Assembly (NCBI RefSeq): GCF_900095305.1 | Contig: NZ_FMDO01000028.1 | Location: 62,001-126,000 of the forward strand | DNA: 64,000 bases | Source of the DNA: Proteiniborus sp. DW1 | GTDB taxonomy: Bacteria; Bacillota; Clostridia; Tissierellales; Proteiniboraceae | Direction: 5' to 3' | Shown here: positions 1 to 64,000 of the stretch, one piece after another | How positions within the stretch are numbered: position 1 is the stretch's first letter | Layout: each line of letters opens with the position of its first letter | The notes under the pieces: model-generated | Told to the model about the DNA's origin: nothing | What the model saw: only the letters and a program-made list of their open reading frames with translations | Database searches by the model: none | Made by a program: the position numbers and the translations under genes

Positions 1-48
1 AGCAAGGTAGGAAAACAATAGAAGACTACTTTAAGGGGGGAAGGAACT

Positions 49-504
49 ATGGATGCCACAATTACTGTTAAGGAACTATTATTGGTAACAGTGTCGCTAG
101 TTATTATAGGATTTGGAATATATCTTATAATTGCCTTGAGAAACCTAAATGGATTGTTAAAGAAGGTAAACCAAATTGTAGATGAGAACGAAAAGGCTGT
201 AAAGAAAACCATAGATAATTTACCAGAAATATGTGAGAATTTAAGCATTATCAGTGTAAAATCAAGAAATATTATAGAAGAAGTTGAACCTGTGATACCT
301 GAAATAGCAGACAATGTTAACTCAATTACTGAAAATGTAAACGATGGTATGGAAATAGCTGTGAGTACAGTAGAAACTGTAGGGGAAAATATCAGTGAAA
401 CAATAGAAGCAATCAGAGATAGCACAGTGGATGCGACTACATACTTAAAGCTAATAGGAGAAGTTGTTAAAGTAATAAAACAAGCAATTACAAAAGAAAG
501 GTAA
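49..504 (+). CDS. Membrane-anchored coiled-coil protein, DUF948-like
   Basis: This 151-residue protein has one N-terminal hydrophobic segment (about residues 8-28) followed by a long hydrophilic, heptad-rich region of Asn/Glu/Ile/Val. It looks like a single-pass membrane protein with a cytoplasmic or periplasmic coiled coil, resembling DUF948-type proteins. No catalytic motif is visible. A ribosome binding site, ggggaagg, lies 5-10 bases before the ATG. A strong terminator follows at 562. The function is unknown, and the family assignment rests on general architecture only. The first 21 bases of the window could be the tail of an upstream gene, but this cannot be shown. Confidence 0.6.
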   Translation: MDATITVKELLLVTVSLVIIGFGIYLIIALRNLNGLLKKVNQIVDENEKAVKKTIDNLPEICENLSIISVKSRNIIEEVEPVIPEIADNVNSITENVNDGMEIAVSTVETVGENISETIEAIRDSTVDATTYLKLIGEVVKVIKQAITKER

Positions 505-561
505 TTTATGTAGGTAGCTAAAATCTTTGATTTTGCACTGTTTACCTATGGAGAGCTCAAT

Positions 562-603
562 AAAAGCCGGCAGAATGCTATTTTATATCTGCTGGCTTTT
601 AGA
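562..603 (+). terminator. Rho-independent terminator
   Basis: The arms aaaagccggcaga and tctgctggctttt form a GC-rich stem ending in a short T run. It sits between the coiled-coil gene and the ModE-like gene and separates the two transcription units. Confidence 0.85.
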
Positions 604-699
604 AACAATAGATCCTATTCCCAAATATTTTTGTTATTGAAATAACAATCTTTCCATGATATAATCCATGAATGAGGTAAAAAGGTGGTATAGGTATTT

Positions 700-1026
700 A
701 TGAATATTGGTTGGAGAATATGGTTAACAAAAGATGAAACTAAGATATTTGGAAAGGGACCCAAAGAGCTTTTGCAAAGAACAGAAAAGATGGGTTCACT
801 TAGAAAAGCAGCTATGTCTATGAATATGTCATACAGCAAGGCTTGGAATCTTATTTCCAACTTAGAAAAATCATTAGGTTTAAAAATACTTGATAAGACA
901 ATAGGGGGGGTAGACGGAGGAAGCTCTAAACTTACACAAGAAGGCAAGATTCTAATAGAGAAGTATGAAGAACTTGAAAAAAAAGTAGAAGAGGCTATCT
1001 TAAAAATTTTTGAAGAAACATTTTAA
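700..1026 (+). CDS. ModE-like winged-helix transcriptional regulator
   Basis: This 108-residue protein matches the N-terminal DNA-binding domain of ModE. Characteristic residues are GKGPKELL near 20, the helix-turn-helix with AAMSMNMSYSKAWNLI at about 38-53, a wing of GGVDGGSSKLT at about 68-78, and a C-terminal helix. The molybdate-binding MOP/TOBE domains of full-length ModE (about 260 residues) are absent, so it is a single-domain form common in clostridia. It lies just upstream of modA, and a ModE-like palindrome lies between them, so it probably controls molybdate uptake. How it would sense molybdate without a MOP domain is not visible. Confidence 0.8.
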   Translation: MNIGWRIWLTKDETKIFGKGPKELLQRTEKMGSLRKAAMSMNMSYSKAWNLISNLEKSLGLKILDKTIGGVDGGSSKLTQEGKILIEKYEELEKKVEEAILKIFEETF

Positions 1027-1039
1027 ATTTTTTTGGCAT

Positions 1040-1063
1040 CGTTATATTGATAAAAACATAACG
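1040..1063. promoter_or_regulatory. Putative ModE-type operator
   Basis: The inverted repeat CGTTAT, 12 bases, ATAACG lies between the ModE-like gene and modA. It resembles the known E. coli ModE site, whose half-sites are CGTTATAT and ATATAACG-like. The position 65 bases before modA and the adjacent regulator gene support the call. Binding is inferred. Confidence 0.55.
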
Positions 1064-1127
1064 CTGCTTAAGAAGTACCTGATTTGCGGGGTAAAGAATA
1101 AATATAATGAAGTGGAGATGTAGACTT

Positions 1128-1964
1128 ATGAAAAAAGTGATAGTATTATTATTAGTATTTACATTGGCTTTTGGCCTTTATGGATGTACTAGTAACAGTT
1201 CAGATGGAAGTAAGCAAGGAGACAATGTTGCTCAAGATCAAAATATTAGTCAAAAGGAGAGCAACAATTTAGTAGAGCTTACTATAAGTGCAGCTGCAAG
1301 TTTGACAGAGGCTTATGGTGAAATAAAAGAATTATATGAGTCAGAAAAGGGAATAAGGTTGATATTTAACTTTGGTGCATCAGGAACTCTTCAGAAGCAA
1401 ATTGAGGAAGGAGCAGAAGTAGATGTTTTTGTATCTGCAGGTAAGAAGCAAATGGATGCTCTTGAGGAACAGGATTTAATAATAAAAGATACTAGAGATA
1501 ACATATACAGAAATGAACTAGCCCTTTTAGTGGCTAAGGAATACAAGGACCAAATAAAAACTATAAATGATATAGTAGGTACTGACCTAAAAATTAGCAT
1601 AGGTGTGCCGGAGACAGTTCCTGCAGGACAATATGCAAAAGATGCATTAGTATACCTGGAAGTTTGGAATCAGCTTGAACCAAATATAGTATACGGAAAA
1701 GATGTAAGCCAAGTACTTACATATGTAGACAAAGGCGAGGTAGCAGCTGGTATAGTTTTTAGCTCTGACTCAGTGAGAGCAAAGGAAAGCTATTTAGCAG
1801 AGATTTTTCCAGAGGAGACTCATACTCCAATTGTATATCCAGCAGCTATAGTTTCATCCACTAAAAACAAAGAAGCTAGCTTAGATTTTTTACAATATTT
1901 AAAAACAGGCAAAGCAAAAGAAATCCTAGAAAGGTACGGATTTAGAATATACATAGAGGAATAG
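1128..1964 (+). CDS. modA: Molybdate ABC transporter substrate-binding lipoprotein
   Basis: ModA is the extracellular receptor that captures molybdate or tungstate for the ModBC importer. The N-terminus is a lipoprotein signal with lipobox FGLYGC (Cys20), then a low-complexity linker. The mature domain carries the family signatures SAAASLTEA, FGASGTLQKQIEEGAEVDVFVSA and VPAGQYA. The ATG at 1128 is chosen over one at 1107 because the signal peptide begins there. Ten bases separate the stop from the modB ATG, so the two are translationally linked. The likely role is to supply molybdenum for the hydroxylase encoded at 10.4-14.0 kb. Confidence 0.93.
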   Translation: MKKVIVLLLVFTLAFGLYGCTSNSSDGSKQGDNVAQDQNISQKESNNLVELTISAAASLTEAYGEIKELYESEKGIRLIFNFGASGTLQKQIEEGAEVDVFVSAGKKQMDALEEQDLIIKDTRDNIYRNELALLVAKEYKDQIKTINDIVGTDLKISIGVPETVPAGQYAKDALVYLEVWNQLEPNIVYGKDVSQVLTYVDKGEVAAGIVFSSDSVRAKESYLAEIFPEETHTPIVYPAAIVSSTKNKEASLDFLQYLKTGKAKEILERYGFRIYIEE

Positions 1965-1973
1965 GTGAACAAA

Positions 1974-2630
1974 ATGATACTAAGCCCTATAATAATATCC
2001 ATTAGAGTTGCAATAATATCTACAGTTATTACATTGATAATAGGTGTATTTTTGTCAAGATTAACTACTAAATATAACTTTAGAGGTAAGGATATACTAG
2101 AAGTAGTTCTCCTATTGCCTATGATACTGCCACCTTCTGTTGTTGGCTATGGGCTGTTAATATTAATAGGGAAAAGAGGAGTTATAGGAAAACTATTATA
2201 TGATATTTTTGGATTAAGGCTTATTTTTACCTGGGTAGCAGCTTGTATAGCTGCTACTATAGTTTCTCTTCCTTTAATGTATCAAAGTTGCAAGAGTGCA
2301 TTTTTAAAGGTTGATCCTTGTTTAGAAGAAGCGGCTTGGTCATTAGGAGCAAGCAAAAGAAAAGTATTTTGGAAGATTAGTGTTCCCCTTGCTTTGCCAG
2401 GTATACTAAGTGGAATAATTCTAGCCTTTGCTAGGTCTTTAGGCGAGTTTGGAGCTACACTAATGGTAGCAGGCAATATACCAGGTAAAACCCAAAACAT
2501 ACCATTAGCGATATATTATGCCGTAGAAGTGGGAGATACTAAAACTGCAAACATTTTATTAGGCATAGTTGTGTTATTTAGCTTTGCTGTGGTATATGGC
2601 GTGAATAGATGGACAAAGAATCAAGGATAA
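1974..2630 (+). CDS. modB: Molybdate ABC transporter permease
   Basis: ModB is the integral membrane subunit of the molybdate importer. It has about five hydrophobic segments. The EAA loop, EEAAWSLGASKRKVFWKISVP at about residues 118-138, contacts the ATPase, and the Mo-type GEFGATLMVAGNIPG follows. The length (about 218 residues) is normal. ATG 1974 is preferred because ataggtga lies just before it; a GTG at 1965 is possible. The usual third gene, modC (the ATPase), is not present. A tRNA gene follows directly, so the ATPase must come from elsewhere or be shared. Confidence 0.93.
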   Translation: MILSPIIISIRVAIISTVITLIIGVFLSRLTTKYNFRGKDILEVVLLLPMILPPSVVGYGLLILIGKRGVIGKLLYDIFGLRLIFTWVAACIAATIVSLPLMYQSCKSAFLKVDPCLEEAAWSLGASKRKVFWKISVPLALPGILSGIILAFARSLGEFGATLMVAGNIPGKTQNIPLAIYYAVEVGDTKTANILLGIVVLFSFAVVYGVNRWTKNQG

Positions 2631-2640
2631 AATTTACGGT

Positions 2641-2669
2641 TTGACATTTATTTGTTTTTAAGCTATAAT
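2641..2669 (+). promoter_or_regulatory. Consensus sigma-70 promoter for tRNA-Ser
   Basis: There is a perfect TTGACA at 2641-2646, a 17-base spacer and a perfect TATAAT at 2664-2669. It lies 33 bases before tRNA-Ser. It is one of the few perfect consensus promoters in the window, as expected for stable RNA genes. Confidence 0.85.
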
Positions 2670-2701
2670 ATAAATCTGTTGAGTATTAATAAAAATCATT
2701 T

Positions 2702-2794
2702 GGAGAGATGGCCGAGTCTGGCTGAAGGCGCTCGCCTGGAAAGCGGGTAGACGGCTAAACCGTCTCGCGGGTTCGAATCCCGCTCTCTCCGCCA
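2702..2794 (+). tRNA. tRNA-Ser (anticodon GGA)
   Basis: The sequence folds as a class II tRNA with a long variable arm. The acceptor arms are ggagaga and tctctcc, and the CCA end is encoded. The anticodon loop ctGGAaa reads UCC/UCU, and the T arm has gttcgaatcc. The SRP RNA follows 11 bases downstream, an arrangement similar to the Ser-tRNA/scr neighbourhood of Bacillus. Confidence 0.95.
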
Positions 2795-2805
2795 ATATAA
2801 ATTTT

Positions 2806-3072
2806 GTCGTGCTAGATGGGGAGGTAGCGGTGCCCTATAACCTGCAACCCGCTATAGCAGGATTGAAGTCCCGGCCCAGGCATCCTATTGTGGGGTCTGC
2901 CCTAGGAAAGTGATGTTGACGATTGGGTCTTGCGCAACGGAAATTCATGAACCCCGTCAGATCCGGAAGGAAGCAGCGGTAAGTGAACACTTCTGTGTGC
3001 CGCAGGGGAGCCTAATCCGAGTTAACTGCTTAGGTAACGCTTGTAGTAGTATGTCAAAGCTGGGTGCACGAC
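2806..3072 (+). ncRNA. ffs: Signal recognition particle RNA (large, Alu-domain type)
   Basis: This 267-nucleotide RNA is the 6S-type SRP RNA of spore-forming Firmicutes. The ends pair (gtcgtgc with gcacgac). The conserved Ffh-binding helix 8 region is seen around 2962-3010, with ccgtcagatccggaaggaag and agcagcggtaag. The 5' part, with gggaggtagcggtgccctat and taacctgc, matches the Alu domain. The RNA acts with Ffh in co-translational membrane targeting. A reading frame within it (from 2910) is not a gene. Confidence 0.93.
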
Positions 3073-3074
3073 TT

Positions 3075-3113
3075 AAAAAATATAGACTATGGCTTCATAG
3101 TCTATATTTTTTT
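3075..3113 (+). terminator. Terminator of SRP RNA
   Basis: A perfect 14-base stem (aaatatagactatg and catagtctatattt) with loop gctt ends in seven T residues. It lies directly after the SRP RNA 3' end. Confidence 0.92.
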
Positions 3114-3272
3114 GTATATAACACTATAAATAAAAAAGAGGATTTTCTCAATAATTGTAGAATAAATATAAATCGTAATGAATAAAATCTATTGAGGGAA
3201 GTCAGCCATTTTCTGAATTTTAGTTTTTTTTGTTTTACAGACCTAAATATTACAAGACAGTAGGTGGCATCT

Positions 3273-5942
3273 ATGCTTTTAAGTTCTTATAAAAAGAAAC
3301 TAATAGGTTTGTTTACTTTAATAGCACTAGTACCAATTATTCTATTTTCCTTCAGCGTATATAATAGGATAAATACTTACATAATTGACGAAAATCTAAA
3401 AGCAAAAACGAGCTTTATAACTAACGAGGCTGAAAAGATTAATGTTTGGTTTATGTCTAATGCTGAAAAAGTAAGCGACATAGCGTCTTGTTATCCCTTC
3501 ATAAAATCTCTTATGAATGAAGTAGATGGAGATAGAAAAGTTAATGAATATCTCGCATCACAGCTAAAGTCTTCTAAAGAAGTAATCAATTTAAGGCTAG
3601 TCTTGACAGGTTCAAAAGAATATTCATCTAATGGGGATTATTCTATTCAAAATCCTAGATCTAAGTCAGATTATTTAGATGCGTTACATAATAAAGAATT
3701 GACATGGACTATGCAGGAACAATCTAATGATACACCTATTATTACTGCTTCAGCTCCTCTATATAATACAAGTGGGCAAATTGAGGGTGTAGTATTAGTT
3801 GATTTTAGCGTTAATAAAATTTTAAACAAGATTAGGGAAATAAATAAAGAATATAATTACACTAAATATGTCGTAACTAGTCAAGGCAAGGTGTTAAATG
3901 TTTATGGAGAAGAAAAACTAAGAACAGAAGAGAACTACAAAGACTTTGAAAATAAAATATCAACCTTAGTATCTAAATCAATAAGTACATATACAGGAAG
4001 AGGACGTGTTCCTCTTGACAAGAATTATATGGTGTTTTATTCTACTATTCCTTCAATAGGGTGGAAGATATTAACCTTAGTACCTAGACAAGCAATATTT
4101 GATAGTTTAAGTGTATTAATTAAAGATATAGCTTTTATAACCTCTATTACCTTAATATCTTTAGTAGTATTTGCTACGTTGTTTTCAAGAATGTTCTCAA
4201 ATCCATTAGTGAAGCTAAAAAATGGAGCAATAGAAATACAGAATGGAAACTATGATTATAAGTTTGATATAAAAAAAGAAGATGAGTTTGGACAAGTAGC
4301 AATGGCCTTTAATGCAATGGCAGCAAAGTTAAAAGAGTCATATGAAGAATTAAACGACAATAATATTATGTTGATGGAAACTAATGAGCAATTACAGGAA
4401 ATAAATATGGAATTAGAAGCTTCATATGCTCAACTAAAGGCAGCTATTGATCAATTAGATGAATCAGAGCAAAGATTTAGAACTCTTCTAGGAAATATAG
4501 ATGAACTAGTATGGATTATGGATAGGAATCTAAACATAACATTTACCAATGATCAAGTTGAGTCAATATTGATGATAAGCAAGGAGCGGTTCTTAGGAAG
4601 AAATCTAAATGAGCTAATAAATTATGTTGTTGGAGACGGAGAGGTATTTTTAAATGATTTTATTGAAACTGATCTAAAAAACCGAGTGATATGTATTTCT
4701 CATAGCAAAAAGGATGGCATAATAGCAGAAGTAAGCACAAAAAGGGTATATGAAAACAATAAGTTAGTCGCAATACATGGCATCATAAGGGATATAACTG
4801 AAAGAAAGATGATGGAAGAAAGTATAATTAAAAGAAATGAAGAGCTAGTAGTCATAAATAGAGTTAGTAGAGGGTTGACTACTGCTATGAACATAGACAC
4901 TCTTATGCAAAGAGCAGTAGAAGGTATTATTAGACTTATGAACATATCTTTATGTACTATTAGACTATTAGAAGACGATAAGTTAGTTCTAAAAGCATTT
5001 GCAGGAGAATTATCAGACCTAGTAGTTAAAAAACCTATTCCAGTAGACGAAGATGAAGTGGGACAGGTAGTTGAGACAGGTAAGATTCAAATACTCGAAA
5101 TTAACAAAAATTATAATAAGAGCAAATTTTCGGCTAATATAGTTGACTCAAAGAAGGTAAGCTTTCTTAGTGTACTTCCAATTAAAGCAAGAGGTAAAGT
5201 TCGAGGAATAATGATAGTAGGTAGTAAAAGTAAACCTGATAAGGGAGAGTTTAATGTTTTAGCCTCTATCAGTAATCAAGTAGCCTTAATTACTGAAAAT
5301 ATTAGCTTGTATCAAGGGTTGAAGGATAATTACTTAAAAACTATAGAAACGCTGGCAGCTGCCATAGAAGCTAAGGATGAATATACAGAAGGTCATTCTA
5401 ATAGGGTTTCTAAATATAGTCTTGAAATAGCCAAATACATGGGTATGCCTAAAAAGTTCTGTGAGGAAATTGAGGTGGCTGGCATATTACATGATGTAGG
5501 GAAAATAGGAATTAAAGATGGGGTGCTTTCAAAGCCAGGAAGACTAACTGAAAGAGAATATGAAATGATTAGAAGACATCCTATGATAGGTAGTAAGATA
5601 CTAGAAAGTGTAGGTTTCTCAGAAACCATTATGAATGCTATTAAGTTTCATCATAAAAGGTATGACCTAAAAGGCTACCCTCAAGAGGTCTATATAGATG
5701 AATTGCCATTAGAAGCTGCAATTATAGGTGTTGCAGATGCCTTCGATGCAATGACAACAAGTAGATCATATAGAAATGCTATAACTGTAGAAGCTGCCAT
5801 TAATGAACTTATTAAAAGCAAGGGAACACAGTTTAACCCTTATATAGTTGACATAATGGTTGATATATATAGGAGAAATAGGGATGTAATAGAGTCTATA
5901 ATGCAAACTGATATAACATTTGAAGGCACCAGTCTAGCTTAA
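3273..5942 (+). CDS. Membrane sensor with dCache, HAMP, PAS, GAF and HD-GYP domains
   Basis: This large (about 889 residues) putative cyclic-di-GMP phosphodiesterase has two membrane segments (about 11-33 and 285-308) bracketing an extracellular dCache-like domain. A HAMP domain (308-360), coiled coil, PAS domain (about 405-520) and GAF domain (about 535-670) follow, and then a C-terminal HD-GYP domain. The catalytic motifs are present: HDVGKIG (His740, Asp741), HHKRYDLKGYP (GYP at 801-803) and DAFDAMT. It should hydrolyse c-di-GMP in response to an extracellular ligand. ATG 3273 is preferred, with aggtgg five bases upstream. The gene stands alone, ending in its own terminator. Confidence 0.88.
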   Translation: MLLSSYKKKLIGLFTLIALVPIILFSFSVYNRINTYIIDENLKAKTSFITNEAEKINVWFMSNAEKVSDIASCYPFIKSLMNEVDGDRKVNEYLASQLKSSKEVINLRLVLTGSKEYSSNGDYSIQNPRSKSDYLDALHNKELTWTMQEQSNDTPIITASAPLYNTSGQIEGVVLVDFSVNKILNKIREINKEYNYTKYVVTSQGKVLNVYGEEKLRTEENYKDFENKISTLVSKSISTYTGRGRVPLDKNYMVFYSTIPSIGWKILTLVPRQAIFDSLSVLIKDIAFITSITLISLVVFATLFSRMFSNPLVKLKNGAIEIQNGNYDYKFDIKKEDEFGQVAMAFNAMAAKLKESYEELNDNNIMLMETNEQLQEINMELEASYAQLKAAIDQLDESEQRFRTLLGNIDELVWIMDRNLNITFTNDQVESILMISKERFLGRNLNELINYVVGDGEVFLNDFIETDLKNRVICISHSKKDGIIAEVSTKRVYENNKLVAIHGIIRDITERKMMEESIIKRNEELVVINRVSRGLTTAMNIDTLMQRAVEGIIRLMNISLCTIRLLEDDKLVLKAFAGELSDLVVKKPIPVDEDEVGQVVETGKIQILEINKNYNKSKFSANIVDSKKVSFLSVLPIKARGKVRGIMIVGSKSKPDKGEFNVLASISNQVALITENISLYQGLKDNYLKTIETLAAAIEAKDEYTEGHSNRVSKYSLEIAKYMGMPKKFCEEIEVAGILHDVGKIGIKDGVLSKPGRLTEREYEMIRRHPMIGSKILESVGFSETIMNAIKFHHKRYDLKGYPQEVYIDELPLEAAIIGVADAFDAMTTSRSYRNAITVEAAINELIKSKGTQFNPYIVDIMVDIYRRNRDVIESIMQTDITFEGTSLA

Positions 5943-5957
5943 TTGCTGGACTTTTTT
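5931..5957 (+). terminator. Terminator overlapping the HD-GYP stop codon
   Basis: agtctagc pairs with gctggact (one wobble) around loop ttaatt and is followed by TTTTTT. The stem includes the stop codon at 5940-5942. Confidence 0.8.
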
Positions 5958-6021
5958 CTTTATTTATGTTTCAATAAAAATACGAATGAAGGATTAATTC
6001 AATTTATAGAGGGGATATTTT

Positions 6022-7953
6022 ATGAAAGTAAAACGGAAAATTTCATATTTTAAGAAGTCTTTCATTGTAACTCTATTAACTTTAATTATTTTGGGTCTTG
6101 GAAGACCTGCATTAGCAGCTAGAACAGAGGTTATAGTTCTTCAACTTAGATGGAATCACCAATACCAATTTGCTGGCTATTATGCTGCTAAGTGGCTTGG
6201 GTATTATGCTAGGGAAGGGTTAGCAGTTGAAATAAGGCCTGCTTATGATGAACAAGGAAATATATTAAATGCCATTACTGAAGTATCAGAGGGAAGAGCA
6301 GATTTTGGAGTAGGAGCTAGCGATATACTTATTGCTCAGGATAAGGGGATAGATTTAAGCGTAGTGTCCTCAGTTTTTCAAAGAAGTGCAGTAGGATTTT
6401 ATATGAGTGAGGAGTTGCCATTCAAATCATTGGCAGATTTAGTAGATTTCAAGGTAGGTAGAAGAGAAAATGACCTTTTAGATTTAGAGTTCCAAGCTAT
6501 GCTTTTGAAGGAGGGAATTAATCCTAGCAGGTTGCCTTTGATAAGCGAAGGTGAGGACTTTACAATATATGACATAGTTTCTGGTAAATATGATATTGTA
6601 CCAGGATACCTAGGAGGAGAAATAGAATACTTTGCTCATAAGAACAACATAGGGATAAAATCAATAAAGCCAATAGATTATGGAGTAGACTTTTATGGAG
6701 ACTCATTATTTACTAAAAGAAGCCTTGCCCTAAATAATCCAGAGCTAGTAGAAAAGTTTAGAAGAGCAAGCATGAAGGGTTGGGAATATGCATTAGAAAA
6801 TCCAGAAGAAATAATAGATAGAATGTCTAAGGAATTATTTAAATATGATGAAGGAACTATTGAAGACTTTACTGAATATAACAGATTCCAAGCTGATAAA
6901 TTAAAGGAACTTACTCTATATCCTGTAGTAGATATAGGAAACATCAATCCTCATAGGTGGAAACAAATGCATGAAACATTAAGTGAGCTTGATATTGTAA
7001 AGAACAAGATAGATATAAATGCATTTATATTTGATTATGAGAAGTTAATGGATGAGAGAAATCAAAATACCATAGAAACTCTAATCAAATTTTTAGGAGC
7101 TTCTTTATTGCTTTCAATTGTGCTATTCTTTGTCAACCTATCTATAAAGAATAATATGCTCAAGAAAGAGATAGAAGAAAGAAAAAAAGCAGAAAATATG
7201 TTCAGGAAAGAGTTTGAGGAAAACAAGAGAAAAGAAGGGTTACTAATCCACAAAGCCAAGCAGGCTGCTATGGGCGAAATGATAGCAAATATCGCTCACC
7301 AATGGAGACAGCCACTAAACACCTTAGGATTAATATTAGCCAATATAGGAGATGCATATGAGTATAATGAGTTGAATAAGGAATACTTAAATGCATCTAT
7401 TCAAAAATCAAAAAATATTATAAATCAAATGTCAAATACAATAGATGACTTTAGATATTTCCTTAGCCCAGTAGATGAACAAGAGGAGTTCTATGTAAAT
7501 GATAGGGTAAAATATATAATTGACTTGCTTGAAGAAAACCTTAGGTTTAATGATATAAAAGTCATACTAGAAAGAGTTGAAATGGTCAAAAGCTATGGCA
7601 CTAAGAATCAGTATTCTCAAGCAATCTTTAGTATCATAAACAACTCTATAGATGCTTTATCATCAATAGATAAAGATAATAAAGAAATTAGAATTTCCAT
7701 TTACTCTGAAGAAGATATGGCAGTTGTTGAGATTATAGATAATGGAGGAGGTATATCAAAGGAAATAGAAGACAAAATATTTGATGTATACTTTACAACT
7801 AAAACAGAATCAGGCGGGACAGGACTTGGACTTTATATAGTAAAGATTATTGTCGAGGATAGAATGAAAGGGAAAGTAGAGTGGGCTAACACTGGTGACG
7901 GTGTATATATGAAGATATCTATTCCGAAAGATAGGAGAGATGAAAATGAATAA
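6022..7953 (+). CDS. Histidine kinase with extracellular NMT1/THI5-like ligand-binding domain
   Basis: A signal peptide (about residues 1-34) precedes a periplasmic-binding-protein domain of the NMT1/THI5 type (about 38-330, beginning LRWNHQYQFAGYYAAKWLGY). This domain family commonly binds pyrimidines or related small molecules. One membrane segment (about 355-375) and a coiled coil lead to a kinase core. The core has H-box IANIAHQWRQPL (His426), N-box FSIINNSIDAL, DNGGGIS and GGTGLGLYIVK. It is a transmembrane sensor kinase. Its stop overlaps the start of the downstream response regulator, so the two form a cognate pair. The ligand is unknown; the purine genes downstream suggest a nucleobase-like signal, which is inference. 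Confidence 0.88.
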   Translation: MKVKRKISYFKKSFIVTLLTLIILGLGRPALAARTEVIVLQLRWNHQYQFAGYYAAKWLGYYAREGLAVEIRPAYDEQGNILNAITEVSEGRADFGVGASDILIAQDKGIDLSVVSSVFQRSAVGFYMSEELPFKSLADLVDFKVGRRENDLLDLEFQAMLLKEGINPSRLPLISEGEDFTIYDIVSGKYDIVPGYLGGEIEYFAHKNNIGIKSIKPIDYGVDFYGDSLFTKRSLALNNPELVEKFRRASMKGWEYALENPEEIIDRMSKELFKYDEGTIEDFTEYNRFQADKLKELTLYPVVDIGNINPHRWKQMHETLSELDIVKNKIDINAFIFDYEKLMDERNQNTIETLIKFLGASLLLSIVLFFVNLSIKNNMLKKEIEERKKAENMFRKEFEENKRKEGLLIHKAKQAAMGEMIANIAHQWRQPLNTLGLILANIGDAYEYNELNKEYLNASIQKSKNIINQMSNTIDDFRYFLSPVDEQEEFYVNDRVKYIIDLLEENLRFNDIKVILERVEMVKSYGTKNQYSQAIFSIINNSIDALSSIDKDNKEIRISIYSEEDMAVVEIIDNGGGISKEIEDKIFDVYFTTKTESGGTGLGLYIVKIIVEDRMKGKVEWANTGDGVYMKISIPKDRRDENE

Positions 7954-8728
7954 AAGCAATTCCAATAGTCTATTAAGCAATATAAAGGTACTGTTCGTTG
8001 AAGATGAAGAAAATGCCCGAGAAGAATTATCAAGATTTTTAAAGAGAAGAGTAGGAAAGCTTTATATAGGCAAAAATGGTATGGAAGGTCTTAATTTCAT
8101 TGAATCACACAATCCAGATATGGTAGTAACAGACTTAAAAATGCCTATATTAGATGGGCTAGAGATGATAAAGCGTGCAAGAAATATGGGATATGATGGT
8201 GCAATAATAGTATTATCGGCATTATCAGATAGTGAAACCATACTAAAGGCTGTTGATATAGGAATAGTGAAGTATTTAGTAAAACCTGTAGATACTGATA
8301 AATTAGTTGATACAATGGAGCAACTAGCATCTAGTATATTAAAAAAGAGATTAAAAAAAGTAGTAGTAAGGGATTCTATATTGCTAGATAAAGAAAAAAA
8401 ACAAGAATTAGAACAAAAAATCAAAAGCGAAGTAGCACATTTTATGAAAAGCTATACAGGGAAAGGACCTAAAAATGTACAAGTATTCATTCAAGGGAAT
8501 AATATAGATATAAAAGCTGAAAGTGTTCTTACCCTATTTGAAAATAATCTAATTATTAACAATAGAAATCATAGCCTTGTAGACTATAATAGAAGATTGT
8601 TTTATATGGAAAATAAAGAAATATTAGAAGGGGCTATTGAATCAGTTTTAAATAGTAAGGTTGAGCTTGAGAAGGTAGAGCCAGACTCATTTAATAATTC
8701 AGATTATTTGCTATTCACCTTTATTTAA
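7940..8728 (+). CDS. Response regulator fused to an MpsC/DUF2294-like domain
   Basis: The N-terminal receiver domain (about 14-130) has the acidic patch VEDEEN, phospho-acceptor DLKMP (Asp65), and the switch Ser and Lys (LSAL, KYLVKPVD). Instead of a DNA-binding domain, the C-terminal half (about 155-262) has KSYTGKGPKNVQVFIQGN, VLTLFE and a closing DYLLFTF, resembling DUF2294/MpsC. That family was described in membrane-potential systems of staphylococci. The gene overlaps the NMT1-domain kinase by 14 bases. The output is therefore probably protein-protein interaction rather than DNA binding. The C-terminal assignment is from motif memory. Confidence 0.75.
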   Translation: MKMNKSNSNSLLSNIKVLFVEDEENAREELSRFLKRRVGKLYIGKNGMEGLNFIESHNPDMVVTDLKMPILDGLEMIKRARNMGYDGAIIVLSALSDSETILKAVDIGIVKYLVKPVDTDKLVDTMEQLASSILKKRLKKVVVRDSILLDKEKKQELEQKIKSEVAHFMKSYTGKGPKNVQVFIQGNNIDIKAESVLTLFENNLIINNRNHSLVDYNRRLFYMENKEILEGAIESVLNSKVELEKVEPDSFNNSDYLLFTFI

Positions 8729-8730
8729 CT

Positions 8731-8744
8731 TGAAATCGTTTTCA
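8731..8744. promoter_or_regulatory. Catabolite-responsive element (cre) candidate
   Basis: TGAAATCGTTTTCA matches the known CcpA cre consensus TGWAANCGNTNWCA at every defined position. It lies just after the response-regulator stop, about 310 bases before the purine permease. It probably subjects the purine-oxidation genes to carbon-catabolite control. CcpA binding is inferred. Confidence 0.6.
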
Positions 8745-8769
8745 TTTTATGTTATTATATTGTCATACG

Positions 8770-8822
8770 ATACATAACCAAGGTAGATACGAGATTGTAG
8801 GCTGCTATTGGGTGTATTTTTT
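8770..8822 (+). terminator. Long imperfect hairpin with T tract
   Basis: Paired segments are atacat/gtgtat, ccaa/ttgg and gtag/ctgc, with a purine-rich apical loop (atacgagattgtagg) and six T residues after the stem. It could be the terminator of the kinase-regulator operon or the aptamer/terminator of a leader controlling the purine permease. It does not match the purine riboswitch core I know. Confidence 0.55.
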
Positions 8823-8903
8823 CAAAATATAAATTTATAGTTTTTAGTACAATATAATATTTGCTTGACAAGTTTTAAAGATAACATTAAGTTACGCTTT
8901 AAT

Positions 8904-8955
8904 AGGTCAGCACTAAGGAATATAAGTATATTCTTTTGTGCTGACCTTTTATTTT
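8904..8955 (+). terminator. Terminator or attenuator before the purine permease
   Basis: The 10-base perfect arms aggtcagcac and gtgctgacct enclose an AT-rich loop and are followed by ttttattttg. A TATAAT (8853-8858) and a TTGACA (8865-8870) lie upstream. Transcripts starting there would meet this hairpin before the permease start, so it may act as an attenuator. Confidence 0.7.
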
Positions 8956-9055
8956 GTAAATTTTTAGCAACCGAAGATATAGGAGGTGTATAAGTAAACA
9001 AGACATTTTTTTAAAATGAAGCTATATAATTTAAATTAAAAAGGAGGTCCATATA

Positions 9056-10387
9056 ATGGATGCAGTTAATAAAAAAGCTTCTGTATACGAATTAGATGGT
9101 AGACCAGAACTGAGGCTTGCCATACCTTTAGGAATGCAACATATATTAGCTATGTTTACTGGTAATATAGCTCCTATAATTATTTTGGCAAATGCAATAA
9201 ATTTACCTGAAGCAAATAAAATTATAATGATTCAATCTGCAATGATTGTTGCAGGTTTAGTGACATTAGTTCAACTATATCCACTGGGAAAAGTTGGAGC
9301 TAGGTTACCACTAGTAATGGGAACAAGCTTTGCATTTGTTCCAACAGCATTAAGTGTGGGTCAAGCCTACGGGTTACCAGCTGTACTAGGAGGTTCCTTA
9401 ATCGGAAGTTTAGCTGAAATCACCATGGGATTTTTTATAAAGCCATTGAGAAGATTTTTTCCACCAATTGTGACAGGAACAGTTCTAGTTGCAATAGGAA
9501 TATCACTTCTTCCAACTGGTATCAATTATTTTGCAGGGGGAGCAGGAGCTGCGGACTTTGGTTCGCCAAAAAATCTCTTTTTAGGTTTTGTAGTATTTAT
9601 AACAATATTACTTCTTCAAAGGTTTGGTAAGGGAATATTTAATATAGCGTCAATTCTAGTAGCATTAATTATTGGTTACATCATAGCTATTCCTCTAGGG
9701 AAAATTGATTTTTCTGGTGTGGCTCAGGCTGCATGGTTCAGCATACCAAAGCCACTTCATTTTGGATTGGAGTTTAGATTAGATGCAATACTTAAGTTTG
9801 CAGCTGTTTATCTAGTAGTGGGGCTAGAAACCTTAGGAAACGTATCAGGCATAACATTAAGCGGAGAAAATAGAGAAGCAACAGATAGAGAAATGACAGG
9901 AGCAGTATTAGCTGATTCAGTAGGTAGTGCTTTTGCAGCAATATTTAATGTGTTACCAAACACAGCATACGGACAAAATGCAGGAATAGTAGCAATGACT
10001 GGAGTAATAAATAGATTTGTTGTGGCTACAGGAGCAGTATTCCTAATATTAGCAGGTGTAATGCCTAAAATTGGAGCAATAAGTGCAGCTATGCCAGCAA
10101 GTGTATTAGGTGGAGCAGTTACAATAGTATTCTCCATGATAACAATAAGTGGAATTAAGATGGTTGGCAAGGCAGGATTAGATGGAAGAAATGCTACTAT
10201 ACTAGCAGCTTCTATAGGTCTAGGCTTAGGGTTTAGCCAAGTGCCAGAATCATTAATATATATGCCTGAGATTTTAAAGAATTTCTTTGGAGATCCTGTA
10301 GTGGCAGCAGGAATACTTGCACTAATCTTAAATATAGTTTTTCCTGAAGATACAAAACAATCTAATAAGGATGTAGTCCAAGCATAA
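9056..10387 (+). CDS. NCS2-family purine (xanthine/urate) permease
   Basis: This 443-residue polytopic protein has about 12-14 hydrophobic segments. NCS2 signatures include GMQHILAMFTGNIAPIIIL near the N-terminus, a TGTVLVAIGISLLP segment and the later PNTAYGQNAGIVAMTGV. The glutamine in QNAG is typical of xanthine/urate rather than uracil carriers. It probably imports xanthine, hypoxanthine or urate by proton or sodium symport. A strong aaggagg precedes the ATG by nine bases. The molybdenum hydroxylase subunits follow, so it likely supplies their substrate. Confidence 0.87.
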   Translation: MDAVNKKASVYELDGRPELRLAIPLGMQHILAMFTGNIAPIIILANAINLPEANKIIMIQSAMIVAGLVTLVQLYPLGKVGARLPLVMGTSFAFVPTALSVGQAYGLPAVLGGSLIGSLAEITMGFFIKPLRRFFPPIVTGTVLVAIGISLLPTGINYFAGGAGAADFGSPKNLFLGFVVFITILLLQRFGKGIFNIASILVALIIGYIIAIPLGKIDFSGVAQAAWFSIPKPLHFGLEFRLDAILKFAAVYLVVGLETLGNVSGITLSGENREATDREMTGAVLADSVGSAFAAIFNVLPNTAYGQNAGIVAMTGVINRFVVATGAVFLILAGVMPKIGAISAAMPASVLGGAVTIVFSMITISGIKMVGKAGLDGRNATILAASIGLGLGFSQVPESLIYMPEILKNFFGDPVVAAGILALILNIVFPEDTKQSNKDVVQA

Positions 10388-10458
10388 TAATCTCAATACA
10401 ACCCTAGTCTACTGGCTAGGGATATGTACTTTATTCCATTGATTTTAGAAGGAGTGAA

Positions 10459-11268
10459 ATGAATATGATAACTGTTAAAGAATATATAGCACCACAAAAT
10501 GTAGAAGAAGCATATGAGCTATTTAGCACAAAAAAGAATTCCACTATTCTTGGTGGTGGTGCATTTATAAGAATGGGTTCAAAAAATATAGGGACATTAA
10601 TAGACTTATCAAAAGCTAAAATTGATTATATACATGAAACGGAAAGTGCATTTGAAATAGGAGCTATGGCTACATTTGGAGATATTGAGCATTCAGAAGT
10701 TCTTGCTAAACACTTTGACAATCTTCTCTCAAAGTCTGTAAGAGAAATAGTGGGAGTACAACTTAGAAACATAGTTACTGTAGGAGGAACAGTTTACTCA
10801 AGATACGGATTTTCAGATTTTATAACAGGGCTTTTAGCATTAGATACTAAAGTGAATTTTTACAAGCAAGGAAGTATTTCTTTAGAAGAATATTTAGAAA
10901 AGGGACCTAAAGAAAAAGATATATTAGAAAGCATAACAATCTCAAAAGACGGAAGAAGAGCCTCATATTTTACTATGAGAAACTCAAAGGGAGACTATGC
11001 AATTTTAAATGTAGCAGTGTCTAAACTAGGAGATGATTTTAGAATAGCAATAGGTGCAAGACCTCAAAGAGCCATATTAGCAAAGAAGGCAATGGAGTAC
11101 TTGTCTAACAATGGATATACTGAAGAACACATAAAAAAAGCAGTGGAAATAGCAGCAGATGAAATCACTTTTGGCACAAATACAAGAGGAAGCAAAGAAT
11201 ATAGAAAACATATCTGCAAAGCTTTGTTAAAAAAAGCACTGATGGAGGTTGTTAGCTATGAAGATTAG
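10459..11268 (+). CDS. xdhB: Xanthine dehydrogenase-type FAD-binding subunit
   Basis: This 269-residue protein belongs to the CO-dehydrogenase/xanthine-dehydrogenase medium-subunit family. The FAD-binding motifs are TILGGGAFIRMG (about 32-43) and the region NIVTVGGTVYS (about 107-117). A C-terminal domain follows. It passes electrons from the iron-sulfur subunit to NAD or another acceptor in a membrane-free cytosolic complex. The start has aaggag eight bases upstream. It overlaps the start of the iron-sulfur gene, showing tight coupling. Confidence 0.88.
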   Translation: MNMITVKEYIAPQNVEEAYELFSTKKNSTILGGGAFIRMGSKNIGTLIDLSKAKIDYIHETESAFEIGAMATFGDIEHSEVLAKHFDNLLSKSVREIVGVQLRNIVTVGGTVYSRYGFSDFITGLLALDTKVNFYKQGSISLEEYLEKGPKEKDILESITISKDGRRASYFTMRNSKGDYAILNVAVSKLGDDFRIAIGARPQRAILAKKAMEYLSNNGYTEEHIKKAVEIAADEITFGTNTRGSKEYRKHICKALLKKALMEVVSYED

Positions 11269-11725
11269 TATGAAAATAAACGGAGTGAATAAATCATTTG
11301 AGGTTTCCCCAGATGAATATCTAGTAGATACTCTAAGAAAAAATGGATATTTAGGAGTAAAAAGAGGATGTGATACAGGAGTATGTGGAGTTTGTACTGT
11401 TCATATGAATGGTAAAGCAATATTATCTTGTGTTACATTAGCAGCAAGAGCTGATGGGCAGGAAATAACTACTATTGAAGGAGCAGGTAAGGAAGCAGAA
11501 AGAATAGGAAAATATCTGGTAAATGAAGGCGTAGAGCAATGTGGTTATTGTAGCTCAGGGCTTATAATGAACATCTTATATCTAGAAAAATGTGTAGAAG
11601 ACCCTACAGATGAGGAGATACTCCATTATTTATCAGGTAATCTTTGTAGATGTACAGGGTATACAGGACAACTTAGAGCTATAAGAAAATATTTGGAGGC
11701 GAAGAAAAATGAAAGTAGTAAATAA
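11258..11725 (+). CDS. xdhC: Xanthine dehydrogenase-type [2Fe-2S] subunit
   Basis: This small subunit (about 155 residues) carries two [2Fe-2S] clusters. The plant-ferredoxin-type motif is GCDTGVCGVCTVHMNG with a following Cys in LSCVT. The C-terminal motif is QCGYCSSG plus GNLCRCTGYTG. It relays electrons from the Mo site to FAD. ATG 11258 is chosen because ggagg lies nine bases before it. It overlaps the FAD gene upstream by 11 bases and the large-subunit gene downstream by 17, as expected for a fixed-stoichiometry complex. Confidence 0.92.
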   Translation: MKISMKINGVNKSFEVSPDEYLVDTLRKNGYLGVKRGCDTGVCGVCTVHMNGKAILSCVTLAARADGQEITTIEGAGKEAERIGKYLVNEGVEQCGYCSSGLIMNILYLEKCVEDPTDEEILHYLSGNLCRCTGYTGQLRAIRKYLEAKKNESSK

Positions 11726-14027
11726 GTCATATACTAAAAAAGATGGTATGGGCTTAGTGCAAGGAAAACCAGTATATACAGATGACTTAGCCCCAAAGGA
11801 TGCATTAATAGTTAAGGTGCTTAGAAGCCCTCATGCTTTTGCAAGAATTAAGAATATCAATACATCAATAGCAGAAAAGATTCCAGGTGTGGAATGTATA
11901 TTCACATACAAAGATATAGAAAGAAAGCCACTAACAAGAGCTGGCCAATGCTACCCAGAATTATCACCATATGATAAGTTCTTGCTAGACGAATATGTAA
12001 GGCATGTAGGGGATGAAGTAGCCATAGTTGCAGCAGTAGATGAAAAAACAGCGGAAAAAGCTATTCGCTTGATAAAAGTAGAATATGAAGTATTAGAACC
12101 AGTACTAGACTTTGAGAAAGCAGATGGAAATGCATCCCTAGTCCATCCGGAAGAAGATATATTTACTTTAGTTGATATAGGATTTGATAGAAAAAGAAAT
12201 ATCGCCTGCCAAGTTGACCTTGAGCTTGGAGATGTAGAAAAAGCATTAGAAGAAAGTGATATTATAATTAAAAGAACTTATAGCTCACAAGCTCAAACAC
12301 AGGGGATGATGGAAACTCAGAGAACATTCACATATATGGATGTTCAGGGTAGACTAGTAGTAGTATCATCGACACAAATCCCTTTCCATGTAAGGCGAAT
12401 ACTTTCAAATACATTTAGTATTCCAGAAAGTATGATAAGAGTAATCAAACCTAGAATTGGCGGAGGATTTGGAGCTAAGCAAACAGCAAACTCAGAGTTC
12501 TATCCTGCATTAGTAACATTAAAAACAGGAAAACCAGCTAAAATAGTTTTCACGAGAAAAGAAGTATTTACAGGTACGAATTCAAGACATGCCATGAAAT
12601 TTGACGTGACAATAGGAGCTACAAAAGACGGAAAAATAAAGGCCATAGACATGGTAGGTTTATCAGACACAGGAGCTTATGGAGAGCACTGTCAAACTAC
12701 AATAGCAGCTGCTGCCAAAAAAGTATTCACAATATACAACAAGGCAGAAGCTTATAGATATTATGGAAAGGCAGTATATACAAACCATGTTCCTGGAGCA
12801 GCCCTAAGAGGTTTTGGAGTTACACAAGGGGTATTTGCAGTAGAATCAGCATTAAACGAATTAGCGGCTGAGCTTAAACTAGACCCGGTTAGAGTAAGAG
12901 AGATAAACATGATTAGAAAAGGAGAAACTACAAAACTTCTAAACATGACCATCAAAGGCTGGGGAGACAAGCCTATGTATATGGATGGCTGTATGCTGGA
13001 GTACTGTGTATCAAAGGGAAAAGAGCTTATTAAATGGGATGAAAAATTCTCAAAATGCGGAATCAGTGGAACTAAAGCAAGAGGGGTAGGTATGGCAATT
13101 GCTAAGCAAGGGTCTGGGCTGCCTAAGATAGATATGGCTTCAGCAACTCTAAAGTTAAACACAGATGGTTTCTTTAGTTTGCTATTAGGTGCAACAGATT
13201 TAGGTACAGGAAGCGATACAATTTTAGCTCAGATAGCAGCAGAGACTCTTGGAGTAGATTTAGAAAAAATAGTTGTTTATGCATCTGATACAGACTTAAC
13301 ACCATATGACAGTGGAGCTTATGCATCTAGTACCACATATACTACAGGTAATGCAGTAATAGATGCAGCAAATAAAATGAAGGAAGAGATAATTAAATAC
13401 GGAGCCATGTACTTTGAAACGGAGCCAGAAAATATTGAATTTGATGGAAAGAGTATTATAAAGAAAGATGACAAGCAAATAATAACATTAGAAGACTTCT
13501 CTAAGAAAATAACATATAATGTTCTACACACCCAGCTATCAACAACAGGTTCATATGTGCCAGAAATAGATGCTTCTCCATATATGGCAGGATTTGCAGA
13601 GGTAGAAGTAGATTTAGAAACAGGAAAAGTAGATGTAGTTGAATTTGTAGGAGTAGTAGATTGCGGTACACCTATAAACCCAATGCTTTCAAAGGTACAG
13701 GTTGAAGGTGGTATAGCAACAGGAATAGGGCTAGCCTTATATGAAGAAGTAAAATATAGCCCGGAAGGAAGGTTAATGACTGATACTCTGATGGAGTACA
13801 AGCTTCCAATGAGAAGAGACATTGGGAAAGTAGTTGCAGAATTAGCACCAGGATATGATGCTTCAGGACCTTATGGAGCTAAATCTATAGGAGAAGTAGT
13901 AGTAAATCCGGTAGCTCCAGCGATTATGGATGCTATATATAATGCTTGCGGAATCAGGATAAGAGACTTACCGGCAACACCAGAAAAAGTATTGACGACA
14001 TTGTTAGAAAAACAAAGCAATATATAA
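11709..14027 (+). CDS. xdhA: Xanthine dehydrogenase-type molybdenum-binding subunit
   Basis: This 772-residue large subunit of the molybdopterin-cytosine-dinucleotide hydroxylase family has an N-terminal a/b hammerhead domain and Mo-cofactor motifs. These include RIGGGFGAKQ (about 252), ALRGFGVTQG (about 363) and the C-terminal GAKSIGEVVVNP, whose Glu is the catalytic base. It hydroxylates a heterocycle such as hypoxanthine or xanthine; the exact substrate is not proven by sequence. It is the last gene of the permease-xdh unit and is followed by a terminator. Confidence 0.9.
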   Translation: MKVVNKSYTKKDGMGLVQGKPVYTDDLAPKDALIVKVLRSPHAFARIKNINTSIAEKIPGVECIFTYKDIERKPLTRAGQCYPELSPYDKFLLDEYVRHVGDEVAIVAAVDEKTAEKAIRLIKVEYEVLEPVLDFEKADGNASLVHPEEDIFTLVDIGFDRKRNIACQVDLELGDVEKALEESDIIIKRTYSSQAQTQGMMETQRTFTYMDVQGRLVVVSSTQIPFHVRRILSNTFSIPESMIRVIKPRIGGGFGAKQTANSEFYPALVTLKTGKPAKIVFTRKEVFTGTNSRHAMKFDVTIGATKDGKIKAIDMVGLSDTGAYGEHCQTTIAAAAKKVFTIYNKAEAYRYYGKAVYTNHVPGAALRGFGVTQGVFAVESALNELAAELKLDPVRVREINMIRKGETTKLLNMTIKGWGDKPMYMDGCMLEYCVSKGKELIKWDEKFSKCGISGTKARGVGMAIAKQGSGLPKIDMASATLKLNTDGFFSLLLGATDLGTGSDTILAQIAAETLGVDLEKIVVYASDTDLTPYDSGAYASSTTYTTGNAVIDAANKMKEEIIKYGAMYFETEPENIEFDGKSIIKKDDKQIITLEDFSKKITYNVLHTQLSTTGSYVPEIDASPYMAGFAEVEVDLETGKVDVVEFVGVVDCGTPINPMLSKVQVEGGIATGIGLALYEEVKYSPEGRLMTDTLMEYKLPMRRDIGKVVAELAPGYDASGPYGAKSIGEVVVNPVAPAIMDAIYNACGIRIRDLPATPEKVLTTLLEKQSNI

Positions 14028-14036
14028 CTAAAATAG

Positions 14037-14064
14037 GTCGATGTGTTGAACACATCGACTTTTG
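14037..14064 (+). terminator. Terminator of the xdh operon
   Basis: gtcgatgtgtt and aacacatcgac form an 11-base perfect stem with a one-base loop spacer and TTTT after it, 10 bases past the large-subunit stop. Confidence 0.85.
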
Positions 14065-14122
14065 AATATTTTTGCTCCTTTAATATGTTCAGCTGACAGT
14101 ACTTGAAATGCCAAGTTCCTAT

Positions 14123-14163
14123 TGTCACTCTGAGTGCAATGAAGAGTTTCGTCATCTTGAATC
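14123..14163. repeat. REP-like short intergenic repeat
   Basis: The block tgtcactctgagtgcaatga plus agagtttcgtcatcttgaatc resembles the widespread bacterial extragenic repeat of the type gtcat-ctga-cg-a-gaa-atc. A related copy is at 33637. Both are intergenic. The rest of the 14065-14279 gap shows no gene. Confidence 0.4.
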
Positions 14164-14279
14164 TTATTACTGTAATCCTAAGCTCTTAGGTAAAGGAATT
14201 TTAGTGTTAAAAATCCAACAGTGGTATATGACAAGAAGTTTTGGTATAATATACTTATTAAACACGTGAAGGTGATTGA

Positions 14280-15935
14280 ATGGCTTATCAAGCATTGTAT
14301 AGGAAGTTTAGACCAAAGACCTTTGACGATGTCATGGGGCAAGAACATATAACTACAACACTAAAAAACCAAATAAAAAATAATAACATAGCCCATGCGT
14401 ATTTATTTTCAGGAACTAGAGGAACTGGCAAGACTTCCACAGCAAAAGTATTTGCGAGAGCTGTCAATTGTACAAATAGTCATGATGGAAACCCTTGTAA
14501 TGAATGTGAAGTATGTAAGGGAATACTTGATGAAACTATAATGGATGTCATAGAAATGGATGCTGCTTCTAATACTAGTGTAGAAGATATTAGAGAGCTT
14601 AGAGAGAAGGCAAAGTATCCTCCAGCTAAATGCAAATATAAAGTATACATTATTGACGAGGTTCATATGATATCTAAAGGTGCTTCTAATGCTCTTTTAA
14701 AAATATTAGAAGAGCCACCAAAGCATTTAATATTCATACTGGCTACAACAGAGCCTCAAAGACTGCCAGCTACAATATTATCTAGATGTCAAAGGTTTGA
14801 CTTTAAAAGGATAACCATAAAAGATATAATAGAAAATATGCAAAACATATTAGACGAAATAGGCATAAATGCGGACCCAAAAGGTCTAAATCTAATAGCT
14901 AGAAATTCAGATGGAGCGATGAGAGATGCCCTTAGCCTTCTAGATCAATGCCTTTCCTTTTCTGAAAAGAAACTGACCTATGATTACATTCTCTCCATAC
15001 TTGGAGTAGTAAGTAATGATATAATATATGAGCTAACAGATTCAATAATAGGAAAAAATGCAGATAAGGCTCTTGAGCTTATAGAGCAAATAGTTCAAAG
15101 TGGGAAAGACATTAATCAGTTTATTAAAGACTTGATACTTCACTTTAGGAACCTAATGGTCATAAAGGTATCTAAAAATGTAGATAGTATGCTTGATGAA
15201 ACAGAGGAAATGATAGAAAATCTTAAAAAACAGGCTGAAAATATAGACACAAGTGGTATAATAAATATACTTAGAATACTATCAGATGCAGAGACTCAGT
15301 GCAAATGGTCGTCTCAGCCTAGGGTAATACTTGAAGTCAGCATCATAAAGATGTTAAACGAAGCTACTAACAATGATTTTGATGATGTGATGACAAGACT
15401 TAGAAGGCTAGAAGAAAAGCTTGAAAATGGCACTTTTATTAAAGAGGCAGATTCTAGAAAGCAATCTGTATCTAATACTTCTACTAAGAGTACAGTTTCT
15501 GAAAAAGTAGTAGAAAGGCAACAATATATTCCAGTTGCTACTAATCAAAACAAATGCGAATTACGAACAGATATAGATATTAAAGAGATTAAAGATGAAT
15601 GGAAAAATATATTAAAGGCTACAAGAGTTGAAAGAATATCTCTTCATGCTCTAATTATGGAAGGAAAACCTTTAAGTATAAAGAATAATATATTGACAAT
15701 AGCTTTTGAAGATGGATTTAGATTTCATAAAGAGGCCATTGAAAAAAGTGAAAATAAGGAGCTTGTTCAGAAAATCATTAATAATTGCTTAAATTCTAAT
15801 ATAGAGATTAAATTTGCAATGGAAGATGACATTGTAGATGTTAATGAAGAAAAGCAGGAAGAGAAACAAGGCGAAGAGCTAATCCAAAAGGTTATTGATA
15901 CTTTTGGAGAAGAACTAGTAAAAATTGAAGAATAA
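14280..15935 (+). CDS. dnaX: DNA polymerase III subunit gamma/tau
   Basis: DnaX is the clamp-loader ATPase of the replicative polymerase. This 551-residue protein has Walker A GTRGTGKTS (about 45-53), a zinc module of four cysteines (CTN...CNECEVC, about 64-79), Walker B IIDEVHM, and the SRC arginine-finger motif LSRCQRF. The collar domain and a Lys/Glu-rich tau-like C-terminus follow. It is followed 18 bases later by ybaB, with recR next, the classic Firmicute order. In Bacillus subtilis this block sits immediately after the SRP RNA gene; here 11 kb of signalling and purine genes lie between. Confidence 0.96.
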   Translation: MAYQALYRKFRPKTFDDVMGQEHITTTLKNQIKNNNIAHAYLFSGTRGTGKTSTAKVFARAVNCTNSHDGNPCNECEVCKGILDETIMDVIEMDAASNTSVEDIRELREKAKYPPAKCKYKVYIIDEVHMISKGASNALLKILEEPPKHLIFILATTEPQRLPATILSRCQRFDFKRITIKDIIENMQNILDEIGINADPKGLNLIARNSDGAMRDALSLLDQCLSFSEKKLTYDYILSILGVVSNDIIYELTDSIIGKNADKALELIEQIVQSGKDINQFIKDLILHFRNLMVIKVSKNVDSMLDETEEMIENLKKQAENIDTSGIINILRILSDAETQCKWSSQPRVILEVSIIKMLNEATNNDFDDVMTRLRRLEEKLENGTFIKEADSRKQSVSNTSTKSTVSEKVVERQQYIPVATNQNKCELRTDIDIKEIKDEWKNILKATRVERISLHALIMEGKPLSIKNNILTIAFEDGFRFHKEAIEKSENKELVQKIINNCLNSNIEIKFAMEDDIVDVNEEKQEEKQGEELIQKVIDTFGEELVKIEE

Positions 15936-15953
15936 TAAGGAGGTTTTTTTATA

Positions 15954-16289
15954 ATGGCAAGAGGTGGATTCCCAGGAATGGGTAACATGGGAAATATGAT
16001 GAAGCAGGTTCAAAAAATGCAGAAGCAAATGGCTGATTTGCAAAATGAGCTAAACGAAAGAGAAGTCGAAGCAAGCGCAGGTGGTGGAGCAGTTACAGTT
16101 AAGGTTAATGGAAAAAAAGAAGTGCTGGAAGTGACTATAGATAAGGATGTAGTAGATCCAGATGATGTTGAAATGCTTCAAGACTTAATCCTTGCTGCAA
16201 CAAATGAAGCTTTAAGAAGTGCAGACGAAATGGTTAGTAGGGAAATGCAAAAGATAACTGGAGGTATGAATATACCAGGGTTATTTTAG
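15954..16289 (+). CDS. Nucleoid-associated protein YbaB/EbfC family
   Basis: This 111-residue protein has a Gly/Met-rich N-terminus ([22 protein letters not shown]), a coiled-coil helix, and the core [29 protein letters not shown] typical of YbaB/EbfC dimeric DNA-binding proteins. It has a strong aaggaggtttttt before the ATG. It is co-located with dnaX and recR, as in most bacteria, suggesting a role in chromosome structure or DNA repair. Confidence 0.95.
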
Positions 16290-16306
16290 CAGTTTCACTA
16301 CAGCTT

Positions 16307-16372
16307 CCTACCTTTAAGTTTTATCAAAGGTAGGATTTAAATAAGGTGGAGAGTATTCTCCACCTAGTTTTT
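16307..16372 (+). terminator. Two successive hairpins between ybaB and recR
   Basis: The first stem is cctaccttt/aaaggtagg (16307-16334). The second is aggtgga/tccacct with loop gagtattc (16344-16365), followed by agtttttc. The second looks like a terminator or attenuator, which would partly uncouple recR from dnaX-ybaB. Confidence 0.65.
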
Positions 16373-16417
16373 CTATGTTTAAATGCTGGAAACAGCTTAA
16401 CTGAAAGGGTGATATAG

Positions 16418-17017
16418 ATGGAGTATTTTGCGCCTCCTTTAGCCAGTCTAATAGAAGAATTTTCAAAACTACCTGGTATAGGCAGAAAAACAGCTCAAAG
16501 GCTTGCGTTTTATGTGCTAAACATGAATGCCGATGATGTAAATGAGCTTGCAAATGCCATAGTAAATGCCAAGAGAAATATTAAGTATTGTAGCATATGT
16601 AGTAATCTTACAGATACAGATCCATGCTTTATTTGTAGCAATACTAACAGAGATCAAACTACAATATGTGTTGTAGAAGACCCAAGAGATGTTATAGCCT
16701 TAGAGAAAACTAAGGAATTTCAAGGATTATATCACGTTTTACATGGAAGCATATCACCAATGGAAGGAATAGGCCCAGAGGATATAAAGATAAAAGAGCT
16801 TCTTCAAAGGATAAGAGAGCTAGATGTAGCAGAGGTAATATTAGCTACAAATCCTACTATAGAAGGAGAGGCCACAGCCATGTATATATCAAAACTCCTA
16901 AAGCCTTTAGGTATAAAAACCACAAGAATAGCTCATGGAATACCAGTAGGCGGAGACTTAGAATATGCAGATGAAGTGACTTTATCAAAGGCATTAGAGG
17001 GAAGAAGGGAGATTTAG
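16418..17017 (+). CDS. recR: Recombination mediator protein RecR
   Basis: RecR works with RecO and RecF to load RecA on gapped DNA. This 199-residue full-length protein has a helix-hairpin-helix ([13 protein letters not shown], about 18-30), a zinc finger with CSIC and CFIC pairs (about 58-72), a Toprim domain beginning [14 protein letters not shown] (about 80-93), and a C-terminal [20 protein letters not shown]. It is preceded by gaaagggtga. A terminator overlaps its 3' end, and the first mini-element begins 15 bases after its stop. Confidence 0.96.
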
Positions 17018-17031
17018 GCTTTCTTCTTTTT
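17001..17031 (+). terminator. Terminator overlapping the recR stop
   Basis: gaagaagg pairs with ctttcttc (one G-T) around loop gagattta-g and runs into a T-rich tail, closing the dnaX-ybaB-recR operon. Confidence 0.65.
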
Positions 17032-17249
17032 TGTCCCCCTAAAATAAAGTTCTTCAACAAGTAAATAAAGTTCTTCAAAGCAGGAGAAATCTTAGATTAA
17101 AATCCAAGAAATCTCCTGTTTTTTTATTCCCTTTTTCTTTCCTCTTACCCTTCAACCAATTGGAATTGCTACAACTTCATTGCCTTATTCCCTTACTCCT
17201 TCCCACCTTAATCCTGGTTTCTTTTGAAGAACTTTATTTTCAGGTTACA
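17032..17249. mobile_element. Mini-element (MITE-like) with Tn7-type TGT...ACA ends, copy 1
   Basis: This 218-base non-coding element begins TGTCCCCCTAAAATAAAG and ends CTTTATTTTCAGGTTACA, giving 26-base imperfect terminal inverted repeats. The left end has two tandem 17-base sites (aaaataaagttcttcaa at 17041, and again at 17063). The right end has one inverted copy at 17224. Inside is a terminator-like hairpin (caggaga...tctcctg, then seven T) and a pyrimidine-rich tract. A second copy in the same orientation is at 35812-36098, with about 90% identity over the first 105 bases. Repeated transposase-binding sites and TGT/ACA termini are features of Tn7/TnsB-type elements. No transposase is encoded and no target duplication was recognised. 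Confidence 0.65.
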
Positions 17250-17422
17250 AAGTTAGGACAGGAAAAAGTAAAAAGTTATAAGGGTTAAGAAAAAAATGAA
17301 TATTTTTTAAATGTAGAGTTATGTACCTAACTCCAATAGAAATTATGGTATAATATAGGCAAGATTATCTAGTATATTCTAAAACTTTATAAATACATAG
17401 CAAATGAAAGGGGATGAGGGTA

Positions 17423-18094
17423 GTGGTTATAAATAAAAAAGCTTTATCCGAAGAAGATATAAAGATGAAATATATTACCCCTGCAATAGAAAAAGCAGGA
17501 TGGGATATAAAAACTCAAGTAAGAGCTGAATATAGCTTTACGGACGGAAGAATTATAGTCAGGGGAAATCTTGTAGCCAGAGGGAAAAGAAAAAGAGCAG
17601 ACTATATTTTAAGCTATAAACCTAATATGCCCCTTGTTATCATAGAAGCAAAAGATAATAATAAACCCATGGGAGCAGGAATGCAACAAGCTCTTAAATA
17701 TGGAGATATTTTAGATATTCCCTTTATATATAGTTCCAATGGAGATGGATTTATCGAACATGATAATTTTACTGGGAAAGAAAGAGAACTTAGTTTAGAA
17801 GAGTTTCCAAGCCCAGATGAGCTATGGGAGAGGTATAAGGCAGGGAAAGGAATCCAAGCTCATGAAGAAAAGATTGTATCAGAAGACTATTTCTTTGATA
17901 TGAGTGGTAAATTTCCAAGGTATTATCAGAGAGTAGCTATTAATAGAACTATAGAAGCTATATCAAAAGGACAAGATAGAATACTATTAGTTATGGCTAC
18001 GGGGGAACGTGTCATAATAGTGATGGGTGCAGTTTGTGTTATAAGATCAAGGGTTTTAGGAACTTTAAACAAATATATTTCGTGCATTGCTTAG
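17423..18094 (+). pseudogene. Type I restriction endonuclease subunit R (HsdR), truncated
   Basis: The first 190 residues match the HsdR nuclease domain: KYITPAIEKAGWD, the PD-(D/E)xK-like RADYILSY and PLVIIEAKDNNKPMGAGMQQAL, then FPRYYQRVAINRTIEAI leading into the helicase. The match stops inside Walker A: VMATG is followed by unrelated ERVIIVMGAV rather than TGKT. Everything after base 18003, about three quarters of the protein, is missing. No hsdM or hsdS is nearby. ATG 17414 is the alternative start. A TATAAT lies at 17349-17354. The fragment is inactive as a restriction enzyme. Confidence 0.8.
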
Positions 18095-18191
18095 AGTAAC
18101 TAGGATTTAGTTGTAGTAAGTAGTGCATGAAGATAAGGGTGTTAGCTATTGAAGAGTTAGTAATTATTTAATATTGATGTTAGTATATAGC

Positions 18192-18858
18192 TATGGACAC
18201 TAAATAAGATTTTATATATACTAACAACCTAGGAAGGAAGTGTCCATAAAATGTCTAAGAGGAAAACATATACAAATGAATTTAAAACAATGATTTCTGA
18301 ACTAGTATTATCAGGAAAAACACCTAAAGAGGTAGCCAGTGAATATAGCTTAAGTGAAACAGCAGTACGCAATTGGACTAAGAAGAAAGCTCCAATTAAT
18401 GCAGTAGAAGGATATACTACAAACCTTGAGGAAATTAACAGAATGAGAAAAGAAAATGCTAGGCTCAAGGAGGAAAATGAAATATTAAAAAAGGCTATGG
18501 CTATATACGCAAAGAAATAAATCCTGATATACAGTTAGATATAATTTAAGAAATTCTACTATACACCCATAGATACTATGTGTAAGGTACTTAAATATCC
18601 CAAAAGTACCTACTATGACAAGCAAAAGGAAAAACCAGAAAACAAGTGGAAACCTATTAATAAAAAGCTTCAAGATGATATTTTAAAAATCTACAATGAT
18701 AATAATAAAATCTACGGTGCCCCTAAGATTCGAGAGGAATTAAAAGCTATTAGATACGTGAGCATTAGTCTCAAACGAGTCCAAAGGCACATGAAAAAAC
18801 TTGGTATTAGGAGCAGAATTAGTACCATAAAAAATTCTCTAACAATACTTCTATGTTA
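18192..18858 (+). mobile_element. IS3-family insertion sequence, right part missing
   Basis: The probable left end is near 18192, where tatggacac is mirrored by gtgtccata just before orfA. orfA is intact and orfB is cut after about 93 of about 280 residues, at a junction with cbiA pseudogene sequence. The right inverted repeat is therefore gone. Loss of the right end implies a deletion after insertion, which also removed the 5' part of cbiA. Confidence 0.75.
18251..18520 (+). CDS. IS3-family transposase OrfA
   Basis: This 89-residue helix-turn-helix protein (YTNEFKTMISELVLSGKTPKEVASEYSLSETAVRNW) has a C-terminal leucine zipper (INRMRKENARLKEENEILKKAMAIYAKK), the standard OrfA layout. OrfA normally binds IS ends and is joined to OrfB by programmed frameshifting. 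The stop is followed by the orfB region in another phase. Since OrfB is truncated, it cannot support transposition alone. Confidence 0.88.
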   Translation: MSKRKTYTNEFKTMISELVLSGKTPKEVASEYSLSETAVRNWTKKKAPINAVEGYTTNLEEINRMRKENARLKEENEILKKAMAIYAKK

Positions 18859-18859
18859 G
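18578..18859 (+). pseudogene. IS3-family transposase OrfB, N-terminal fragment
   Basis: The readable fragment starts MCKVLKYPKSTYYD and covers the HTH_21 region (KIYNDNNKIYGAPKIREEL, VQRHMKKLGIRS). It ends before the DDE catalytic core (rve domain). A stop lies just upstream in the same frame, so the usual beginning is also damaged. The 3' junction leads into cbiA-derived sequence at about 18853. Confidence 0.85.
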
Positions 18860-19266
18860 AGAGTATTAAAAATGCTTATAATAGTAATATAGCTATTTAT
18901 GCAGAAAGTGGAGGCTATATGTATTTAGGTTCAACTATTGAAGGAAAAGATATGGTCAATATTTTTGATTATAAAAGTTAACTAACTAGTAGACTGCAGA
19001 ACTTTGGATATATAAAACTAGTAGCAAATAAGGATAATATGCTATGTAAAAAGGAAGAATCTATCAATGCCCATGAATTCCACTATACCAAAAGTGATTT
19101 TGATGGGGATGACTTTACTGCAATAAAAAAATCTACAGGAAAAGAAAGAAAATGTATAATAGCAAATGACAATGTATTTGCAGGGTGTTCACACCTACAT
19201 CTGTGAGGTAATATTGACTTTGCTAAAAACCATATAAAAACATGTAAAAATTTTTCTTTATTGTAA
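18853..19266 (+). pseudogene. cbiA remnant (cobyrinate a,c-diamide synthase, C-terminal glutaminase domain)
   Basis: Read through two in-frame stops (TAA 18979, TGA 19204), the translation gives AIYAESGGYMYLG, TSRLQNFGY, INAHEFHYTKSDF, AGCSHLHL and GNIDFAKNHIKTC. These match in order the C-terminal amidotransferase domain of CbiA/CobB. The catalytic Cys of the family's ECGG motif is Ser here (AGT at 18907). The N-terminal ATP-binding domain is missing, cut by the IS3 remnant. So this is a decayed cbiA, in the same direction as the downstream cobalamin genes and just before the riboswitch. Confidence 0.85.
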
Positions 19267-19311
19267 TTTAATAAAGACTATGTTATTATATTCAATAATT
19301 GAATATTAATT

Positions 19312-19470
19312 ATTTAGGTTCATAAGATTAATAGGGAAATGGGTTTAAGTCCCATGCAGCCCCCGCTACTGTAATTGATGACGAAATCAACGTATATACC
19401 ACTGGAGAAATCTGGGAAGGTGTTGATTAGGATGATTCATAAGCCAGAAGACCTGCCTATATAAGTTGTA
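19312..19470 (+). promoter_or_regulatory. Cobalamin (adenosylcobalamin) riboswitch
   Basis: Conserved blocks of the class are present in order: the paired element gggtttaagtccc, the core gcagcccccgctactgtaa at 19356-19374, a P7-P9-type region, and the closing agccagaagacctgcc at 19442-19457. A terminator follows at 19541. Bound cobalamin would repress transcription or translation of the cbi cluster beginning with cbiQ at 19614. The exact 5' and 3' limits are approximate. Confidence 0.95.
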
Positions 19471-19540
19471 AGCAACCTTCGGAGGGAAGGAGAGCGATAT
19501 TTTTATGCATATTTAACATATATATTTATGAAAATATTAG

Positions 19541-19570
19541 ATTCCCTGAGGTTACTTAGGGAATTTTTTT
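19541..19570 (+). terminator. Riboswitch expression-platform terminator
   Basis: attccctgag and cttagggaat form a stem around gtta, followed by seven T residues. Its position about 70 bases after the aptamer and 44 before cbiQ fits a ligand-controlled transcription terminator. Confidence 0.85.
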
Positions 19571-19613
19571 ATGACCTAACCCAAGACTTTGAGAAAAAGG
19601 AGTATTTATTAGG

Positions 19614-20330
19614 ATGATTTTAGGAGAAGAAAAGAACGTTAGAAGGAAATTAAATAAAATAAATCCAGAAGATACAATGGTTAGCCTTTTTATCATTCTA
19701 TTTTACATATCATCAATAAAAACTTATAGACTACTAGTTGTAACTGGGATATTAGTTATTATGTACTCTCTTATAACTTGTGAGGATAGATCTTTTATTA
19801 GGTTAACCAAACCAGTGATACCCTTTGTTCTACTTATGCTCTTGCCAATAATAATACGATTAATTGTATATAGAAGCCTAGAAGATATTGATTTTACAAT
19901 GATCATTGTATGTAAAGTTTTAATCTCCTCTATATTGCTAGGTACAATAGTTTCTAAGCATTCAGCTTTATATATGGTTGATGGGATATTAAACATTGGT
20001 TTACCACAGATATTTAACAGAATACTAGCTCTTACCTTTAGATATTTTCATATGATTGATGAGGATATAAAGAAAGGTAATAAGGCATTAATCAGTAGAG
20101 GAATTAATGAAAGAAAAGGATTATCTTCCCTTAGTATTTTTGGAGAATGGATAGGAGGATTTTTCCTTAAAAGCAGCAATCATAGCGATATGGTTTTCAA
20201 TGCTATGAAGTCTAGAGGATTTCAAGGAGAGGCAAGAAATAAGAAGTTTAATAACAAGGAATTAATTCTTAAATCTTCTATGTTAGCCCTCTTTTTATTA
20301 GCAATTCTAGTTATTGATAGGAAGGTGTAA
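19614..20330 (+). CDS. cbiQ: Cobalt ECF transporter transmembrane subunit CbiQ
   Basis: CbiQ is the T component of the CbiMNQO cobalt importer. This 238-residue protein has about five hydrophobic segments (for example LVVTGILVIMYSLI and FVLLMLLPIIIRLIV). The C-terminal coupling helices carry the Ala-Arg-Gly-like signatures, here KALISRGIN and NAMKSRGFQGE, that contact the ATPase. It is the first gene after the riboswitch; aaaaaggag precedes the ATG. The usual upstream partners cbiM and cbiN are not in the window, and the adjacent ATPase is broken, so the transporter is probably not functional unless a partner set lies elsewhere. Confidence 0.88.
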   Translation: MILGEEKNVRRKLNKINPEDTMVSLFIILFYISSIKTYRLLVVTGILVIMYSLITCEDRSFIRLTKPVIPFVLLMLLPIIIRLIVYRSLEDIDFTMIIVCKVLISSILLGTIVSKHSALYMVDGILNIGLPQIFNRILALTFRYFHMIDEDIKKGNKALISRGINERKGLSSLSIFGEWIGGFFLKSSNHSDMVFNAMKSRGFQGEARNKKFNNKELILKSSMLALFLLAILVIDRKV

Positions 20331-20331
20331 A

Positions 20332-20524
20332 ATGGCAGTAAAAATTGAAAATTTAAGTTTCTTGTATCCAAACTCCCGAAGGGGCCTAGAGGATGTTAAT
20401 TTAAATATAAAAGCTGGTAGAAAAACAGCAATATTAGGTGTAAATGGTAGTGGTAAATCAACTCTACTCTATCACTTAAATGGTATTAGTCTAGCTCAGA
20501 CAGGCTCAGTGGAAGTATTAAAAA
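20332..20524 (+). pseudogene. cbiO remnant (cobalt ECF transporter ATPase), 3' deleted
   Basis: The first 64 or so residues match CbiO: VKIENLSFLYPNSRRGLEDVNL, Walker A GVNGSGKST, YHLNGI and TGSVEVL. The sequence then passes without a gap into cbiP coding sequence at about 20525 in a different frame. The Q-loop, ABC signature, Walker B and His switch are all gone. The start has aaggtg before the ATG and overlaps the end of cbiQ's reading region. A single deletion joining cbiO to cbiP explains the structure. Confidence 0.85.
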
Positions 20525-21342
20525 GGTACTACTTCATCAGCAGGAAAAAGTCTTATGTGTACTGGGCTTTGTAGAATATTTAAAGAAGACGGATATAAGG
20601 TATATCCTTTTAAGTCCCAAAACATGAGCTCTAAATTTTATATAACAGAAGAAGGGAAAAAAATATCAGTGGCACAAGCTTTACAAGCCAGGGCAGCAGG
20701 ACTTAAACCAAGTCATCATATGAATCCTATACTACTCATACCAAACTCAGATAGGTAGTTGTAAATGGGGAAGAAAGAGAAAATATGGCTGCAAGGGATT
20801 ATTTTAAATTTAGACCTAGATTAAAGAAAATGATCATGGAAAAGCACAATGAAATTCAATCAAATAACGATATTGTGGTTATCGAAGGGGCAGGTAGCCC
20901 AGCTGAAATTAACTTAAAAAAGAATGATATCGTAAATATGGGAATGGCAGAAATTGCGGATGCTCCAGTCTTATTAGTCACAGATATAGATAGAGGAGGC
21001 GCATTTGCTGCACTTTATGGGACTGTTATGCTTTTAGAGCCTCATGAAAGAGCTAGGATCAAAGGCCTTATTATCAATAAATTTAGAGGTGATAAAACAT
21101 TACTTGAACCGGGAATTAAGATGATAGAAGATCTATTAAATATACCAGTAGTTGGTGTCATCCCTTATATTTCATTGGACTTAATAGACGAGGACTCCTT
21201 AATCGATAGAAACAAAAGCCCAAAAGCAGAAGAACAAAGCTTTGAAGAGGAAGAGTTGGAGCTAAATAAACTTAGCAATGGTATAAGGGCTAATATGGAT
21301 ATGGAATATATATACAAGATTATGGGCGTTAATAATGGTTAA
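20525..21342 (+). pseudogene. cbiP (cobyric acid synthase) with missing start, frame break and deleted glutaminase domain
   Basis: Starting at 20525 the frame reads [19 protein letters not shown] and [18 protein letters not shown], the N-terminal ATP-grasping domain of cobyric acid synthase without its first residues. At 20756 it meets stops. The match resumes two bases out of phase with [18 protein letters not shown] and continues through [30 protein letters not shown] and [16 protein letters not shown]. The whole glutaminase domain (about 230-250 residues) is absent. However, a CbiP C-terminal tail ([22 protein letters not shown]) is kept in frame. It is not a functional amidotransferase. 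Confidence 0.88.
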
Positions 21343-22271
21343 TTTGATTGTAGCAGTAATACTAGATTTTATAATTGGGGATCCATATAATTTTCCTCAT
21401 CCTGTAAAATTAATGGGGAGGATTATAAGCATTGAAGAGAACCTAGCTAGAAGGGTTTCTGAATCCAATGAAGGTCTTAAAATAATGGGACTTATTATAG
21501 TATCTATAAATGTTTTCTTAGGATTTGTTATACCATTTTATATTATTAAAATTACTAAGTCCATATACAATACTTTGCAAGATTATAAATATCTATCTTA
21601 TATACACTTGTATAGCAGCCAGATCATTACATTATGAAGCGAATATGGTTCAAAAAGAACTGGATAAAGGGCTAGAAGAAGGCAGGAAAAGACTATCCTA
21701 TATTGTTGGTAGAGATACCTCTAATCTTGATGAAGAGGAGATTATAAGAGCAACTGTTGAAACCGTATCGGAGAATACCTCTGATGGAGTGATAGGCCCT
21801 TTGTTTTACATTGTATTACTGGGAGCACCAGGAGGACTAGCTTATAAATTCATCAATACAATGGATTCTATGCTAGGCTATATGAATGATAAATATAAGC
21901 ACTTAGGCTACTTTCCAGCTAAAGTAGATGATTTATTTAATCTAATACCTGCTAGACTAACAGCTATTTTGATGAATATCTCATCTATAGGAAGATTTGA
22001 TTTTATAAATGGAATGAAGATATTAAAAAGGGATAGAAGAAATCATAAAAGTCCAAACAGTGGTTATCCAGAAAGTGCTACTGCAGGGCTATTAGGAATA
22101 CAACTTGGGGGTGGTAATTATTATCACGGCCTATATGTAGAAAAGCCACATATAGGAGATAAGATCAATGATGTAAATAAAGAGCATATAAAAAACACAG
22201 TTGAGATCATGTATAGAAGTGAAATAGCATTTTTAATGTTTTATTACTTAATTATATTTATAAGGAGATAA
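21335..22271 (+). pseudogene. cbiB: cbiB/cobD (adenosylcobinamide-phosphate synthase), frameshifted
   Basis: CbiB joins aminopropanol phosphate to cobyric acid. The N-terminal part (from 21335) has the family start LDFIIGDPYNFPHPVKLMG and membrane segments. Around 21590-21620 the match shifts to another frame that continues with SLHYEANMVQKELDKGLEEGRK, YIVGRDTSNL, ETVSENTSDGVIGPLFY, NTMDSMLGY and PNSGYPESATAGLLG to 22271. All of these are hallmark CbiB motifs. A single one- or two-base indel would restore the gene, so a sequencing error or a recent mutation is possible. Most of the protein is otherwise intact. Confidence 0.85.
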
Positions 22272-22277
22272 GTTAAG

Positions 22278-22940
22278 ATGAAGAAATTATACGGAATAGG
22301 AACTGGTCCGGGGGCAGCAGATTTATTAACCCTAAGAGCAGTAAATGTAATCAAGGATGCAAAGGTAATATTTGCACCTAACAATAAGGGAAAAAACATG
22401 GCACTAGATACAGTTGAGGAATACATAGGGGATAAAAAAGTTGTTCTTATAGATTTCCCAATGGGGAGTGTAGAAGCAGAGGACTATATCAATGCTGCTA
22501 ATATCATCCATGAGGAGATTCCAGAAGGAGAATATGGTGCTTTTCTTACAATTGGGGATTCAATGATCTATAGTACTTTTATCTATATTATGGATTTATT
22601 AAATCAAAGGGATATAGAGATTGAGGTAGTACCAGGTATTCCATCCTTTGTAGCTGCAGCAGCTGCTAGTAAGGTACCCCTAACTGTAAAGGGAGATAAT
22701 TTTTTACTAATTGATGAATTCGATAATTCATTATTAGATAAGGCTGATTCATTTGCATTGCTTAAAACCCTTGGGGCAAAGGAAGATACATTAGATGAAT
22801 TGGAGAGGAATGATTTTTCTTATAAGTATGTTAAAAGAGTAAGTTTAGAGAATGAAGAGATTCTGGAAAATAAGGAAGAAATTATTCAAGACAGGGATTA
22901 TATATCCTTAATACTAGGTAGAAGAAAGGGAGAAAAATAA
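22278..22940 (+). CDS. cbiL: Precorrin-2/cobalt-factor II C20-methyltransferase
   Basis: This 220-residue SAM-dependent tetrapyrrole methylase has N-terminal GIGTGPGAADLLTLRAV, the central VVPGIPSFVAAAAASKVPL, and a C-terminal Rossmann-like half. It methylates C20 of cobalt-factor II in the anaerobic pathway. It is six bases after cbiB and followed immediately by the corrinoid-binding lipoprotein gene. This begins the part of the cluster that appears fully intact. Confidence 0.9.
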   Translation: MKKLYGIGTGPGAADLLTLRAVNVIKDAKVIFAPNNKGKNMALDTVEEYIGDKKVVLIDFPMGSVEAEDYINAANIIHEEIPEGEYGAFLTIGDSMIYSTFIYIMDLLNQRDIEIEVVPGIPSFVAAAAASKVPLTVKGDNFLLIDEFDNSLLDKADSFALLKTLGAKEDTLDELERNDFSYKYVKRVSLENEEILENKEEIIQDRDYISLILGRRKGEK

Positions 22941-22947
22941 AGTGAAA

Positions 22948-23973
22948 ATGAAAAGAATGGTTTTATTATTATTGAGTTTAGTAATAGTAGCAGGAATGTT
23001 TACAGCTTGTAGCAGCCCAAAGGTAGAAGATGTAGATACACCGCTAGTTGAAGATAATAAGCAAAATGACGATGTTACTGAGTCCATAACTGAATTTGGC
23101 GTAACTATAAATGAAGATACAGTAAGCTTTATAGATGGTAGAGGACAAGAAGTTACCATAGATAAAAAACCCCAAAGAGCAGTAGTACTATATAATTCAT
23201 TCTTGGAAGTTTGGATGGAAAACGGGGGTAGCGTTGTAGGTAAGTTAGAACCATCAGTAGGTCAAGATGAGATTGCAGGGGTAGAAGACGCTGAAATAGT
23301 TGGTAAACTAGGTGCAATTAGTGTGGAAAAAGTAATCTCTGTAGAACCAGATTTAATTATTGTAAATTCCACACAAAAAAGCCAATTAGAATTAATACCT
23401 TCCTTTGAAGGTGTAGGTATACCTGTTATAGCTATAGACTATGTTGGATTAGAAGATTATTTGACTATTACTAGATTATTTACTGCATTAAATGAAAGGG
23501 AAGATCTATTCAAATCAAATGCTTTAGATATTGTAGAGGAAATAGACAATATACTTTCAGTTATCCCAGAAGAAAAAGAACATAAGGTACTACTTATAAT
23601 GGCAAGTGCAAAGTCTGTATCAGCTAGGGACTCTAGCTCATATGTAGGTATGATGCTTGAGGATTTAAATACTATAAATATAGCAGATAACTCAGATGGA
23701 GCATTAGGTACACAGAATTTTTCTATGGAAAAGATATTAGAAGAAGATCCTGACTTTATATTTGTTCAGACAACTGGTAGTGATATGGATGCTACACTAG
23801 ACAGATTAAAAGAAGATGCTGAATCCAATCCAGCTTGGGCTTCATTATCAGCGGTTAAGAATGATAGGTATATAATTTTACCAAAGGATATGTACATGTT
23901 CAAAGCAAATCTTAGATATGCAGAGGCTTATGAGAATCTAGCAACTATAATATATCCAGAACTATTTCAATAG
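22948..23973 (+). CDS. btuF: Corrinoid/siderophore-type ABC transporter substrate-binding lipoprotein
   Basis: The signal sequence ends in lipobox FTACSS (Cys at about 20), followed by an acidic linker. The mature class III binding protein has GRGQEVTIDKKPQRAVVLYNS, KLGAISVEKVISVEPDLIIV and a C-terminal MFKANLRYAEAYENLA. Its position within cbi genes and ahead of BtuC/BtuD-like genes suggests it binds cobalamin, a corrinoid precursor, or possibly a metal-chelate. ATG 22948 is preferred; GTG 22942 is possible. It is translationally close to the permease (15-base gap). Confidence 0.82.
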   Translation: MKRMVLLLLSLVIVAGMFTACSSPKVEDVDTPLVEDNKQNDDVTESITEFGVTINEDTVSFIDGRGQEVTIDKKPQRAVVLYNSFLEVWMENGGSVVGKLEPSVGQDEIAGVEDAEIVGKLGAISVEKVISVEPDLIIVNSTQKSQLELIPSFEGVGIPVIAIDYVGLEDYLTITRLFTALNEREDLFKSNALDIVEEIDNILSVIPEEKEHKVLLIMASAKSVSARDSSSYVGMMLEDLNTINIADNSDGALGTQNFSMEKILEEDPDFIFVQTTGSDMDATLDRLKEDAESNPAWASLSAVKNDRYIILPKDMYMFKANLRYAEAYENLATIIYPELFQ

Positions 23974-23988
23974 GAGTAGGAGAATTCC

Positions 23989-24993
23989 ATGAATTCAAGA
24001 AAACAGAAAATCACGATTTTAGTGTTTTTTACTTTAAGTATTCTAACATTTTTAGTAAGTGTAGGTAATGGGGCAGTACAGATGAGTCCTGTAAAGATAA
24101 TCAAGACTCTTCTATTTGATCAGGGCTCTACAAGCTATCAAATAATATGGAATGTAAGAATACCTAGAACCATAGTAGCTGCACTAGTAGGGATAAATCT
24201 CTCCCTAGCTGGTGTAGTGCTCCAAGGAATAATGAGAAATCCACTAGCAAGCCCTAGCACTATTGGTGTTTCAGCAGGTGCGGGGCTAGTAGGGCTGATT
24301 TTTCTAATATTGTTTCCACAGTATTATTATCTAGCACCAATCGGATCCTTTTTAGGAGCATTAGGAGCTACTATGCTAATCTATGGTTTGGCTTGGAATG
24401 GTGGTGTAATGCCTACAAGGATGATACTAGCAGGGGTAGCAGTATCATCTCTATTTGGTGCAGGAAACAACGCTTTGATGACCTTTTATCCAGATAGGGT
24501 ATCAGGAGTTTTAAACTTTATGGTTGGTGGGCTAGCATCTATTACATGGGGAGATTTAAAGCTGATTTTACCCTATACAATTATATGCGGAACTATACTG
24601 ATGTTTTTACCAACTAGGCTCAATGTTCTCATGCTTGGTGATGAGGTATCTACAGGACTTGGTTTAAATGTTGAAAAGACTAGATTTTTATTTATAATAT
24701 TATCTTCATTTTTAGCAGGAAGCGCAGTTAGTGTAGTAGGTTTACTAGGCTTTGTCGGACTTATGGTACCCCATATTACCAGAATCCTAATAGGGTCAGA
24801 TCACAAATATTTATTACCGGCATGTATCTTTACAGGGGCTATATTCGTAATGTTATGTGATACTGTTTCAAGAGTGATATTTCAGCCAACAGAAGTTCCA
24901 GTAGGGATAATCATATCAGCTATTGGAGCACCTTTTTTCCTATATCTTTTAAAAGGTAAGGGAGGTTTGTCCTATGGACATAAGAGGAAATAA
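23989..24993 (+). CDS. btuC: FecCD/BtuC-type ABC transporter permease
   Basis: This 334-residue permease has about ten hydrophobic segments. FecCD signatures are IWNVRIPRTIVAALVG, GVVLQGIMRNPLASPSTIGVSAGAG, the coupling helix GLLGFVGLMVPHITR and a final PVGIISAIGAPFFLYLL-like segment. It forms the membrane channel for the class II importer with the neighbouring lipoprotein and ATPase. Its end overlaps the ATPase start by 20 bases. Substrate: corrinoid by context. Confidence 0.87.
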   Translation: MNSRKQKITILVFFTLSILTFLVSVGNGAVQMSPVKIIKTLLFDQGSTSYQIIWNVRIPRTIVAALVGINLSLAGVVLQGIMRNPLASPSTIGVSAGAGLVGLIFLILFPQYYYLAPIGSFLGALGATMLIYGLAWNGGVMPTRMILAGVAVSSLFGAGNNALMTFYPDRVSGVLNFMVGGLASITWGDLKLILPYTIICGTILMFLPTRLNVLMLGDEVSTGLGLNVEKTRFLFIILSSFLAGSAVSVVGLLGFVGLMVPHITRILIGSDHKYLLPACIFTGAIFVMLCDTVSRVIFQPTEVPVGIIISAIGAPFFLYLLKGKGGLSYGHKRK

Positions 24994-25756
24994 TATAGTA
25001 GTTAACTATGATGACAAGATTGTATTAAAAGGGGTTTCACTGGAAGTCAATAAAGGTGAGATAGTCACAGTTATTGGACCTAATGGATCTGGTAAATCCA
25101 CATTAATTAAGGCAATTTGTAGATCCATAAAAATAGGTGATGGAGAAATAATCTTAGACGGGAAAAGTATAGACAATATACCAACTAAGGAAATAGCAAA
25201 AAAGCTAGCAGTTTTGCCACAGGTAAAATCAGTATCTAATGATTTGCTTGTTGAGTCCTTGGCATCTTACGGAAGGTTTCCTCATCTTGGATTTGGTAAA
25301 CGATTAAGTAAGGCCGATAGGGATATAGTTGAGTGGGCTATGGAAAAGACAGGAACCTTAGCTTTAAGAGATAGGAACATCATGACACTATCAGGGGGAG
25401 AAAGACAGAGAGCATGGATAGCAATGGCCTTGGCACAGAAAACAGATATATTAGTCTTGGACGAGCCAACTACCTATCTAGATATATCATATCAAATGGA
25501 AGTTTTAGAGTTGGTCAAGGAGTTAAATGAAACTTTAGGAATTAGCATAGTCATGGTTCTTCATGATTTAAATCAAGCAATCAGATATTCAGATAGAATC
25601 TATGTTTTGAAAGATGGGGAAGTGTTTGATCATGGAGATCCATGTGAGGTTATAAATAGGGATTTGTTGAAGGATGTTTTTAATATTCAAGCGGATATAT
25701 ATGAAGATCTAAAGAATGAATGTCCATATATTATCCCCAATAAAATAGAGAGGTAG
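24974..25756 (+). CDS. btuD: BtuD/FecE-type ABC transporter ATPase
   Basis: This 260-residue ATPase has Walker A IGPNGSGKST (about 36-45), Q-loop PQVKS, signature LSGGERQRAWIAMALAQ, Walker B ILVLDEPTTYLD and the His switch VLHDLNQA. All motifs are intact. It powers the importer encoded just upstream, providing a scavenging route for corrinoids. It is 10 bases upstream of the CobD-type gene. Confidence 0.9.
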   Translation: MDIRGNNIVVNYDDKIVLKGVSLEVNKGEIVTVIGPNGSGKSTLIKAICRSIKIGDGEIILDGKSIDNIPTKEIAKKLAVLPQVKSVSNDLLVESLASYGRFPHLGFGKRLSKADRDIVEWAMEKTGTLALRDRNIMTLSGGERQRAWIAMALAQKTDILVLDEPTTYLDISYQMEVLELVKELNETLGISIVMVLHDLNQAIRYSDRIYVLKDGEVFDHGDPCEVINRDLLKDVFNIQADIYEDLKNECPYIIPNKIER

Positions 25757-25765
25757 GCTGATAAA

Positions 25766-26806
25766 ATGAAGCATGGTGGAGATTTGTTAACATACGAGGA
25801 TCATTATGAGGGTGAATTAGTTTATTTCTCTAGTAATATTAACCCAATCGGTACACCGAATGGATTGAATGAAGTTTTTATAGATGGCTTTAATACCCTT
25901 GTAGCTTATCCAGATATCAAATACAGGAACTTAAAATCTGCGGTATCCAAATATCTAAACTGTAAAGATGAAAATGTTCTAGTGGGAAATGGGGCAGTGG
26001 AGATAATAAATAACTTTACAATTGCAGCTAAAAGAGTAGTAGTTATGACTCCTGCATTTTCAGAATATGAAGAGAGAGCTAAGATTCATGGCAAAGAAAT
26101 TAAAAATATTCCATATGGAGAAGACTTTTCTATAGATATAGAGTCATTTAAAGATTTAGAGGAGGATGAATTACTAATATTAGGTAATCCAAATAACCCT
26201 ACAGGTTTACGTATACCTGAAAAGGAACTATTAGAGATATATGGAATCGTAAAGAAAAAAAAGGCATTCTTACTTTTAGATGAGGCCTTCTTTGAATTCT
26301 GTCCAGAGGATTATGATAGTATAGAACTTTTTAAGGACGATGGATATAAAAATGTAGCAATCATAAGGGCAGCTACTAAATTCTTTGCACTACCGGGTAT
26401 AAGATTGGGATATTGTTGCACTTCTACTGAAAAGGCTAAGGAAATATCAGAAATAGAGCTGCCTTGGAGAGTTAACTCATTAGCTGACATAGCTGGACAA
26501 TTTATATTTAATGATGCTGAATATATCAAAGATAGTAAAGAGTACATAGATAAGGAAAGACGCTATCTGTTACAAGAATTATCTAAAATAGATGGGATAC
26601 ATGTTTATAATTCCCATACTAACTATATTCTTATAAAACTACTAGAACACAATGAAGATTATGCTTTTGAACATTTCTTACAATATGGCTTAGTAATCAG
26701 AAAATGCTCCAGTTTTGTTGAACTAGGGGATAATCATATTAGGGTAGCTATTAAGGATAGGGAGAATAATGAAAGGCTATTAGATGCCTTTAAGGAAAAT
26801 AGGTAA
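25766..26806 (+). CDS. cobD: L-threonine-O-3-phosphate decarboxylase (CobD/CobC-type PLP enzyme)
   Basis: This 346-residue fold-type I aminotransferase-like protein starts MKHGGDLLTYE, typical of CobD/CobC. It has PLP-site motifs: GNGAVEIINNF, GNPNNPTGLRIP, LDEAFFEF, and the Schiff-base lysine in RAATKFFALPGIRLGY. It makes (R)-1-amino-2-propanol phosphate, the aminopropanol linker of cobalamin that CbiB attaches. Histidinol-phosphate aminotransferases are relatives, but the context and N-terminus favour CobD. Confidence 0.88.
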   Translation: MKHGGDLLTYEDHYEGELVYFSSNINPIGTPNGLNEVFIDGFNTLVAYPDIKYRNLKSAVSKYLNCKDENVLVGNGAVEIINNFTIAAKRVVVMTPAFSEYEERAKIHGKEIKNIPYGEDFSIDIESFKDLEEDELLILGNPNNPTGLRIPEKELLEIYGIVKKKKAFLLLDEAFFEFCPEDYDSIELFKDDGYKNVAIIRAATKFFALPGIRLGYCCTSTEKAKEISEIELPWRVNSLADIAGQFIFNDAEYIKDSKEYIDKERRYLLQELSKIDGIHVYNSHTNYILIKLLEHNEDYAFEHFLQYGLVIRKCSSFVELGDNHIRVAIKDRENNERLLDAFKENR

Positions 26807-26820
26807 TGTGGAGGAGAAAA

Positions 26821-27606
26821 ATGAAAAAAGGAATAATAGTTACCAGTTTTGGTACATCAAATAGAGAGACAATGGAACTTTGCATAGAGTCAATAGAAAA
26901 TAGAATCAAAGAAAGATATACAGATTATTTAGTTACAAGGGCCTTTACTTCAAGAATGGTCATCCACAAATTAAAGAAAAGGGATGATTACCCAGTAGAT
27001 ACTCCAACAGAGGCATTAGAAAGAATGAAAAGAAATGGAGTAAAAGAAATCTATATTCAACCACTTCTTATTATTGAAGGGCATGAATACGAGAAGATAT
27101 TAAGAGAAGTCAATGATTTTGTAAAAGAAAATCCTGAATATAAAGTAAGAGTTGCTAAACCATTATTATCCCATGATATGGATTATGAAAAGGTGCTTAA
27201 TGGATTAGGAATAGCTAATAAAGACCAGGCGGTTGTTTTTATGGGCCATGGCTCAGACCATAGTACTGATATATCCTATAAAAAATTAGAGGATACAATA
27301 AGAAAAGCCGGATATGAAAATGTATTTATAGGAACGGTTGAAGGTGAAATAAGCATAGATGACGTTGTAGAAAAACTAAAAGAAAAATCAATCAAGAAAG
27401 TATTATTAAAACCATTTATGTTAGTGGCTGGGGTACATGCTTTGGAAGACATGGCATCAGATAGCGATGATTCATGGAAGAGTATATTAGAGAAAAATGA
27501 CATAGATGTAGACCTTCAGATAGTAGGTTTAGGACAGGTAAAGGAGATTCAAGATATATTTATAGAACATCTAGATGAGATAAGAGGTGACGAAAATGTA
27601 TATTAA
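26821..27606 (+). CDS. cbiK: Sirohydrochlorin cobaltochelatase
   Basis: CbiK inserts Co2+ into sirohydrochlorin, the committing step of the anaerobic pathway. This 261-residue protein opens GIIVTSFGTSNRETMELCI, the CbiK signature. It has the catalytic-metal histidines in IEGHEYEK (His of the first), FMGHGSDHSTD (second) and the C-terminal AGVHALEDMAS. ATG 26821 is chosen over 26806 because gtggagga precedes it. The end overlaps the cbiC start. Confidence 0.93.
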   Translation: MKKGIIVTSFGTSNRETMELCIESIENRIKERYTDYLVTRAFTSRMVIHKLKKRDDYPVDTPTEALERMKRNGVKEIYIQPLLIIEGHEYEKILREVNDFVKENPEYKVRVAKPLLSHDMDYEKVLNGLGIANKDQAVVFMGHGSDHSTDISYKKLEDTIRKAGYENVFIGTVEGEISIDDVVEKLKEKSIKKVLLKPFMLVAGVHALEDMASDSDDSWKSILEKNDIDVDLQIVGLGQVKEIQDIFIEHLDEIRGDENVY

Positions 27607-28216
27607 AAATCCAATGGAAATTGAAAATAAAAGTATGGATATTATTGATGAAATCATGGGAGATACTACTTTTAACGAAGAAGAGATGGTCATAGCTAAA
27701 AGGATGATTCATACAACGGGAGACTTTGATTACAGAAAGATAATAGTTTTTAAGAATGAATTTATCCATGAAGCAAAGGGGACTATCTTAAGCGGTACAA
27801 AGATTTTCACAGATACCAAGATGGCCTACATGGGAGTAAATAAGCCTGCCCTTGCAAAGGCAAACTGTGAGTTAAAATGTTTCATAGATGACGAAAGAGT
27901 ATTCAAAATGTCCAAGGAATTAGGAACTACTAGATCAGCATGTGCAGTGGATTTAGCAGTGGAAGAAGGAATTGATGCCTTTGTCATAGGAAATGCTCCT
28001 ACAGCTCTATTTAGGATATTAGAGTTGGTGAAAGAGGGAAAAGTAAATCCTAAATTCGTAGTAGGTGTCCCAGTGGGATTTGTCGGTGCAGCTGAATCCA
28101 AAGAGTATCTAAGGGAATTTGATATACCATCCATATCCACAGTAGGCTATAAAGGTGGTAGCAATGTAGCTGCATCTATAATAAATGCCCTATTGTATAT
28201 GGTAGTTGGAAGATGA
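27596..28216 (+). CDS. cbiC: Cobalt-precorrin-8 methylmutase
   Basis: CbiC moves a methyl group from C11 to C12 to give cobyrinate. This protein (about 206 residues) has IKNPMEIENKSMDIIDEI at the start, the catalytic-His region IHTTGDFDY, GTKIFTDTKM, NAPTALFRI and GVPVGFVGAAESKEYL. ATG 27596 is preferred over GTG 27587 since agaggtga lies five bases before it. It overlaps cbiK by 11 bases and cbiD by four (ATGA). Confidence 0.94.
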   Translation: MYIKNPMEIENKSMDIIDEIMGDTTFNEEEMVIAKRMIHTTGDFDYRKIIVFKNEFIHEAKGTILSGTKIFTDTKMAYMGVNKPALAKANCELKCFIDDERVFKMSKELGTTRSACAVDLAVEEGIDAFVIGNAPTALFRILELVKEGKVNPKFVVGVPVGFVGAAESKEYLREFDIPSISTVGYKGGSNVAASIINALLYMVVGR

Positions 28217-29289
28217 CTTTAGATCTATATGTAATAAAAGATGGAAAAAATCTCAGATGTGGTTATACTACTGGAAGCTGTGCAACAGCTGCTGCAAAGG
28301 CTGCTGTGACAATGCTGGAAACTGGTAATATTGTAAACTATATAGATATAGACACTCCAGCCAATGTTCCCCTTAAATTAGAAGTTCATAATCCACAAAT
28401 TGGGCAAGACTATGCAGCATGTTCAATTATAAAAGATGCAGGTGATGATCCTGATAATACAGATGGTATTCAAATATATGCCAAGGTTAGCAGAAGAGAA
28501 GATAGCCAAATAATTATAGATGGTGGAGAAGGTATCGGAAGAATCACTAGAAAAGGACTATTTGGAGAAATTGGTCAAGCGGCCATTAACCCTGTACCTA
28601 GACAAATGATAAAAAAAGAAGTGAGAGAAGTAAGCCCTAAGGGTTATGATGTATTGATATATGCTCCAGAAGGAGAAGAAGTAGGCAAGAGAACCTTCAA
28701 TGAAAACATAGGTATAAAAGGCGGCATATCAATTATAGGTAGCAAGGGCATAGTATACCCTATGAGTGAAGAAGCCTTATTAAAAACCATTTATATGGAA
28801 GTAGATATGATAGCAGTAGAATATGGCTTGGATCATATAGTTTTAGTTCCAGGGAATTATGGTGAGAAAATTTCTGAAAAGATAGGAATAGATAAACCTA
28901 GGGTGAAAGTGTCCAATTTTATAGGAGATAGCCTACTATATGTCTATAATAAGGGATTTAAATCAATAACTCTAATAGGTCATATAGGTAAGTTTTCAAA
29001 ACTATCCATAGGTGTATTCAACACCCATAGCAAGATTTGTGATGGCAGGATGGAAGCATTTATCTATCATTTAGCTATGATGGATGCACCAAAGTCTTTG
29101 CTAGAAGAGGTAGATAATGCCATAACTGCTGAGGAAGGATTAAATATCTGTATAGAAGCCGGATATGGGCAAGTAGTTAAGGCTATGGAAAAAGGTGCAG
29201 AAAATAGGATTAGAAGATATTTAAAAGATGAAGACTTAAAAGTAAAAGTAATCATCTATTCCATGGAAAGGGGTGTTGATATATGTTAA
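28213..29289 (+). CDS. cbiD: Cobalt-precorrin-5B C1-methyltransferase
   Basis: This 358-residue protein carries the CbiD hallmark LRCGYTTGSCATAAAKAA near the N-terminus, KDAGDDPDNTDG, GEGIGRITRKGL, ligand-loop AINPVPRQMI and GHIGKFSKLSIGVFNTHSK. It performs C1 methylation in the anaerobic route. The start overlaps the cbiC stop (ATGA) and the end overlaps the cbiE ATG, so translation is coupled. Confidence 0.95.
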   Translation: MTLDLYVIKDGKNLRCGYTTGSCATAAAKAAVTMLETGNIVNYIDIDTPANVPLKLEVHNPQIGQDYAACSIIKDAGDDPDNTDGIQIYAKVSRREDSQIIIDGGEGIGRITRKGLFGEIGQAAINPVPRQMIKKEVREVSPKGYDVLIYAPEGEEVGKRTFNENIGIKGGISIIGSKGIVYPMSEEALLKTIYMEVDMIAVEYGLDHIVLVPGNYGEKISEKIGIDKPRVKVSNFIGDSLLYVYNKGFKSITLIGHIGKFSKLSIGVFNTHSKICDGRMEAFIYHLAMMDAPKSLLEEVDNAITAEEGLNICIEAGYGQVVKAMEKGAENRIRRYLKDEDLKVKVIIYSMERGVDIC

Positions 29290-29879
29290 CAGTTGCAGGG
29301 GTAGGACCAGGCAATCCTAGATATTTAACTGTGGATGTAGTAGAGAAGATAAAGGAAGCTGATACTATTATAGCCTTTGGAAGAGTTGGTCATTCTATTA
29401 AAACCATTAGAGATGACTATATAGAAGTCAATCGTGTAGACCAAGTCATAGAGATTTTAGATAAAGATAGAGACACCCTTCTCCTTGCATCAGGTGACCC
29501 TAATTTCTTTGGAATAGTAGAGTTTCTAAAGAGAAAAGGTGTCAAAGTAGATAGAGTATTACCTGGCTTGTCCTCATTTCAATATATGATGAGCAAATTA
29601 CAGATGTCGTGGCAAGAGTGCATCTTTGTATCCCTACACGGTAGAGACCATGATTTAAAGGATATATTAGATCACAAGCTGACTATAATGTTAATAGATA
29701 AAATCAATAGCCCATCCTATATATCTGAGGAGTTAGATAAACTAGGCATGAAAGGAAGAATGTATGTAGGATTTAACCTTTCTTATGATGATGAAAAGAT
29801 AATAAGGGCAAATATTGGGGATGAAATAGAGGATTATTCTTCCTTAGGGGTGGTGGTTATTGAAAATGAAATGGCTTAA
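29283..29879 (+). CDS. cbiE: Cobalt-precorrin-7 C5-methyltransferase
   Basis: This 198-residue tetrapyrrole methylase has VAGVGPGNPRYLTVDV at the start, LLASGDPNFFGIVEFL in the middle and VLPGLSSFQYMMSKLQ. The length is that of stand-alone CbiE. In some species it is fused to CbiT; here the two are separate genes overlapping by about 14-20 bases, consistent with a joint C5/C15 methylation step. Confidence 0.92.
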   Translation: MLTVAGVGPGNPRYLTVDVVEKIKEADTIIAFGRVGHSIKTIRDDYIEVNRVDQVIEILDKDRDTLLLASGDPNFFGIVEFLKRKGVKVDRVLPGLSSFQYMMSKLQMSWQECIFVSLHGRDHDLKDILDHKLTIMLIDKINSPSYISEELDKLGMKGRMYVGFNLSYDDEKIIRANIGDEIEDYSSLGVVVIENEMA

Positions 29880-30420
29880 AGATGAGGATTTTATAAGAGG
29901 AAATATTCCAATGACTAAGTTCAATATAAGAGTCCTTACTATTGGATACCTTGGAATTAACCAAGGGGATAGATTATTAGATATAGGAGCAGGTACAGGG
30001 TCCATATCCATTGAAGCAAGCCTGCAAGGAGCAAAGGTCTGGGCTATTGAACGTGAAGAAGAAGGAGTTCAGCTTATTAAAGAAAACAATGATAGATTTG
30101 CTACAGATATAGATATTGTACAAGGCTTAGCCCCAGAGGATTTACCAGATATTAAATTCAATAAATGCTTTGTCGGTGGTAGCGGAGGCAAATTAAAGGA
30201 AATATTTCAATATCTAGAAGGACATTTAGAGGACAAGGGAGTACTTTGTGGGAATTTTATAACCTTAAATAATTTAAGTCAGTTTTTAACTCTTTTAAAA
30301 GAATACGGCTATAAGGATATAGAAACTCAGCTTATTCAAAGTGCTTATATGGATAAAATAGGATTATTAAAGGGTCAAAACCCTATTTATATAGTAAAAG
30401 GAGTGAAGTCAAATGGTTAG
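29866..30420 (+). CDS. cbiT: Cobalt-precorrin-6B C15-methyltransferase (decarboxylating)
   Basis: This class I SAM methyltransferase of about 184 residues has KDEDFIRGNIPMTKFNIRVLTIGYLG, the family's conserved start, and the SAM-binding motif LLDIGAGTGSISIEASL. GGSGGKLKEIF follows in the substrate region. It methylates C15 and decarboxylates the C12 acetate side chain. A TTG at 29860 may also serve as start; gtggtggtta precedes both. It overlaps cbiF by eight bases. Confidence 0.92.
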   Translation: MKWLKDEDFIRGNIPMTKFNIRVLTIGYLGINQGDRLLDIGAGTGSISIEASLQGAKVWAIEREEEGVQLIKENNDRFATDIDIVQGLAPEDLPDIKFNKCFVGGSGGKLKEIFQYLEGHLEDKGVLCGNFITLNNLSQFLTLLKEYGYKDIETQLIQSAYMDKIGLLKGQNPIYIVKGVKSNG

Positions 30421-31168
30421 TTTTGTAGGTGCTGGACCGGGAGATGTTGATTTAATCACTATAAAAGGCAGAAGATTGTTAGAAGAAGCAGATGTAGTTA
30501 TATATGCTGGAAGTTTAGTATCAGACAAACACTTAGGATTTTGTAAAGAAAATGCGGATTTACACAATAGTGCTTCCATGACCTTGGAAGAAGTGATTGA
30601 AGTAATAGAAACAAGTGTGGATAAAGGTTTAAAAGTTGTAAGACTGCATACAGGAGACCCAACTATATATGGAGCCATAAGAGAGCAAATGGACCTATTA
30701 GACGAAAAGGGTATCTCATATAAGGTGATTCCAGGAGTAAGCTCCTTTACAGCAGCTTGTGCATCTATAAAAAAAGAATTTACCTTACCAAATGTAAGTC
30801 AAACAGTAATCCTTACAAGGATAGAAGGAAGAACCCCTGTACCTGAAGGAGAGGACCTAGAAGATTTAGCAAGTCACAGAGCTTCCATGGCTATATTCTT
30901 ATCAGTTCAGGAGATAGATAGAGTGGTGGAAAAATTAGCCAAAGGCTATGGCAGCTATGATATACCAGTAGCGGTAGTATATAAGGCAACTTGGGAAGAT
31001 CAAGATATGGTATTTGGAACTTTAAGAGATATAGCTGAAAAAGTGAAGAGCAAAGGCATTAAAAAGATGGGCCAAATATTAGTTGGAAACTTCATAGAAG
31101 GAGCATATGAAAGATCTAAGCTTTATGATCCGACTTTTACCCATGAATTCAGAGAGGCAATAAAATGA
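30413..31168 (+). CDS. cbiF: Cobalt-precorrin-4 C11-methyltransferase
   Basis: This 251-residue tetrapyrrole methylase has SFVGAGPGDVDLITIKGRRLLEEAD, VRLHTGDPTIYGAIREQM, IPGVSSFTAACASIKKEFTLP and QTVILTRIEGRTPVP, which together identify CobM/CbiF. It overlaps cbiG by four bases. All catalytic-family motifs are intact. Confidence 0.94.
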   Translation: MVSFVGAGPGDVDLITIKGRRLLEEADVVIYAGSLVSDKHLGFCKENADLHNSASMTLEEVIEVIETSVDKGLKVVRLHTGDPTIYGAIREQMDLLDEKGISYKVIPGVSSFTAACASIKKEFTLPNVSQTVILTRIEGRTPVPEGEDLEDLASHRASMAIFLSVQEIDRVVEKLAKGYGSYDIPVAVVYKATWEDQDMVFGTLRDIAEKVKSKGIKKMGQILVGNFIEGAYERSKLYDPTFTHEFREAIK

Positions 31169-32166
31169 AGTTAGCCTGTCTTTCCTTTACAGATAAAGGG
31201 AGATTGCTAGGGGAAAGACTTCTAGCCCTAGATAGTGATACTTATAAGATGGAGCATTTCCCTAACTCAGAAACTCCAGGTGGCATAAAGGAATTCTTAG
31301 AATCATCATGGAGTAAATATGATGGATTCATATTTATTTCAGCTACTGGTATTGCTGTTAGGATGTGCCAACCATATATAAAGTCTAAAGATATAGATCC
31401 AGCAATAGTGGTCATAGATGATGAGGGTAAGTTTTCTATATCACTCTTATCAGGACATCTAGGAGGGGCCAATGGGATAGCAAAATCCATAGGAGATTAC
31501 CTTGAAGCTACTACAGTTATTACAACAGCATCAGATAATAGAGGTATAGAATCAATAGATATGTTCGCAAAGGAAAATGATTATTATATTGAGGATTTAT
31601 CTACCGTAACTAGGATAGTTTCAATGATGGTCAACAATAAAAGAGTAGGTATCTATACTGAAGATGGAAATTTAATAAATTATCCAAATCTAATAAAGGT
31701 GGATGACTTAAATAATATTGCTCCATCAGTAGAAGGAATCATAATAGTAACATCAAGGGAGGATATAGGTCCCATAGATATTCCACATACGATCCTAAGG
31801 CCTAAGAACATAAATATAGGTATAGGATGTAGAAAGGGAAAAGAAGTGGAGATTGTTTTAGGAGCTATAGAATTAGCTTTAAATAATAGCAATCTTTCAA
31901 ATAAGAGTATTAGAGCCATGGGAACAGTTGAAATAAAAAAAGATGAGGCCGGTATAATCAAAGCGGCAGAACACTACAATTGCCCCTTAGAGATATTCAC
32001 AATAGAAGATATTTTACCACTGGAGGATATGTTTCAAAAATCCCAGTTTGTTAAGGATACCATAGGAGTGTATTCAGTATCAGAACCCTGTGCATATCTT
32101 TTAGGTGGCAAACCAATATTAGGGAAGTTTATACACAAAGGAGTTACTATATCAATCAATAAATAA
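31165..32166 (+). CDS. cbiG: Cobalt-precorrin-5A hydrolase
   Basis: CbiG opens the ring lactone and releases acetaldehyde. This 333-residue protein has an N-terminal domain (GFIFISATGIAVRMCQPYIKSKDIDPAIVVID, SLLSGHLGGANGIAKSI), a linker, and the C-terminal CbiG_C domain (IGIGCRKGKEVEIVL, CAYLLGGKPILGKFIHKGVTISI). It begins within cbiF (ATGA) and is followed 11 bases later by cbiH. Confidence 0.94.
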   Translation: MKLACLSFTDKGRLLGERLLALDSDTYKMEHFPNSETPGGIKEFLESSWSKYDGFIFISATGIAVRMCQPYIKSKDIDPAIVVIDDEGKFSISLLSGHLGGANGIAKSIGDYLEATTVITTASDNRGIESIDMFAKENDYYIEDLSTVTRIVSMMVNNKRVGIYTEDGNLINYPNLIKVDDLNNIAPSVEGIIIVTSREDIGPIDIPHTILRPKNINIGIGCRKGKEVEIVLGAIELALNNSNLSNKSIRAMGTVEIKKDEAGIIKAAEHYNCPLEIFTIEDILPLEDMFQKSQFVKDTIGVYSVSEPCAYLLGGKPILGKFIHKGVTISINK

Positions 32167-32177
32167 AGGAGGAAAAA

Positions 32178-32900
32178 ATGGCGAAATTATATGTAGTAGG
32201 AATCGGACCAGGTGGTCTTGAACATATGACTTATAAAGCAGTTGAAGTAATAAAAAATTCAGAAGTAATCGTAGGATATACCCCATATATAGATTATCTA
32301 GGTGATTTGGTTGATGGGAAAGAGCTTATCTCTACAGGTATGAGGGGGGAAGTAGAGAGATGCAAAGCAGCCATAGATATGGTTAGACAAGGTAAGGATA
32401 CTTCCATTATCAGTACGGGAGATGCAGGCCTATACGGTATGGCAGGTCCAATACTGGAACTAGCTACTGATATAGAAGTGGAGATAATACCAGGAGTAAC
32501 AGCGGCATTCTCAGCGGCAGCAGAGCTAGGTTCCCCTATCATGCATGATTATGCATCTATTAGTCTAAGTGATTTACTTACCCCGTGGGAAGTAATACTT
32601 AAAAGACTTCATATGGCAGCTGAGGGAGACTTTGTTATATCCCTATATAATCCAAAGTCCAAAGGCAGAAAGACTCATCTAGAAACAGCTATAGAAATCA
32701 TCTTGAAATATAGAGACGGTTCCACACCAGTAGGTATTGTAAGGAATTCAGGAAGACCAGATACAAGTATCACCATCACAACTCTTTCGGAAATAGATTA
32801 TGAATCCGTTGATATGTTATGTGTCCTAATTATCGGTAACTCAAACACATTTATTAGGGATAAGCAAATAATAACACCGAGAGGATACAATATAAAATGA
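32178..32900 (+). CDS. cbiH: Cobalt-factor III/precorrin-3B C17-methyltransferase
   Basis: This 240-residue methylase begins YVVGIGPGGLEHMTYKAVEVI. It contains STGDAGLYGMAGPILELA, IIPGVTAAFSAAAELGSPIMHDYASISLSDLLTPW and SLYNPKSKGRK, the distinctive CbiH/CobJ blocks. It performs C17 methylation with ring contraction. A strong aaaggagg precedes the ATG. It overlaps cbiJ by four bases. Confidence 0.95.
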   Translation: MAKLYVVGIGPGGLEHMTYKAVEVIKNSEVIVGYTPYIDYLGDLVDGKELISTGMRGEVERCKAAIDMVRQGKDTSIISTGDAGLYGMAGPILELATDIEVEIIPGVTAAFSAAAELGSPIMHDYASISLSDLLTPWEVILKRLHMAAEGDFVISLYNPKSKGRKTHLETAIEIILKYRDGSTPVGIVRNSGRPDTSITITTLSEIDYESVDMLCVLIIGNSNTFIRDKQIITPRGYNIK

Positions 32901-33625
32901 TATGGATCATAGGTGGAACTTCAGAAGCAAGAAAGTTAATAGAAAGATTAGGGGATTTTAATAATTATATCTTAACAATAGCCACTGAAGACGGGAAAGA
33001 ATTCTTCGACACAGACAATCTATTTATTGGAAGATTAAGTAGAGATGAAATGGTAGACTTTGCAAAGGATAATCATATAGATATGATCGTAGATTTATCC
33101 CATCCATATGCAAAGATAGTTTCTGAAAATGCAAGATTTATAAGTGAAAAGCTGGGCATAGAATATATAAAATATGCCCGCAGAAGAGCAGTACATGGTG
33201 GGGATCATATATATTTAAACTCCTATGAAGAAACCTATGATTTTCTGTCAAATATTCAGGGGACAGTATTTTTTACAACAGGCTCAAAGAATATAAAGGA
33301 CTTTGAAAAGGTTAGAGGAGACAATAGATTTATCTATAGAGTGCTGCCAGCCATCGAAAGCATAGAGCTTTGCAAGAAAAGTGATGTCCATATGAGGGAC
33401 ATAGTAGCTATCCTTGGACCATTTCCCAAAGAATTCAACAAGGCAATGCTAGCTGCTTATAATCCAGATTATTGTGTAATGAAAGATAGCGGTCATGCAG
33501 GAGGGACAGTAGAGAAGATTCAAGCTTGTAAAGAATTAGGTGTAAAACCAATAATCATAGGTAGAGATGAAGAAGAGGGCATCGCTGATTTAGAGACAAT
33601 AGAGAAGATTATAAGAGGTAAATAA
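32897..33625 (+). CDS. cbiJ: Cobalt-precorrin-6A reductase
   Basis: This 242-residue Rossmann-type reductase has IWIGGTSEARKLIERL at the start, DLSHPYAKIVSENA, FFTTGSKNIKDFEKV, RVLPAIESI and VMKDSGHAGGTVEKIQACKELG near the end. It reduces cobalt-precorrin-6A with NADH or NADPH. It is the last ring-synthesis gene of the run, and a REP-like repeat follows. Confidence 0.93.
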   Translation: MIWIIGGTSEARKLIERLGDFNNYILTIATEDGKEFFDTDNLFIGRLSRDEMVDFAKDNHIDMIVDLSHPYAKIVSENARFISEKLGIEYIKYARRRAVHGGDHIYLNSYEETYDFLSNIQGTVFFTTGSKNIKDFEKVRGDNRFIYRVLPAIESIELCKKSDVHMRDIVAILGPFPKEFNKAMLAAYNPDYCVMKDSGHAGGTVEKIQACKELGVKPIIIGRDEEEGIADLETIEKIIRGK

Positions 33626-33636
33626 AAGTCTAAGTT

Positions 33637-33690
33637 TGTCATCCTGAACCTTAGTGAAGTTTCTTGAATGTGCAACAAACAGGGACGGTT
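33637..33690. repeat. REP-like repeat plus 'cagggacggttct' block
   Basis: tgtcatcctgaaccttagtg followed by aagtttcttgaat is related to the repeat at 14123. The adjoining aacagggacggttcttaatt is a motif I recall from intergenic repeats of several clostridia. The 33626-33746 gap contains nothing else recognisable. Confidence 0.4.
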
Positions 33691-33746
33691 CTTAATTATC
33701 GCACTTAATTGTCGAAAATGGCATATATAATAAGGAGTTGACTCAA

Positions 33747-34067
33747 TTGAAAATAGCAATAGGAGTATGTGAGAAAATTAATGGAAGGTGTTCCTCCATG
33801 GGATGCTTTAAAGCATATAATAAGAAGGACAAGCACTTCTCAAGATATGAAGATATAGATACAGAGCTACAAGCATTCTTTTCATGCAATATATGTTCTT
33901 CAGAATCAAAAGAAAACATCACAACATTAGCCACAAGATTGAAGGATGCTGATGTTAAGATAATTCACCTTGGAGCATGTGCAGTGAAATGTAAGGCAGA
34001 TAAATTATTAGAGATCAAAGAAGTATTTACATCTATGGATATGGAAGTTGTTGAAGGGACTCATTAA
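33747..34067 (+). CDS. CGGC domain-containing protein
   Basis: This 106-residue Cys-rich protein has IGVCEKINGRCSSMGCFKAYN, FSCNICSSESKEN and HLGACAVKCKAD, the pattern of the CGGC domain thought to bind metal. Such genes often lie in cobalamin or metal-transport loci of anaerobes. TTG 33747 with aaggag nine bases upstream is the likely start; TTG 33738 is less well placed. The stop is followed in the same frame by a cysteine-rich domain, see next entry. Confidence 0.75.
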   Translation: MKIAIGVCEKINGRCSSMGCFKAYNKKDKHFSRYEDIDTELQAFFSCNICSSESKENITTLATRLKDADVKIIHLGACAVKCKADKLLEIKEVFTSMDMEVVEGTH

Positions 34068-34310
34068 ATTTATTTTAAGTGCCATTATTTACCTTGCCAT
34101 AAAGTAAATAATGTTGATGAATTTAATTGTATGTTTTGTTATTGCCCACTGTATTTTTTTGATGAATGTGGTGGGAATTATAAAGACAAATCCGGTATCA
34201 AGGATTGCTCAGACTGTCTAATACCTAATTCCCCTAAAGGGTATGATTATATCAATCAAAAAATTATGGGAGCAAATCAAAAAAGAAGAGAGTTTAATGG
34301 TATCGATTAA
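34068..34310 (+). pseudogene. Cysteine-rich small-domain protein, start deleted
   Basis: Directly after the CGGC stop codon the same frame continues with FKCHYLPCHKVNNVDEFNCMF, then CYCPLYFFDECGGNY and IKDCSDCLIPN. This matches the cysteine-rich small domain (PF04071-type) that accompanies cobalamin genes. No start codon or ribosome binding site exists, and the family's first dozen residues are missing. A deletion that removed the intergenic spacer and the 5' end would explain it. Translation could occur only by readthrough of the TAA at 34065. Confidence 0.75.
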
Positions 34311-34355
34311 AAATCGTATAAGACTGAAGAGATTGGAAGATAGCTTTTTGGATGA

Positions 34356-34796
34356 AAATTATTATTTAGTAATTCCAATAATTTCATTTGTGAATTTGAT
34401 GAAAAACAACACTTTAATCAATACAGACTGATAACATTGAAAAGAGGATACCAGAATTCTATGTTTTCATTTGATTATAATTCTTATTATGACTTATCCA
34501 GTAAATCTATTGTTAACCCAGGGAAAAGTGGTTTTCATAAATTAAAAAGTAAGGACATTTTATTTCCTGAAGTTCTTAAAGGAGACAAACAAGATAATAG
34601 AATAAGACAGAGAGCATTTAGGGATTATCTTAAAGATATTGTTCCTGTTAAATTAGGATACAACCCTACAGTTAGAATAAGCTATAAGGTTACAAATAAT
34701 AAGACTAAGGAATTTACAAATAAAGATTTAGAGGATGTAAAAGCATATTTATATAATATTGCTTTATTCAATAAAATAATTTTACACTATAATTAA
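34356..34796 (+). CDS. Unrecognised protein, 5'-truncated
   Basis: An open frame without a proper start runs from 34356; the first candidate is TTG 34437, with no ribosome binding site. The translation includes EFDEKQHFNQYRLITLKRGY, NSMFSFDYNSYYDL, KSGFHKLKSKDILFPE and a basic C-terminus ending KIILHYN. The phrasing suggests the C-terminal portion of a larger protein. I do not recognise the family. Its location among fragments supports truncation. Confidence 0.4.
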   Translation, partial: KLLFSNSNNFICEFDEKQHFNQYRLITLKRGYQNSMFSFDYNSYYDLSSKSIVNPGKSGFHKLKSKDILFPEVLKGDKQDNRIRQRAFRDYLKDIVPVKLGYNPTVRISYKVTNNKTKEFTNKDLEDVKAYLYNIALFNKIILHYN

Positions 34797-34873
34797 TTAA
34801 CTTCTATACAAAAATTAATTTTTTTAATTAATAAATTTGTATAACAAAAAGTATGTAAGGGAGGGAATGCTGT

Positions 34874-35641
34874 ATGTCAAGAAATATTTACCTTAATGAA
34901 GATATAGCTTTAATAAATAAAAAATTTGAAGCTTCTGATGATGTAACAATATTTAGATACATGGATTTTAGTAAATTTATGGACCTATTAGAAAATAAAA
35001 GTATTTATTTTTGTAGTTCAAAATATTTTGAGGATGATTATGAGGGTAAAATGCCAGAAGGGTTTTATAAAAATTGGCCAGAAGATATAACAAATGGTCA
35101 TAAAGAAATATCAACTGAGTTTGAAAAGGTCTATAAAACTTATATTAGTTGTTGGAATGAAGCTAAGGGTGAGTCATATGCATTATGGAAAATATATACT
35201 AATCCAAATACAGGTGTTGCAATTAAATCAACAGTTGGAGATTTGAAGAAGGCATTAAATAATGATAGGATAAAAATATATAAAGTAAGATATATAGATT
35301 CATTTAGTAGTATTGATGAAGACTATGAGCCACCTTTTTACTTTAGGGAAACAGAAAGAGAACCCAATATATCAATTAATAAACGAATAAAAGAAGTTTA
35401 TAAATTCAAATCTTATAAATATGAAGATGAAATAAGAGCAGTATATGTAGATATTTCAAAATCGAGAGGAAAAACTTTTGAGATTGATATAAATAAATTA
35501 ATTAATGAAATATATATAAGTCCATTTGCTCCTGATTGGTTTGCTAAGTTAGTAGAAAAAATTAAAAGTAATAAGAATTACAATATTTTAGATAAACCTA
35601 TATACAAATCACAAATTTTAATAAGAGGAAATAATGATTAG
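34874..35641 (+). CDS. DUF2971-family protein
   Basis: This 255-residue soluble protein has FRYMDFSKFMDLLENKSIYFCSS and FEDDYEG at the N-terminus, YISCWNEAKGESYALWKIY in the middle (the typical 'W...S..LW..Y' of DUF2971), and YKFKSYKYEDEIRAVY near the end. The function of DUF2971 is unknown; members are frequent in phage- and defence-rich islands. A clean gggagg lies ten bases before the ATG. It stands alone in an accessory stretch. Confidence 0.75.
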   Translation: MSRNIYLNEDIALINKKFEASDDVTIFRYMDFSKFMDLLENKSIYFCSSKYFEDDYEGKMPEGFYKNWPEDITNGHKEISTEFEKVYKTYISCWNEAKGESYALWKIYTNPNTGVAIKSTVGDLKKALNNDRIKIYKVRYIDSFSSIDEDYEPPFYFRETEREPNISINKRIKEVYKFKSYKYEDEIRAVYVDISKSRGKTFEIDINKLINEIYISPFAPDWFAKLVEKIKSNKNYNILDKPIYKSQILIRGNND

Positions 35642-35811
35642 ATTTATAATAAATAAAAAATTTATTGATAAAAGAAACATTTTAAACAAGCCTTATCTGA
35701 GGATAAAATCTAAGGTAACCTTGTTTAATTTACCTATAAATGAAGAATGCAGGAAAACAGAAGGTTTGGGGGATGGGGATTTGAAGAATTTGTTTGAGGA
35801 GGATATCTTGT

Positions 35812-36098
35812 TGTCACCATAAAATATAGTTCTTCAACAAGTAAATAAAGTTCTTCAAAGCAGGAGAAATTTTAGAATAAATTCTAAGAAATCTCCTGTT
35901 TTTTTAATCCCTTTTTCATTTCCCCTTAAGCATCAAGCTGTTGAAGTTCCTTGATTTCCTTCATCCTTAAACCTTATTTCCTAATTCTTATCCCTGTATA
36001 AATTCCTTGAAGAACTTTATTTTCATGATAAAATGGAAATGAGATGGATAGTGGGGTTGGGGGAATTGGGTTTTGAAGAACTTTATTTTCAGGTTACA
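35812..36098. mobile_element. Mini-element with Tn7-type TGT...ACA ends, copy 2
   Basis: This longer copy (287 bases) of the element at 17032 is in the same orientation. It begins TGTCACCATAAAATATAG and ends CTTTATTTTCAGGTTACA. It has the same two direct left sites (35821, 35843), the same hairpin plus T run, and two inverted right sites (36007, 36073). The extra right-end site accounts for most of the length difference. The two copies bracket the whole 17.2-35.8 kb region, including the cobalamin cluster. Confidence 0.65.
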
Positions 36099-36195
36099 AT
36101 ATGCAGATAGAGAAACTTTTGAGAAACACACATACAATAATGCTGATTTTATAAGGAATATCTATAAGCAGGAGGAGCTGCCGATAAAGTTTTAA
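36099..36195 (+). pseudogene. Short C-terminal coding fragment of unknown gene
   Basis: In the frame beginning TATGCAGAT the DNA reads YADRETFEKHTYNNADFIR then NIYKQEELPIKF and a stop. It is clearly coding-like but only about 31 codons, and it starts abruptly at the right end of mini-element copy 2. It probably is the tail of a gene interrupted by that element. I cannot name the family. Confidence 0.35.
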
Positions 36196-36268
36196 GACAA
36201 AACCTTTATCCTGTTTCTCCAATCCTTACTTCCTTAAAACTTTCATCCTGCTTCTCCTTTTATTCAAC

Positions 36269-36324
36269 TTCATGAAAATATTCATGAAAATAATATTGAA
36301 AAAGTTAGTGTTTAGATGTATATT
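36269..36324 (+). promoter_or_regulatory. Toxin-antitoxin promoter with tandem operator repeats
   Basis: Two perfect tandem 12-base repeats, ttcatgaaaata (36269-36280 and 36281-36292), each contain the palindrome TTCATGAA. They abut a promoter TTGAAA (36296-36301), 17 bases, TATATT (36319-36324). The arrangement fits autorepression by the antitoxin-toxin complex. The gene start is 37 bases further on. Confidence 0.6.
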
Positions 36325-36360
36325 ATTAGTATAGAGATCATATATTAAAGGAGGATAGGA

Positions 36361-36774
36361 ATGCAACAAGGAGTTTTGGTGGATAGTTTGGAAAGGAAGA
36401 ATGCTTTTATGACTGATAATACAATTGAAAGTTTGAAACATATTATAGAAAAGTTCATATCTATATCTGATTTAAGCCGTGGCAAGGCTTCTAAAGTAAT
36501 ACAAGATGTGGTAAAAGATGAAAGTCAATATATTATTATAAAAAACAATAAGCCTGAAGCTGTGATACTCTCATTAAATGAATATATGCACCTTGTAGAA
36601 ATTAAAGAAAAAATGAACGAGATGAAAGAAGATATTGAACTTATACGATTAGTAAATGAAAGAATGAAGAATTATGATATAGAAAATACCATGTCTCAAG
36701 ATGAAATTTTGAAGAGATATAATATAAAAGAAGAAGAGATAGACGAATTAATTGATTTTGTGGAGCTTGAATGA
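36361..36774 (+). CDS. Phd/YefM-family antitoxin
   Basis: This 137-residue protein contains a Phd/YefM core (ISISDLSRGKASKVIQDV, YIIIKNNKPEAVILSLNEYMHLVE). It is preceded by an N-terminal extension and followed by an acidic C-terminus that would neutralise the toxin. The start ATG 36361 has aaaggagg 8 bases upstream; ATG 36409 would also keep the core. The stop overlaps the toxin start (ATGATG), the standard antitoxin-first coupling. It probably represses its own promoter through the repeats at 36269. Confidence 0.85.
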   Translation: MQQGVLVDSLERKNAFMTDNTIESLKHIIEKFISISDLSRGKASKVIQDVVKDESQYIIIKNNKPEAVILSLNEYMHLVEIKEKMNEMKEDIELIRLVNERMKNYDIENTMSQDEILKRYNIKEEEIDELIDFVELE

Positions 36775-37139
36775 TGTGGGAAGTAAGATATATTGATGAA
36801 GCTTTAAAGGATTTGGATAAATTAGACGCATTCTTAAGAAAAATGGTTTTAGCTGGTATAAAAAAGGCTTCTCAAAATCCATTACCTCAAAGCGAAGGAG
36901 GATATGGAAAGCCTTTAGGGAATAAGAATGGCAATAACTTAGTAGGCTTTTTAAAAATAAAGTATAAAAAAATTGGAATTAGAGTAGTTTATTCATTAGT
37001 GAGAGACAAGCAAGTGATGAACATAATTGTTGTATCGAAACGAGAAGACGATACGTGCTATGAAGAAGCTGAAAAAAGAAAAAGGGAATATAAAGAAAAA
37101 TTGTTTGAAGATTTGTTTCGAAGTATAAGTGATAGATAG
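36771..37139 (+). CDS. RelE/ParE-family toxin
   Basis: This 122-residue protein starts WEVRYIDEALKDLDKLD and has ASQNPLPQSEGGYGKPLGN, LVGFLKIKYKKIGIRVVYSL and a basic C-terminus, the fold pattern of RelE/ParE toxins. It would either cleave ribosome-bound mRNA or inhibit gyrase; the sequence does not distinguish. It is translated by coupling with the antitoxin. A terminator follows at 37242. Confidence 0.82.
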   Translation: MMWEVRYIDEALKDLDKLDAFLRKMVLAGIKKASQNPLPQSEGGYGKPLGNKNGNNLVGFLKIKYKKIGIRVVYSLVRDKQVMNIIVVSKREDDTCYEEAEKRKREYKEKLFEDLFRSISDR

Positions 37140-37241
37140 GATGTTTAAGCAGGATTAGAGAGAAAGGATTTGTAGACAGGATTAAGGGTACAAGACAGGT
37201 TTTAGGACAAGGGGGAATAAGACAGGGTTAAGGATGAAGGA

Positions 37242-37276
37242 GTCAAGGTGCAAGGAATTATGCCTTGGCTTTTTTT
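37242..37276 (+). terminator. Terminator after the toxin-antitoxin operon
   Basis: gtcaagg and ccttggc pair (one G-T) around a 14-base loop and run into seven T residues. The stretch 37150-37240 before it is purine-rich low-complexity sequence with repeated 'gacagg/aagg' blocks and no gene. Confidence 0.7.
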
Positions 37277-37362
37277 CGTTAGGAAAGAGCTACTTTTTCA
37301 GCAAAAACAAAAAAATGGATATGGGAAATTATGGCACAACAAAATAACCTAATGAAATTAGA

Positions 37363-38197
37363 TTATTTTTTGTATTCGTAGTGAACACCACGAATACCAG
37401 TATAAGATTTTGGGGTCATAGTACCGTCACAAACTTGGCAATCAGGTTGTGGTGGAATAGATGGATCGAGTCCATCAAACATATTATCTTCTTCTAGTTG
37501 CTGTACAATGAAACGAGGAACCCAAAGAGAATATCCACCCTTTTCAGTTGCTAGGTATAACATTTTCATTAGGCTTTCATCATTAGGAAATATCAATTTC
37601 GTTTTTGTAACCTTTCTAAACTGGCTATGTAGGCTTTCTATGACATTTGTAGTGTACATAATTTTGCGGATATAATCTGGGAATGTTAAGAAAGTTATTA
37701 GATTATCCCAGTTATCTTCCCAGCTCTTAATTGCATTAGGATACTTATGTCCCCACTTTTCTTTAATACTTGCCAAATTTTCCAATGCTTCATCAGCACC
37801 AACATAAGACTCTATAAGCATTTCACGATAAGCCTCATGAGCTTGGCGATGAAGATAATATTTTTTACGAAGAACACATTGAGGTTCTTCTAAGCATCCG
37901 TTACAGACATATGGAGGTTCAAAGAGTTTGTAACAGGGTTATTCCTGGTAGTCTTCGTATGGTTCGTTGCAAAGGTTGCATAAAGAACAACGTCTAGTGC
38001 AATTTGGCTTGCCACTGCAAAGATAGCGCTTTTGACAATCATAGCGTTTCACACATCTATTGTGAGGGCGATATGGTGCATATTTGTTGCTGGTTACAGA
38101 ACGAGAAAGAATTTCTCTTGAGATAGTTGAAGAGCTTTTATCAAGCTTCAAGGCGATTTGTTTGATAAGAATCAGTTAAATGATTGTTTTTGGCCAT
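37363..38197 (-). pseudogene. Chimeric transposase remnant: IS30 N-terminus joined to IS256 C-terminus
   Basis: On the minus strand the reading starts MAKNNHLTDSYQ, then after a frame break IALKLDKSSSTISREIL and a Cys-rich stretch (CQKRYLCSGKPNCTRRCSLC), both IS30-type. One stop at 37936-37938 interrupts it, then PPYVCNGCLEEPQCVLRKKYY and MLIESYVG continue IS30. From DEALENLASIKEKWGHKYP onward the same frame is IS256/MULE-type, with IRKIMYTTNVIESLHSQFRKVTK and MLYLATE. A tail with CQVCDGTM and YTGIRGVHYEYK is of unknown origin. Two transposase families are fused in frame, so this is a recombination scar rather than an active IS. Confidence 0.75.
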
Positions 38198-38290
38198 GAC
38201 AAATTTCTTCACTTTTTAAATTGCGCAAGACACATGTGGTAGTAGTTACCATACATGTATTATTGTCAAAAAAGTGAGGTTTGTCAGACT

Positions 38291-38325
38291 AAATGCAACC
38301 ACTTTGATTCAATAAGGTTGCATTT
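38291..38325. repeat. Perfect 10-base inverted repeat
   Basis: aaatgcaacc and ggttgcattt enclose a 15-base loop upstream of the IS30 fragment start. It may be a terminator preventing outside transcription or part of the IS30 end. The remaining 38198-38426 gap shows no gene. Confidence 0.45.
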
Positions 38326-38426
38326 AACTTGTCAATTGACCTTTAAAATTGCCTAACTAAAGTTAATTAATTTCGATACTTACTTCTAAAATTGCTTATA
38401 CTATATAACAACATAGGAGTGGTATT

Positions 38427-38801
38427 TTGGATATTAAGTATAAAATTGCTATTACATTTGTTATATTATTAACTTTAACTATTATATTATATATACATTA
38501 TGCTCCAGTTAATTTTGATGCAGGATCTTGTTCTGGGGGATATAAGAAATGGATACTTAATAAATTTTCTTCTCAATTAGTTAATATGTTTATGGAAGAA
38601 AGAGGTCTTTCTACTAATTTAGAATATGAAATTATTGATAATCACGACAATGAAGATGAGCAAGTTACCTGGGATGGTAGAATAATTTATATTACATTAA
38701 GAATTAAAATAGACGATAATATCTGTATTGTAAATTATGAAGGTAAAAGATATTGGATAGAAAGATATAAGTGGAAAATTAGTAGTATAAACTTATTATA
38801 A
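38427..38801 (+). CDS. Small membrane-anchored protein of unknown function
   Basis: This 124-residue protein has a hydrophobic N-terminal segment (IAITFVILLTLTIILYIHY, about 6-24) and a soluble extracellular domain with one Cys, acidic stretches and a closing WIERYKWKISSINLL. The start is TTG with taggagtgg eight bases before it. I do not recognise a family. It lies between transposase remnants, so acquisition by transfer is plausible. Confidence 0.5.
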   Translation: MDIKYKIAITFVILLTLTIILYIHYAPVNFDAGSCSGGYKKWILNKFSSQLVNMFMEERGLSTNLEYEIIDNHDNEDEQVTWDGRIIYITLRIKIDDNICIVNYEGKRYWIERYKWKISSINLL

Positions 38802-38842
38802 TAATAAGACGTTCTTCTTTATTAATAACTGAAGTAGCTAAC

Positions 38843-39411
38843 TGTTACTGGCAAGTGTTTTTGGAGAAATTTTGGCAAATAATTTTACTGAATTTTTCCC
38901 AGTTGGATATTAAAATAATGACTTTCTGTGTTCTAGTCTATAACTCTTGCCAGACATGCTAAAAAGCTCACATCTATACGTAATCCCTGTTGTTAAAGCA
39001 GGGTTGCCTAATAGTTCTGTCCAGTCTTCTAAGCCTTTATTGGATGTGATAATAATTGAAGCTTGCTCATGAAGTACTGATATTAACTGAAAAAACAGAT
39101 TTGCTTCTTCTCTTGTTATTAGAAGGTAACCAAGTTCATCTATTATGACAAGGCTAGAAGATAGTATTCTATTCATTTTTCCTTTGCTTTTCCTTGATAT
39201 TTCTTGTGTTTTTAGTACGTGCATCAGATTATCTATTGTGACAAAGCTAACCTTATACCCTTGTTCTACTGCTTTATATCCTAATGAAATTGATAAATGA
39301 GTTTTTCTTACACCTGGAGGGCCTAGGAAGATAAGGTATTATTGTATTAAGCTGGAAAATACTCTCCGTTTTTGTTTGCCAAAATTTCTCCCTTTTATTA
39401 TACCAGTCACA
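38843..39411 (-). mobile_element. IS21-family insertion sequence with large internal deletion
   Basis: The ends are imperfect 37-base inverted repeats starting TGTTACTGG (38843) and, on the other strand, TGTGACTGG (39411). Each contains the perfect 17-base block ggagaaattttggcaaa (38863-38879; inverted at 39375-39391). Only part of istB lies between; istA and the istB start are gone. A full IS21 is about 2 to 2.5 kb, so this 569-base form is a non-autonomous derivative that could still be mobilised in trans. Confidence 0.75.
38910..39345 (-). pseudogene. istB remnant (IS21 transposition ATPase)
   Basis: On the minus strand the frame reads LIFLGPPGVRKTHLSISLG, then VSFVTIDNLMHVL, SSLVIIDELGYL and SIIITSNKGLEDWTELLGNP. 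These are IstB Walker A and Walker B and sensor motifs. Walker A has Arg in place of the Gly before Lys (GPPGVRKT, normally GVGKT), which should impair ATP binding. The N-terminal 80 or so residues are missing and a stop lies upstream. Confidence 0.82.
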
Positions 39412-39745
39412 TATGCTCTTTTTTTCAGTTTTATAAAATACTAATTATGCAATTTCCTCGATTAATTATTTAAATGATTTTATATTGCATTATAAAATTT
39501 TTAGAGCTTTTTACAAGTTTCTACATTGTTTTTTGTATTTTTATGATAATATTTACTAAGAATAGATATATTTACCAAAATAGAAAAGAGGGGTTACAAA
39601 ATATTTAGTTTAATTTTAATGTAGTTTTATATTCTTTTTTAGTGGGTAAGGCTTTTTAAGCAATACAAGTATTCAAAACTCAAGGGTTGTTAGAAACTTC
39701 TATTAAGATTTTTGACAATACCAAATTAAGTAAGGAGGATAATTT
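39412..39745. other. AT-rich intergenic region, no gene found
   Basis: This 334-base stretch is very AT-rich and contains no plausible reading frame. A TTGACA occurs at 39713, but no good -10 follows. It leads to a strong aaggagg before the secreted protein at 39746. Confidence 0.5.
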
Positions 39746-40291
39746 ATGAAAAAGCGATTAATAACGGTTACTTTAGTGTTACTAGGTATTTTAACATCAC
39801 TTGTTTCAGCTCAAGCTCAATCTATTGAAGAACAAGTTGATATAATGGGTAATGCAGTAAGTGATATTGAATTTCATTATCTAACTGAGAAGACTTTAGA
39901 ACAAGGTGTTTATAATGCTGAATTAAATCGGATGGAATACATTGTGGAATCATTTGATGAAGCTACAGTTTTTGGAAGTGCAAATGACATAAAGGTTATA
40001 AGAACAGTGTATGCATATTACCCTCTCAATGACCGACAACACAAAGTTGATGTGATACACGTAAAGCGACAAGGTAATGAAACATGGGAAGAAACAATTA
40101 GAAGTTACAATGAATCTCATAGCTTTTCTAAGGAATATACTTCTAGCTATAGGTCTGGTGAATACGGATACTATGAATATGATTATGTTTGTTCAAAATG
40201 TAAACACAGAAAAAAAGGTGGAGTGGATAAAATTTATATTGGCCCTGGGACGGGATTACCATTACCATACAATCAAAAATTACAATATTAA
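39746..40291 (+). CDS. Secreted protein of unknown function
   Basis: This 181-residue protein has a clear signal peptide (MKKRLITVTLVLLGILTSLVSAQAQS, cleavage after about residue 25). The mature part is hydrophilic, with an aromatic-rich repeat-like stretch SYRSGEYGYYEYDYVC and a CSKCKHRKK zinc-ribbon-like pair near the C-terminus. The family is not recognised. It ends 24 bases before the C39-like protease gene and is probably co-expressed with it, so the two may function together outside the cell. Confidence 0.6.
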   Translation: MKKRLITVTLVLLGILTSLVSAQAQSIEEQVDIMGNAVSDIEFHYLTEKTLEQGVYNAELNRMEYIVESFDEATVFGSANDIKVIRTVYAYYPLNDRQHKVDVIHVKRQGNETWEETIRSYNESHSFSKEYTSSYRSGEYGYYEYDYVCSKCKHRKKGGVDKIYIGPGTGLPLPYNQKLQY

Positions 40292-40315
40292 ATGAATGTT
40301 GAGGAGGCAAAAACA

Positions 40316-41512
40316 ATGTTGACAAGTAAAAGTAATAGAAATCTAAAATTAAGGTTAATATCACTCTTGTTAATTTTAATAGCGTTATTTTCAATATTCA
40401 GTTATAATGCTTACGCTAAAAGTAGAGCAAATGTTGATATGGAAGATAATTATAGCTTTGCAAAAAGTCTCTTAAATAAAGATGGCGTTAGTGGCAATAT
40501 TAGTGAAGGTTTACTGCCACAAAGGAGGATAGATCTATTAGATGTTAATTCAGAAGTTGTAGCTGAATATATAGAGTTTCAAAATGAATCGGGAGAATAT
40601 GCAGGATATATAATTACAGATGTTTATAGTGGTCATATCTACGATTACAGCAATGAAGGGAATTTGTTTGAGGGACTTTTAATCAAATCCGGATTGACAT
40701 ATGATGATGTTTTGGCAGGAAAGGTTTATTTTGTAAATCCTTTTGAAATTTATGTTGAACTAGCTGATGGAAGAATTATTGACTTAATGCCACAAAGTGG
40801 TATTTATTCTTCAGAAATTACCAGAAGTCAATTAGAGCAAACTTTTTCTTTACGACAAGTTGAATATAAGTCTCCTATTGAACCTGAACTAAAGAGTTTA
40901 GAAATCCCAAATACAACTATTGAACCTGAGCTAAAGAGTGTAGAAGTTCCAAATACAACACTTATGCGCAGCACCTCTTTTACACCATGTGTTACATCAG
41001 ATTTTGATAATTTAAAAATTACTGATGCAAATGGAAGAAGAGTGTATCCGCATGATCATTGTGCGCCAACAGCTGCAACCACAATAATGAAATACTTTAA
41101 ACATCTAGGAGAATCGAATCTTTCGAGTTCATACAGCAATAATGATGTTTTTGCAAAATTTTATATTGCTATGGACACTAATGGAGGTGCAAGTGGTACA
41201 AGAGATGAAGGTACTGCGCGTTCTAAAATTGCACCTTCATACACAAAAGTTGGAAAAGATCTAGGAGCGAAACCTAAGAAATCTTCCAAACTTTCGGGGA
41301 CATCATCCAATACGATGATTAGTGCGTTAAATGGAGGAAAACTTTTGCATGTTTCTGTGGATAAGTTGGGCTCATCTAGAGGAGGACACTCAATTGCTGT
41401 TGTATCTTACTCTAATGGTTATTTTAAGATAGCAGATGGGTGGAATGCTTATTTTAGGAATGTTTCTTATTCTGATATGTCTGTTAAACAGGTTGTAGGA
41501 ATCAACTATTAA
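40316..41512 (+). CDS. Secreted C39-like cysteine peptidase
   Basis: A signal peptide (about 1-38, ending YNAYAKS) leads a prodomain-like region containing EYAGYIITDVYSGHIYDYS. A linker has a perfect-register tandem 42-base repeat (40877-40918, 40919-40960; IEPELKSLEIPNTT then IEPELKSVEVPNTT). The catalytic domain follows, with nucleophile in DHCAPTAATTIMKYF (Cys249), His in GGHSIAVVSY (His358) and the Asp/Asn region IADGWN. It resembles the peptidase C39-like family rather than a bacteriocin exporter, since no ABC domain is present. ATG 40316 with gaggagg is chosen over 40292. Confidence 0.75.
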   Translation: MLTSKSNRNLKLRLISLLLILIALFSIFSYNAYAKSRANVDMEDNYSFAKSLLNKDGVSGNISEGLLPQRRIDLLDVNSEVVAEYIEFQNESGEYAGYIITDVYSGHIYDYSNEGNLFEGLLIKSGLTYDDVLAGKVYFVNPFEIYVELADGRIIDLMPQSGIYSSEITRSQLEQTFSLRQVEYKSPIEPELKSLEIPNTTIEPELKSVEVPNTTLMRSTSFTPCVTSDFDNLKITDANGRRVYPHDHCAPTAATTIMKYFKHLGESNLSSSYSNNDVFAKFYIAMDTNGGASGTRDEGTARSKIAPSYTKVGKDLGAKPKKSSKLSGTSSNTMISALNGGKLLHVSVDKLGSSRGGHSIAVVSYSNGYFKIADGWNAYFRNVSYSDMSVKQVVGINY

Positions 41513-41536
41513 TTTAGACATGTGGTTATTATAAAG

Positions 41537-41571
41537 AAGCGACCAAGACTAAAAGTCTAAGTCGCTTTTTT
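41537..41571 (+). terminator. Terminator after the peptidase gene
   Basis: aagcgac and gtcgctt form a stem, extended by the inner pair agact/agtct, followed by TTTTT. Confidence 0.85.
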
Positions 41572-41593
41572 AATCTCAAGAAAGGAGAAAAAG

Positions 41594-41665
41594 ATGGCAG
41601 AAACGAAGAAAAAAGTAAAACTATCTATCGAAGAAAGTAAGAACCTATTTGACGCTTACAATTAG
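41594..41665 (+). CDS. 23-codon open frame with strong ribosome binding site
   Basis: The frame encodes MAETKKKVKLSIEESKNLFD plus AYN. It has aaaggag seven bases before the ATG. It is too short to be compared with a family, and looks like the 5' stub of a deleted gene. Confidence 0.3.
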   Translation: MAETKKKVKLSIEESKNLFDAYN

Positions 41666-41916
41666 TAAAAAGAGACTTATAAACTAAAGGTAATGGATAC
41701 ATTTGGCATACTACAGGGACAGGAAACTTAGACTTAATAGGCTTAAGTTCCTTGCATCAGATAGCATTATGCAAAACAACAGACATTCTCGGGACAAATC
41801 AAAATATCCTTCAGCATATAATGCATACAAAATACCTGATGGATATGATAAAATATAAGAGTTAACTAATGGAGGAAATAGTCAAGAGCCAGACCCATCA
41901 GATGACTACAATGATA
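41666..41916. other. Region of small gene scraps
   Basis: The stretch contains broken coding-like pieces (for example SAYNAYKIPDGYDKI at about 41813-41857) with stops in every frame and no ribosome binding site followed by a usable frame. It is best viewed as decayed coding DNA. Confidence 0.3.
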
Positions 41917-42126
41917 ATGATAAAAGAATTGGATATATCTAAAATAGATAGTATAATGAAAATTTGGCTTGAAGCAAATATTACTACACATGGTTTTATT
42001 TCTAAAGATTATTGGAAATCAAACTATGATTTTGTAAAGAAGATTTTGCCAGAATCTACTGTTTATGTATATGAGGAAGATGATGAAACTAAGGAAACTG
42101 AATATTCAATGGTGTGGGAACAATGA
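41917..42126 (+). pseudogene. GNAT acetyltransferase with in-frame internal deletion
   Basis: The first 55 residues (MIKELDISKIDSIMKIWLEA, FISKDYWKSNYDFVKKILPE, STVYVYEEDD) match the N-terminal half of a YjaB-like GNAT acetyltransferase. The next 12 (TKETEYSMVWEQ) match the extreme C-terminus of the same family. The acetyl-CoA binding core between them, about 75 residues, is missing without a frame change. The product could not bind acetyl-CoA. Confidence 0.65.
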
Positions 42127-42193
42127 TAAAGTTAAACTATATTGATAAGGCATATTCTTTAGGTTCATCTTAAATAATGGAGGTAAACTAAAT

Positions 42194-42772
42194 ATGAGAT
42201 GGAGTAAGTTGAAGAAACAATTAGAGGATTTTACTTGCCCATGCTTAAAGGGAAAGGTAGAATTTTGGATTACCAATTATAGAAAGGCTCATGACCAGAT
42301 GGGAAGGGCATATATAACGGTAAACGGAAAAGAAGTTGTAAATATGTGCACTATAAAGAAGGAAATTGAAGTATATAAAGTAGAAAAAGAATTAAAGAAA
42401 AGTAAAAATATTTGTTTTTATCAAGATGATTTTATGAGAGATAGAATATATGAGTTACTAAGAAAGGAAGGCTTTTCTGAAGATATATTACCTCAAATAG
42501 CTAAAAATAGAAATATCAATGATATAGCTCATAAAAAAGTAAAGGAACAAGATATTTTTGCACAATATGATTTTCTTGAGGCTGTAGAAAGATTTTTAAA
42601 CTCTCCTATTGAAGAATCATTGAAATCTGATAATTTTATTGTTAAAACATTGGCATTAATTGATAGAAGAGTCGGGAAGAGAACCTTAAATACCCTTAAA
42701 GAATCTATAAAAGACGAAGGTGAACTTGTAAGATACTTTTATAGATTAAGATGCGAAGCAGAGCAAATATAA
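42194..42772 (+). CDS. SF0329-like conserved protein of unknown function
   Basis: This 192-residue protein begins MRWSKLKKQLEDFTCPCLKG and KVEFWITNYRKAHDQMGRAY, then ITVNGKEVVNMCT. I recall this opening from proteins annotated as the SF0329 family. The C-terminal half is helical with LALIDRRVGKRTLNTLKES. It has ggaggt before the ATG. The function is unknown. It is intact despite the decayed surroundings. Confidence 0.6.
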   Translation: MRWSKLKKQLEDFTCPCLKGKVEFWITNYRKAHDQMGRAYITVNGKEVVNMCTIKKEIEVYKVEKELKKSKNICFYQDDFMRDRIYELLRKEGFSEDILPQIAKNRNINDIAHKKVKEQDIFAQYDFLEAVERFLNSPIEESLKSDNFIVKTLALIDRRVGKRTLNTLKESIKDEGELVRYFYRLRCEAEQI

Positions 42773-43495
42773 CAATGTGTTAAGAGATAATAATGTGGTG
42801 TTAGTACAGTTTTGTAGATACTATAATTCGAACAAGTTAGGGAACCTTTAATGAGGAGAATAAGTCAGTATCTTTAAAGATTTTAGGAGTTTGGCAGGGA
42901 ATTTATTTAGAAAATAAAAGAGGTTTGTTCTGCCAAATAAAATTTTACAACAAAAAATAGAGTGTTGCATTCATCAGGAACATCTATGGGTAATTCTATA
43001 AATGTTCCTTTTTTAGACTCTTTATCAATAATTAAGGGGGCTTAACCTCAAAAGATACTGCTTTAATATTCTTGTTAAATCCTTTAAAAGAATAAGAAAT
43101 TATATAGAACAGATTAATTATATAGTTAAAAGATGATGAAGAATATTTCTAATATGAAGAATGTTTTTATAACAAATTTTGCTAAAATGAGATTATATTA
43201 CAAATATTTTAAATATTAAGAAATATTAAGGGTTTCTAATGAAATATATAGTGCTTAAGGAACAAGAGCATCTGATTAATTTAGCTGATGGGACTGTCTT
43301 TATAAAATTTTAAAAATGAAGGGATAATAGACAATAAAAAGTCAAAGTTTGACAAACATAGAGAATAGACGACAATATTAATAACAGTACTAATAAACAA
43401 TACTTGTAAAATACTCTAAGTTCATTAAAAGTAGTATATATATGGAAAAGTCAGACAAAATATGATAATATATTTTTATGGAAGGTGGAAGGGTC
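42773..43495. other. 700-base AT-rich non-coding stretch with one terminator-like hairpin
   Basis: No supported gene is seen. A hairpin (aggaacat/atgttcct, 42976-43009, then six T) may end the upstream gene. A TTGACA at 43349 with a weak -10 could drive the gene at 43496, giving a leader of about 115 bases. Confidence 0.45.
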
Positions 43496-43846
43496 ATGGA
43501 TAGTAGAATAGAAGGAACTAAAAAGGCTGAAATAAATATGCGCTTTTCTGAATTTGAGATGCCTCCAATGCAGGATGTATTATTAGTAGGGAAAAGAGCA
43601 CCCATAGGTCCTGAGGCTGCAAGAAGAATGGTAGATATACTCTCACCAGAGCAATATGAAATAATTAGGGTTGAACATGAATATATTGAGGCTATTGTTG
43701 TGAGAAGGTCTTTATTAAATATGCTATCAGAGGATAAACTTGTTTCTATAATTATGGAAGAAGGAGGGCGAATTGCTAACGAATCGATGATTATAAAAGC
43801 TCAAGTGAACATAACTCTAAATGTTAGCAAAACAATTGACTTATGA
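43496..43846 (+). CDS. Small protein of unknown function paired with a diguanylate cyclase
   Basis: This 116-residue soluble protein has FSEFEMPPMQDVLLVGKRAP, IGPEAARRMVDILSPEQYEI and a C-terminal beta-rich NESMIIKAQVNITLNVSKT. No known domain is recognised. ATG 43496 is preferred because ggtggaaggg lies just before it. Its stop overlaps the start of the CBS-GGDEF gene (ATGATAAAG), so the two are translationally coupled and likely cooperate, possibly as a ligand sensor or inhibitor of the cyclase. Confidence 0.55.
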   Translation: MDSRIEGTKKAEINMRFSEFEMPPMQDVLLVGKRAPIGPEAARRMVDILSPEQYEIIRVEHEYIEAIVVRRSLLNMLSEDKLVSIIMEEGGRIANESMIIKAQVNITLNVSKTIDL

Positions 43847-44706
43847 TAAAGAAGGTTTATGATATTATAGAAAAAAATTTCATGAAGGTTGATGTATTAA
43901 ATGGGATTAGAAGAATTCAAGGAATTTTTCATGAAAAAGATATTGAATGCTTTATTGCCTATGAGGATGAGAGATTGGTCGGCATAGTGACAAAAAAGGA
44001 ACTGGTTGGGGCACACTCAAATAGAATAGTTGCTGATGTTATGTCAGATAAATATATATGTGTTGATCACTGTATGTACATATGGGAAATTAAAGAGATA
44101 TTTGATTTGAATAAAGAGATTGATACTATTCTTGTTAAAAGCCAAGATAAGGTTATTGGGTATGTCACAAGAACAAATTTAAATATAGAATTAGGTAAGC
44201 ATATTGATTGCCTCACAGGACTGTATAAAAGGGAATACATATTTTATAATATTTTGAAGCTTGTAAAAAGCGGTAAGTACGCAACAATAATGTTTATAGA
44301 TTTGAATAATTTTGGTTGCATAGATAAAGAATATGGTCATATCGTTGGAGATGAAATACTAAAAAGTGTGGCTAATATCTTAGAAAATAATCTTGAGGCA
44401 AACTCTTACCTATGTAGGTATGCAGGAGATGAGTTCGCAATAGTGACTCCGTATTGTATAGAAGATAGCAAACGAATTGCTGAGAAGATAATAAAATCTA
44501 TAGAATCATACTCATATCTAAATAACATATCAGTCTCAGCATCATTGGGAATTACAGGATATAGGATGCAAAATAATAAAATTAGAGATGTTTCGGAGTT
44601 AGTAAATAAATTGGTGAATATTGCGAGTTTAGCATCCACAAAAGCAAAAAAAAATATTAACAATTCTATTATAGTTGAAAATATGAACATAGATGAAATT
44701 GCCTAA
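43843..44706 (+). CDS. Tandem-CBS diguanylate cyclase (GGDEF)
   Basis: This 287-residue cytoplasmic protein has a CBS pair (about 1-115; AYEDERLVGIVTKKEL, VADVMSDKYICVD, VIGYVTRTNL) and a GGDEF domain (about 120-285). The GGDEF domain has CLTGLYKREY, FIDLNNFGCID and the active-site loop RYAGDEF (AGDEF at 194-198), an accepted active variant. No RxxD inhibitory site is seen at the usual position. It should make c-di-GMP, with the CBS domains probably binding an adenine nucleotide. It opposes the HD-GYP enzyme at 3.3 kb. Confidence 0.85.
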   Translation: MIKKVYDIIEKNFMKVDVLNGIRRIQGIFHEKDIECFIAYEDERLVGIVTKKELVGAHSNRIVADVMSDKYICVDHCMYIWEIKEIFDLNKEIDTILVKSQDKVIGYVTRTNLNIELGKHIDCLTGLYKREYIFYNILKLVKSGKYATIMFIDLNNFGCIDKEYGHIVGDEILKSVANILENNLEANSYLCRYAGDEFAIVTPYCIEDSKRIAEKIIKSIESYSYLNNISVSASLGITGYRMQNNKIRDVSELVNKLVNIASLASTKAKKNINNSIIVENMNIDEIA

Positions 44707-44708
44707 AT

Positions 44709-44757
44709 AAAAAAGTTAAGTAGTAGACTAACACCTTAACCGTACTTAACTTTTTTA
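44709..44757 (+). terminator. Terminator after the GGDEF gene
   Basis: aaaaagttaagta pairs with tacttaacttttt around a 17-base loop, ending in T residues. Confidence 0.85.
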
Positions 44758-44873
44758 TTCATTAGAACATTTTACCACGTTCTTCAAGTTTTAAGTAGAT
44801 TTCTGTATTAGAAACTGATTTATGCCAGACCACTATTGCAATTCCTTTATGTCCATACCTACATACTAACATC

Positions 44874-45884
44874 ATGTTATGCTATGCCTGGGACAGACTA
44901 AAGGAAAAAGACATTATTTCAGTAGACAATATTGAGGGAAATGACTTACTCCATCTCTTTTCAAGAGTTATGATAAGTGGACTGAATTATCTTGTAAAAA
45001 GAGGACTTGACAGAAGATACCTATGTGTTAATGATGATATCAGTTTTATAAGAGGAAAAATAGATTTCAATAATTCTATAAAGACATTGCAATGGTTTAA
45101 GGGGAGAATGTCCTGTGAATATGATGATTTAAGTCATAATGTTTTGCAAAATCAAATAATAAAGACTACTATAGAGCAATTAGTTAAGTATAAAGGATTA
45201 AATGATGAACTAAAAGATGGTTTATTAAACGTATATAAATACTTTAGAGACATTGACACTATAAAACTTAATAAGAGGGTTTTTAAAGAGGTTCAAATAA
45301 ATAGGAACAATCAATATTACGATTTTTTGATAAAAATATGCGAAACTATTTATGATAATTTATTAATAGATGAAAATACAGGTCAATCAAAATTCAAAGA
45401 ATTTGAAAGAGACCCTAAGCAGATGCCTTACTTATTTGAAAACTTTGTTCGTAATTTTTATAAAAGAGAGCTAAAGGGCTGTAAGGTCTATAGAGAAAAT
45501 ATAAACTGGGATACTGATGATGACAATATTTTTAGCGAATATTTGCCCCAGATGCAGACGGATATTTCTATAGAAACAGATAAGAAAAAAATAATTATCG
45601 ATACAAAATTTTATAAGGATGCATTTACTTATTATATGAATTCCAAAAAGTTAATTTCAAGTAATTTATATCAACTTTTTGCTTATCTAAAAAATGTTGA
45701 GGCAAAAGGTGGATTAAATACTAAGGCTGAAGGAATACTAGTTTATCCTATGGTCAATCAGCAGATAGACTATGACTATTTAATTCAAGGGCATAAGGTT
45801 ATGATTAGAACAGTAGATTTAAACCAAGAATGGAGACTAATACATAAAAGACTTATAGATATAGTTGTTGATGAAAGAAGCTAA
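44874..45884 (+). CDS. McrC-family (McrBC 5-methylcytosine restriction) protein, orphan and slightly 5'-truncated
   Basis: This 336-residue protein matches McrC: MLCYAWDRLKEKD, GRKIDFNNSI-type segment (RGKIDFNNSI), LSHNVLQNQIIKTTI, MPYLFENFVRNFY, and the nuclease core LPQMQTDISIETDKKKIIIDTKFY (D...DTK). Usual McrC proteins start about ten residues earlier with MIPIxNIYYML; here the upstream DNA gives no good start or ribosome binding site, suggesting loss of the first residues. The GTPase partner mcrB is absent, so methyl-dependent restriction by the classical complex is unlikely. Confidence 0.75.
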   Translation: MLCYAWDRLKEKDIISVDNIEGNDLLHLFSRVMISGLNYLVKRGLDRRYLCVNDDISFIRGKIDFNNSIKTLQWFKGRMSCEYDDLSHNVLQNQIIKTTIEQLVKYKGLNDELKDGLLNVYKYFRDIDTIKLNKRVFKEVQINRNNQYYDFLIKICETIYDNLLIDENTGQSKFKEFERDPKQMPYLFENFVRNFYKRELKGCKVYRENINWDTDDDNIFSEYLPQMQTDISIETDKKKIIIDTKFYKDAFTYYMNSKKLISSNLYQLFAYLKNVEAKGGLNTKAEGILVYPMVNQQIDYDYLIQGHKVMIRTVDLNQEWRLIHKRLIDIVVDERS

Positions 45885-45990
45885 ATGTAGAAAATAATAG
45901 AAAGGATCTAGATTAGGGTAATTTGTATTATAACAATTAGGAACTAACTAAATAAGAATAGACAATTTTTAGACAGAAGGAGCAAAGAAC

Positions 45991-46692
45991 ATGATTAAAA
46001 GGTCAATAAAAACATTTGTGTTGATATTTGTGTTAAGTGTAAGTTCACTTACTACAGGATGTAATAATGAAAATAAAGGTAAGGTAGCAGGGCTAACGAA
46101 GCAAATAGAAGAATTGAAAAGAGAAAATAGCAGGATAAAAGAAGAGCTAGAGAATTTGAAAAATGAGAGAGAAGCGACTTTAGGCATAGAAGTAGAGAAG
46201 GTCATAGGTAAAGATGGGGAAAGTACAGATGAGGTTGGGACAAACATGAGCATTAAAGAAGTAAGGCTAGATGAAACTATATTGATTGAAGATTTTGCTG
46301 AACTAACTATTAAAAAAGTTGAATTTACTAAAAGAGTAAATCCCCCAAATCCTGATTCATATTATTCATATTATCAAGTAAAAGAAGAGGGGCTAACATT
46401 TTTGCATGTAATTACTGAGGTTAAGAACTTACAGGCACAGTCCGTTGGAGCAGATAAGTTTTTGGATATTGAAGCTAAATATAATAGCAAGTATATTTAT
46501 AATGGATTTTCTACTATTGAAGAATCAGGTGGAGGAGACTTTAATTATACTAGTATTACAGGAATTGATCCATTAAAGAAAGGAAAGATACATTTCCTCA
46601 TAGAAGTCCCTATAGAAGTAGAAACCGAGGCTAACCCATTAGAATTAAAAGTAAATATTAATGGAAAAAGTTATTCATACAAAGTTAGGTAA
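45991..46692 (+). CDS. Lipoprotein with coiled coil and DUF4352-like domain
   Basis: The signal peptide ends in a lipobox LTTGCNN (Cys about 24). A coiled coil (LTKQIEELKRENSRIKEELENLKNE, about 36-60) follows, then a beta-rich domain. That domain has FAELTIKKVEFTKRVNPP, LTFLHVITEVKNLQAQSV and KGKIHFLIEVP, which resemble DUF4352/telomeric-repeat-like immunoglobulin folds. It should be anchored on the outer face of the membrane. The function is unknown. It has a ggagc-type site (agaaggagcaaagaac) before the ATG. Confidence 0.65.
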   Translation: MIKRSIKTFVLIFVLSVSSLTTGCNNENKGKVAGLTKQIEELKRENSRIKEELENLKNEREATLGIEVEKVIGKDGESTDEVGTNMSIKEVRLDETILIEDFAELTIKKVEFTKRVNPPNPDSYYSYYQVKEEGLTFLHVITEVKNLQAQSVGADKFLDIEAKYNSKYIYNGFSTIEESGGGDFNYTSITGIDPLKKGKIHFLIEVPIEVETEANPLELKVNINGKSYSYKVR

Positions 46693-46739
46693 AAGTGTTG
46701 ATTTTTTAAGTTGCTAAATAATATTAGAAGTTTAATAAG

Positions 46740-46895
46740 ATGAAGATATGGTTATTTCCAAAATTCTCAGAGGGACAGAAAAATGACTATTATATAAATC
46801 TCTTTAAGTCATGGGCAGGTCGTCAAATGAGCAGAGGCAAAGCAAAAAAATATGCTGAAGACTATGATTATGAAAAGTATAAGCAATATAGTTAG
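46740..46895 (+). CDS. 51-residue basic, aromatic-rich open frame
   Basis: The frame reads MKIWLFPKFSEGQKNDYYIN, LFKSWAGRQMSRGKAKKYAE and DYDYEKYKQYS. The coding-like composition suggests a real peptide or the C-terminal remnant of a larger gene. No strong ribosome binding site precedes it. I do not recognise it. Confidence 0.35.
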   Translation: MKIWLFPKFSEGQKNDYYINLFKSWAGRQMSRGKAKKYAEDYDYEKYKQYS

Positions 46896-46919
46896 AAAAA
46901 TAAGTTTGTATAATTAAAG

Positions 46920-46947
46920 CTAAACCCACCTAATTAGGTGGGCTTAG
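46920..46947. terminator. Bidirectional terminator between convergent genes
   Basis: ctaaacccacct and aggtgggcttag form a stem with single-base bulges around aatt. It lies between the small frame on the plus strand and the permease on the minus strand. Confidence 0.65.
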
Positions 46948-46974
46948 TAACTTTACTTAGTTATAGGGAATTAC

Positions 46975-49620
46975 CTATATTCCTTCATCTTTTAGCACAT
47001 TAACTATTTCATCTTTATCAACTTTCTTGATTCCAAAATAGTATGCTAGATAGATACTCATAAAAATTATTGCAATATAGATAGCTATGACTCTAAAATC
47101 TAAAAACATAAGTATATCTTTAACACTGAATACAGTACTTAATTTTGCAAAACCAATTATAATAATTAGAGATAGAGGTATTGAGAATAGGAATGGATAA
47201 ATACAATAATAGATTCCTTCCAAGTTCAACATTTTCTTTAAGGTATTTTTGTTAATTCCAATAGATTTTAACATAGCAAATTCTCGTCTTCTATTTCTCA
47301 AATTATTATTTATGCTGGAATATGCATTAGATACGCCTATAATACCTAAGAAAAAGACAATAGAAAAAGTAATTAAGTACAAGGTTCTATTTTGTATTTC
47401 CTCTTGTGCTATATCATCTAATATGTTCCATATATAATAATCCTCTTCTGGTAAATAATATTTGCTAATATCGTTAACTTTTTTCTTTACTTCTTCAATG
47501 TTTTCCTCATCCACTAATAATCTTATACGTTCTGAATGAGCATAGTCTCCTGGCAAGTCAAAATCCTCCATCAAAGAGTTTAACATTTCTTTAGGTACAA
47601 ACAGATAAATATTATAGTTCATCAAATAAAGATCTTTTATTGGTTTTTTACTGGATTTCAGTCCTATATCAATATTGAAGCTGTACCCTTCTCCATTAGC
47701 CAGTTCATTTAAAGATAGACTATTCACTTTATTGTTTAAAAATGGAATAAAATTAGCTCTAGCTAGAGGTTGGTTAGGATTTTCTTTAACTAAATTTAAA
47801 AGTACAGCTTTAGGCTTATCTTTTCTATAATAATCAGATGGTTCATCGCCTTGAGATTTAACAAAATTATCAAAGCTATTACTATCAAGACCTATTAACA
47901 CAGTGTTGATCTCATATCCATCATCTAGTTTTTTATAATACTCGTTTGTACTGTCATTAAATCCACCAACATTATTAAACTCATCTGATACGTATTCTGG
48001 CTTGACTTTAGAATATATATATGTAGACTTGTAAACTATACTTTCCTTAACTTCAGGTATTGCTGTGATTTCTTTAATCATGTTTTCATTAGCTAATTCA
48101 GCAGTATACAAACCGACATTCATTGTATAATAATCCTCAATAGTATTCAAAGCACGACTTGCCTTGTTGACACTTACACCTGTCATGAAAGTAACCATTA
48201 TGATAAAACTGATACATATAGATACTATTGTAGTTCTAAAGCTTTTTTTGTTTCCATTCAATGAGTCTCTAGCTAAACTAGATACTATATTTTTAGGGTT
48301 ATAATTTTCTTTTTTCTTATTAAAGTGTTTATAATCTAGCCCGCCTTGCCTAATTGCTTCAATAGGCATTATTTTGCTGAGTCTTCTTGCAGGCTTGTAG
48401 ATTGAAAACAATATAGCTATAAAAGCTAAGACTATAATTATTCCAATGATTATTGGTGAAGTCTTAAAGACCATTTTAAAAATATCCCCATCTATGTCTA
48501 CATTGGAACTCTTTACTACGCTAGTTATTTTATCAGTCAAAAGGTAGCAGAATAAATGTCCCAGGATGACACCGGATATTATGGGTGCTATGGAGAGAAA
48601 AACAGCTTCTAGTCTAACAGTTTTTCTAACCTGCTTTGGTGTAGCCCCTACACTCTTTAGTATACCCAACTGTTTTAATCTATTGTTAGACCAGACAGTA
48701 AACACATTGTAGATTATAATTACAAATAGAAGCATAGCGAGCAATATAAATAAGATAAACCCAATGATATCTAAAGGTATTTTTTCTACTAATTCAGCAG
48801 AAGGTGGTAAAATACCATGCAATTTTAAATAAGCAGTGTTATATGTTGTTTTATATAAGTATTCGCTATGCACATCTTCTCCTGAATCAAAACCTAGAGT
48901 TTCGCCTATTGTAGGTAAATCCTTATATATTGTTCTAGGGTTTTTCATACGCAAAAATGGAGTCAGTCTAATACTGTCATCTATCAAGTCAATATCTAGA
49001 AAACCGAAGAAAGTATAAGATGGCTCGTAAGACTTGATTTTGCCAGATACTATTCCTACAATAGTATACTCTTTTTCTTTCTCTCTAGTAAAAGATTCTC
49101 CATCTTGCAATAAATCAAAAGGACCTAATTGTCTACCATTTTTATGTCTGTGCCCAAGTTCTACTTTTATTTTATCTCCTATCTTATATTCAGGATTTTC
49201 TCTCATAAAGTTTGCCATTACCACTATTTCATCTGTTTTTTCAGGGAGTCTTCCATCCATTAAGGTGTTTTTTGTTGGCATATTAGCTAAGTAGTTATTA
49301 TCCATGTATGAAATACTTATATATGGCCTTTCTAGATTGATTTTTCCGCTAATAAACTCTGTCATGAAATAGATCTGATCTACTTTTTGATTTTCTCTTA
49401 AATATGGAATTTGAGATTTATTTATATAGGCTTTAAAGTAGCCATGATAGTTTCCGTTTCTTAGTACTGCGCTTTTAAGCTGATGATCCCAAAGCATATA
49501 TGACATTAGTACTACAGTACTTAATAATATAGTTCCTACAGTTATTGCAATCAGTATAGATAGGGTATTTTTCTTATTTCTTTTTAAGTGATTTAAGGTA
49601 TACTCTGTGAGAATGTTCAT
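46975..49620 (-). CDS. FtsX-type ABC transporter permease
   Basis: This 881-residue permease of the MacB/BceB-like superfamily has an N-terminal membrane segment (about 20-42), a large extracellular domain (about 45-270), an FtsX core (helices about 280-410), a second extracellular domain (about 490-750), and a final three-helix FtsX core. FtsX signatures are LKQLGILKSVGATPKQVRK and RRREFAMLKSIGINKNTLKK. The start overlaps the ATPase stop (ATGA). Such transporters export or sense antimicrobial peptides or lipids, or carry out mechanotransmission on cell-wall enzymes. The nearby amidase fits a cell-envelope role. Confidence 0.85.
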   Translation of the reverse strand: MNILTEYTLNHLKRNKKNTLSILIAITVGTILLSTVVLMSYMLWDHQLKSAVLRNGNYHGYFKAYINKSQIPYLRENQKVDQIYFMTEFISGKINLERPYISISYMDNNYLANMPTKNTLMDGRLPEKTDEIVVMANFMRENPEYKIGDKIKVELGHRHKNGRQLGPFDLLQDGESFTREKEKEYTIVGIVSGKIKSYEPSYTFFGFLDIDLIDDSIRLTPFLRMKNPRTIYKDLPTIGETLGFDSGEDVHSEYLYKTTYNTAYLKLHGILPPSAELVEKIPLDIIGFILFILLAMLLFVIIIYNVFTVWSNNRLKQLGILKSVGATPKQVRKTVRLEAVFLSIAPIISGVILGHLFCYLLTDKITSVVKSSNVDIDGDIFKMVFKTSPIIIGIIIVLAFIAILFSIYKPARRLSKIMPIEAIRQGGLDYKHFNKKKENYNPKNIVSSLARDSLNGNKKSFRTTIVSICISFIIMVTFMTGVSVNKASRALNTIEDYYTMNVGLYTAELANENMIKEITAIPEVKESIVYKSTYIYSKVKPEYVSDEFNNVGGFNDSTNEYYKKLDDGYEINTVLIGLDSNSFDNFVKSQGDEPSDYYRKDKPKAVLLNLVKENPNQPLARANFIPFLNNKVNSLSLNELANGEGYSFNIDIGLKSSKKPIKDLYLMNYNIYLFVPKEMLNSLMEDFDLPGDYAHSERIRLLVDEENIEEVKKKVNDISKYYLPEEDYYIWNILDDIAQEEIQNRTLYLITFSIVFFLGIIGVSNAYSSINNNLRNRRREFAMLKSIGINKNTLKKMLNLEGIYYCIYPFLFSIPLSLIIIIGFAKLSTVFSVKDILMFLDFRVIAIYIAIIFMSIYLAYYFGIKKVDKDEIVNVLKDEGI

Positions 49621-50300
49621 TGGTGAATCACCTCATCAGAGACTATTCTGCCATCTTCCATAGTTATTATTCTATCTGTTTCTAGAGCCATTTTTTCATC
49701 ATGGGTTATTAGCAGTATAGTTTGCTTATATTTTTGGTTTGATACTTTTAATAGTTCTACAATATCCATGGAGTTTTTTCTGTCTAAGTTTCCAGTAGGC
49801 TCGTCAGCTAGTATAATTGCTGGACGGTAGATTAAGGCCCTACCAATAGCTACCCTTTGTTGTTGTCCTCCAGAAAGCTGTCCTGGGTAATGCATTAGTC
49901 TATTACCTAAACCTAACATATTAACTATTTCATTAAAGTGGTCCATATCAGGAGTTCTTCCATCTAACAATAAGGGAAGTAAAATATTTTTCTTTACATC
50001 AATTGTTGGAATCAGGTTGTAGAACTGATATATCAGACCTACTTTTCTTCTTCTAAATAGAGCTAATTCATTTTCTTTTAAGGTTGATATCTCTCTATCT
50101 TCTATAAAGACCTTTCCTGATGTTGGTCTATCAACTCCACCTAGAATATGTAACAAAGTTGATTTACCAGAGCCGCTGGCTCCGACTATAGAGACGAATT
50201 GGCCTTTATCAACAGAAAATGTCACATCATTAAGAGCTATAACCTTAGATTCACCTTCTCCATAAGATTTTATAAGACTTTCAGTTCTTAATATCTCCAT
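49617..50300 (-). CDS. MacB/LolD-type ABC transporter ATPase
   Basis: This ATPase (about 227 residues) has Walker A VGASGSGKSTLLHILGG, the type-specific Q-loop LIYQFYNLIPT, signature LSGGQQQRVAIGRAL, Walker B IILADEPTGNLD and His switch LLITHDE. ATG 50300 is preferred because aaggagg lies seven bases upstream. It is coupled to the FtsX-type permease and is controlled, by context, by the two-component pair upstream. Confidence 0.92.
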   Translation of the reverse strand: MEILRTESLIKSYGEGESKVIALNDVTFSVDKGQFVSIVGASGSGKSTLLHILGGVDRPTSGKVFIEDREISTLKENELALFRRRKVGLIYQFYNLIPTIDVKKNILLPLLLDGRTPDMDHFNEIVNMLGLGNRLMHYPGQLSGGQQQRVAIGRALIYRPAIILADEPTGNLDRKNSMDIVELLKVSNQKYKQTILLITHDEKMALETDRIITMEDGRIVSDEVIHQ

Positions 50301-50361
50301 TTTCATTCCTCCTTATGGTTATAAGTTTATAGCATAAATGTGACATTTAAGTGACATTTTA

Positions 50362-51036
50362 TTAATTTTCACTATCCAAATAAATATCTATAGCCTTTGC
50401 TATAGCATTTACAATTATATCTTGATATTTTTCATCTACTAGTAATTCTGCTTCTTTCCTATTGGTTATAAACCCACATTCCACTAATATAGCAGGCACT
50501 CTAGCTTGATTTAAAACTACTAAGTCCTTCCTCTCTACTATTCCCTTATTAGTGGCACCAGTACTTGTCAGCAGGTGGTCTAGTACTAATTGAGCAAGTG
50601 CTTTGTTATCCCAATCATTAGTTTCATTTGCTTTATTAGGGCAATATAGAACCTGTATACCATTCGTAACATTATCATTGTCGAGAGCATTACAGTGAAT
50701 ACTAATAAATACCCTAGCTTTTTTTCTGTTGGCTATGTTAGCACGTGAGCTATTTTGAACATATTCATCGCTATCCCTAGTAAGAATGACTTTATAATTC
50801 ATTGATTTTAGTTTCTGATATAGCTTTTTTGCTATCTCTAGATTTATATCTTTTTCGTAGATGTTGGTAATACTGGTTGCTCCAGGATCCCTTCCTCCAT
50901 GTCCTGCATCTACTACAATGATATTATTAGGTTTTAAAATATTCCCTATTAGTGATATGAGAACATAAAAAGCAAATAAAGCACTTAAAATTATAATTAT
51001 TGATAGAACTCTAGACCTCAATTTTTTTAATTTCAT
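50362..51036 (-). CDS. Membrane-anchored N-acetylmuramoyl-L-alanine amidase (CwlD-type)
   Basis: This 224-residue amidase_3 protein has one N-terminal membrane segment (about 10-32) and the zinc-site motifs: IVVDAGHGGRDPGAT (His), KDINLEIA (Glu), FISIHCNA (His) and ILVECGFITN (catalytic Glu). It cleaves the stem peptide from peptidoglycan; CwlD of Bacillus helps make muramic lactam in spores. Here it lies inside a two-component/ABC cluster, which suggests a role in the envelope-stress response rather than only sporulation. aaagggg precedes the ATG. Confidence 0.88.
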   Translation of the reverse strand: MKLKKLRSRVLSIIIILSALFAFYVLISLIGNILKPNNIIVVDAGHGGRDPGATSITNIYEKDINLEIAKKLYQKLKSMNYKVILTRDSDEYVQNSSRANIANRKKARVFISIHCNALDNDNVTNGIQVLYCPNKANETNDWDNKALAQLVLDHLLTSTGATNKGIVERKDLVVLNQARVPAILVECGFITNRKEAELLVDEKYQDIIVNAIAKAIDIYLDSEN

Positions 51037-51164
51037 TTTGCTATCCCCTTTAGTTAGTTAATGAGTTTACTTTTATGAAGCTTTACATTTTACTAGAAGT
51101 TTGATTGTAGCTAATACTAACTTTTAGTTATATAATACAGATGAAAGACTATATTCAAGTGACA

Positions 51165-52358
51165 TTAAAGTATTTTGTAAAATTTAACTCTGAATCTTGC
51201 TCCGCCTTCTTTTATGTTTTCGGCAATGATTTCACCATTATGCTGTTCAATAATAGTCCTTGCCATAGAGAGACCTATTCCTATACTATCTTTGCTGGCA
51301 TTTTTTCCTTTAAAGAATCTTTTGAATATGTAAGGCAGTTCATTAGCCAAAAATCCACTTCCGTTATCTTCAATTCTTACCTCTGTAAAAATTGGATTCG
51401 ATTGAATAAATATATTTATTTGTCCATTCACTTTTAAATGTTCAACAGAGTTTTTTATGATATTTAGAAATGCCTCACTTAGCCAATAGGCATCTCCTTT
51501 AATTTGTACACCTTTACCTTCTATATTTAAGGCAATATTCTTTTTACCTATTAAGGATATAATAGGTTCAACAGCTAAGTATATAGTATTTTTAATGTCT
51601 ATGTTTTCTTTTTTAAGTTCTATTGCACCTGCATCTAGCTTTGACATAGTGAGCAAGGAATTAGTCAAGGCTTCAAGCCTTAATATTTGCTTCTTTAACC
51701 TTTGTATATATTCCATACTTTCTTCTTTAGAATCGCTATTCTCCATTAATTCAGACATTATATTAATAGAAGTAATTGGAGTTTTCAGCTGATGGGATAT
51801 ATCTGCTATATTATCTTTTAATGCTATCTTATCTTGTACAGCTTTTTCCTTTAGTTCTCTTAGGGCTATAATAGTTTTATATAATTCATCTGATAGAATG
51901 GAAAAGTCATCGTCTATTTGGAAGTTAAGAGAGTAATCCCCTTTGTTAATTCTTTCTAGATAATCTTTTAATTTTTCTATGTTTTTTATTTTATTTTTAC
52001 GAGATGTATACATACTGATATAAAGCAATAAAGTAATAATAATCGAAAATAACAACCCTATATATACGACCTTATACTTACTTTTTACAAAAATAAAACT
52101 ACTGTCGTTATATCCATATTTCTTTAGACTTTCTTTTCCGACGGAAGTATATTGACTATTTTCAGACTTAAGTTGAGCCATAGTCTTTATTTCTATATCT
52201 TTTGAATTTTCAGTTATGACCCCGATTACAGTAGCTAATTTTTCAAACAAGATTTTTTCGTAAATATTATATATTCCAATAGAAATGAAAAAGGACAATA
52301 GAAAAACAAACCCTAAAAGTATTATTTTGTACAATATATTTTTTGTAAAACTACTCAT
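51165..52358 (-). CDS. Membrane sensor histidine kinase
   Basis: This kinase of about 397 residues has two membrane segments (about 10-33 and 115-135) enclosing a short extracellular domain. A HAMP-like linker and a HisKA domain with DISHQLKTPITSIN (phospho-accepting His) follow, then HATPase_c with IIKNSVEHL, EDNGSGF and IGIGLSMARTIIEQHNG. The start ATG 52358 overlaps the response-regulator stop. The pair probably controls the downstream ABC genes. The ligand is unknown. Confidence 0.9.
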   Translation of the reverse strand: MSSFTKNILYKIILLGFVFLLSFFISIGIYNIYEKILFEKLATVIGVITENSKDIEIKTMAQLKSENSQYTSVGKESLKKYGYNDSSFIFVKSKYKVVYIGLLFSIIITLLLYISMYTSRKNKIKNIEKLKDYLERINKGDYSLNFQIDDDFSILSDELYKTIIALRELKEKAVQDKIALKDNIADISHQLKTPITSINIMSELMENSDSKEESMEYIQRLKKQILRLEALTNSLLTMSKLDAGAIELKKENIDIKNTIYLAVEPIISLIGKKNIALNIEGKGVQIKGDAYWLSEAFLNIIKNSVEHLKVNGQINIFIQSNPIFTEVRIEDNGSGFLANELPYIFKRFFKGKNASKDSIGIGLSMARTIIEQHNGEIIAENIKEGGARFRVKFYKIL

Positions 52359-53037
52359 GTTCGTTCTCCATTCTATATCCAATTCCTCTGATAGTTTTTA
52401 TCATTGTGGGCTTATTAGGAGAGTCTTCAATTTTTTCTCTCAGCCTTTTTATAGTAACAGTGAGGGTGTTGTCGTTTACAAAATCTCCTTCAATATCCCA
52501 TAACTTGTCCAATAAAGTTTTTCTTGTTAATGTTTGATTCTGATTTTCCATGAATATTTCAAGTAGCTTATATTCTCTACCTGTTATATCAATCTCATCT
52601 TTGTCTTTAAAAACCTTAGTTTGAGATTTTACTAGTTTTAGGTTCTGACAAAATAGTATATCATCAAAGGCTGTGTCTCTTTTTACTCTTCTTAGTACTG
52701 TATTAATTCTTGATTCCAGTACAGAAAGTTTAAAGGGTTTAGTGATATAATCATCTGCTCCTAAATCTAATCCCTTAACTATTTCTTTTTCTTCATCTCT
52801 TACAGTCAAAAAGATTATGGGAGTTTTAGCTTTAAGTTTCACAAAAGATAGAAAATCATATCCAGTTCCATCTGGTAAATTTACATCTAATATAATCAAA
52901 TCATAGACTAAACTAAACATATTCTTTCCTTTAACCAAGCTATCAACTATGTCTACTTTAAAATCCTTTTTTTCCAAATATGTTTTTATGCCAAAAGAAA
53001 TATTATCATCATCCTCAACTAAAAGAATTCTTTTCAT
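52351..53037 (-). CDS. OmpR/PhoB-family response regulator
   Basis: This regulator (about 228 residues) has a receiver domain with VEDDDN, phospho-acceptor DVNLPDG and TKPFK. It also has a winged-helix DNA-binding domain (about 130-226) with FKDKDEIDITGREYKLLEIF and the recognition region TVTIKRLREKIE. ATG 53037 is preferred because tatggaggt lies seven bases upstream. It heads the minus-strand cluster regulator-kinase-amidase-ATPase-permease. Confidence 0.93.
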   Translation of the reverse strand: MKRILLVEDDDNISFGIKTYLEKKDFKVDIVDSLVKGKNMFSLVYDLIILDVNLPDGTGYDFLSFVKLKAKTPIIFLTVRDEEKEIVKGLDLGADDYITKPFKLSVLESRINTVLRRVKRDTAFDDILFCQNLKLVKSQTKVFKDKDEIDITGREYKLLEIFMENQNQTLTRKTLLDKLWDIEGDFVNDNTLTVTIKRLREKIEDSPNKPTMIKTIRGIGYRMENEHE

Positions 53038-53339
53038 GGGCATACCTCCATAATAGTTCTTTTAATATATATTGTATAATAAAAGTAGATATAAAGTAAT
53101 AATATGTTTTTTCTTGGATTAAAGAATAAAAATAAGCTGGGAAGAACCCTTATTAATATATATTGCTAGTTTAAACCTTTGAAATGGGGGAATGTATTCG
53201 TATATAATTAATACATAGTTATATTAATCAATAGATATTACTGCATAATAAATGTGTTCTATTAAGGATTATGGATAAATAAACACTAGATAATGTCTAT
53301 AATTATCGTATGAAAATAAATATTAAGGAAGGTGAAGCA

Positions 53340-55418
53340 ATGAAAAAGATTAGCACAAGAATCATCTTAACAGTTTTGCTTTGTTCCATCGTAATGTCTC
53401 TAATGGTTGGAGCTTCTAGTATTATCAGAAGCATGAATGTGATTGAAGAAGAGGCTAGAAACAACCTAATAGCTACAACACAAACATATGCAAAGGAAAT
53501 CAATGAAGACTTAGCAGTATATGAAGAAATAGTATTAAATATGCAAAAAATAGTTGAAGGTACTATAAACGCCTCAAGACTATATGAAGAAGGGTACTTA
53601 TCAGAATATACTAATAGTATACTAAGTCCTATAGTACAAGCTATGGCACAGGATACTAGAAAAAATGCAGGACTATACATAGTATTCGATCCAAAGTTTA
53701 CTGGGAAATCAGAAGGAATTTGGGCTGCTTTAGACGAAAATGGGAAGATAATGCATTCTACTCCTACTAACATTGCAGGAATGAGTCAAGATGACCCTGC
53801 TGCTTCATTTTATTATGATGCTATAAAAGCAGGCAAGGGATTATGGAGTGATTTTTATGTCAACAATGCTAATCAAAATGTAATGACTTATTCGACTCCT
53901 ATAGTCATTAATGGCATGACTCTTGGGACTATGGGAGCAGATATGTATGTAGAAGAAATAGAAAAACAGGTACAAGATATAAAGCTATATAAGACAGGAT
54001 ATGCATATTTGGTAAATAAGGATTATGATTACCTAGTTCATCCTACCTTTGATAGAAGTGTTAATCTAAAAACATATAACAATGGTCAGTTTAGTTCCCT
54101 AGTAGAGAAGATTGAAGCTAATGGTTCTGGCTTAGAAGATGTTTATTTTAATGAAGTAAATAGAATCATGGCTTATGCAAAGTTATATGATGGCAAAGTT
54201 TTAATGCTTTCTATACCAAAAGCTGAAGTATTTAGAGAGTTGAATATTACAATAAATATAATAATAGGAGTTATATTAGTATCTGCTCTACTATCAGTAA
54301 TTATAGCTCTAATACAAGGTAAAAGGATATCCGGACCTATAGTTCTTGCTACTGAAATATTAAATACCACTTCTAATCTAAACCTTACAAATATAGAGGA
54401 AACTAAAAAAATTAAGGCTATGCTTAGTAGAAAAGACGAAGTTGGTTCGATATTTAGAGCTACAGCAAAACTAAGAGAAGAAATGCGAAGAGTTATAAAA
54501 GATATAGATGAAACTACGGATAATATTGTTGTAAATACTAATAGTCTTACTGTAGCAACTCAGGAAACTGCTCTATCCATAAATGAAGTGGCTAGAACTG
54601 TAGAAGAGTTAGCTAGGGCGGCTATGGAACAGGCAGAAGAGGCTGAAAATGGTTCAATGAAGCTAGAAAAGCTGGCAGATGAGATAAAACTAGCTGTGAA
54701 AAATGGCGAACTAGCTGTAAACAGTTCAATGCAGATTCAAATAATAAGTGAAGAAGGCTCAAAAGCCATGAATGATATGGTAGAGAAGTTTAATATAACG
54801 AATAAATCAACTGATATAGTTTCAAAAAATGTCAATTCTTTATTAGAGAAATCAAACTCAATTGGAACTATTTTAAGTACTATACTGGATATTTCTGAGC
54901 AAACAAACTTATTAGCATTAAATGCAGCTATAGAGGCTGCTAGGGCAGGAGAGGCAGGTCGAGGTTTTTCCGTAGTAGCTGAAGAAATAAGGAAGCTATC
55001 TGAGCAAACAGGACATGCTACTAGGAAGATAGAGGAGATTTTAAATTCAATACAGTCAGAGGTTGAAGCCACTAAGGAAAACATGGATATTTCAGAAAAG
55101 TCAATAAATGATGCTAATAAGACCTTAGACCAAACTATTAAAGCCTTTGAGGAAATAATTACTTCCATATTGACTTCTATGGAAGCCATGGAGAAACTAA
55201 GTAAAGGCTTAAATATGGTAGATAATGAGAAGGATGAAGCCATATCGGCTATTCATAGCATATCTTCAATTACTGAAGAAACAGCTGCTTCTACAGAAGA
55301 ATTATCTGCTTCTATGGAGCAACAGGCAGCGACTATAGAGACCATATCTAGTAATACTGAAAATTTGGCACAAACAATTGAAAAACTGAACCAACTAATG
55401 GATAGGTTTACATTATAA
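53340..55418 (+). CDS. Methyl-accepting chemotaxis protein with dCache domain
   Basis: This receptor (about 692 residues) has a membrane segment (about 5-27), an extracellular dCache domain (about 30-300; includes [52 protein letters not shown]), a second membrane segment (about 307-330), a HAMP domain, and a long MCP signalling hairpin. The hairpin tip has [39 protein letters not shown]. It feeds CheA/CheW. ATG 53340 with aaggaaggtga is chosen over 53310. The ligand is probably a small carboxylate or amino acid (dCache), not shown by sequence. Confidence 0.93.
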
Positions 55419-55435
55419 TGCAATTTAGGGCCAAC

Positions 55436-55480
55436 TCACAAAGACTAGTATCTTATATGTATTAGTCTTTGTGATTTTAG
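55436..55480 (+). terminator. Terminator after the chemoreceptor gene
   Basis: tcacaaagacta and tagtctttgtga form a 12-base perfect stem around a 15-base AT-rich loop, followed by ttttag. Confidence 0.85.
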
Positions 55481-55614
55481 TGACTGATACTTTTATCTGA
55501 GAAAAAACAATAAAAGAGAAATGACAAAGAAAATTATATTTAACAATATGTTCCAAAGGGTTATAATTATTCTTAAGTAAATATAAAAAAACAAATTAAT
55601 CAGTGGAGGGACAA

Positions 55615-56802
55615 ATGCTTAATATAACGGATGAAGTAAAAAGAATTGAAAGCGAAATAATCAGCTGGAGGAGAAAGCTCCACCAAATACCAGAATTAGG
55701 AGTTAATTTACCTCAGACAGTTAAGTTCATTACTGGGGAATTAGATAAAATGGGTATAGAATACCATACCTTAGTAAACGGAAATGCTGTAGTAGGTCTA
55801 ATAAAAGGCAGAGAAGAAGGCAAAACTATGGCTCTAAGGGCTGACATGGATGCACTCCCAATCAAAGAAGAAACTGGACTGGAGTTTCAGTCAACAAACG
55901 GATGCATGCATGCTTGCGGACATGATGGTCATACAGCTACTTTACTTGGAGTTGCAAAAATTTTAAGAGAAAACAGAGATAAATTTAAAGGAAATGTAAA
56001 ACTTTTATTTCAGCCGGGGGAAGAGTATCCAGGTGGGGCAAAGCCTATGATAGAAGAAGGTGCATTGGATGCCCCAAAAGTAGATGCTATAATGGGGCTG
56101 CATATGGGTAGTTTGGCTAAGGAGGCACCTGTAGGAACCATTTCAGTATGTTATGGAACAATGATGGCGGCAGTAGATAAAGTTTTTATAAAAGTAATAG
56201 GCAGAGGGGCACATGGAGCATATCCACATCAATCAATCGATCCAATTGTAACTGCATCTGAAATAGTGCTAGCGCTTCAAACTATAGTTAGTAGAGAAAT
56301 CATGCCAGTAGAGCCAGCAGTAGTATCCATTACAAGAATTCAGGGAGGATTTAATCAAAATATTATTCCAGATTCAGTGGAGCTAGAGGGCACTGTTAGA
56401 GCATTTAATGAAGACACTAGACGTAAAATAGCTAGAAGAATGGAAGAGATAATTAAAGGAATCACTATGGCACATGGAGCAACCTATGAACTGGACTATG
56501 AGTATTGCTATCCAGCAGTAGTCAACTCAGAGGAATTTACTAAGGGTTTTGTAGAGTCAGCCAAGAAGATAGTAAGGGAAGAGGATATAATAGAGATGAA
56601 AACACCTGTCATGGGAGCAGAGGATATGTCATATTTTTTACAAAAGGTTCCGGGTACATTTTTTTATTTAAATAACCCAAAGCAAATTGAAGGGGAATAT
56701 TATCCTCATCATAGTCCTAAATTTGATATAGATGAGAAAGAGATTTGGAAAGGTGTAGCAGTTATGACACAAGCTACTATAGATTGGTTAAACGAAAACT
56801 AA
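55615..56802 (+). CDS. M20-family amidohydrolase (N-acyl amino acid/IAA-amino acid hydrolase type)
   Basis: This peptidase (about 395 residues) has WRRKLHQIPELG, metal site ALRADMDALPIKEETGLEF, HACGHDGHTATLLG, QPGEEYPGGAKPMIEEG and GLHMG, plus the C-terminal MGAEDMSYFLQKVPG and HHSPKFDIDE. These are hallmarks of the amidohydrolase/carboxypeptidase branch that deacylates N-acyl amino acids. It probably works in the cytosol in amino acid recycling. ATG 55615 follows ggaggga at an appropriate distance; GTG 55603 overlaps that site. The GNAT gene follows 13 bases later. Confidence 0.9.
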   Translation: MLNITDEVKRIESEIISWRRKLHQIPELGVNLPQTVKFITGELDKMGIEYHTLVNGNAVVGLIKGREEGKTMALRADMDALPIKEETGLEFQSTNGCMHACGHDGHTATLLGVAKILRENRDKFKGNVKLLFQPGEEYPGGAKPMIEEGALDAPKVDAIMGLHMGSLAKEAPVGTISVCYGTMMAAVDKVFIKVIGRGAHGAYPHQSIDPIVTASEIVLALQTIVSREIMPVEPAVVSITRIQGGFNQNIIPDSVELEGTVRAFNEDTRRKIARRMEEIIKGITMAHGATYELDYEYCYPAVVNSEEFTKGFVESAKKIVREEDIIEMKTPVMGAEDMSYFLQKVPGTFFYLNNPKQIEGEYYPHHSPKFDIDEKEIWKGVAVMTQATIDWLNEN

Positions 56803-56815
56803 TGGGGGTAGAGGC

Positions 56816-57358
56816 ATGGAAATATATCTACTAGACAAGAAAGAGTATAATAAATACAAGTTGGATTTCAAATATACAACCAAATACTACTATGATGTAG
56901 AGGTAGACTCAAATGAAGTTTTCTCAATAAAGCTTGTAAAGAAGCCTTTCGAAAAAGAAGTTCAGAAAGGCTTTACAGGAATACTATATGAAGACTGGTT
57001 AGAAAATCCTTCAGCTTATGTACTTACTGAGGAGGAGCAGATACTAGGATACCTAGAAGTAGATAGAGAATCCTGGAATAATAGATTGAGAATTACAGAG
57101 ATTCTAGTGTTAGAAGACTTTAGGGCTAGTGGTTATGGAACTGTACTGATAAATAAAGCAAAGGAAATAGCAAAAGAAGAAGGCTTTAGAGAAATAATAC
57201 TTGAGACACATAGCTGTAACACTAAAGCAATAGATTTTTATATAAAAAATGGCTTTAGAGTAAATGGCATTGACTTAAGCTGTTACACAAATGATGATGT
57301 AGCTAGAAAAGAAGTAAGGATAGAGATGGTTTATAGATTGTATAATAGCGTAGTTTAG
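56816..57358 (+). CDS. GNAT-family N-acetyltransferase
   Basis: This 180-residue GNAT protein has the core LRITEILVLEDFRASGYGTVLINKAKEIA (acetyl-CoA-binding R/Q-x-x-G-x-G/A-like) and IILETHSCNTKAIDFYIKNGFRVNGID. An N-terminal about 60 residues is family-specific. It lies in the same unit as the amidohydrolase; one acetylates and the other deacylates, so they may act on related small molecules, which is inference. Confidence 0.85.
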   Translation: MEIYLLDKKEYNKYKLDFKYTTKYYYDVEVDSNEVFSIKLVKKPFEKEVQKGFTGILYEDWLENPSAYVLTEEEQILGYLEVDRESWNNRLRITEILVLEDFRASGYGTVLINKAKEIAKEEGFREIILETHSCNTKAIDFYIKNGFRVNGIDLSCYTNDDVARKEVRIEMVYRLYNSVV

Positions 57359-57902
57359 GGAGTTTTATATATAAACCTTACATGTCAAGCTTTTATGAAG
57401 AACTATAATTTATTTAAATAAGTAGCAAATGTATTATTGAAATAATCAATTAGATAAACTTGAATAACTGCTATATAATAGTAGTGATATTGTATTATAC
57501 ATGAGTTCTTGTTTGAAACAGAATTTATCCAGTAAGAAGAGATACAAGTAGCTAATTTAAGCATTTCATTGAAAAAGGTCAGGCTGTTTCAAGACGACTA
57601 ACTATAGGTATCTTGTGGTGGGTTGTTTTTTTTTTGCTATTTTCTAGATATATAATCAAACTTTATTCTTTTGATACTCTATAATTCACCTTGATTTATT
57701 AAGAGTTTGAAAATACTACTTATTTATAGCGATAGAATTGAGCAATAAGCCAAACATGGAGAAGGTAAGTATTAAACAATAGTTTGAAGCAAGACTGATT
57801 TAAATAAAGACTATCAATCAATAATCAATAGAAGAGTAGCAATTATTAGACTATAAAACCTATTAGTAACTAATAGGTTTATTTATAGGAGATGAGAAGA
57901 GA
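57359..57902 (+). promoter_or_regulatory. Long leader before the sugar/nucleoside operon
   Basis: This 540-base region has no gene. It includes a T-rich run of ten T residues at about 57627-57636 preceded by a possible caaga/tcttg stem, and a perfect hairpin aaacctatta/taataggttt (57856-57880) only about 22 bases before the first gene. The latter could be an operator or an attenuator. No known riboswitch was recognised. Confidence 0.45.
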
Positions 57903-58658
57903 ATGAACAAAGAATCAGAAATCCAGATAAAACCATTTGTAAAAGTGAAAAATATAACAAAGAGATTTGGCAGCATAGAAGCCCTCAAGGCTGTTAATTT
58001 GGAGTGTTATTTAGGCGAGGTATTAGCAGTTGTAGGAGATAATGGTGCGGGTAAGACTACTCTTATAAAAATTCTTTCAGGAGCATCTATACCAGACTCA
58101 GGTGAAATTTGGATTGATGATGAAAGGCAAAAGGAGATGAGTCCTAAGACCTCCTTAGACAAAGGAATATCTACAGTGTATCAGGATTTGTCACTAGTGG
58201 ATACTTGTGATGTATCTTATAATATTTTTCTTGGTAGAGAGCCACTGAAGGGATGTTTTATAGATAAGAAAAAAATGGATGAAGAATCTAAAAAACTAAT
58301 TCAGAATCTAGGAATTCAAATATCAAGTATCAATGAACCTGTTGGAAGGATGAGTGGTGGTCAGAGACAAGGAGTTGCTGTTGCTAGAGCTGTTCATCAA
58401 GGTGGGAAACTATTGATTTTTGATGAACCAACTGCAGCTATGGGGTTAGTGGAATCTACTAAAGTACTTAAATTAATCAAAAAGCTTGCAGAAGATGGAT
58501 ATGGAATAATTATAATTAGTCATAATTTGCAACAGGTATTTCAAATTGCTCATAGGATATGTATAATGCGGCAAGGCACTATTGTAGATATAGTAAAAAC
58601 TGATGAGGTAAAAATTGAGGATGTAATTTCTATGATTACAGGGGCAATTCAAGTTTAA
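57903..58658 (+). CDS. Sugar/nucleoside ABC transporter ATPase, single-domain (FrcA-like)
   Basis: This 251-residue ATPase has VKVKNITKRFGSIEALKAVNLE, Walker A VGDNGAGKTTLIKILSG, signature RMSGGQRQGVAVARAV (Met for Leu), Walker B LLIFDEPTAAMG and His switch IISHNL. Ribose-type (RbsA) ATPases usually have two fused domains of about 500 residues. This is a single domain, as in the fructose/FrcA and some nucleoside systems, and would act as a homodimer. It is followed 13 bases later by the permease gene. Confidence 0.9.
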   Translation: MNKESEIQIKPFVKVKNITKRFGSIEALKAVNLECYLGEVLAVVGDNGAGKTTLIKILSGASIPDSGEIWIDDERQKEMSPKTSLDKGISTVYQDLSLVDTCDVSYNIFLGREPLKGCFIDKKKMDEESKKLIQNLGIQISSINEPVGRMSGGQRQGVAVARAVHQGGKLLIFDEPTAAMGLVESTKVLKLIKKLAEDGYGIIIISHNLQQVFQIAHRICIMRQGTIVDIVKTDEVKIEDVISMITGAIQV

Positions 58659-58671
58659 AAGGAGAAGAATT

Positions 58672-59634
58672 ATGAATGAGAATCTAAAAACAAGATTGGA
58701 ACCATATAGAATGACTATACTATTATTTTCAATTTTATCTCTTATGGTAATAGTATTGAGTATCGTTTCGCCGTTTTTTTTGACATTAAGAAATATAAAA
58801 AATATACTGGACCAAACTTCTATATATATTATCTTGTCTGTTGGGATGACTTTTGTTATATGTTCAGGAGGCATAGATCTTTCAATTGGGTCAGTAATTG
58901 CATTTAGTGCAGTTATATCTGGAATTGCTATGAAGGGGAATGTAAGTGTTGGAGTTTCTGTGTTATTAGGATTAGTTGTAGCTATGCTAATAGGTTGTCT
59001 TAATGGTTTTTTGATTTCCTTCATAAAGATAAATCCATTAATAGTGACTTTAAGTACTATGTCAATATTTAGAGGGATAAATATATTAATCACAAATGGC
59101 AAACCAGTTTTTGGATTTTCGAAAGCTTTTACTTATTGGGGTAGTGGAAGTGTTGGATGGCTAAACTGGCCAATTATCATATCTTTTATAATTACTCTAT
59201 TGGGCATAATTATATTAAGTAAAACACGATTTGGATATTATACTATTGGAATAGGAGCCAATGAAGAGGCTTTAAGAAGAAACGGAATAAATACAAAAAG
59301 ATACAAAATATTAATATATACATTATGTGGTTTTTGTGCAGGAATAGCAGGATTTATTATTAGTGCAAGATTAAATACGGCAGAGCCCTTGGCAGGAACA
59401 GGCTATGAAATGGATGCTATTGCGGCAGTGGTTCTTGGTGGTACAGATATGAATGGAGGAAAGGGAAGTATAAGTGGTACATTTATTGCTTGTCTAATTT
59501 TAGGAGTAATGAAAAATGGGTTAAGGATACTTTCTATTTCATCCAATTATCAACAATTATTAACAGGATTAATTATTTTATTATCAGTTGCATCTACAGA
59601 ATACAAAGTTAGAAGAAAAGCAAAAGCACATTAA
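58672..59634 (+). CDS. RbsC-family ABC transporter permease
   Basis: This 320-residue permease has about nine hydrophobic segments. RbsC/BPD_transp_2 motifs are SVGMTFVICSGGIDLSIGSVIAFS, INPLIVTLSTMSIFRGI, IGIGANEEALRRNGINTKRYK (coupling region) and AAVVLGGTDMNGGKGSISGT. It would import a pentose or riboside. aaaggag precedes the ATG. Confidence 0.92.
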   Translation: MNENLKTRLEPYRMTILLFSILSLMVIVLSIVSPFFLTLRNIKNILDQTSIYIILSVGMTFVICSGGIDLSIGSVIAFSAVISGIAMKGNVSVGVSVLLGLVVAMLIGCLNGFLISFIKINPLIVTLSTMSIFRGINILITNGKPVFGFSKAFTYWGSGSVGWLNWPIIISFIITLLGIIILSKTRFGYYTIGIGANEEALRRNGINTKRYKILIYTLCGFCAGIAGFIISARLNTAEPLAGTGYEMDAIAAVVLGGTDMNGGKGSISGTFIACLILGVMKNGLRILSISSNYQQLLTGLIILLSVASTEYKVRRKAKAH

Positions 59635-59664
59635 GATTATTTCAAAAAGGCAGGCGAGGATTTT

Positions 59665-60618
59665 ATGAGTAAAAGAAAAAGAGTTTTATCTCTTGGAACA
59701 GTAGCAATGGACATTATAATAGAGTCTCAAGAATTGCCGAGAGAAGATGGATTTGGTTTTATTGAATCAGAAAGATTGGTACCTGGTGGAAGTGCTGCTA
59801 ATGTTTCTGTTGCACTTGCTCGTTATGGAATAGAAGCTTATCAGGCTGGGAAAATAGGTGAAGATAATTATGGATATGAATTTCGTAAGACATTAATAGA
59901 AGACGGAGTAAGTGATAAGTTTTTAGTTACAAAACCTAATGGGACAACCTTGCATAATTACATTATAACTGCTCCTGGAGGGAAACATTGTATTTTTGCA
60001 AACTTAGGGGACTCAGTGATAGACTTACAGCCAGAAGAGATTCCAGAAAATATATTGGATGGGATAGATGTATTTTATACAGATTTGTTTTCTTCTCGTG
60101 CAGCTATTTTTATAGCCAAATTAGCTAAGGAAAAGAATATCCCGGTTTTATACAATATGCAATGTGTACCAAGCTTTATGGAAACTTGTGGTGTTGCTAT
60201 TGAAGAAATAGAAGAAATGATAAGCTTATCAACTATATTTTCCAGTGGACGGGAAGGTTATCTTGAAATGACTGGTGAAAAAGATTATGGCAAGTCAATA
60301 GAAATGATTTTCAAAAGGTTTCCTTCATTACAGGGAGCAATCTGCACTGCTGGAAGTGAAGGAGCTTTATGGATAGATAAAGAAGGGTTACTTAATGTAG
60401 AAGCATTTCCAATAGAAGCTGTAGATACAACTGGTGCAGGAGATTGTTTTTTAGCTGGATTTATTTATTCATACTTTTGTGAAAGAATGAATAAAAAGGA
60501 TGCACTTGAGTTTGCTTCTGCGTCAGCTGCTATAAAATGCCTTCAAAAAGGGCCAAGAACAAAGGCGACTTTAGATGATGTAAAAAGGTTTATTAATTCT
60601 GAAAAATACCAGAATTAA
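59665..60618 (+). CDS. PfkB-family carbohydrate/nucleoside kinase
   Basis: This 317-residue kinase has the N-terminal signature LGTVAMDIIIESQEL, PGGSAANVSVALARYGIEAYQAGKIGED, and the ATP/catalytic motif AVDTTGAGDCFLAGF. It phosphorylates a sugar or nucleoside (ribokinase, pseudouridine kinase and related enzymes belong here). The next-but-some gene, which looks like pseudouridine-phosphate glycosidase, favours a nucleoside such as pseudouridine, though ADP-ribosylglycohydrolase neighbours point to other ribosides too. Confidence 0.88.
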   Translation: MSKRKRVLSLGTVAMDIIIESQELPREDGFGFIESERLVPGGSAANVSVALARYGIEAYQAGKIGEDNYGYEFRKTLIEDGVSDKFLVTKPNGTTLHNYIITAPGGKHCIFANLGDSVIDLQPEEIPENILDGIDVFYTDLFSSRAAIFIAKLAKEKNIPVLYNMQCVPSFMETCGVAIEEIEEMISLSTIFSSGREGYLEMTGEKDYGKSIEMIFKRFPSLQGAICTAGSEGALWIDKEGLLNVEAFPIEAVDTTGAGDCFLAGFIYSYFCERMNKKDALEFASASAAIKCLQKGPRTKATLDDVKRFINSEKYQN

Positions 60619-60646
60619 TATATACTAAATTGAGGAGGAATAAAAA

Positions 60647-61765
60647 ATGTTAAAAAACAAAAGATCTTTAAAATTTAAATCACTAGTATTTATGTTAGTG
60701 GTAGTTATGTCTATGAGTGTAATAGGTTGTTCTAAGGATAGCCAGACTACAGGCACTCCAGAGGTAAAGGAAAACAACGAGGTAGGAGAAAAAGAAAGTA
60801 GTGACACAGTAGAAAAAGAAAATAGTGCCATAATAGAAGCAGAAAAAATGCTATTAGAAGCTTTAGCACCACTTCCAGATAAAAATACAGGTGTTAAAAT
60901 AGCTGCTATAGAAAGTACCTTAGCAAATTCTTTCTGGATTACAATGCAAGAAGGTTATGAAGATGCGGCAAAAGAATATGGTGTTACTATAGATGTACAA
61001 GCAACAGAAACAGAAACAGACATTGAAGGACAGCTAGAGATTATGAGAGTGCTTCTCTCTAAGGATTATGATGCTATTGCAATATCACCACTAACAGAAC
61101 AAAACTTAATACCAGGAATTGTAGAAGCCAATGAAATGGGAGTTAAGGTTGTAGCAGTAGGAAATGGTGTGAATGAAGAAGCACTAGCAGAAGCAAATGG
61201 AAAAATAGAAGCATTTATTACATCAGACTTCAAATATCAAGGAACATTAGGAGCACAATATATAATTGAAAAGACAGGTGGTAAAGGTAAAGTAGCTGTT
61301 ATTGAAGGAATACCAGGAGCTACTCAAAGTGAGGCAAGAAAAAATGGTGCAGTAGAAGCATTTAAGGAAGCGGGTATGGAAGTGCTACCAGTACAAACTG
61401 CTAACTTTGACCGTCAGCAAGCTTATGATGTGACGACTGCAATAATTGAAGCAAATCCAGATATAGTAGGTATCACTTGTGGAAATGATATTATGGCTCT
61501 TGGTGCAGTAGAAGCATTGAAGGCAAAAAATATGAAAGATAAAGTAATGGTTGTAGGAGTTGACTTCATAGAGGAGGCAAAGGTATCCATTGAAAATGGG
61601 GAATTAGATGCTACAGTAGCAATGTCACCTTATTTATTTGGAAAAGCCGGATTAATTACAGCACTTAAAGCAATTAGAGGAGATGAATTTAAAGAGTCTG
61701 TAGTTTGGACACCGATACAACTTGTAAATAAAGATAATGTAACTTCTATGGAAGGCTGGAGATAA
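60647..61765 (+). CDS. Sugar/nucleoside-binding lipoprotein (Peripla_BP_4)
   Basis: This 372-residue lipoprotein has a signal with lipobox SVIGCSK (Cys about 28), then a Glu-rich linker. The class I sugar-binding fold begins GVKIAAIESTLANSFWITMQEGYEDAAKEYG, with YDAIAISPLTEQNLIPGIVEANEMGVKVV, GGKGKVAVIEGIPGATQSEARKNG and VGITCGNDIMALGAVEAL. It delivers the substrate to the RbsC-type permease. gaggagg precedes the ATG. Confidence 0.92.
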   Translation: MLKNKRSLKFKSLVFMLVVVMSMSVIGCSKDSQTTGTPEVKENNEVGEKESSDTVEKENSAIIEAEKMLLEALAPLPDKNTGVKIAAIESTLANSFWITMQEGYEDAAKEYGVTIDVQATETETDIEGQLEIMRVLLSKDYDAIAISPLTEQNLIPGIVEANEMGVKVVAVGNGVNEEALAEANGKIEAFITSDFKYQGTLGAQYIIEKTGGKGKVAVIEGIPGATQSEARKNGAVEAFKEAGMEVLPVQTANFDRQQAYDVTTAIIEANPDIVGITCGNDIMALGAVEALKAKNMKDKVMVVGVDFIEEAKVSIENGELDATVAMSPYLFGKAGLITALKAIRGDEFKESVVWTPIQLVNKDNVTSMEGWR

Positions 61766-61780
61766 CGTAAAAAGATGAAG

Positions 61781-61821
61781 GGTAGGTTTTAGATAAGTGG
61801 CAACACATATTAAAGCCTACC
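61781..61821 (+). terminator. Intercistronic hairpin after the binding-protein gene
   Basis: ggtaggtttta pairs along its whole length with taaagcctacc (one G-T), followed by tttattatta. It may partly terminate or stabilise the message so that the binding protein is made in excess, as in other ABC operons. Confidence 0.6.
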
Positions 61822-61847
61822 TTTATTATTAGAATGGAGGTATAGAT

Positions 61848-62885
61848 ATGTATAATAAAATATTAGGAGGGCTTATTGGTGCTGCAGCTGGAGATGCTAT
61901 GGGAGCAGCGACAGAAGCACGATCAATTGAGCAAATTATGGAATATTTTGGGCATGAGGTTACTGATTTTGAAGTACCACCTATGGATACTTTTGGTGCA
62001 GGCAACAAAGCTGGACAAGTAACAGATGATTTTAGCTCAGCGTATTTTGTTGCCAGAAAAATAGTAGAAGCTGGAGGAAAGGTAACAGAGCAAGCAATTA
62101 AAGATGCTTTGATAGAGTGGTCTAAGCATTCTGTGTTTTTTGATCGTTTTGCAGGTCCGACTACCCGTTTGGCTATTAGAGAATTTGAAGGAAAACTGGA
62201 CGAAAATTCTGGGAAGACAGCGTTAGCTACTCGTCAGGCTACTAATGGCTCTGCAATGCGTATTTCCCCAATAGGACTATTAAATCCTGGAAACTTAGAT
62301 GCAGCTATTTCTGATGCAGCAAAGGTAACAATGCTAACCCATGACAATTACCTTTCGATTTCTGGTGCTTGTGCTGTAGCTGCAGCTGTAAGTAGAGCAA
62401 TGATGGATGATGCGGATGTATATAATGTAATTCGTTCAGGGCTATATGGAGCTATAGAAGGGGAAAAGCTAGGAAGAAAAATAGGACGTGATGCAGCAGG
62501 ACCATCCGTAGTAAAGCGTATGGAGTTAGCAATTGAGATAGGGTTTGGAAAAGGAACTCCAAGAGAAAAAATGGTAGAAATTGCCGAAAGGATTGGCACA
62601 GGACTTCATATTTCTGAGGCCGTACCATCAGCATTTGGAATATTCGCAGCAAATAACGGAGATGCCATGGGAACAATTATTGGATGTGTAAATGCAGGAT
62701 ATGATACTGACACTTTAGCAACTATAGCAGGTGGGATTGCAGGAGCACTATGTGGCGCAGATTCTTTTCCAGAGCATTTTCTTCCCACATTAGAGGAAGC
62801 AAATGGTCTGGATATTCAAGGATTGGCCAAAGGTATTGAGCAAATTTGTTATAAAAAGATGGCAAATATGTTTGGAGGGAAATAA
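61848..62885 (+). CDS. ADP-ribosylglycohydrolase-family protein, canonical copy
   Basis: This 345-residue DraG/ARH-fold protein has the N-terminal GGLIGAAAGDAMGAATEARS, the dimetal motif GQVTDDFSSAY (TDD at 62022-62030) and a C-terminal metal motif AGYDTDTLATIAGGIAGALCG. The known family removes ADP-ribose from proteins or hydrolyses related N-glycosides with Mg2+ or Mn2+. In this operon a substrate such as ADP-ribose or another N-riboside is plausible. It starts after aatggagg and ends three bases before its paralogue. Confidence 0.85.
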   Translation: MYNKILGGLIGAAAGDAMGAATEARSIEQIMEYFGHEVTDFEVPPMDTFGAGNKAGQVTDDFSSAYFVARKIVEAGGKVTEQAIKDALIEWSKHSVFFDRFAGPTTRLAIREFEGKLDENSGKTALATRQATNGSAMRISPIGLLNPGNLDAAISDAAKVTMLTHDNYLSISGACAVAAAVSRAMMDDADVYNVIRSGLYGAIEGEKLGRKIGRDAAGPSVVKRMELAIEIGFGKGTPREKMVEIAERIGTGLHISEAVPSAFGIFAANNGDAMGTIIGCVNAGYDTDTLATIAGGIAGALCGADSFPEHFLPTLEEANGLDIQGLAKGIEQICYKKMANMFGGK

Positions 62886-62887
62886 AG

Positions 62888-63949
62888 ATGTATAACAAAA
62901 TTTTAGGAGCATTAGTAGGTGCTGCTGTAGGAGATGCTATGGGTGCTGCTACAGAGCTTAGGTCTTTTAATCAGATACGTGAAAGTTTTGGTGGGAAAGT
63001 AGTAGATTTTCATACTCCACCAAATGATACACCAGCAAAAGGTCGTGTAGCAGGTCAGGTAACAGATGCCTTTAGTATTCCGTATATATTAATTAAATAT
63101 ATACTAAAAACTAATGGGAGTTTTACAACAGAATCTGCTCAAAAAGCTCTAATTGAATGGAGCACATATGAATGGTTTGAGCCTTTTGCAGGAATGACTA
63201 CTCGAAAAGTAATTAATCGTATAACTGCAAGTAAAGAAAATAATACTTATTGGGCTTATGCAGGACATTTAGGGAATAAGCTTTTTAAAGGCCATTATTA
63301 TGCCATGTCATCTAATGGGGCAGCCTGTAAAGCTTTTCCAATGGGTTTATTTAATCCAGGAGATATTGATAAGGCTATATACGAAACTATAGCAGTAACT
63401 ATGTCATCTCATGATGATAAATATAGCATCTCAGGAGCCTGCGCTGTAGCAGCTGCAGTGAGTAAAGCTATGGAAGAAAAAGTTACAGTTTATGATATCG
63501 TTCAAGCAGGCTTTTATGGAGCAAAAATAGGAGAGGAAAGAGGTAACGAAATTGCACTTAATTATCCAGGGCCTTCTGTACAAAAGAGAATGGATATGGC
63601 TGTAAATATAGCAATGAAAGCAGGAGAACCTGATAAGATAATGGAGAACTTAGCAGAAACAATTGGAAGTGGACCAGCAATTGCTGAAACCGTACCAGTT
63701 GCTTTTGGACTATTTATAGCAAATAATGGTGAAACCATGCCATCTATCTATGGTGGAGTTAATATTGGGGATGAAACAAGTGCAATTGCTACTATTACAG
63801 GGGCATTGTCAGGAGCATGTAATGGAATAGATTCAATTGCTAATGGATACCAGAAGATTATTGAAGAAAAAAATGAAATGGATTTATCAAAGCTATCTGA
63901 GGAAATATGCAAGTATATTGAAAAAGATTTAATGGATAGAAGGAAGTGA
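62888..63949 (+). CDS. ADP-ribosylglycohydrolase-family protein, divergent metal site
   Basis: This 353-residue tandem paralogue of the preceding gene has matching ends (GALVGAAVGDAMGAATELRS; GPSVQKRMDMAV; GSGPAIAETVPVAFGLFIANNG). In it the first metal motif reads GQVTDAFSIPY (second Asp replaced by Ala, 63068). The C-terminal motif reads NIGDETSAIATITGALSG (DTDT replaced by DETS, 63770-63781). Two of the usual metal ligands are therefore changed. It may be a non-catalytic partner forming a heterodimer with the first copy, or an enzyme with altered chemistry. Confidence 0.8.
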   Translation: MYNKILGALVGAAVGDAMGAATELRSFNQIRESFGGKVVDFHTPPNDTPAKGRVAGQVTDAFSIPYILIKYILKTNGSFTTESAQKALIEWSTYEWFEPFAGMTTRKVINRITASKENNTYWAYAGHLGNKLFKGHYYAMSSNGAACKAFPMGLFNPGDIDKAIYETIAVTMSSHDDKYSISGACAVAAAVSKAMEEKVTVYDIVQAGFYGAKIGEERGNEIALNYPGPSVQKRMDMAVNIAMKAGEPDKIMENLAETIGSGPAIAETVPVAFGLFIANNGETMPSIYGGVNIGDETSAIATITGALSGACNGIDSIANGYQKIIEEKNEMDLSKLSEEICKYIEKDLMDRRK

Positions 63950-64000
63950 TAAATATAGAAACTAAATTTCTAGTAGAAACAGCTTTATTAACCCATGGTT
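63946..64000 (+). CDS. Start of a probable pseudouridine-5'-phosphate glycosidase (PsuG/indigoidine synthase A type), cut by the window end
   Basis: From GTG 63946, overlapping the preceding stop, the frame reads INIETKFLVETALLTHG. It resembles the PsuG start, where a segment like ALESTIISHG carries the substrate-binding residues. Only 18 residues are visible, so the call is tentative. If right, the operon pairs importer, PfkB kinase and a C-nucleoside-phosphate glycosidase. Confidence 0.45.
   Translation, partial: MINIETKFLVETALLTHG

Follow-up and report, generated by a model that had tools for sequence, protein, structure and literature searches.

Related systems

A set of transporter, ADP-ribosylglycohydrolase (ARH) and PfkB kinase genes is already known from the yegTUV operon of E. 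coli, which codes for the nucleoside-type transporter YegT, the ARH-family protein YegU and the PfkB-family protein YegV, the functions of which are unproven (PMC10819704). The operon described here, which lies at the end of a 64,000-nucleotide stretch of the Proteiniborus sp. DW1 genome (referred to as the window), resembles yegTUV in uniting a transporter, an ARH-family protein and a sugar kinase. However, the three-gene operon of E. coli contains one ARH gene, relies on a transporter of the MFS type where the window operon has an ABC importer, and lacks PsuG-like or C1 genes. Altered ARHs, in turn, are known singly in vertebrates; in human ARH2/ADPRHL1, the metal-site residues are altered and activity was not detected (PMC9738213). 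Like the second ARH of the window, it is a paralogue with a changed metal site that occurs beside active relatives, but it is a heart and muscle protein and has no operon pairing with an active ARH. The alterations of the human and the bacterial protein are most likely independent events. Structure comparison additionally retrieved, by the titles of the structures, the Ycf2/Orf2971-FtsHi motor and trypanosome mitoribosome assembly as cases in which an ARH fold is a subunit of a large complex; these, however, belong to eukaryotic organelles and to an unrelated context. To our knowledge, ARHs with an altered metal site have come mostly from eukaryotes, each as a puzzling single case. A search of the open-licence literature did not reveal a description of a conserved pair of a canonical and an altered ARH.

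Organization of the operon

The genes of the operon are all located on the + strand and occupy the final 6 kb of the window:

57903..58658, + strand, single-domain ATPase of an ABC importer, 251 aa (PF00005, 107.6 bits)
58672..59634, + strand, RbsC/AraH-type ABC permease (PF02653, 160.7 bits)
59665..60618, + strand, PfkB-family kinase (PF00294, 144.5 bits)
60647..61765, + strand, AlsB/RbsB-like substrate-binding protein of the importer (PF13407, 178.7 bits)
61774..61833 (approximate limits), + strand, stable RNA hairpin in the gap between the binding-protein gene and ARH1, from folding
61848..62885, + strand, ARH1, canonical ADP-ribosylglycohydrolase-family protein, 345 aa (PF03747, 188.4 bits; motifs TDD and DTDT)
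62888..63949, + strand, ARH2, metal-ligand-depleted paralogue, 353 aa (PF03747, 145.9 bits; motifs TDA and ETSA)
63946..64000, + strand, 5' end of a PsuG-like gene (PF04227), continuing to about 64728 beyond the window (L003:6947-7729)

An RbsC-type importer and a PfkB kinase had been named in the initial annotation, and the Pfam matches PF02653 and PF00294 agree with this. The top NCBIfam models were sugar importers for the ATPase (all scores far under the cut-off) and, likewise under the cut-off, a ribose permease for the permease, ribose-1-phosphate kinase and ribokinase for the PfkB protein, and the D-allose binding protein for the substrate-binding protein, the N-terminus of which reads like a lipoprotein signal. 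ARH1 and ARH2 are spaced by 2 bp and are the sole PF03747 genes in the genome. Folding of the region 61760-61850 upstream of ARH1 gave -22.4 kcal/mol, with z = -4.94 versus shuffled sequences; hairpins located 3' of binding-protein genes commonly give rise to unequal expression. A search for a riboswitch in the operon leader did not return any, and none was found near the other paired operons either, except for a TPP element about 5 kb off in locus L059. Promoter and terminator scans produced signals at chance level. A cobalamin riboswitch (RF00174, 105 bits) is situated elsewhere in the window, at 19299-19474.

The PsuG-like gene has its GTG start at 63946, so that it and ARH2 share 4 bp at the ARH2 stop. 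The contig sequence past the window confirms the earlier suspicion of a PsuG start at this position, since the complete gene codes for a protein of 260 aa that matches PF04227 with 68 bits. Its residue K137 is invariant and pairs with K166 of E. coli PsuG (counted on the HMMER alignment), the Schiff-base lysine of that enzyme. The equivalents of E31 and D149 are retained (with E31 replaced by Asp in two proteins), while K93 is replaced by Arg. An NCBIfam scan of the PsuG-like proteins of the window and of locus L074 matched no model. The PF04227 match and the lysine mark a PsuG-type protein, which need not be a pseudouridine-specific PsuG. Short PF04227 proteins of about 250-270 aa that retain the PsuG lysine may be a PsuG subfamily of their own; the five that were aligned are 33-40% identical to the protein of the window.

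Metal-ligand positions of ARH1 and ARH2

The motifs TDD and DTDT are present in ARH1 of the window and of every operon orthologue, whereas ARH2 of the window shows TDA and ETSA. The change in the second copy had been pointed out before, the "DETS" reported then being the ETSA stretch read one residue earlier. All 13 ARH2 orthologues contain TD[AV] (TES in one) and ET[SCA]A, and nearly all other ARHs examined possess both motifs intact, the two outliers having variants of another kind; the motif change is therefore more than chance.

In human ARH3, MgA is liganded by Thr76, Asp77, Asp78 and Asp316, and MgB by Asp314, Asp316 and Thr317; catalysis depends critically on the acidic ligands Asp77, Asp78, Asp314 and Asp316, and the D314E replacement leads to loss of MgB (PMC8141533). 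When aligned to ARH3, ARH2 of the window retains the equivalents of Thr76 and Asp77, but Asp78 is replaced by Ala, Asp314 by Glu, Asp316 by Ser, and Thr317 by Ala, which leaves MgA with two of its four ligands and MgB without any intact one. Among the ARH2 orthologues, the position of the bridging Asp316 is occupied by Ser, Cys or Ala, and that of Asp78 by Ala, Val or Ser; the equivalent of human Glu41 is present in most of them. The complete T-D-D plus D-x-D-T/S ligand set thus occurs in ARH1 and not in ARH2. By this set, ARH1 is predicted to belong to the catalytic dimetal hydrolase type (ARH1/ARH3/DraG), while ARH2, as judged from its residues, cannot be expected to build the standard two-magnesium centre. 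The question whether ARH2 regains ligands from elsewhere is answered in part, insofar as its only new invariant acids are E296, in place of Asp, and D177, in place of Asn. ARH2 may compensate with a single metal.

Fold and active-site cleft of ARH2

Both proteins are members of PF03747, with 188 bits for ARH1 and 146 bits for ARH2 (cut-off, 26), and AlphaFold models were obtained with pLDDT values of 94.7 and 92.2, respectively. Comparison of the ARH2 model with known structures yielded a Z score of 36.7 to MJ1187, and scores of about 33-35 to ARH3 and DraG. The full-length PF03747 match and the similarity to MJ1187 uphold the view that the second copy has kept the rest of the fold.

The mean entropy of the active-site loops is 0.52 bits in ARH2, versus 1.21 bits elsewhere in the protein; the corresponding values for ARH1 are 0.43 and 0.93 bits. 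Positions which are fixed in each copy to different residues make up 10 of 27 conserved loop positions, as compared to 5 of 52 outside the loops (Fisher p = 0.006, a value that is indicative, as the loops were picked by the analyst from the ARH motifs). Because the active-site loops are still strongly conserved, the active site of ARH2 was rebuilt rather than lost. The sole segment of the ARH2 model with a pLDDT below 50, residues 127-138, contains the invariant residues K131-L132-F133, which are specific to ARH2 and directly precede active-site loop III; in the model, they are a candidate for a lid or docking element.

Distribution of the ARH pair

By searching whole genomes and scanning GTDB contigs, 13 complete ARH1-ARH2 pairs were identified in about nine family-level groups of Bacillota. 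They comprise the pair of the window genome; three pairs from the same order, each in a genome of a different other family, one of these being Tissierella praeacuta DSM 18095; six pairs from three additional families of the phylum, represented by one, three and two genomes; and those of public records under the names Thermoanaerobacterales bacterium, uncultured Dorea sp. and Mobilibacterium timonense. A 14th locus stops right after ARH1, at a contig end. The distribution is patchy; the pair is absent from two other species of the window genus, and about 1% of the sampled genomes of the phylum were positive. ARH1 always precedes ARH2 in the same direction, and in the seven cases measured the two genes are spaced by -8 to +24 bp; neither gene ever occurs alone, save at a contig end. 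A maximum-likelihood tree of 54 proteins unites the ARH2 sequences in one clade (support, 100/100) and their ARH1 partners in another (98/89). The dN/dS ratios between close orthologues range from 0.11 to 0.16 for ARH2, and from 0.10 to 0.14 for ARH1, which indicates purifying selection of similar strength on both copies. ARH2 diverged once, long ago. A search of genomes for a conserved pairing of a canonical and a divergent copy had been suggested, with confinement to this genome as a counterargument; with 13 genomes, a single ARH2 clade and ARH1 always adjoining, the pairing proved to be old and strictly co-inherited, and the counterargument did not hold.

Three other tandem ARH pairs of Bacillota (L079:225-2371, L081:8174-11008 and L083:9986-12084) were rejected as members, since both copies carry the acidic ligands; in the tree, they fall outside the ARH1 and ARH2 clades of the operon.

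Neighbouring genes in other genomes

Importer, PfkB kinase, ARH1 and ARH2 form a constant core at every locus with a sufficiently long contig; the kinase was counted as present in L036 and L073, where a longer frame on the opposite strand overlies the kinase frame. A PsuG-like gene was found at 6 of the 14 paired loci, an MtaA/CmuA-type methyltransferase at five, a corrinoid protein at two, and a double-cubane-type reductase together with its ATPase at five. The double-cubane reductase tested, that of L062, scored 486 bits on NF040772 (cut-off, 350). At 87 control loci that contain other ARHs, the same query genes were not found. As three of the 14 paired loci stem from one genus and three from one family, they do not count as independent, and many of the 87 controls are Actinobacteria. 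The reductase of T. praeacuta is located about 4.5 kb from the pair, and in genome G210 it is encoded on the strand opposite to the pair. Taking this into account, the association holds for a minimum of two or three lineages, while its p-values are too favourable. The MtaA-like methyltransferase and the corrinoid protein are absent from the window operon and from most paired loci. NifH-like genes of Mobilibacterium are situated on contigs numbered differently from that of the paired locus, and in the window genome the genes of the HGD-D and UroD types are on contigs other than that of the operon; neither set is regarded as linked to the pair. As a test for a selenium trait, selD does not discriminate, since it exceeded the cut-off in 17 of 17 controls as well as in 13 of the 14 genomes with a paired locus.

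Several individual loci may be mentioned. In L062, the double-cubane reductase and its activating ATPase are encoded at 10192-11331 (-) and 15649-16437 (-), in or beside a riboside-type importer operon, and the two genes also lie by an operon of the paired type in L063, L164 and L034; a double-cubane reductase may have its physiological place in such an importer operon. In Mobilibacterium timonense (L074:885-5076), two subunits resembling nitrogenase component 1 are encoded directly upstream of a second PfkB gene, a PsuG-like gene and the operon with the ARH pair, and luxS follows after ARH2 at 11106-11627. A DUF169 (PF02596) gene, L036:4889-5617, directly precedes the paired-ARH operon of that locus.

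MtaA-like methyltransferase, corrinoid, dicubane and nitrogenase-like Mar genes, some of which are shared by some of the paired-ARH operons, co-occur in type 1 mlp clusters, for which a role in methyl-selenium or methyl-sulfur metabolism has been proposed; the main text of that report, however, does not mention an ADP-ribosyl hydrolase, PfkB or ABC transporter (PMC10418091). Since the neighbouring gene types co-occur in these clusters, they suggest methyl-sulfur or methyl-selenium chemistry, possibly of a riboside, for the paired operons, which we regard as a lead and not as a result.

Proposed function

Our tentative proposal is that the operon serves the uptake, phosphorylation and glycosidic cleavage of a ribose compound, with ARH1 as hydrolase and ARH2 as its obligate partner. 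The importer would bring in the ribose-containing compound, the PfkB kinase would phosphorylate it before or after the ARH1 step, and ARH1 would cut the glycosidic bond by means of its two-metal site. Most likely, ARH2 would hold or present the ribosyl substrate or product, or gate the ARH1 site, and the PsuG-like protein would act on a C- or N-glycosidic bond of a related kind or of a later step. The ARH1-ARH2 heteromer, the substrate, and the order of the kinase and hydrolase steps are what we infer. Against the heteromer stands that the ARH enzymes we know of as a rule work without a partner of this kind. The substrate most likely belongs to the modified ribosides, N-, C-, S- or Se-linked, and because characterised ARHs cut alpha-linked ribosides (PMC9738213), it is likely to be alpha-linked or anomerisable. 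ADP-ribose and pseudouridine, which the initial annotation had considered, received no specific support; the neighbours elsewhere point to methyl-sulfur or methyl-selenium chemistry instead. A more far-reaching and rather speculative version is that a two-subunit ARH, composed of a dimetal and a rebuilt, metal-poor protein, opens a methyl-sulfur or methyl-selenium riboside (for instance one derived from modified tRNA nucleosides, or from 5'-methylthio or 5'-methylseleno nucleosides), the methyl and sulfur or selenium groups of which would be passed on to corrinoid methyltransferases and to reductases of the double-cubane or nitrogenase-like type. Against our proposal in general, PsuG-like or C1 genes are present in a subset of the operons only.

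The role of ARH2 as an obligate partner is modestly and indirectly supported by the fixed order of the pairs, the clade support, purifying selection and the constraint on the loops, but a conserved cleft would equally be expected of an independent enzyme. ARH2 could indeed catalyze another step, or act on another linkage, of the same pathway by a new chemistry with one metal or none, without forming a stable complex with ARH1. We consider this a possible though less probable explanation, and rank the partner role modestly above it. The cleft of ARH2 is nearly as constrained as that of ARH1, and is rebuilt rather than eroded; the conserved Thr59 and Asp60 (Glu in one protein), together with the new Glu296, could hold one metal, and an invariant Asp177 has taken the place of Asn. 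The strict one-to-one adjacency to ARH1 in every genome seen, and the elimination of MgB by D314E in ARH3 (PMC8141533), speak against independence. ARH2 might also recruit ligands at other positions to form a two-metal centre again, and so be an ordinary second hydrolase with a different specificity. This is improbable: Glu296 and Asp177 are acids able to serve as ligands, but the equivalent of Asp316 is Ser, Cys or Ala, Thr317 is replaced by Ala and Asp78 by Ala, Val or Ser, and it is precisely a Glu at the Asp314 position with which ARH3 loses MgB (PMC8141533).

That the pair is a DraG-like regulator, which removes ADP-ribose from the double-cubane or nitrogenase-like reductases encoded nearby in some genomes, appears very unlikely. 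DraG is itself a member of the ARH family, and several loci do carry a linked reductase of this kind, but the constant partners are the importer and the kinase, the window operon contains no reductase, and ARH1 and ARH2 score 71 and 33 bits, respectively, on TIGR02662, the equivalog cut-off of which is 337. Finally, the loss of catalytic ligands might be taken to indicate a decaying, functionless duplicate; this is ruled out for practical purposes by the intact frame in 13 genomes, dN/dS ratios of 0.11-0.16, and a motif that is fixed over deep divergence. As for an independently acting ARH2, we know of no precedent of an active ARH with its replacements.

The conserved combination of a canonical and an altered ARH points to an undescribed two-protein enzyme unit. 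As the bacterial gene set locks an active and an altered copy together across several families of anaerobes, it makes the role of an altered ARH testable by co-expression. We know of no natural substrate of the double-cubane reductases. If the neighbours found in other genomes share the pathway, the paired operons would provide a physiological setting for some of these reductases, and a catabolic rather than a protein-modifying role for bacterial ARHs encoded beside PfkB kinases.
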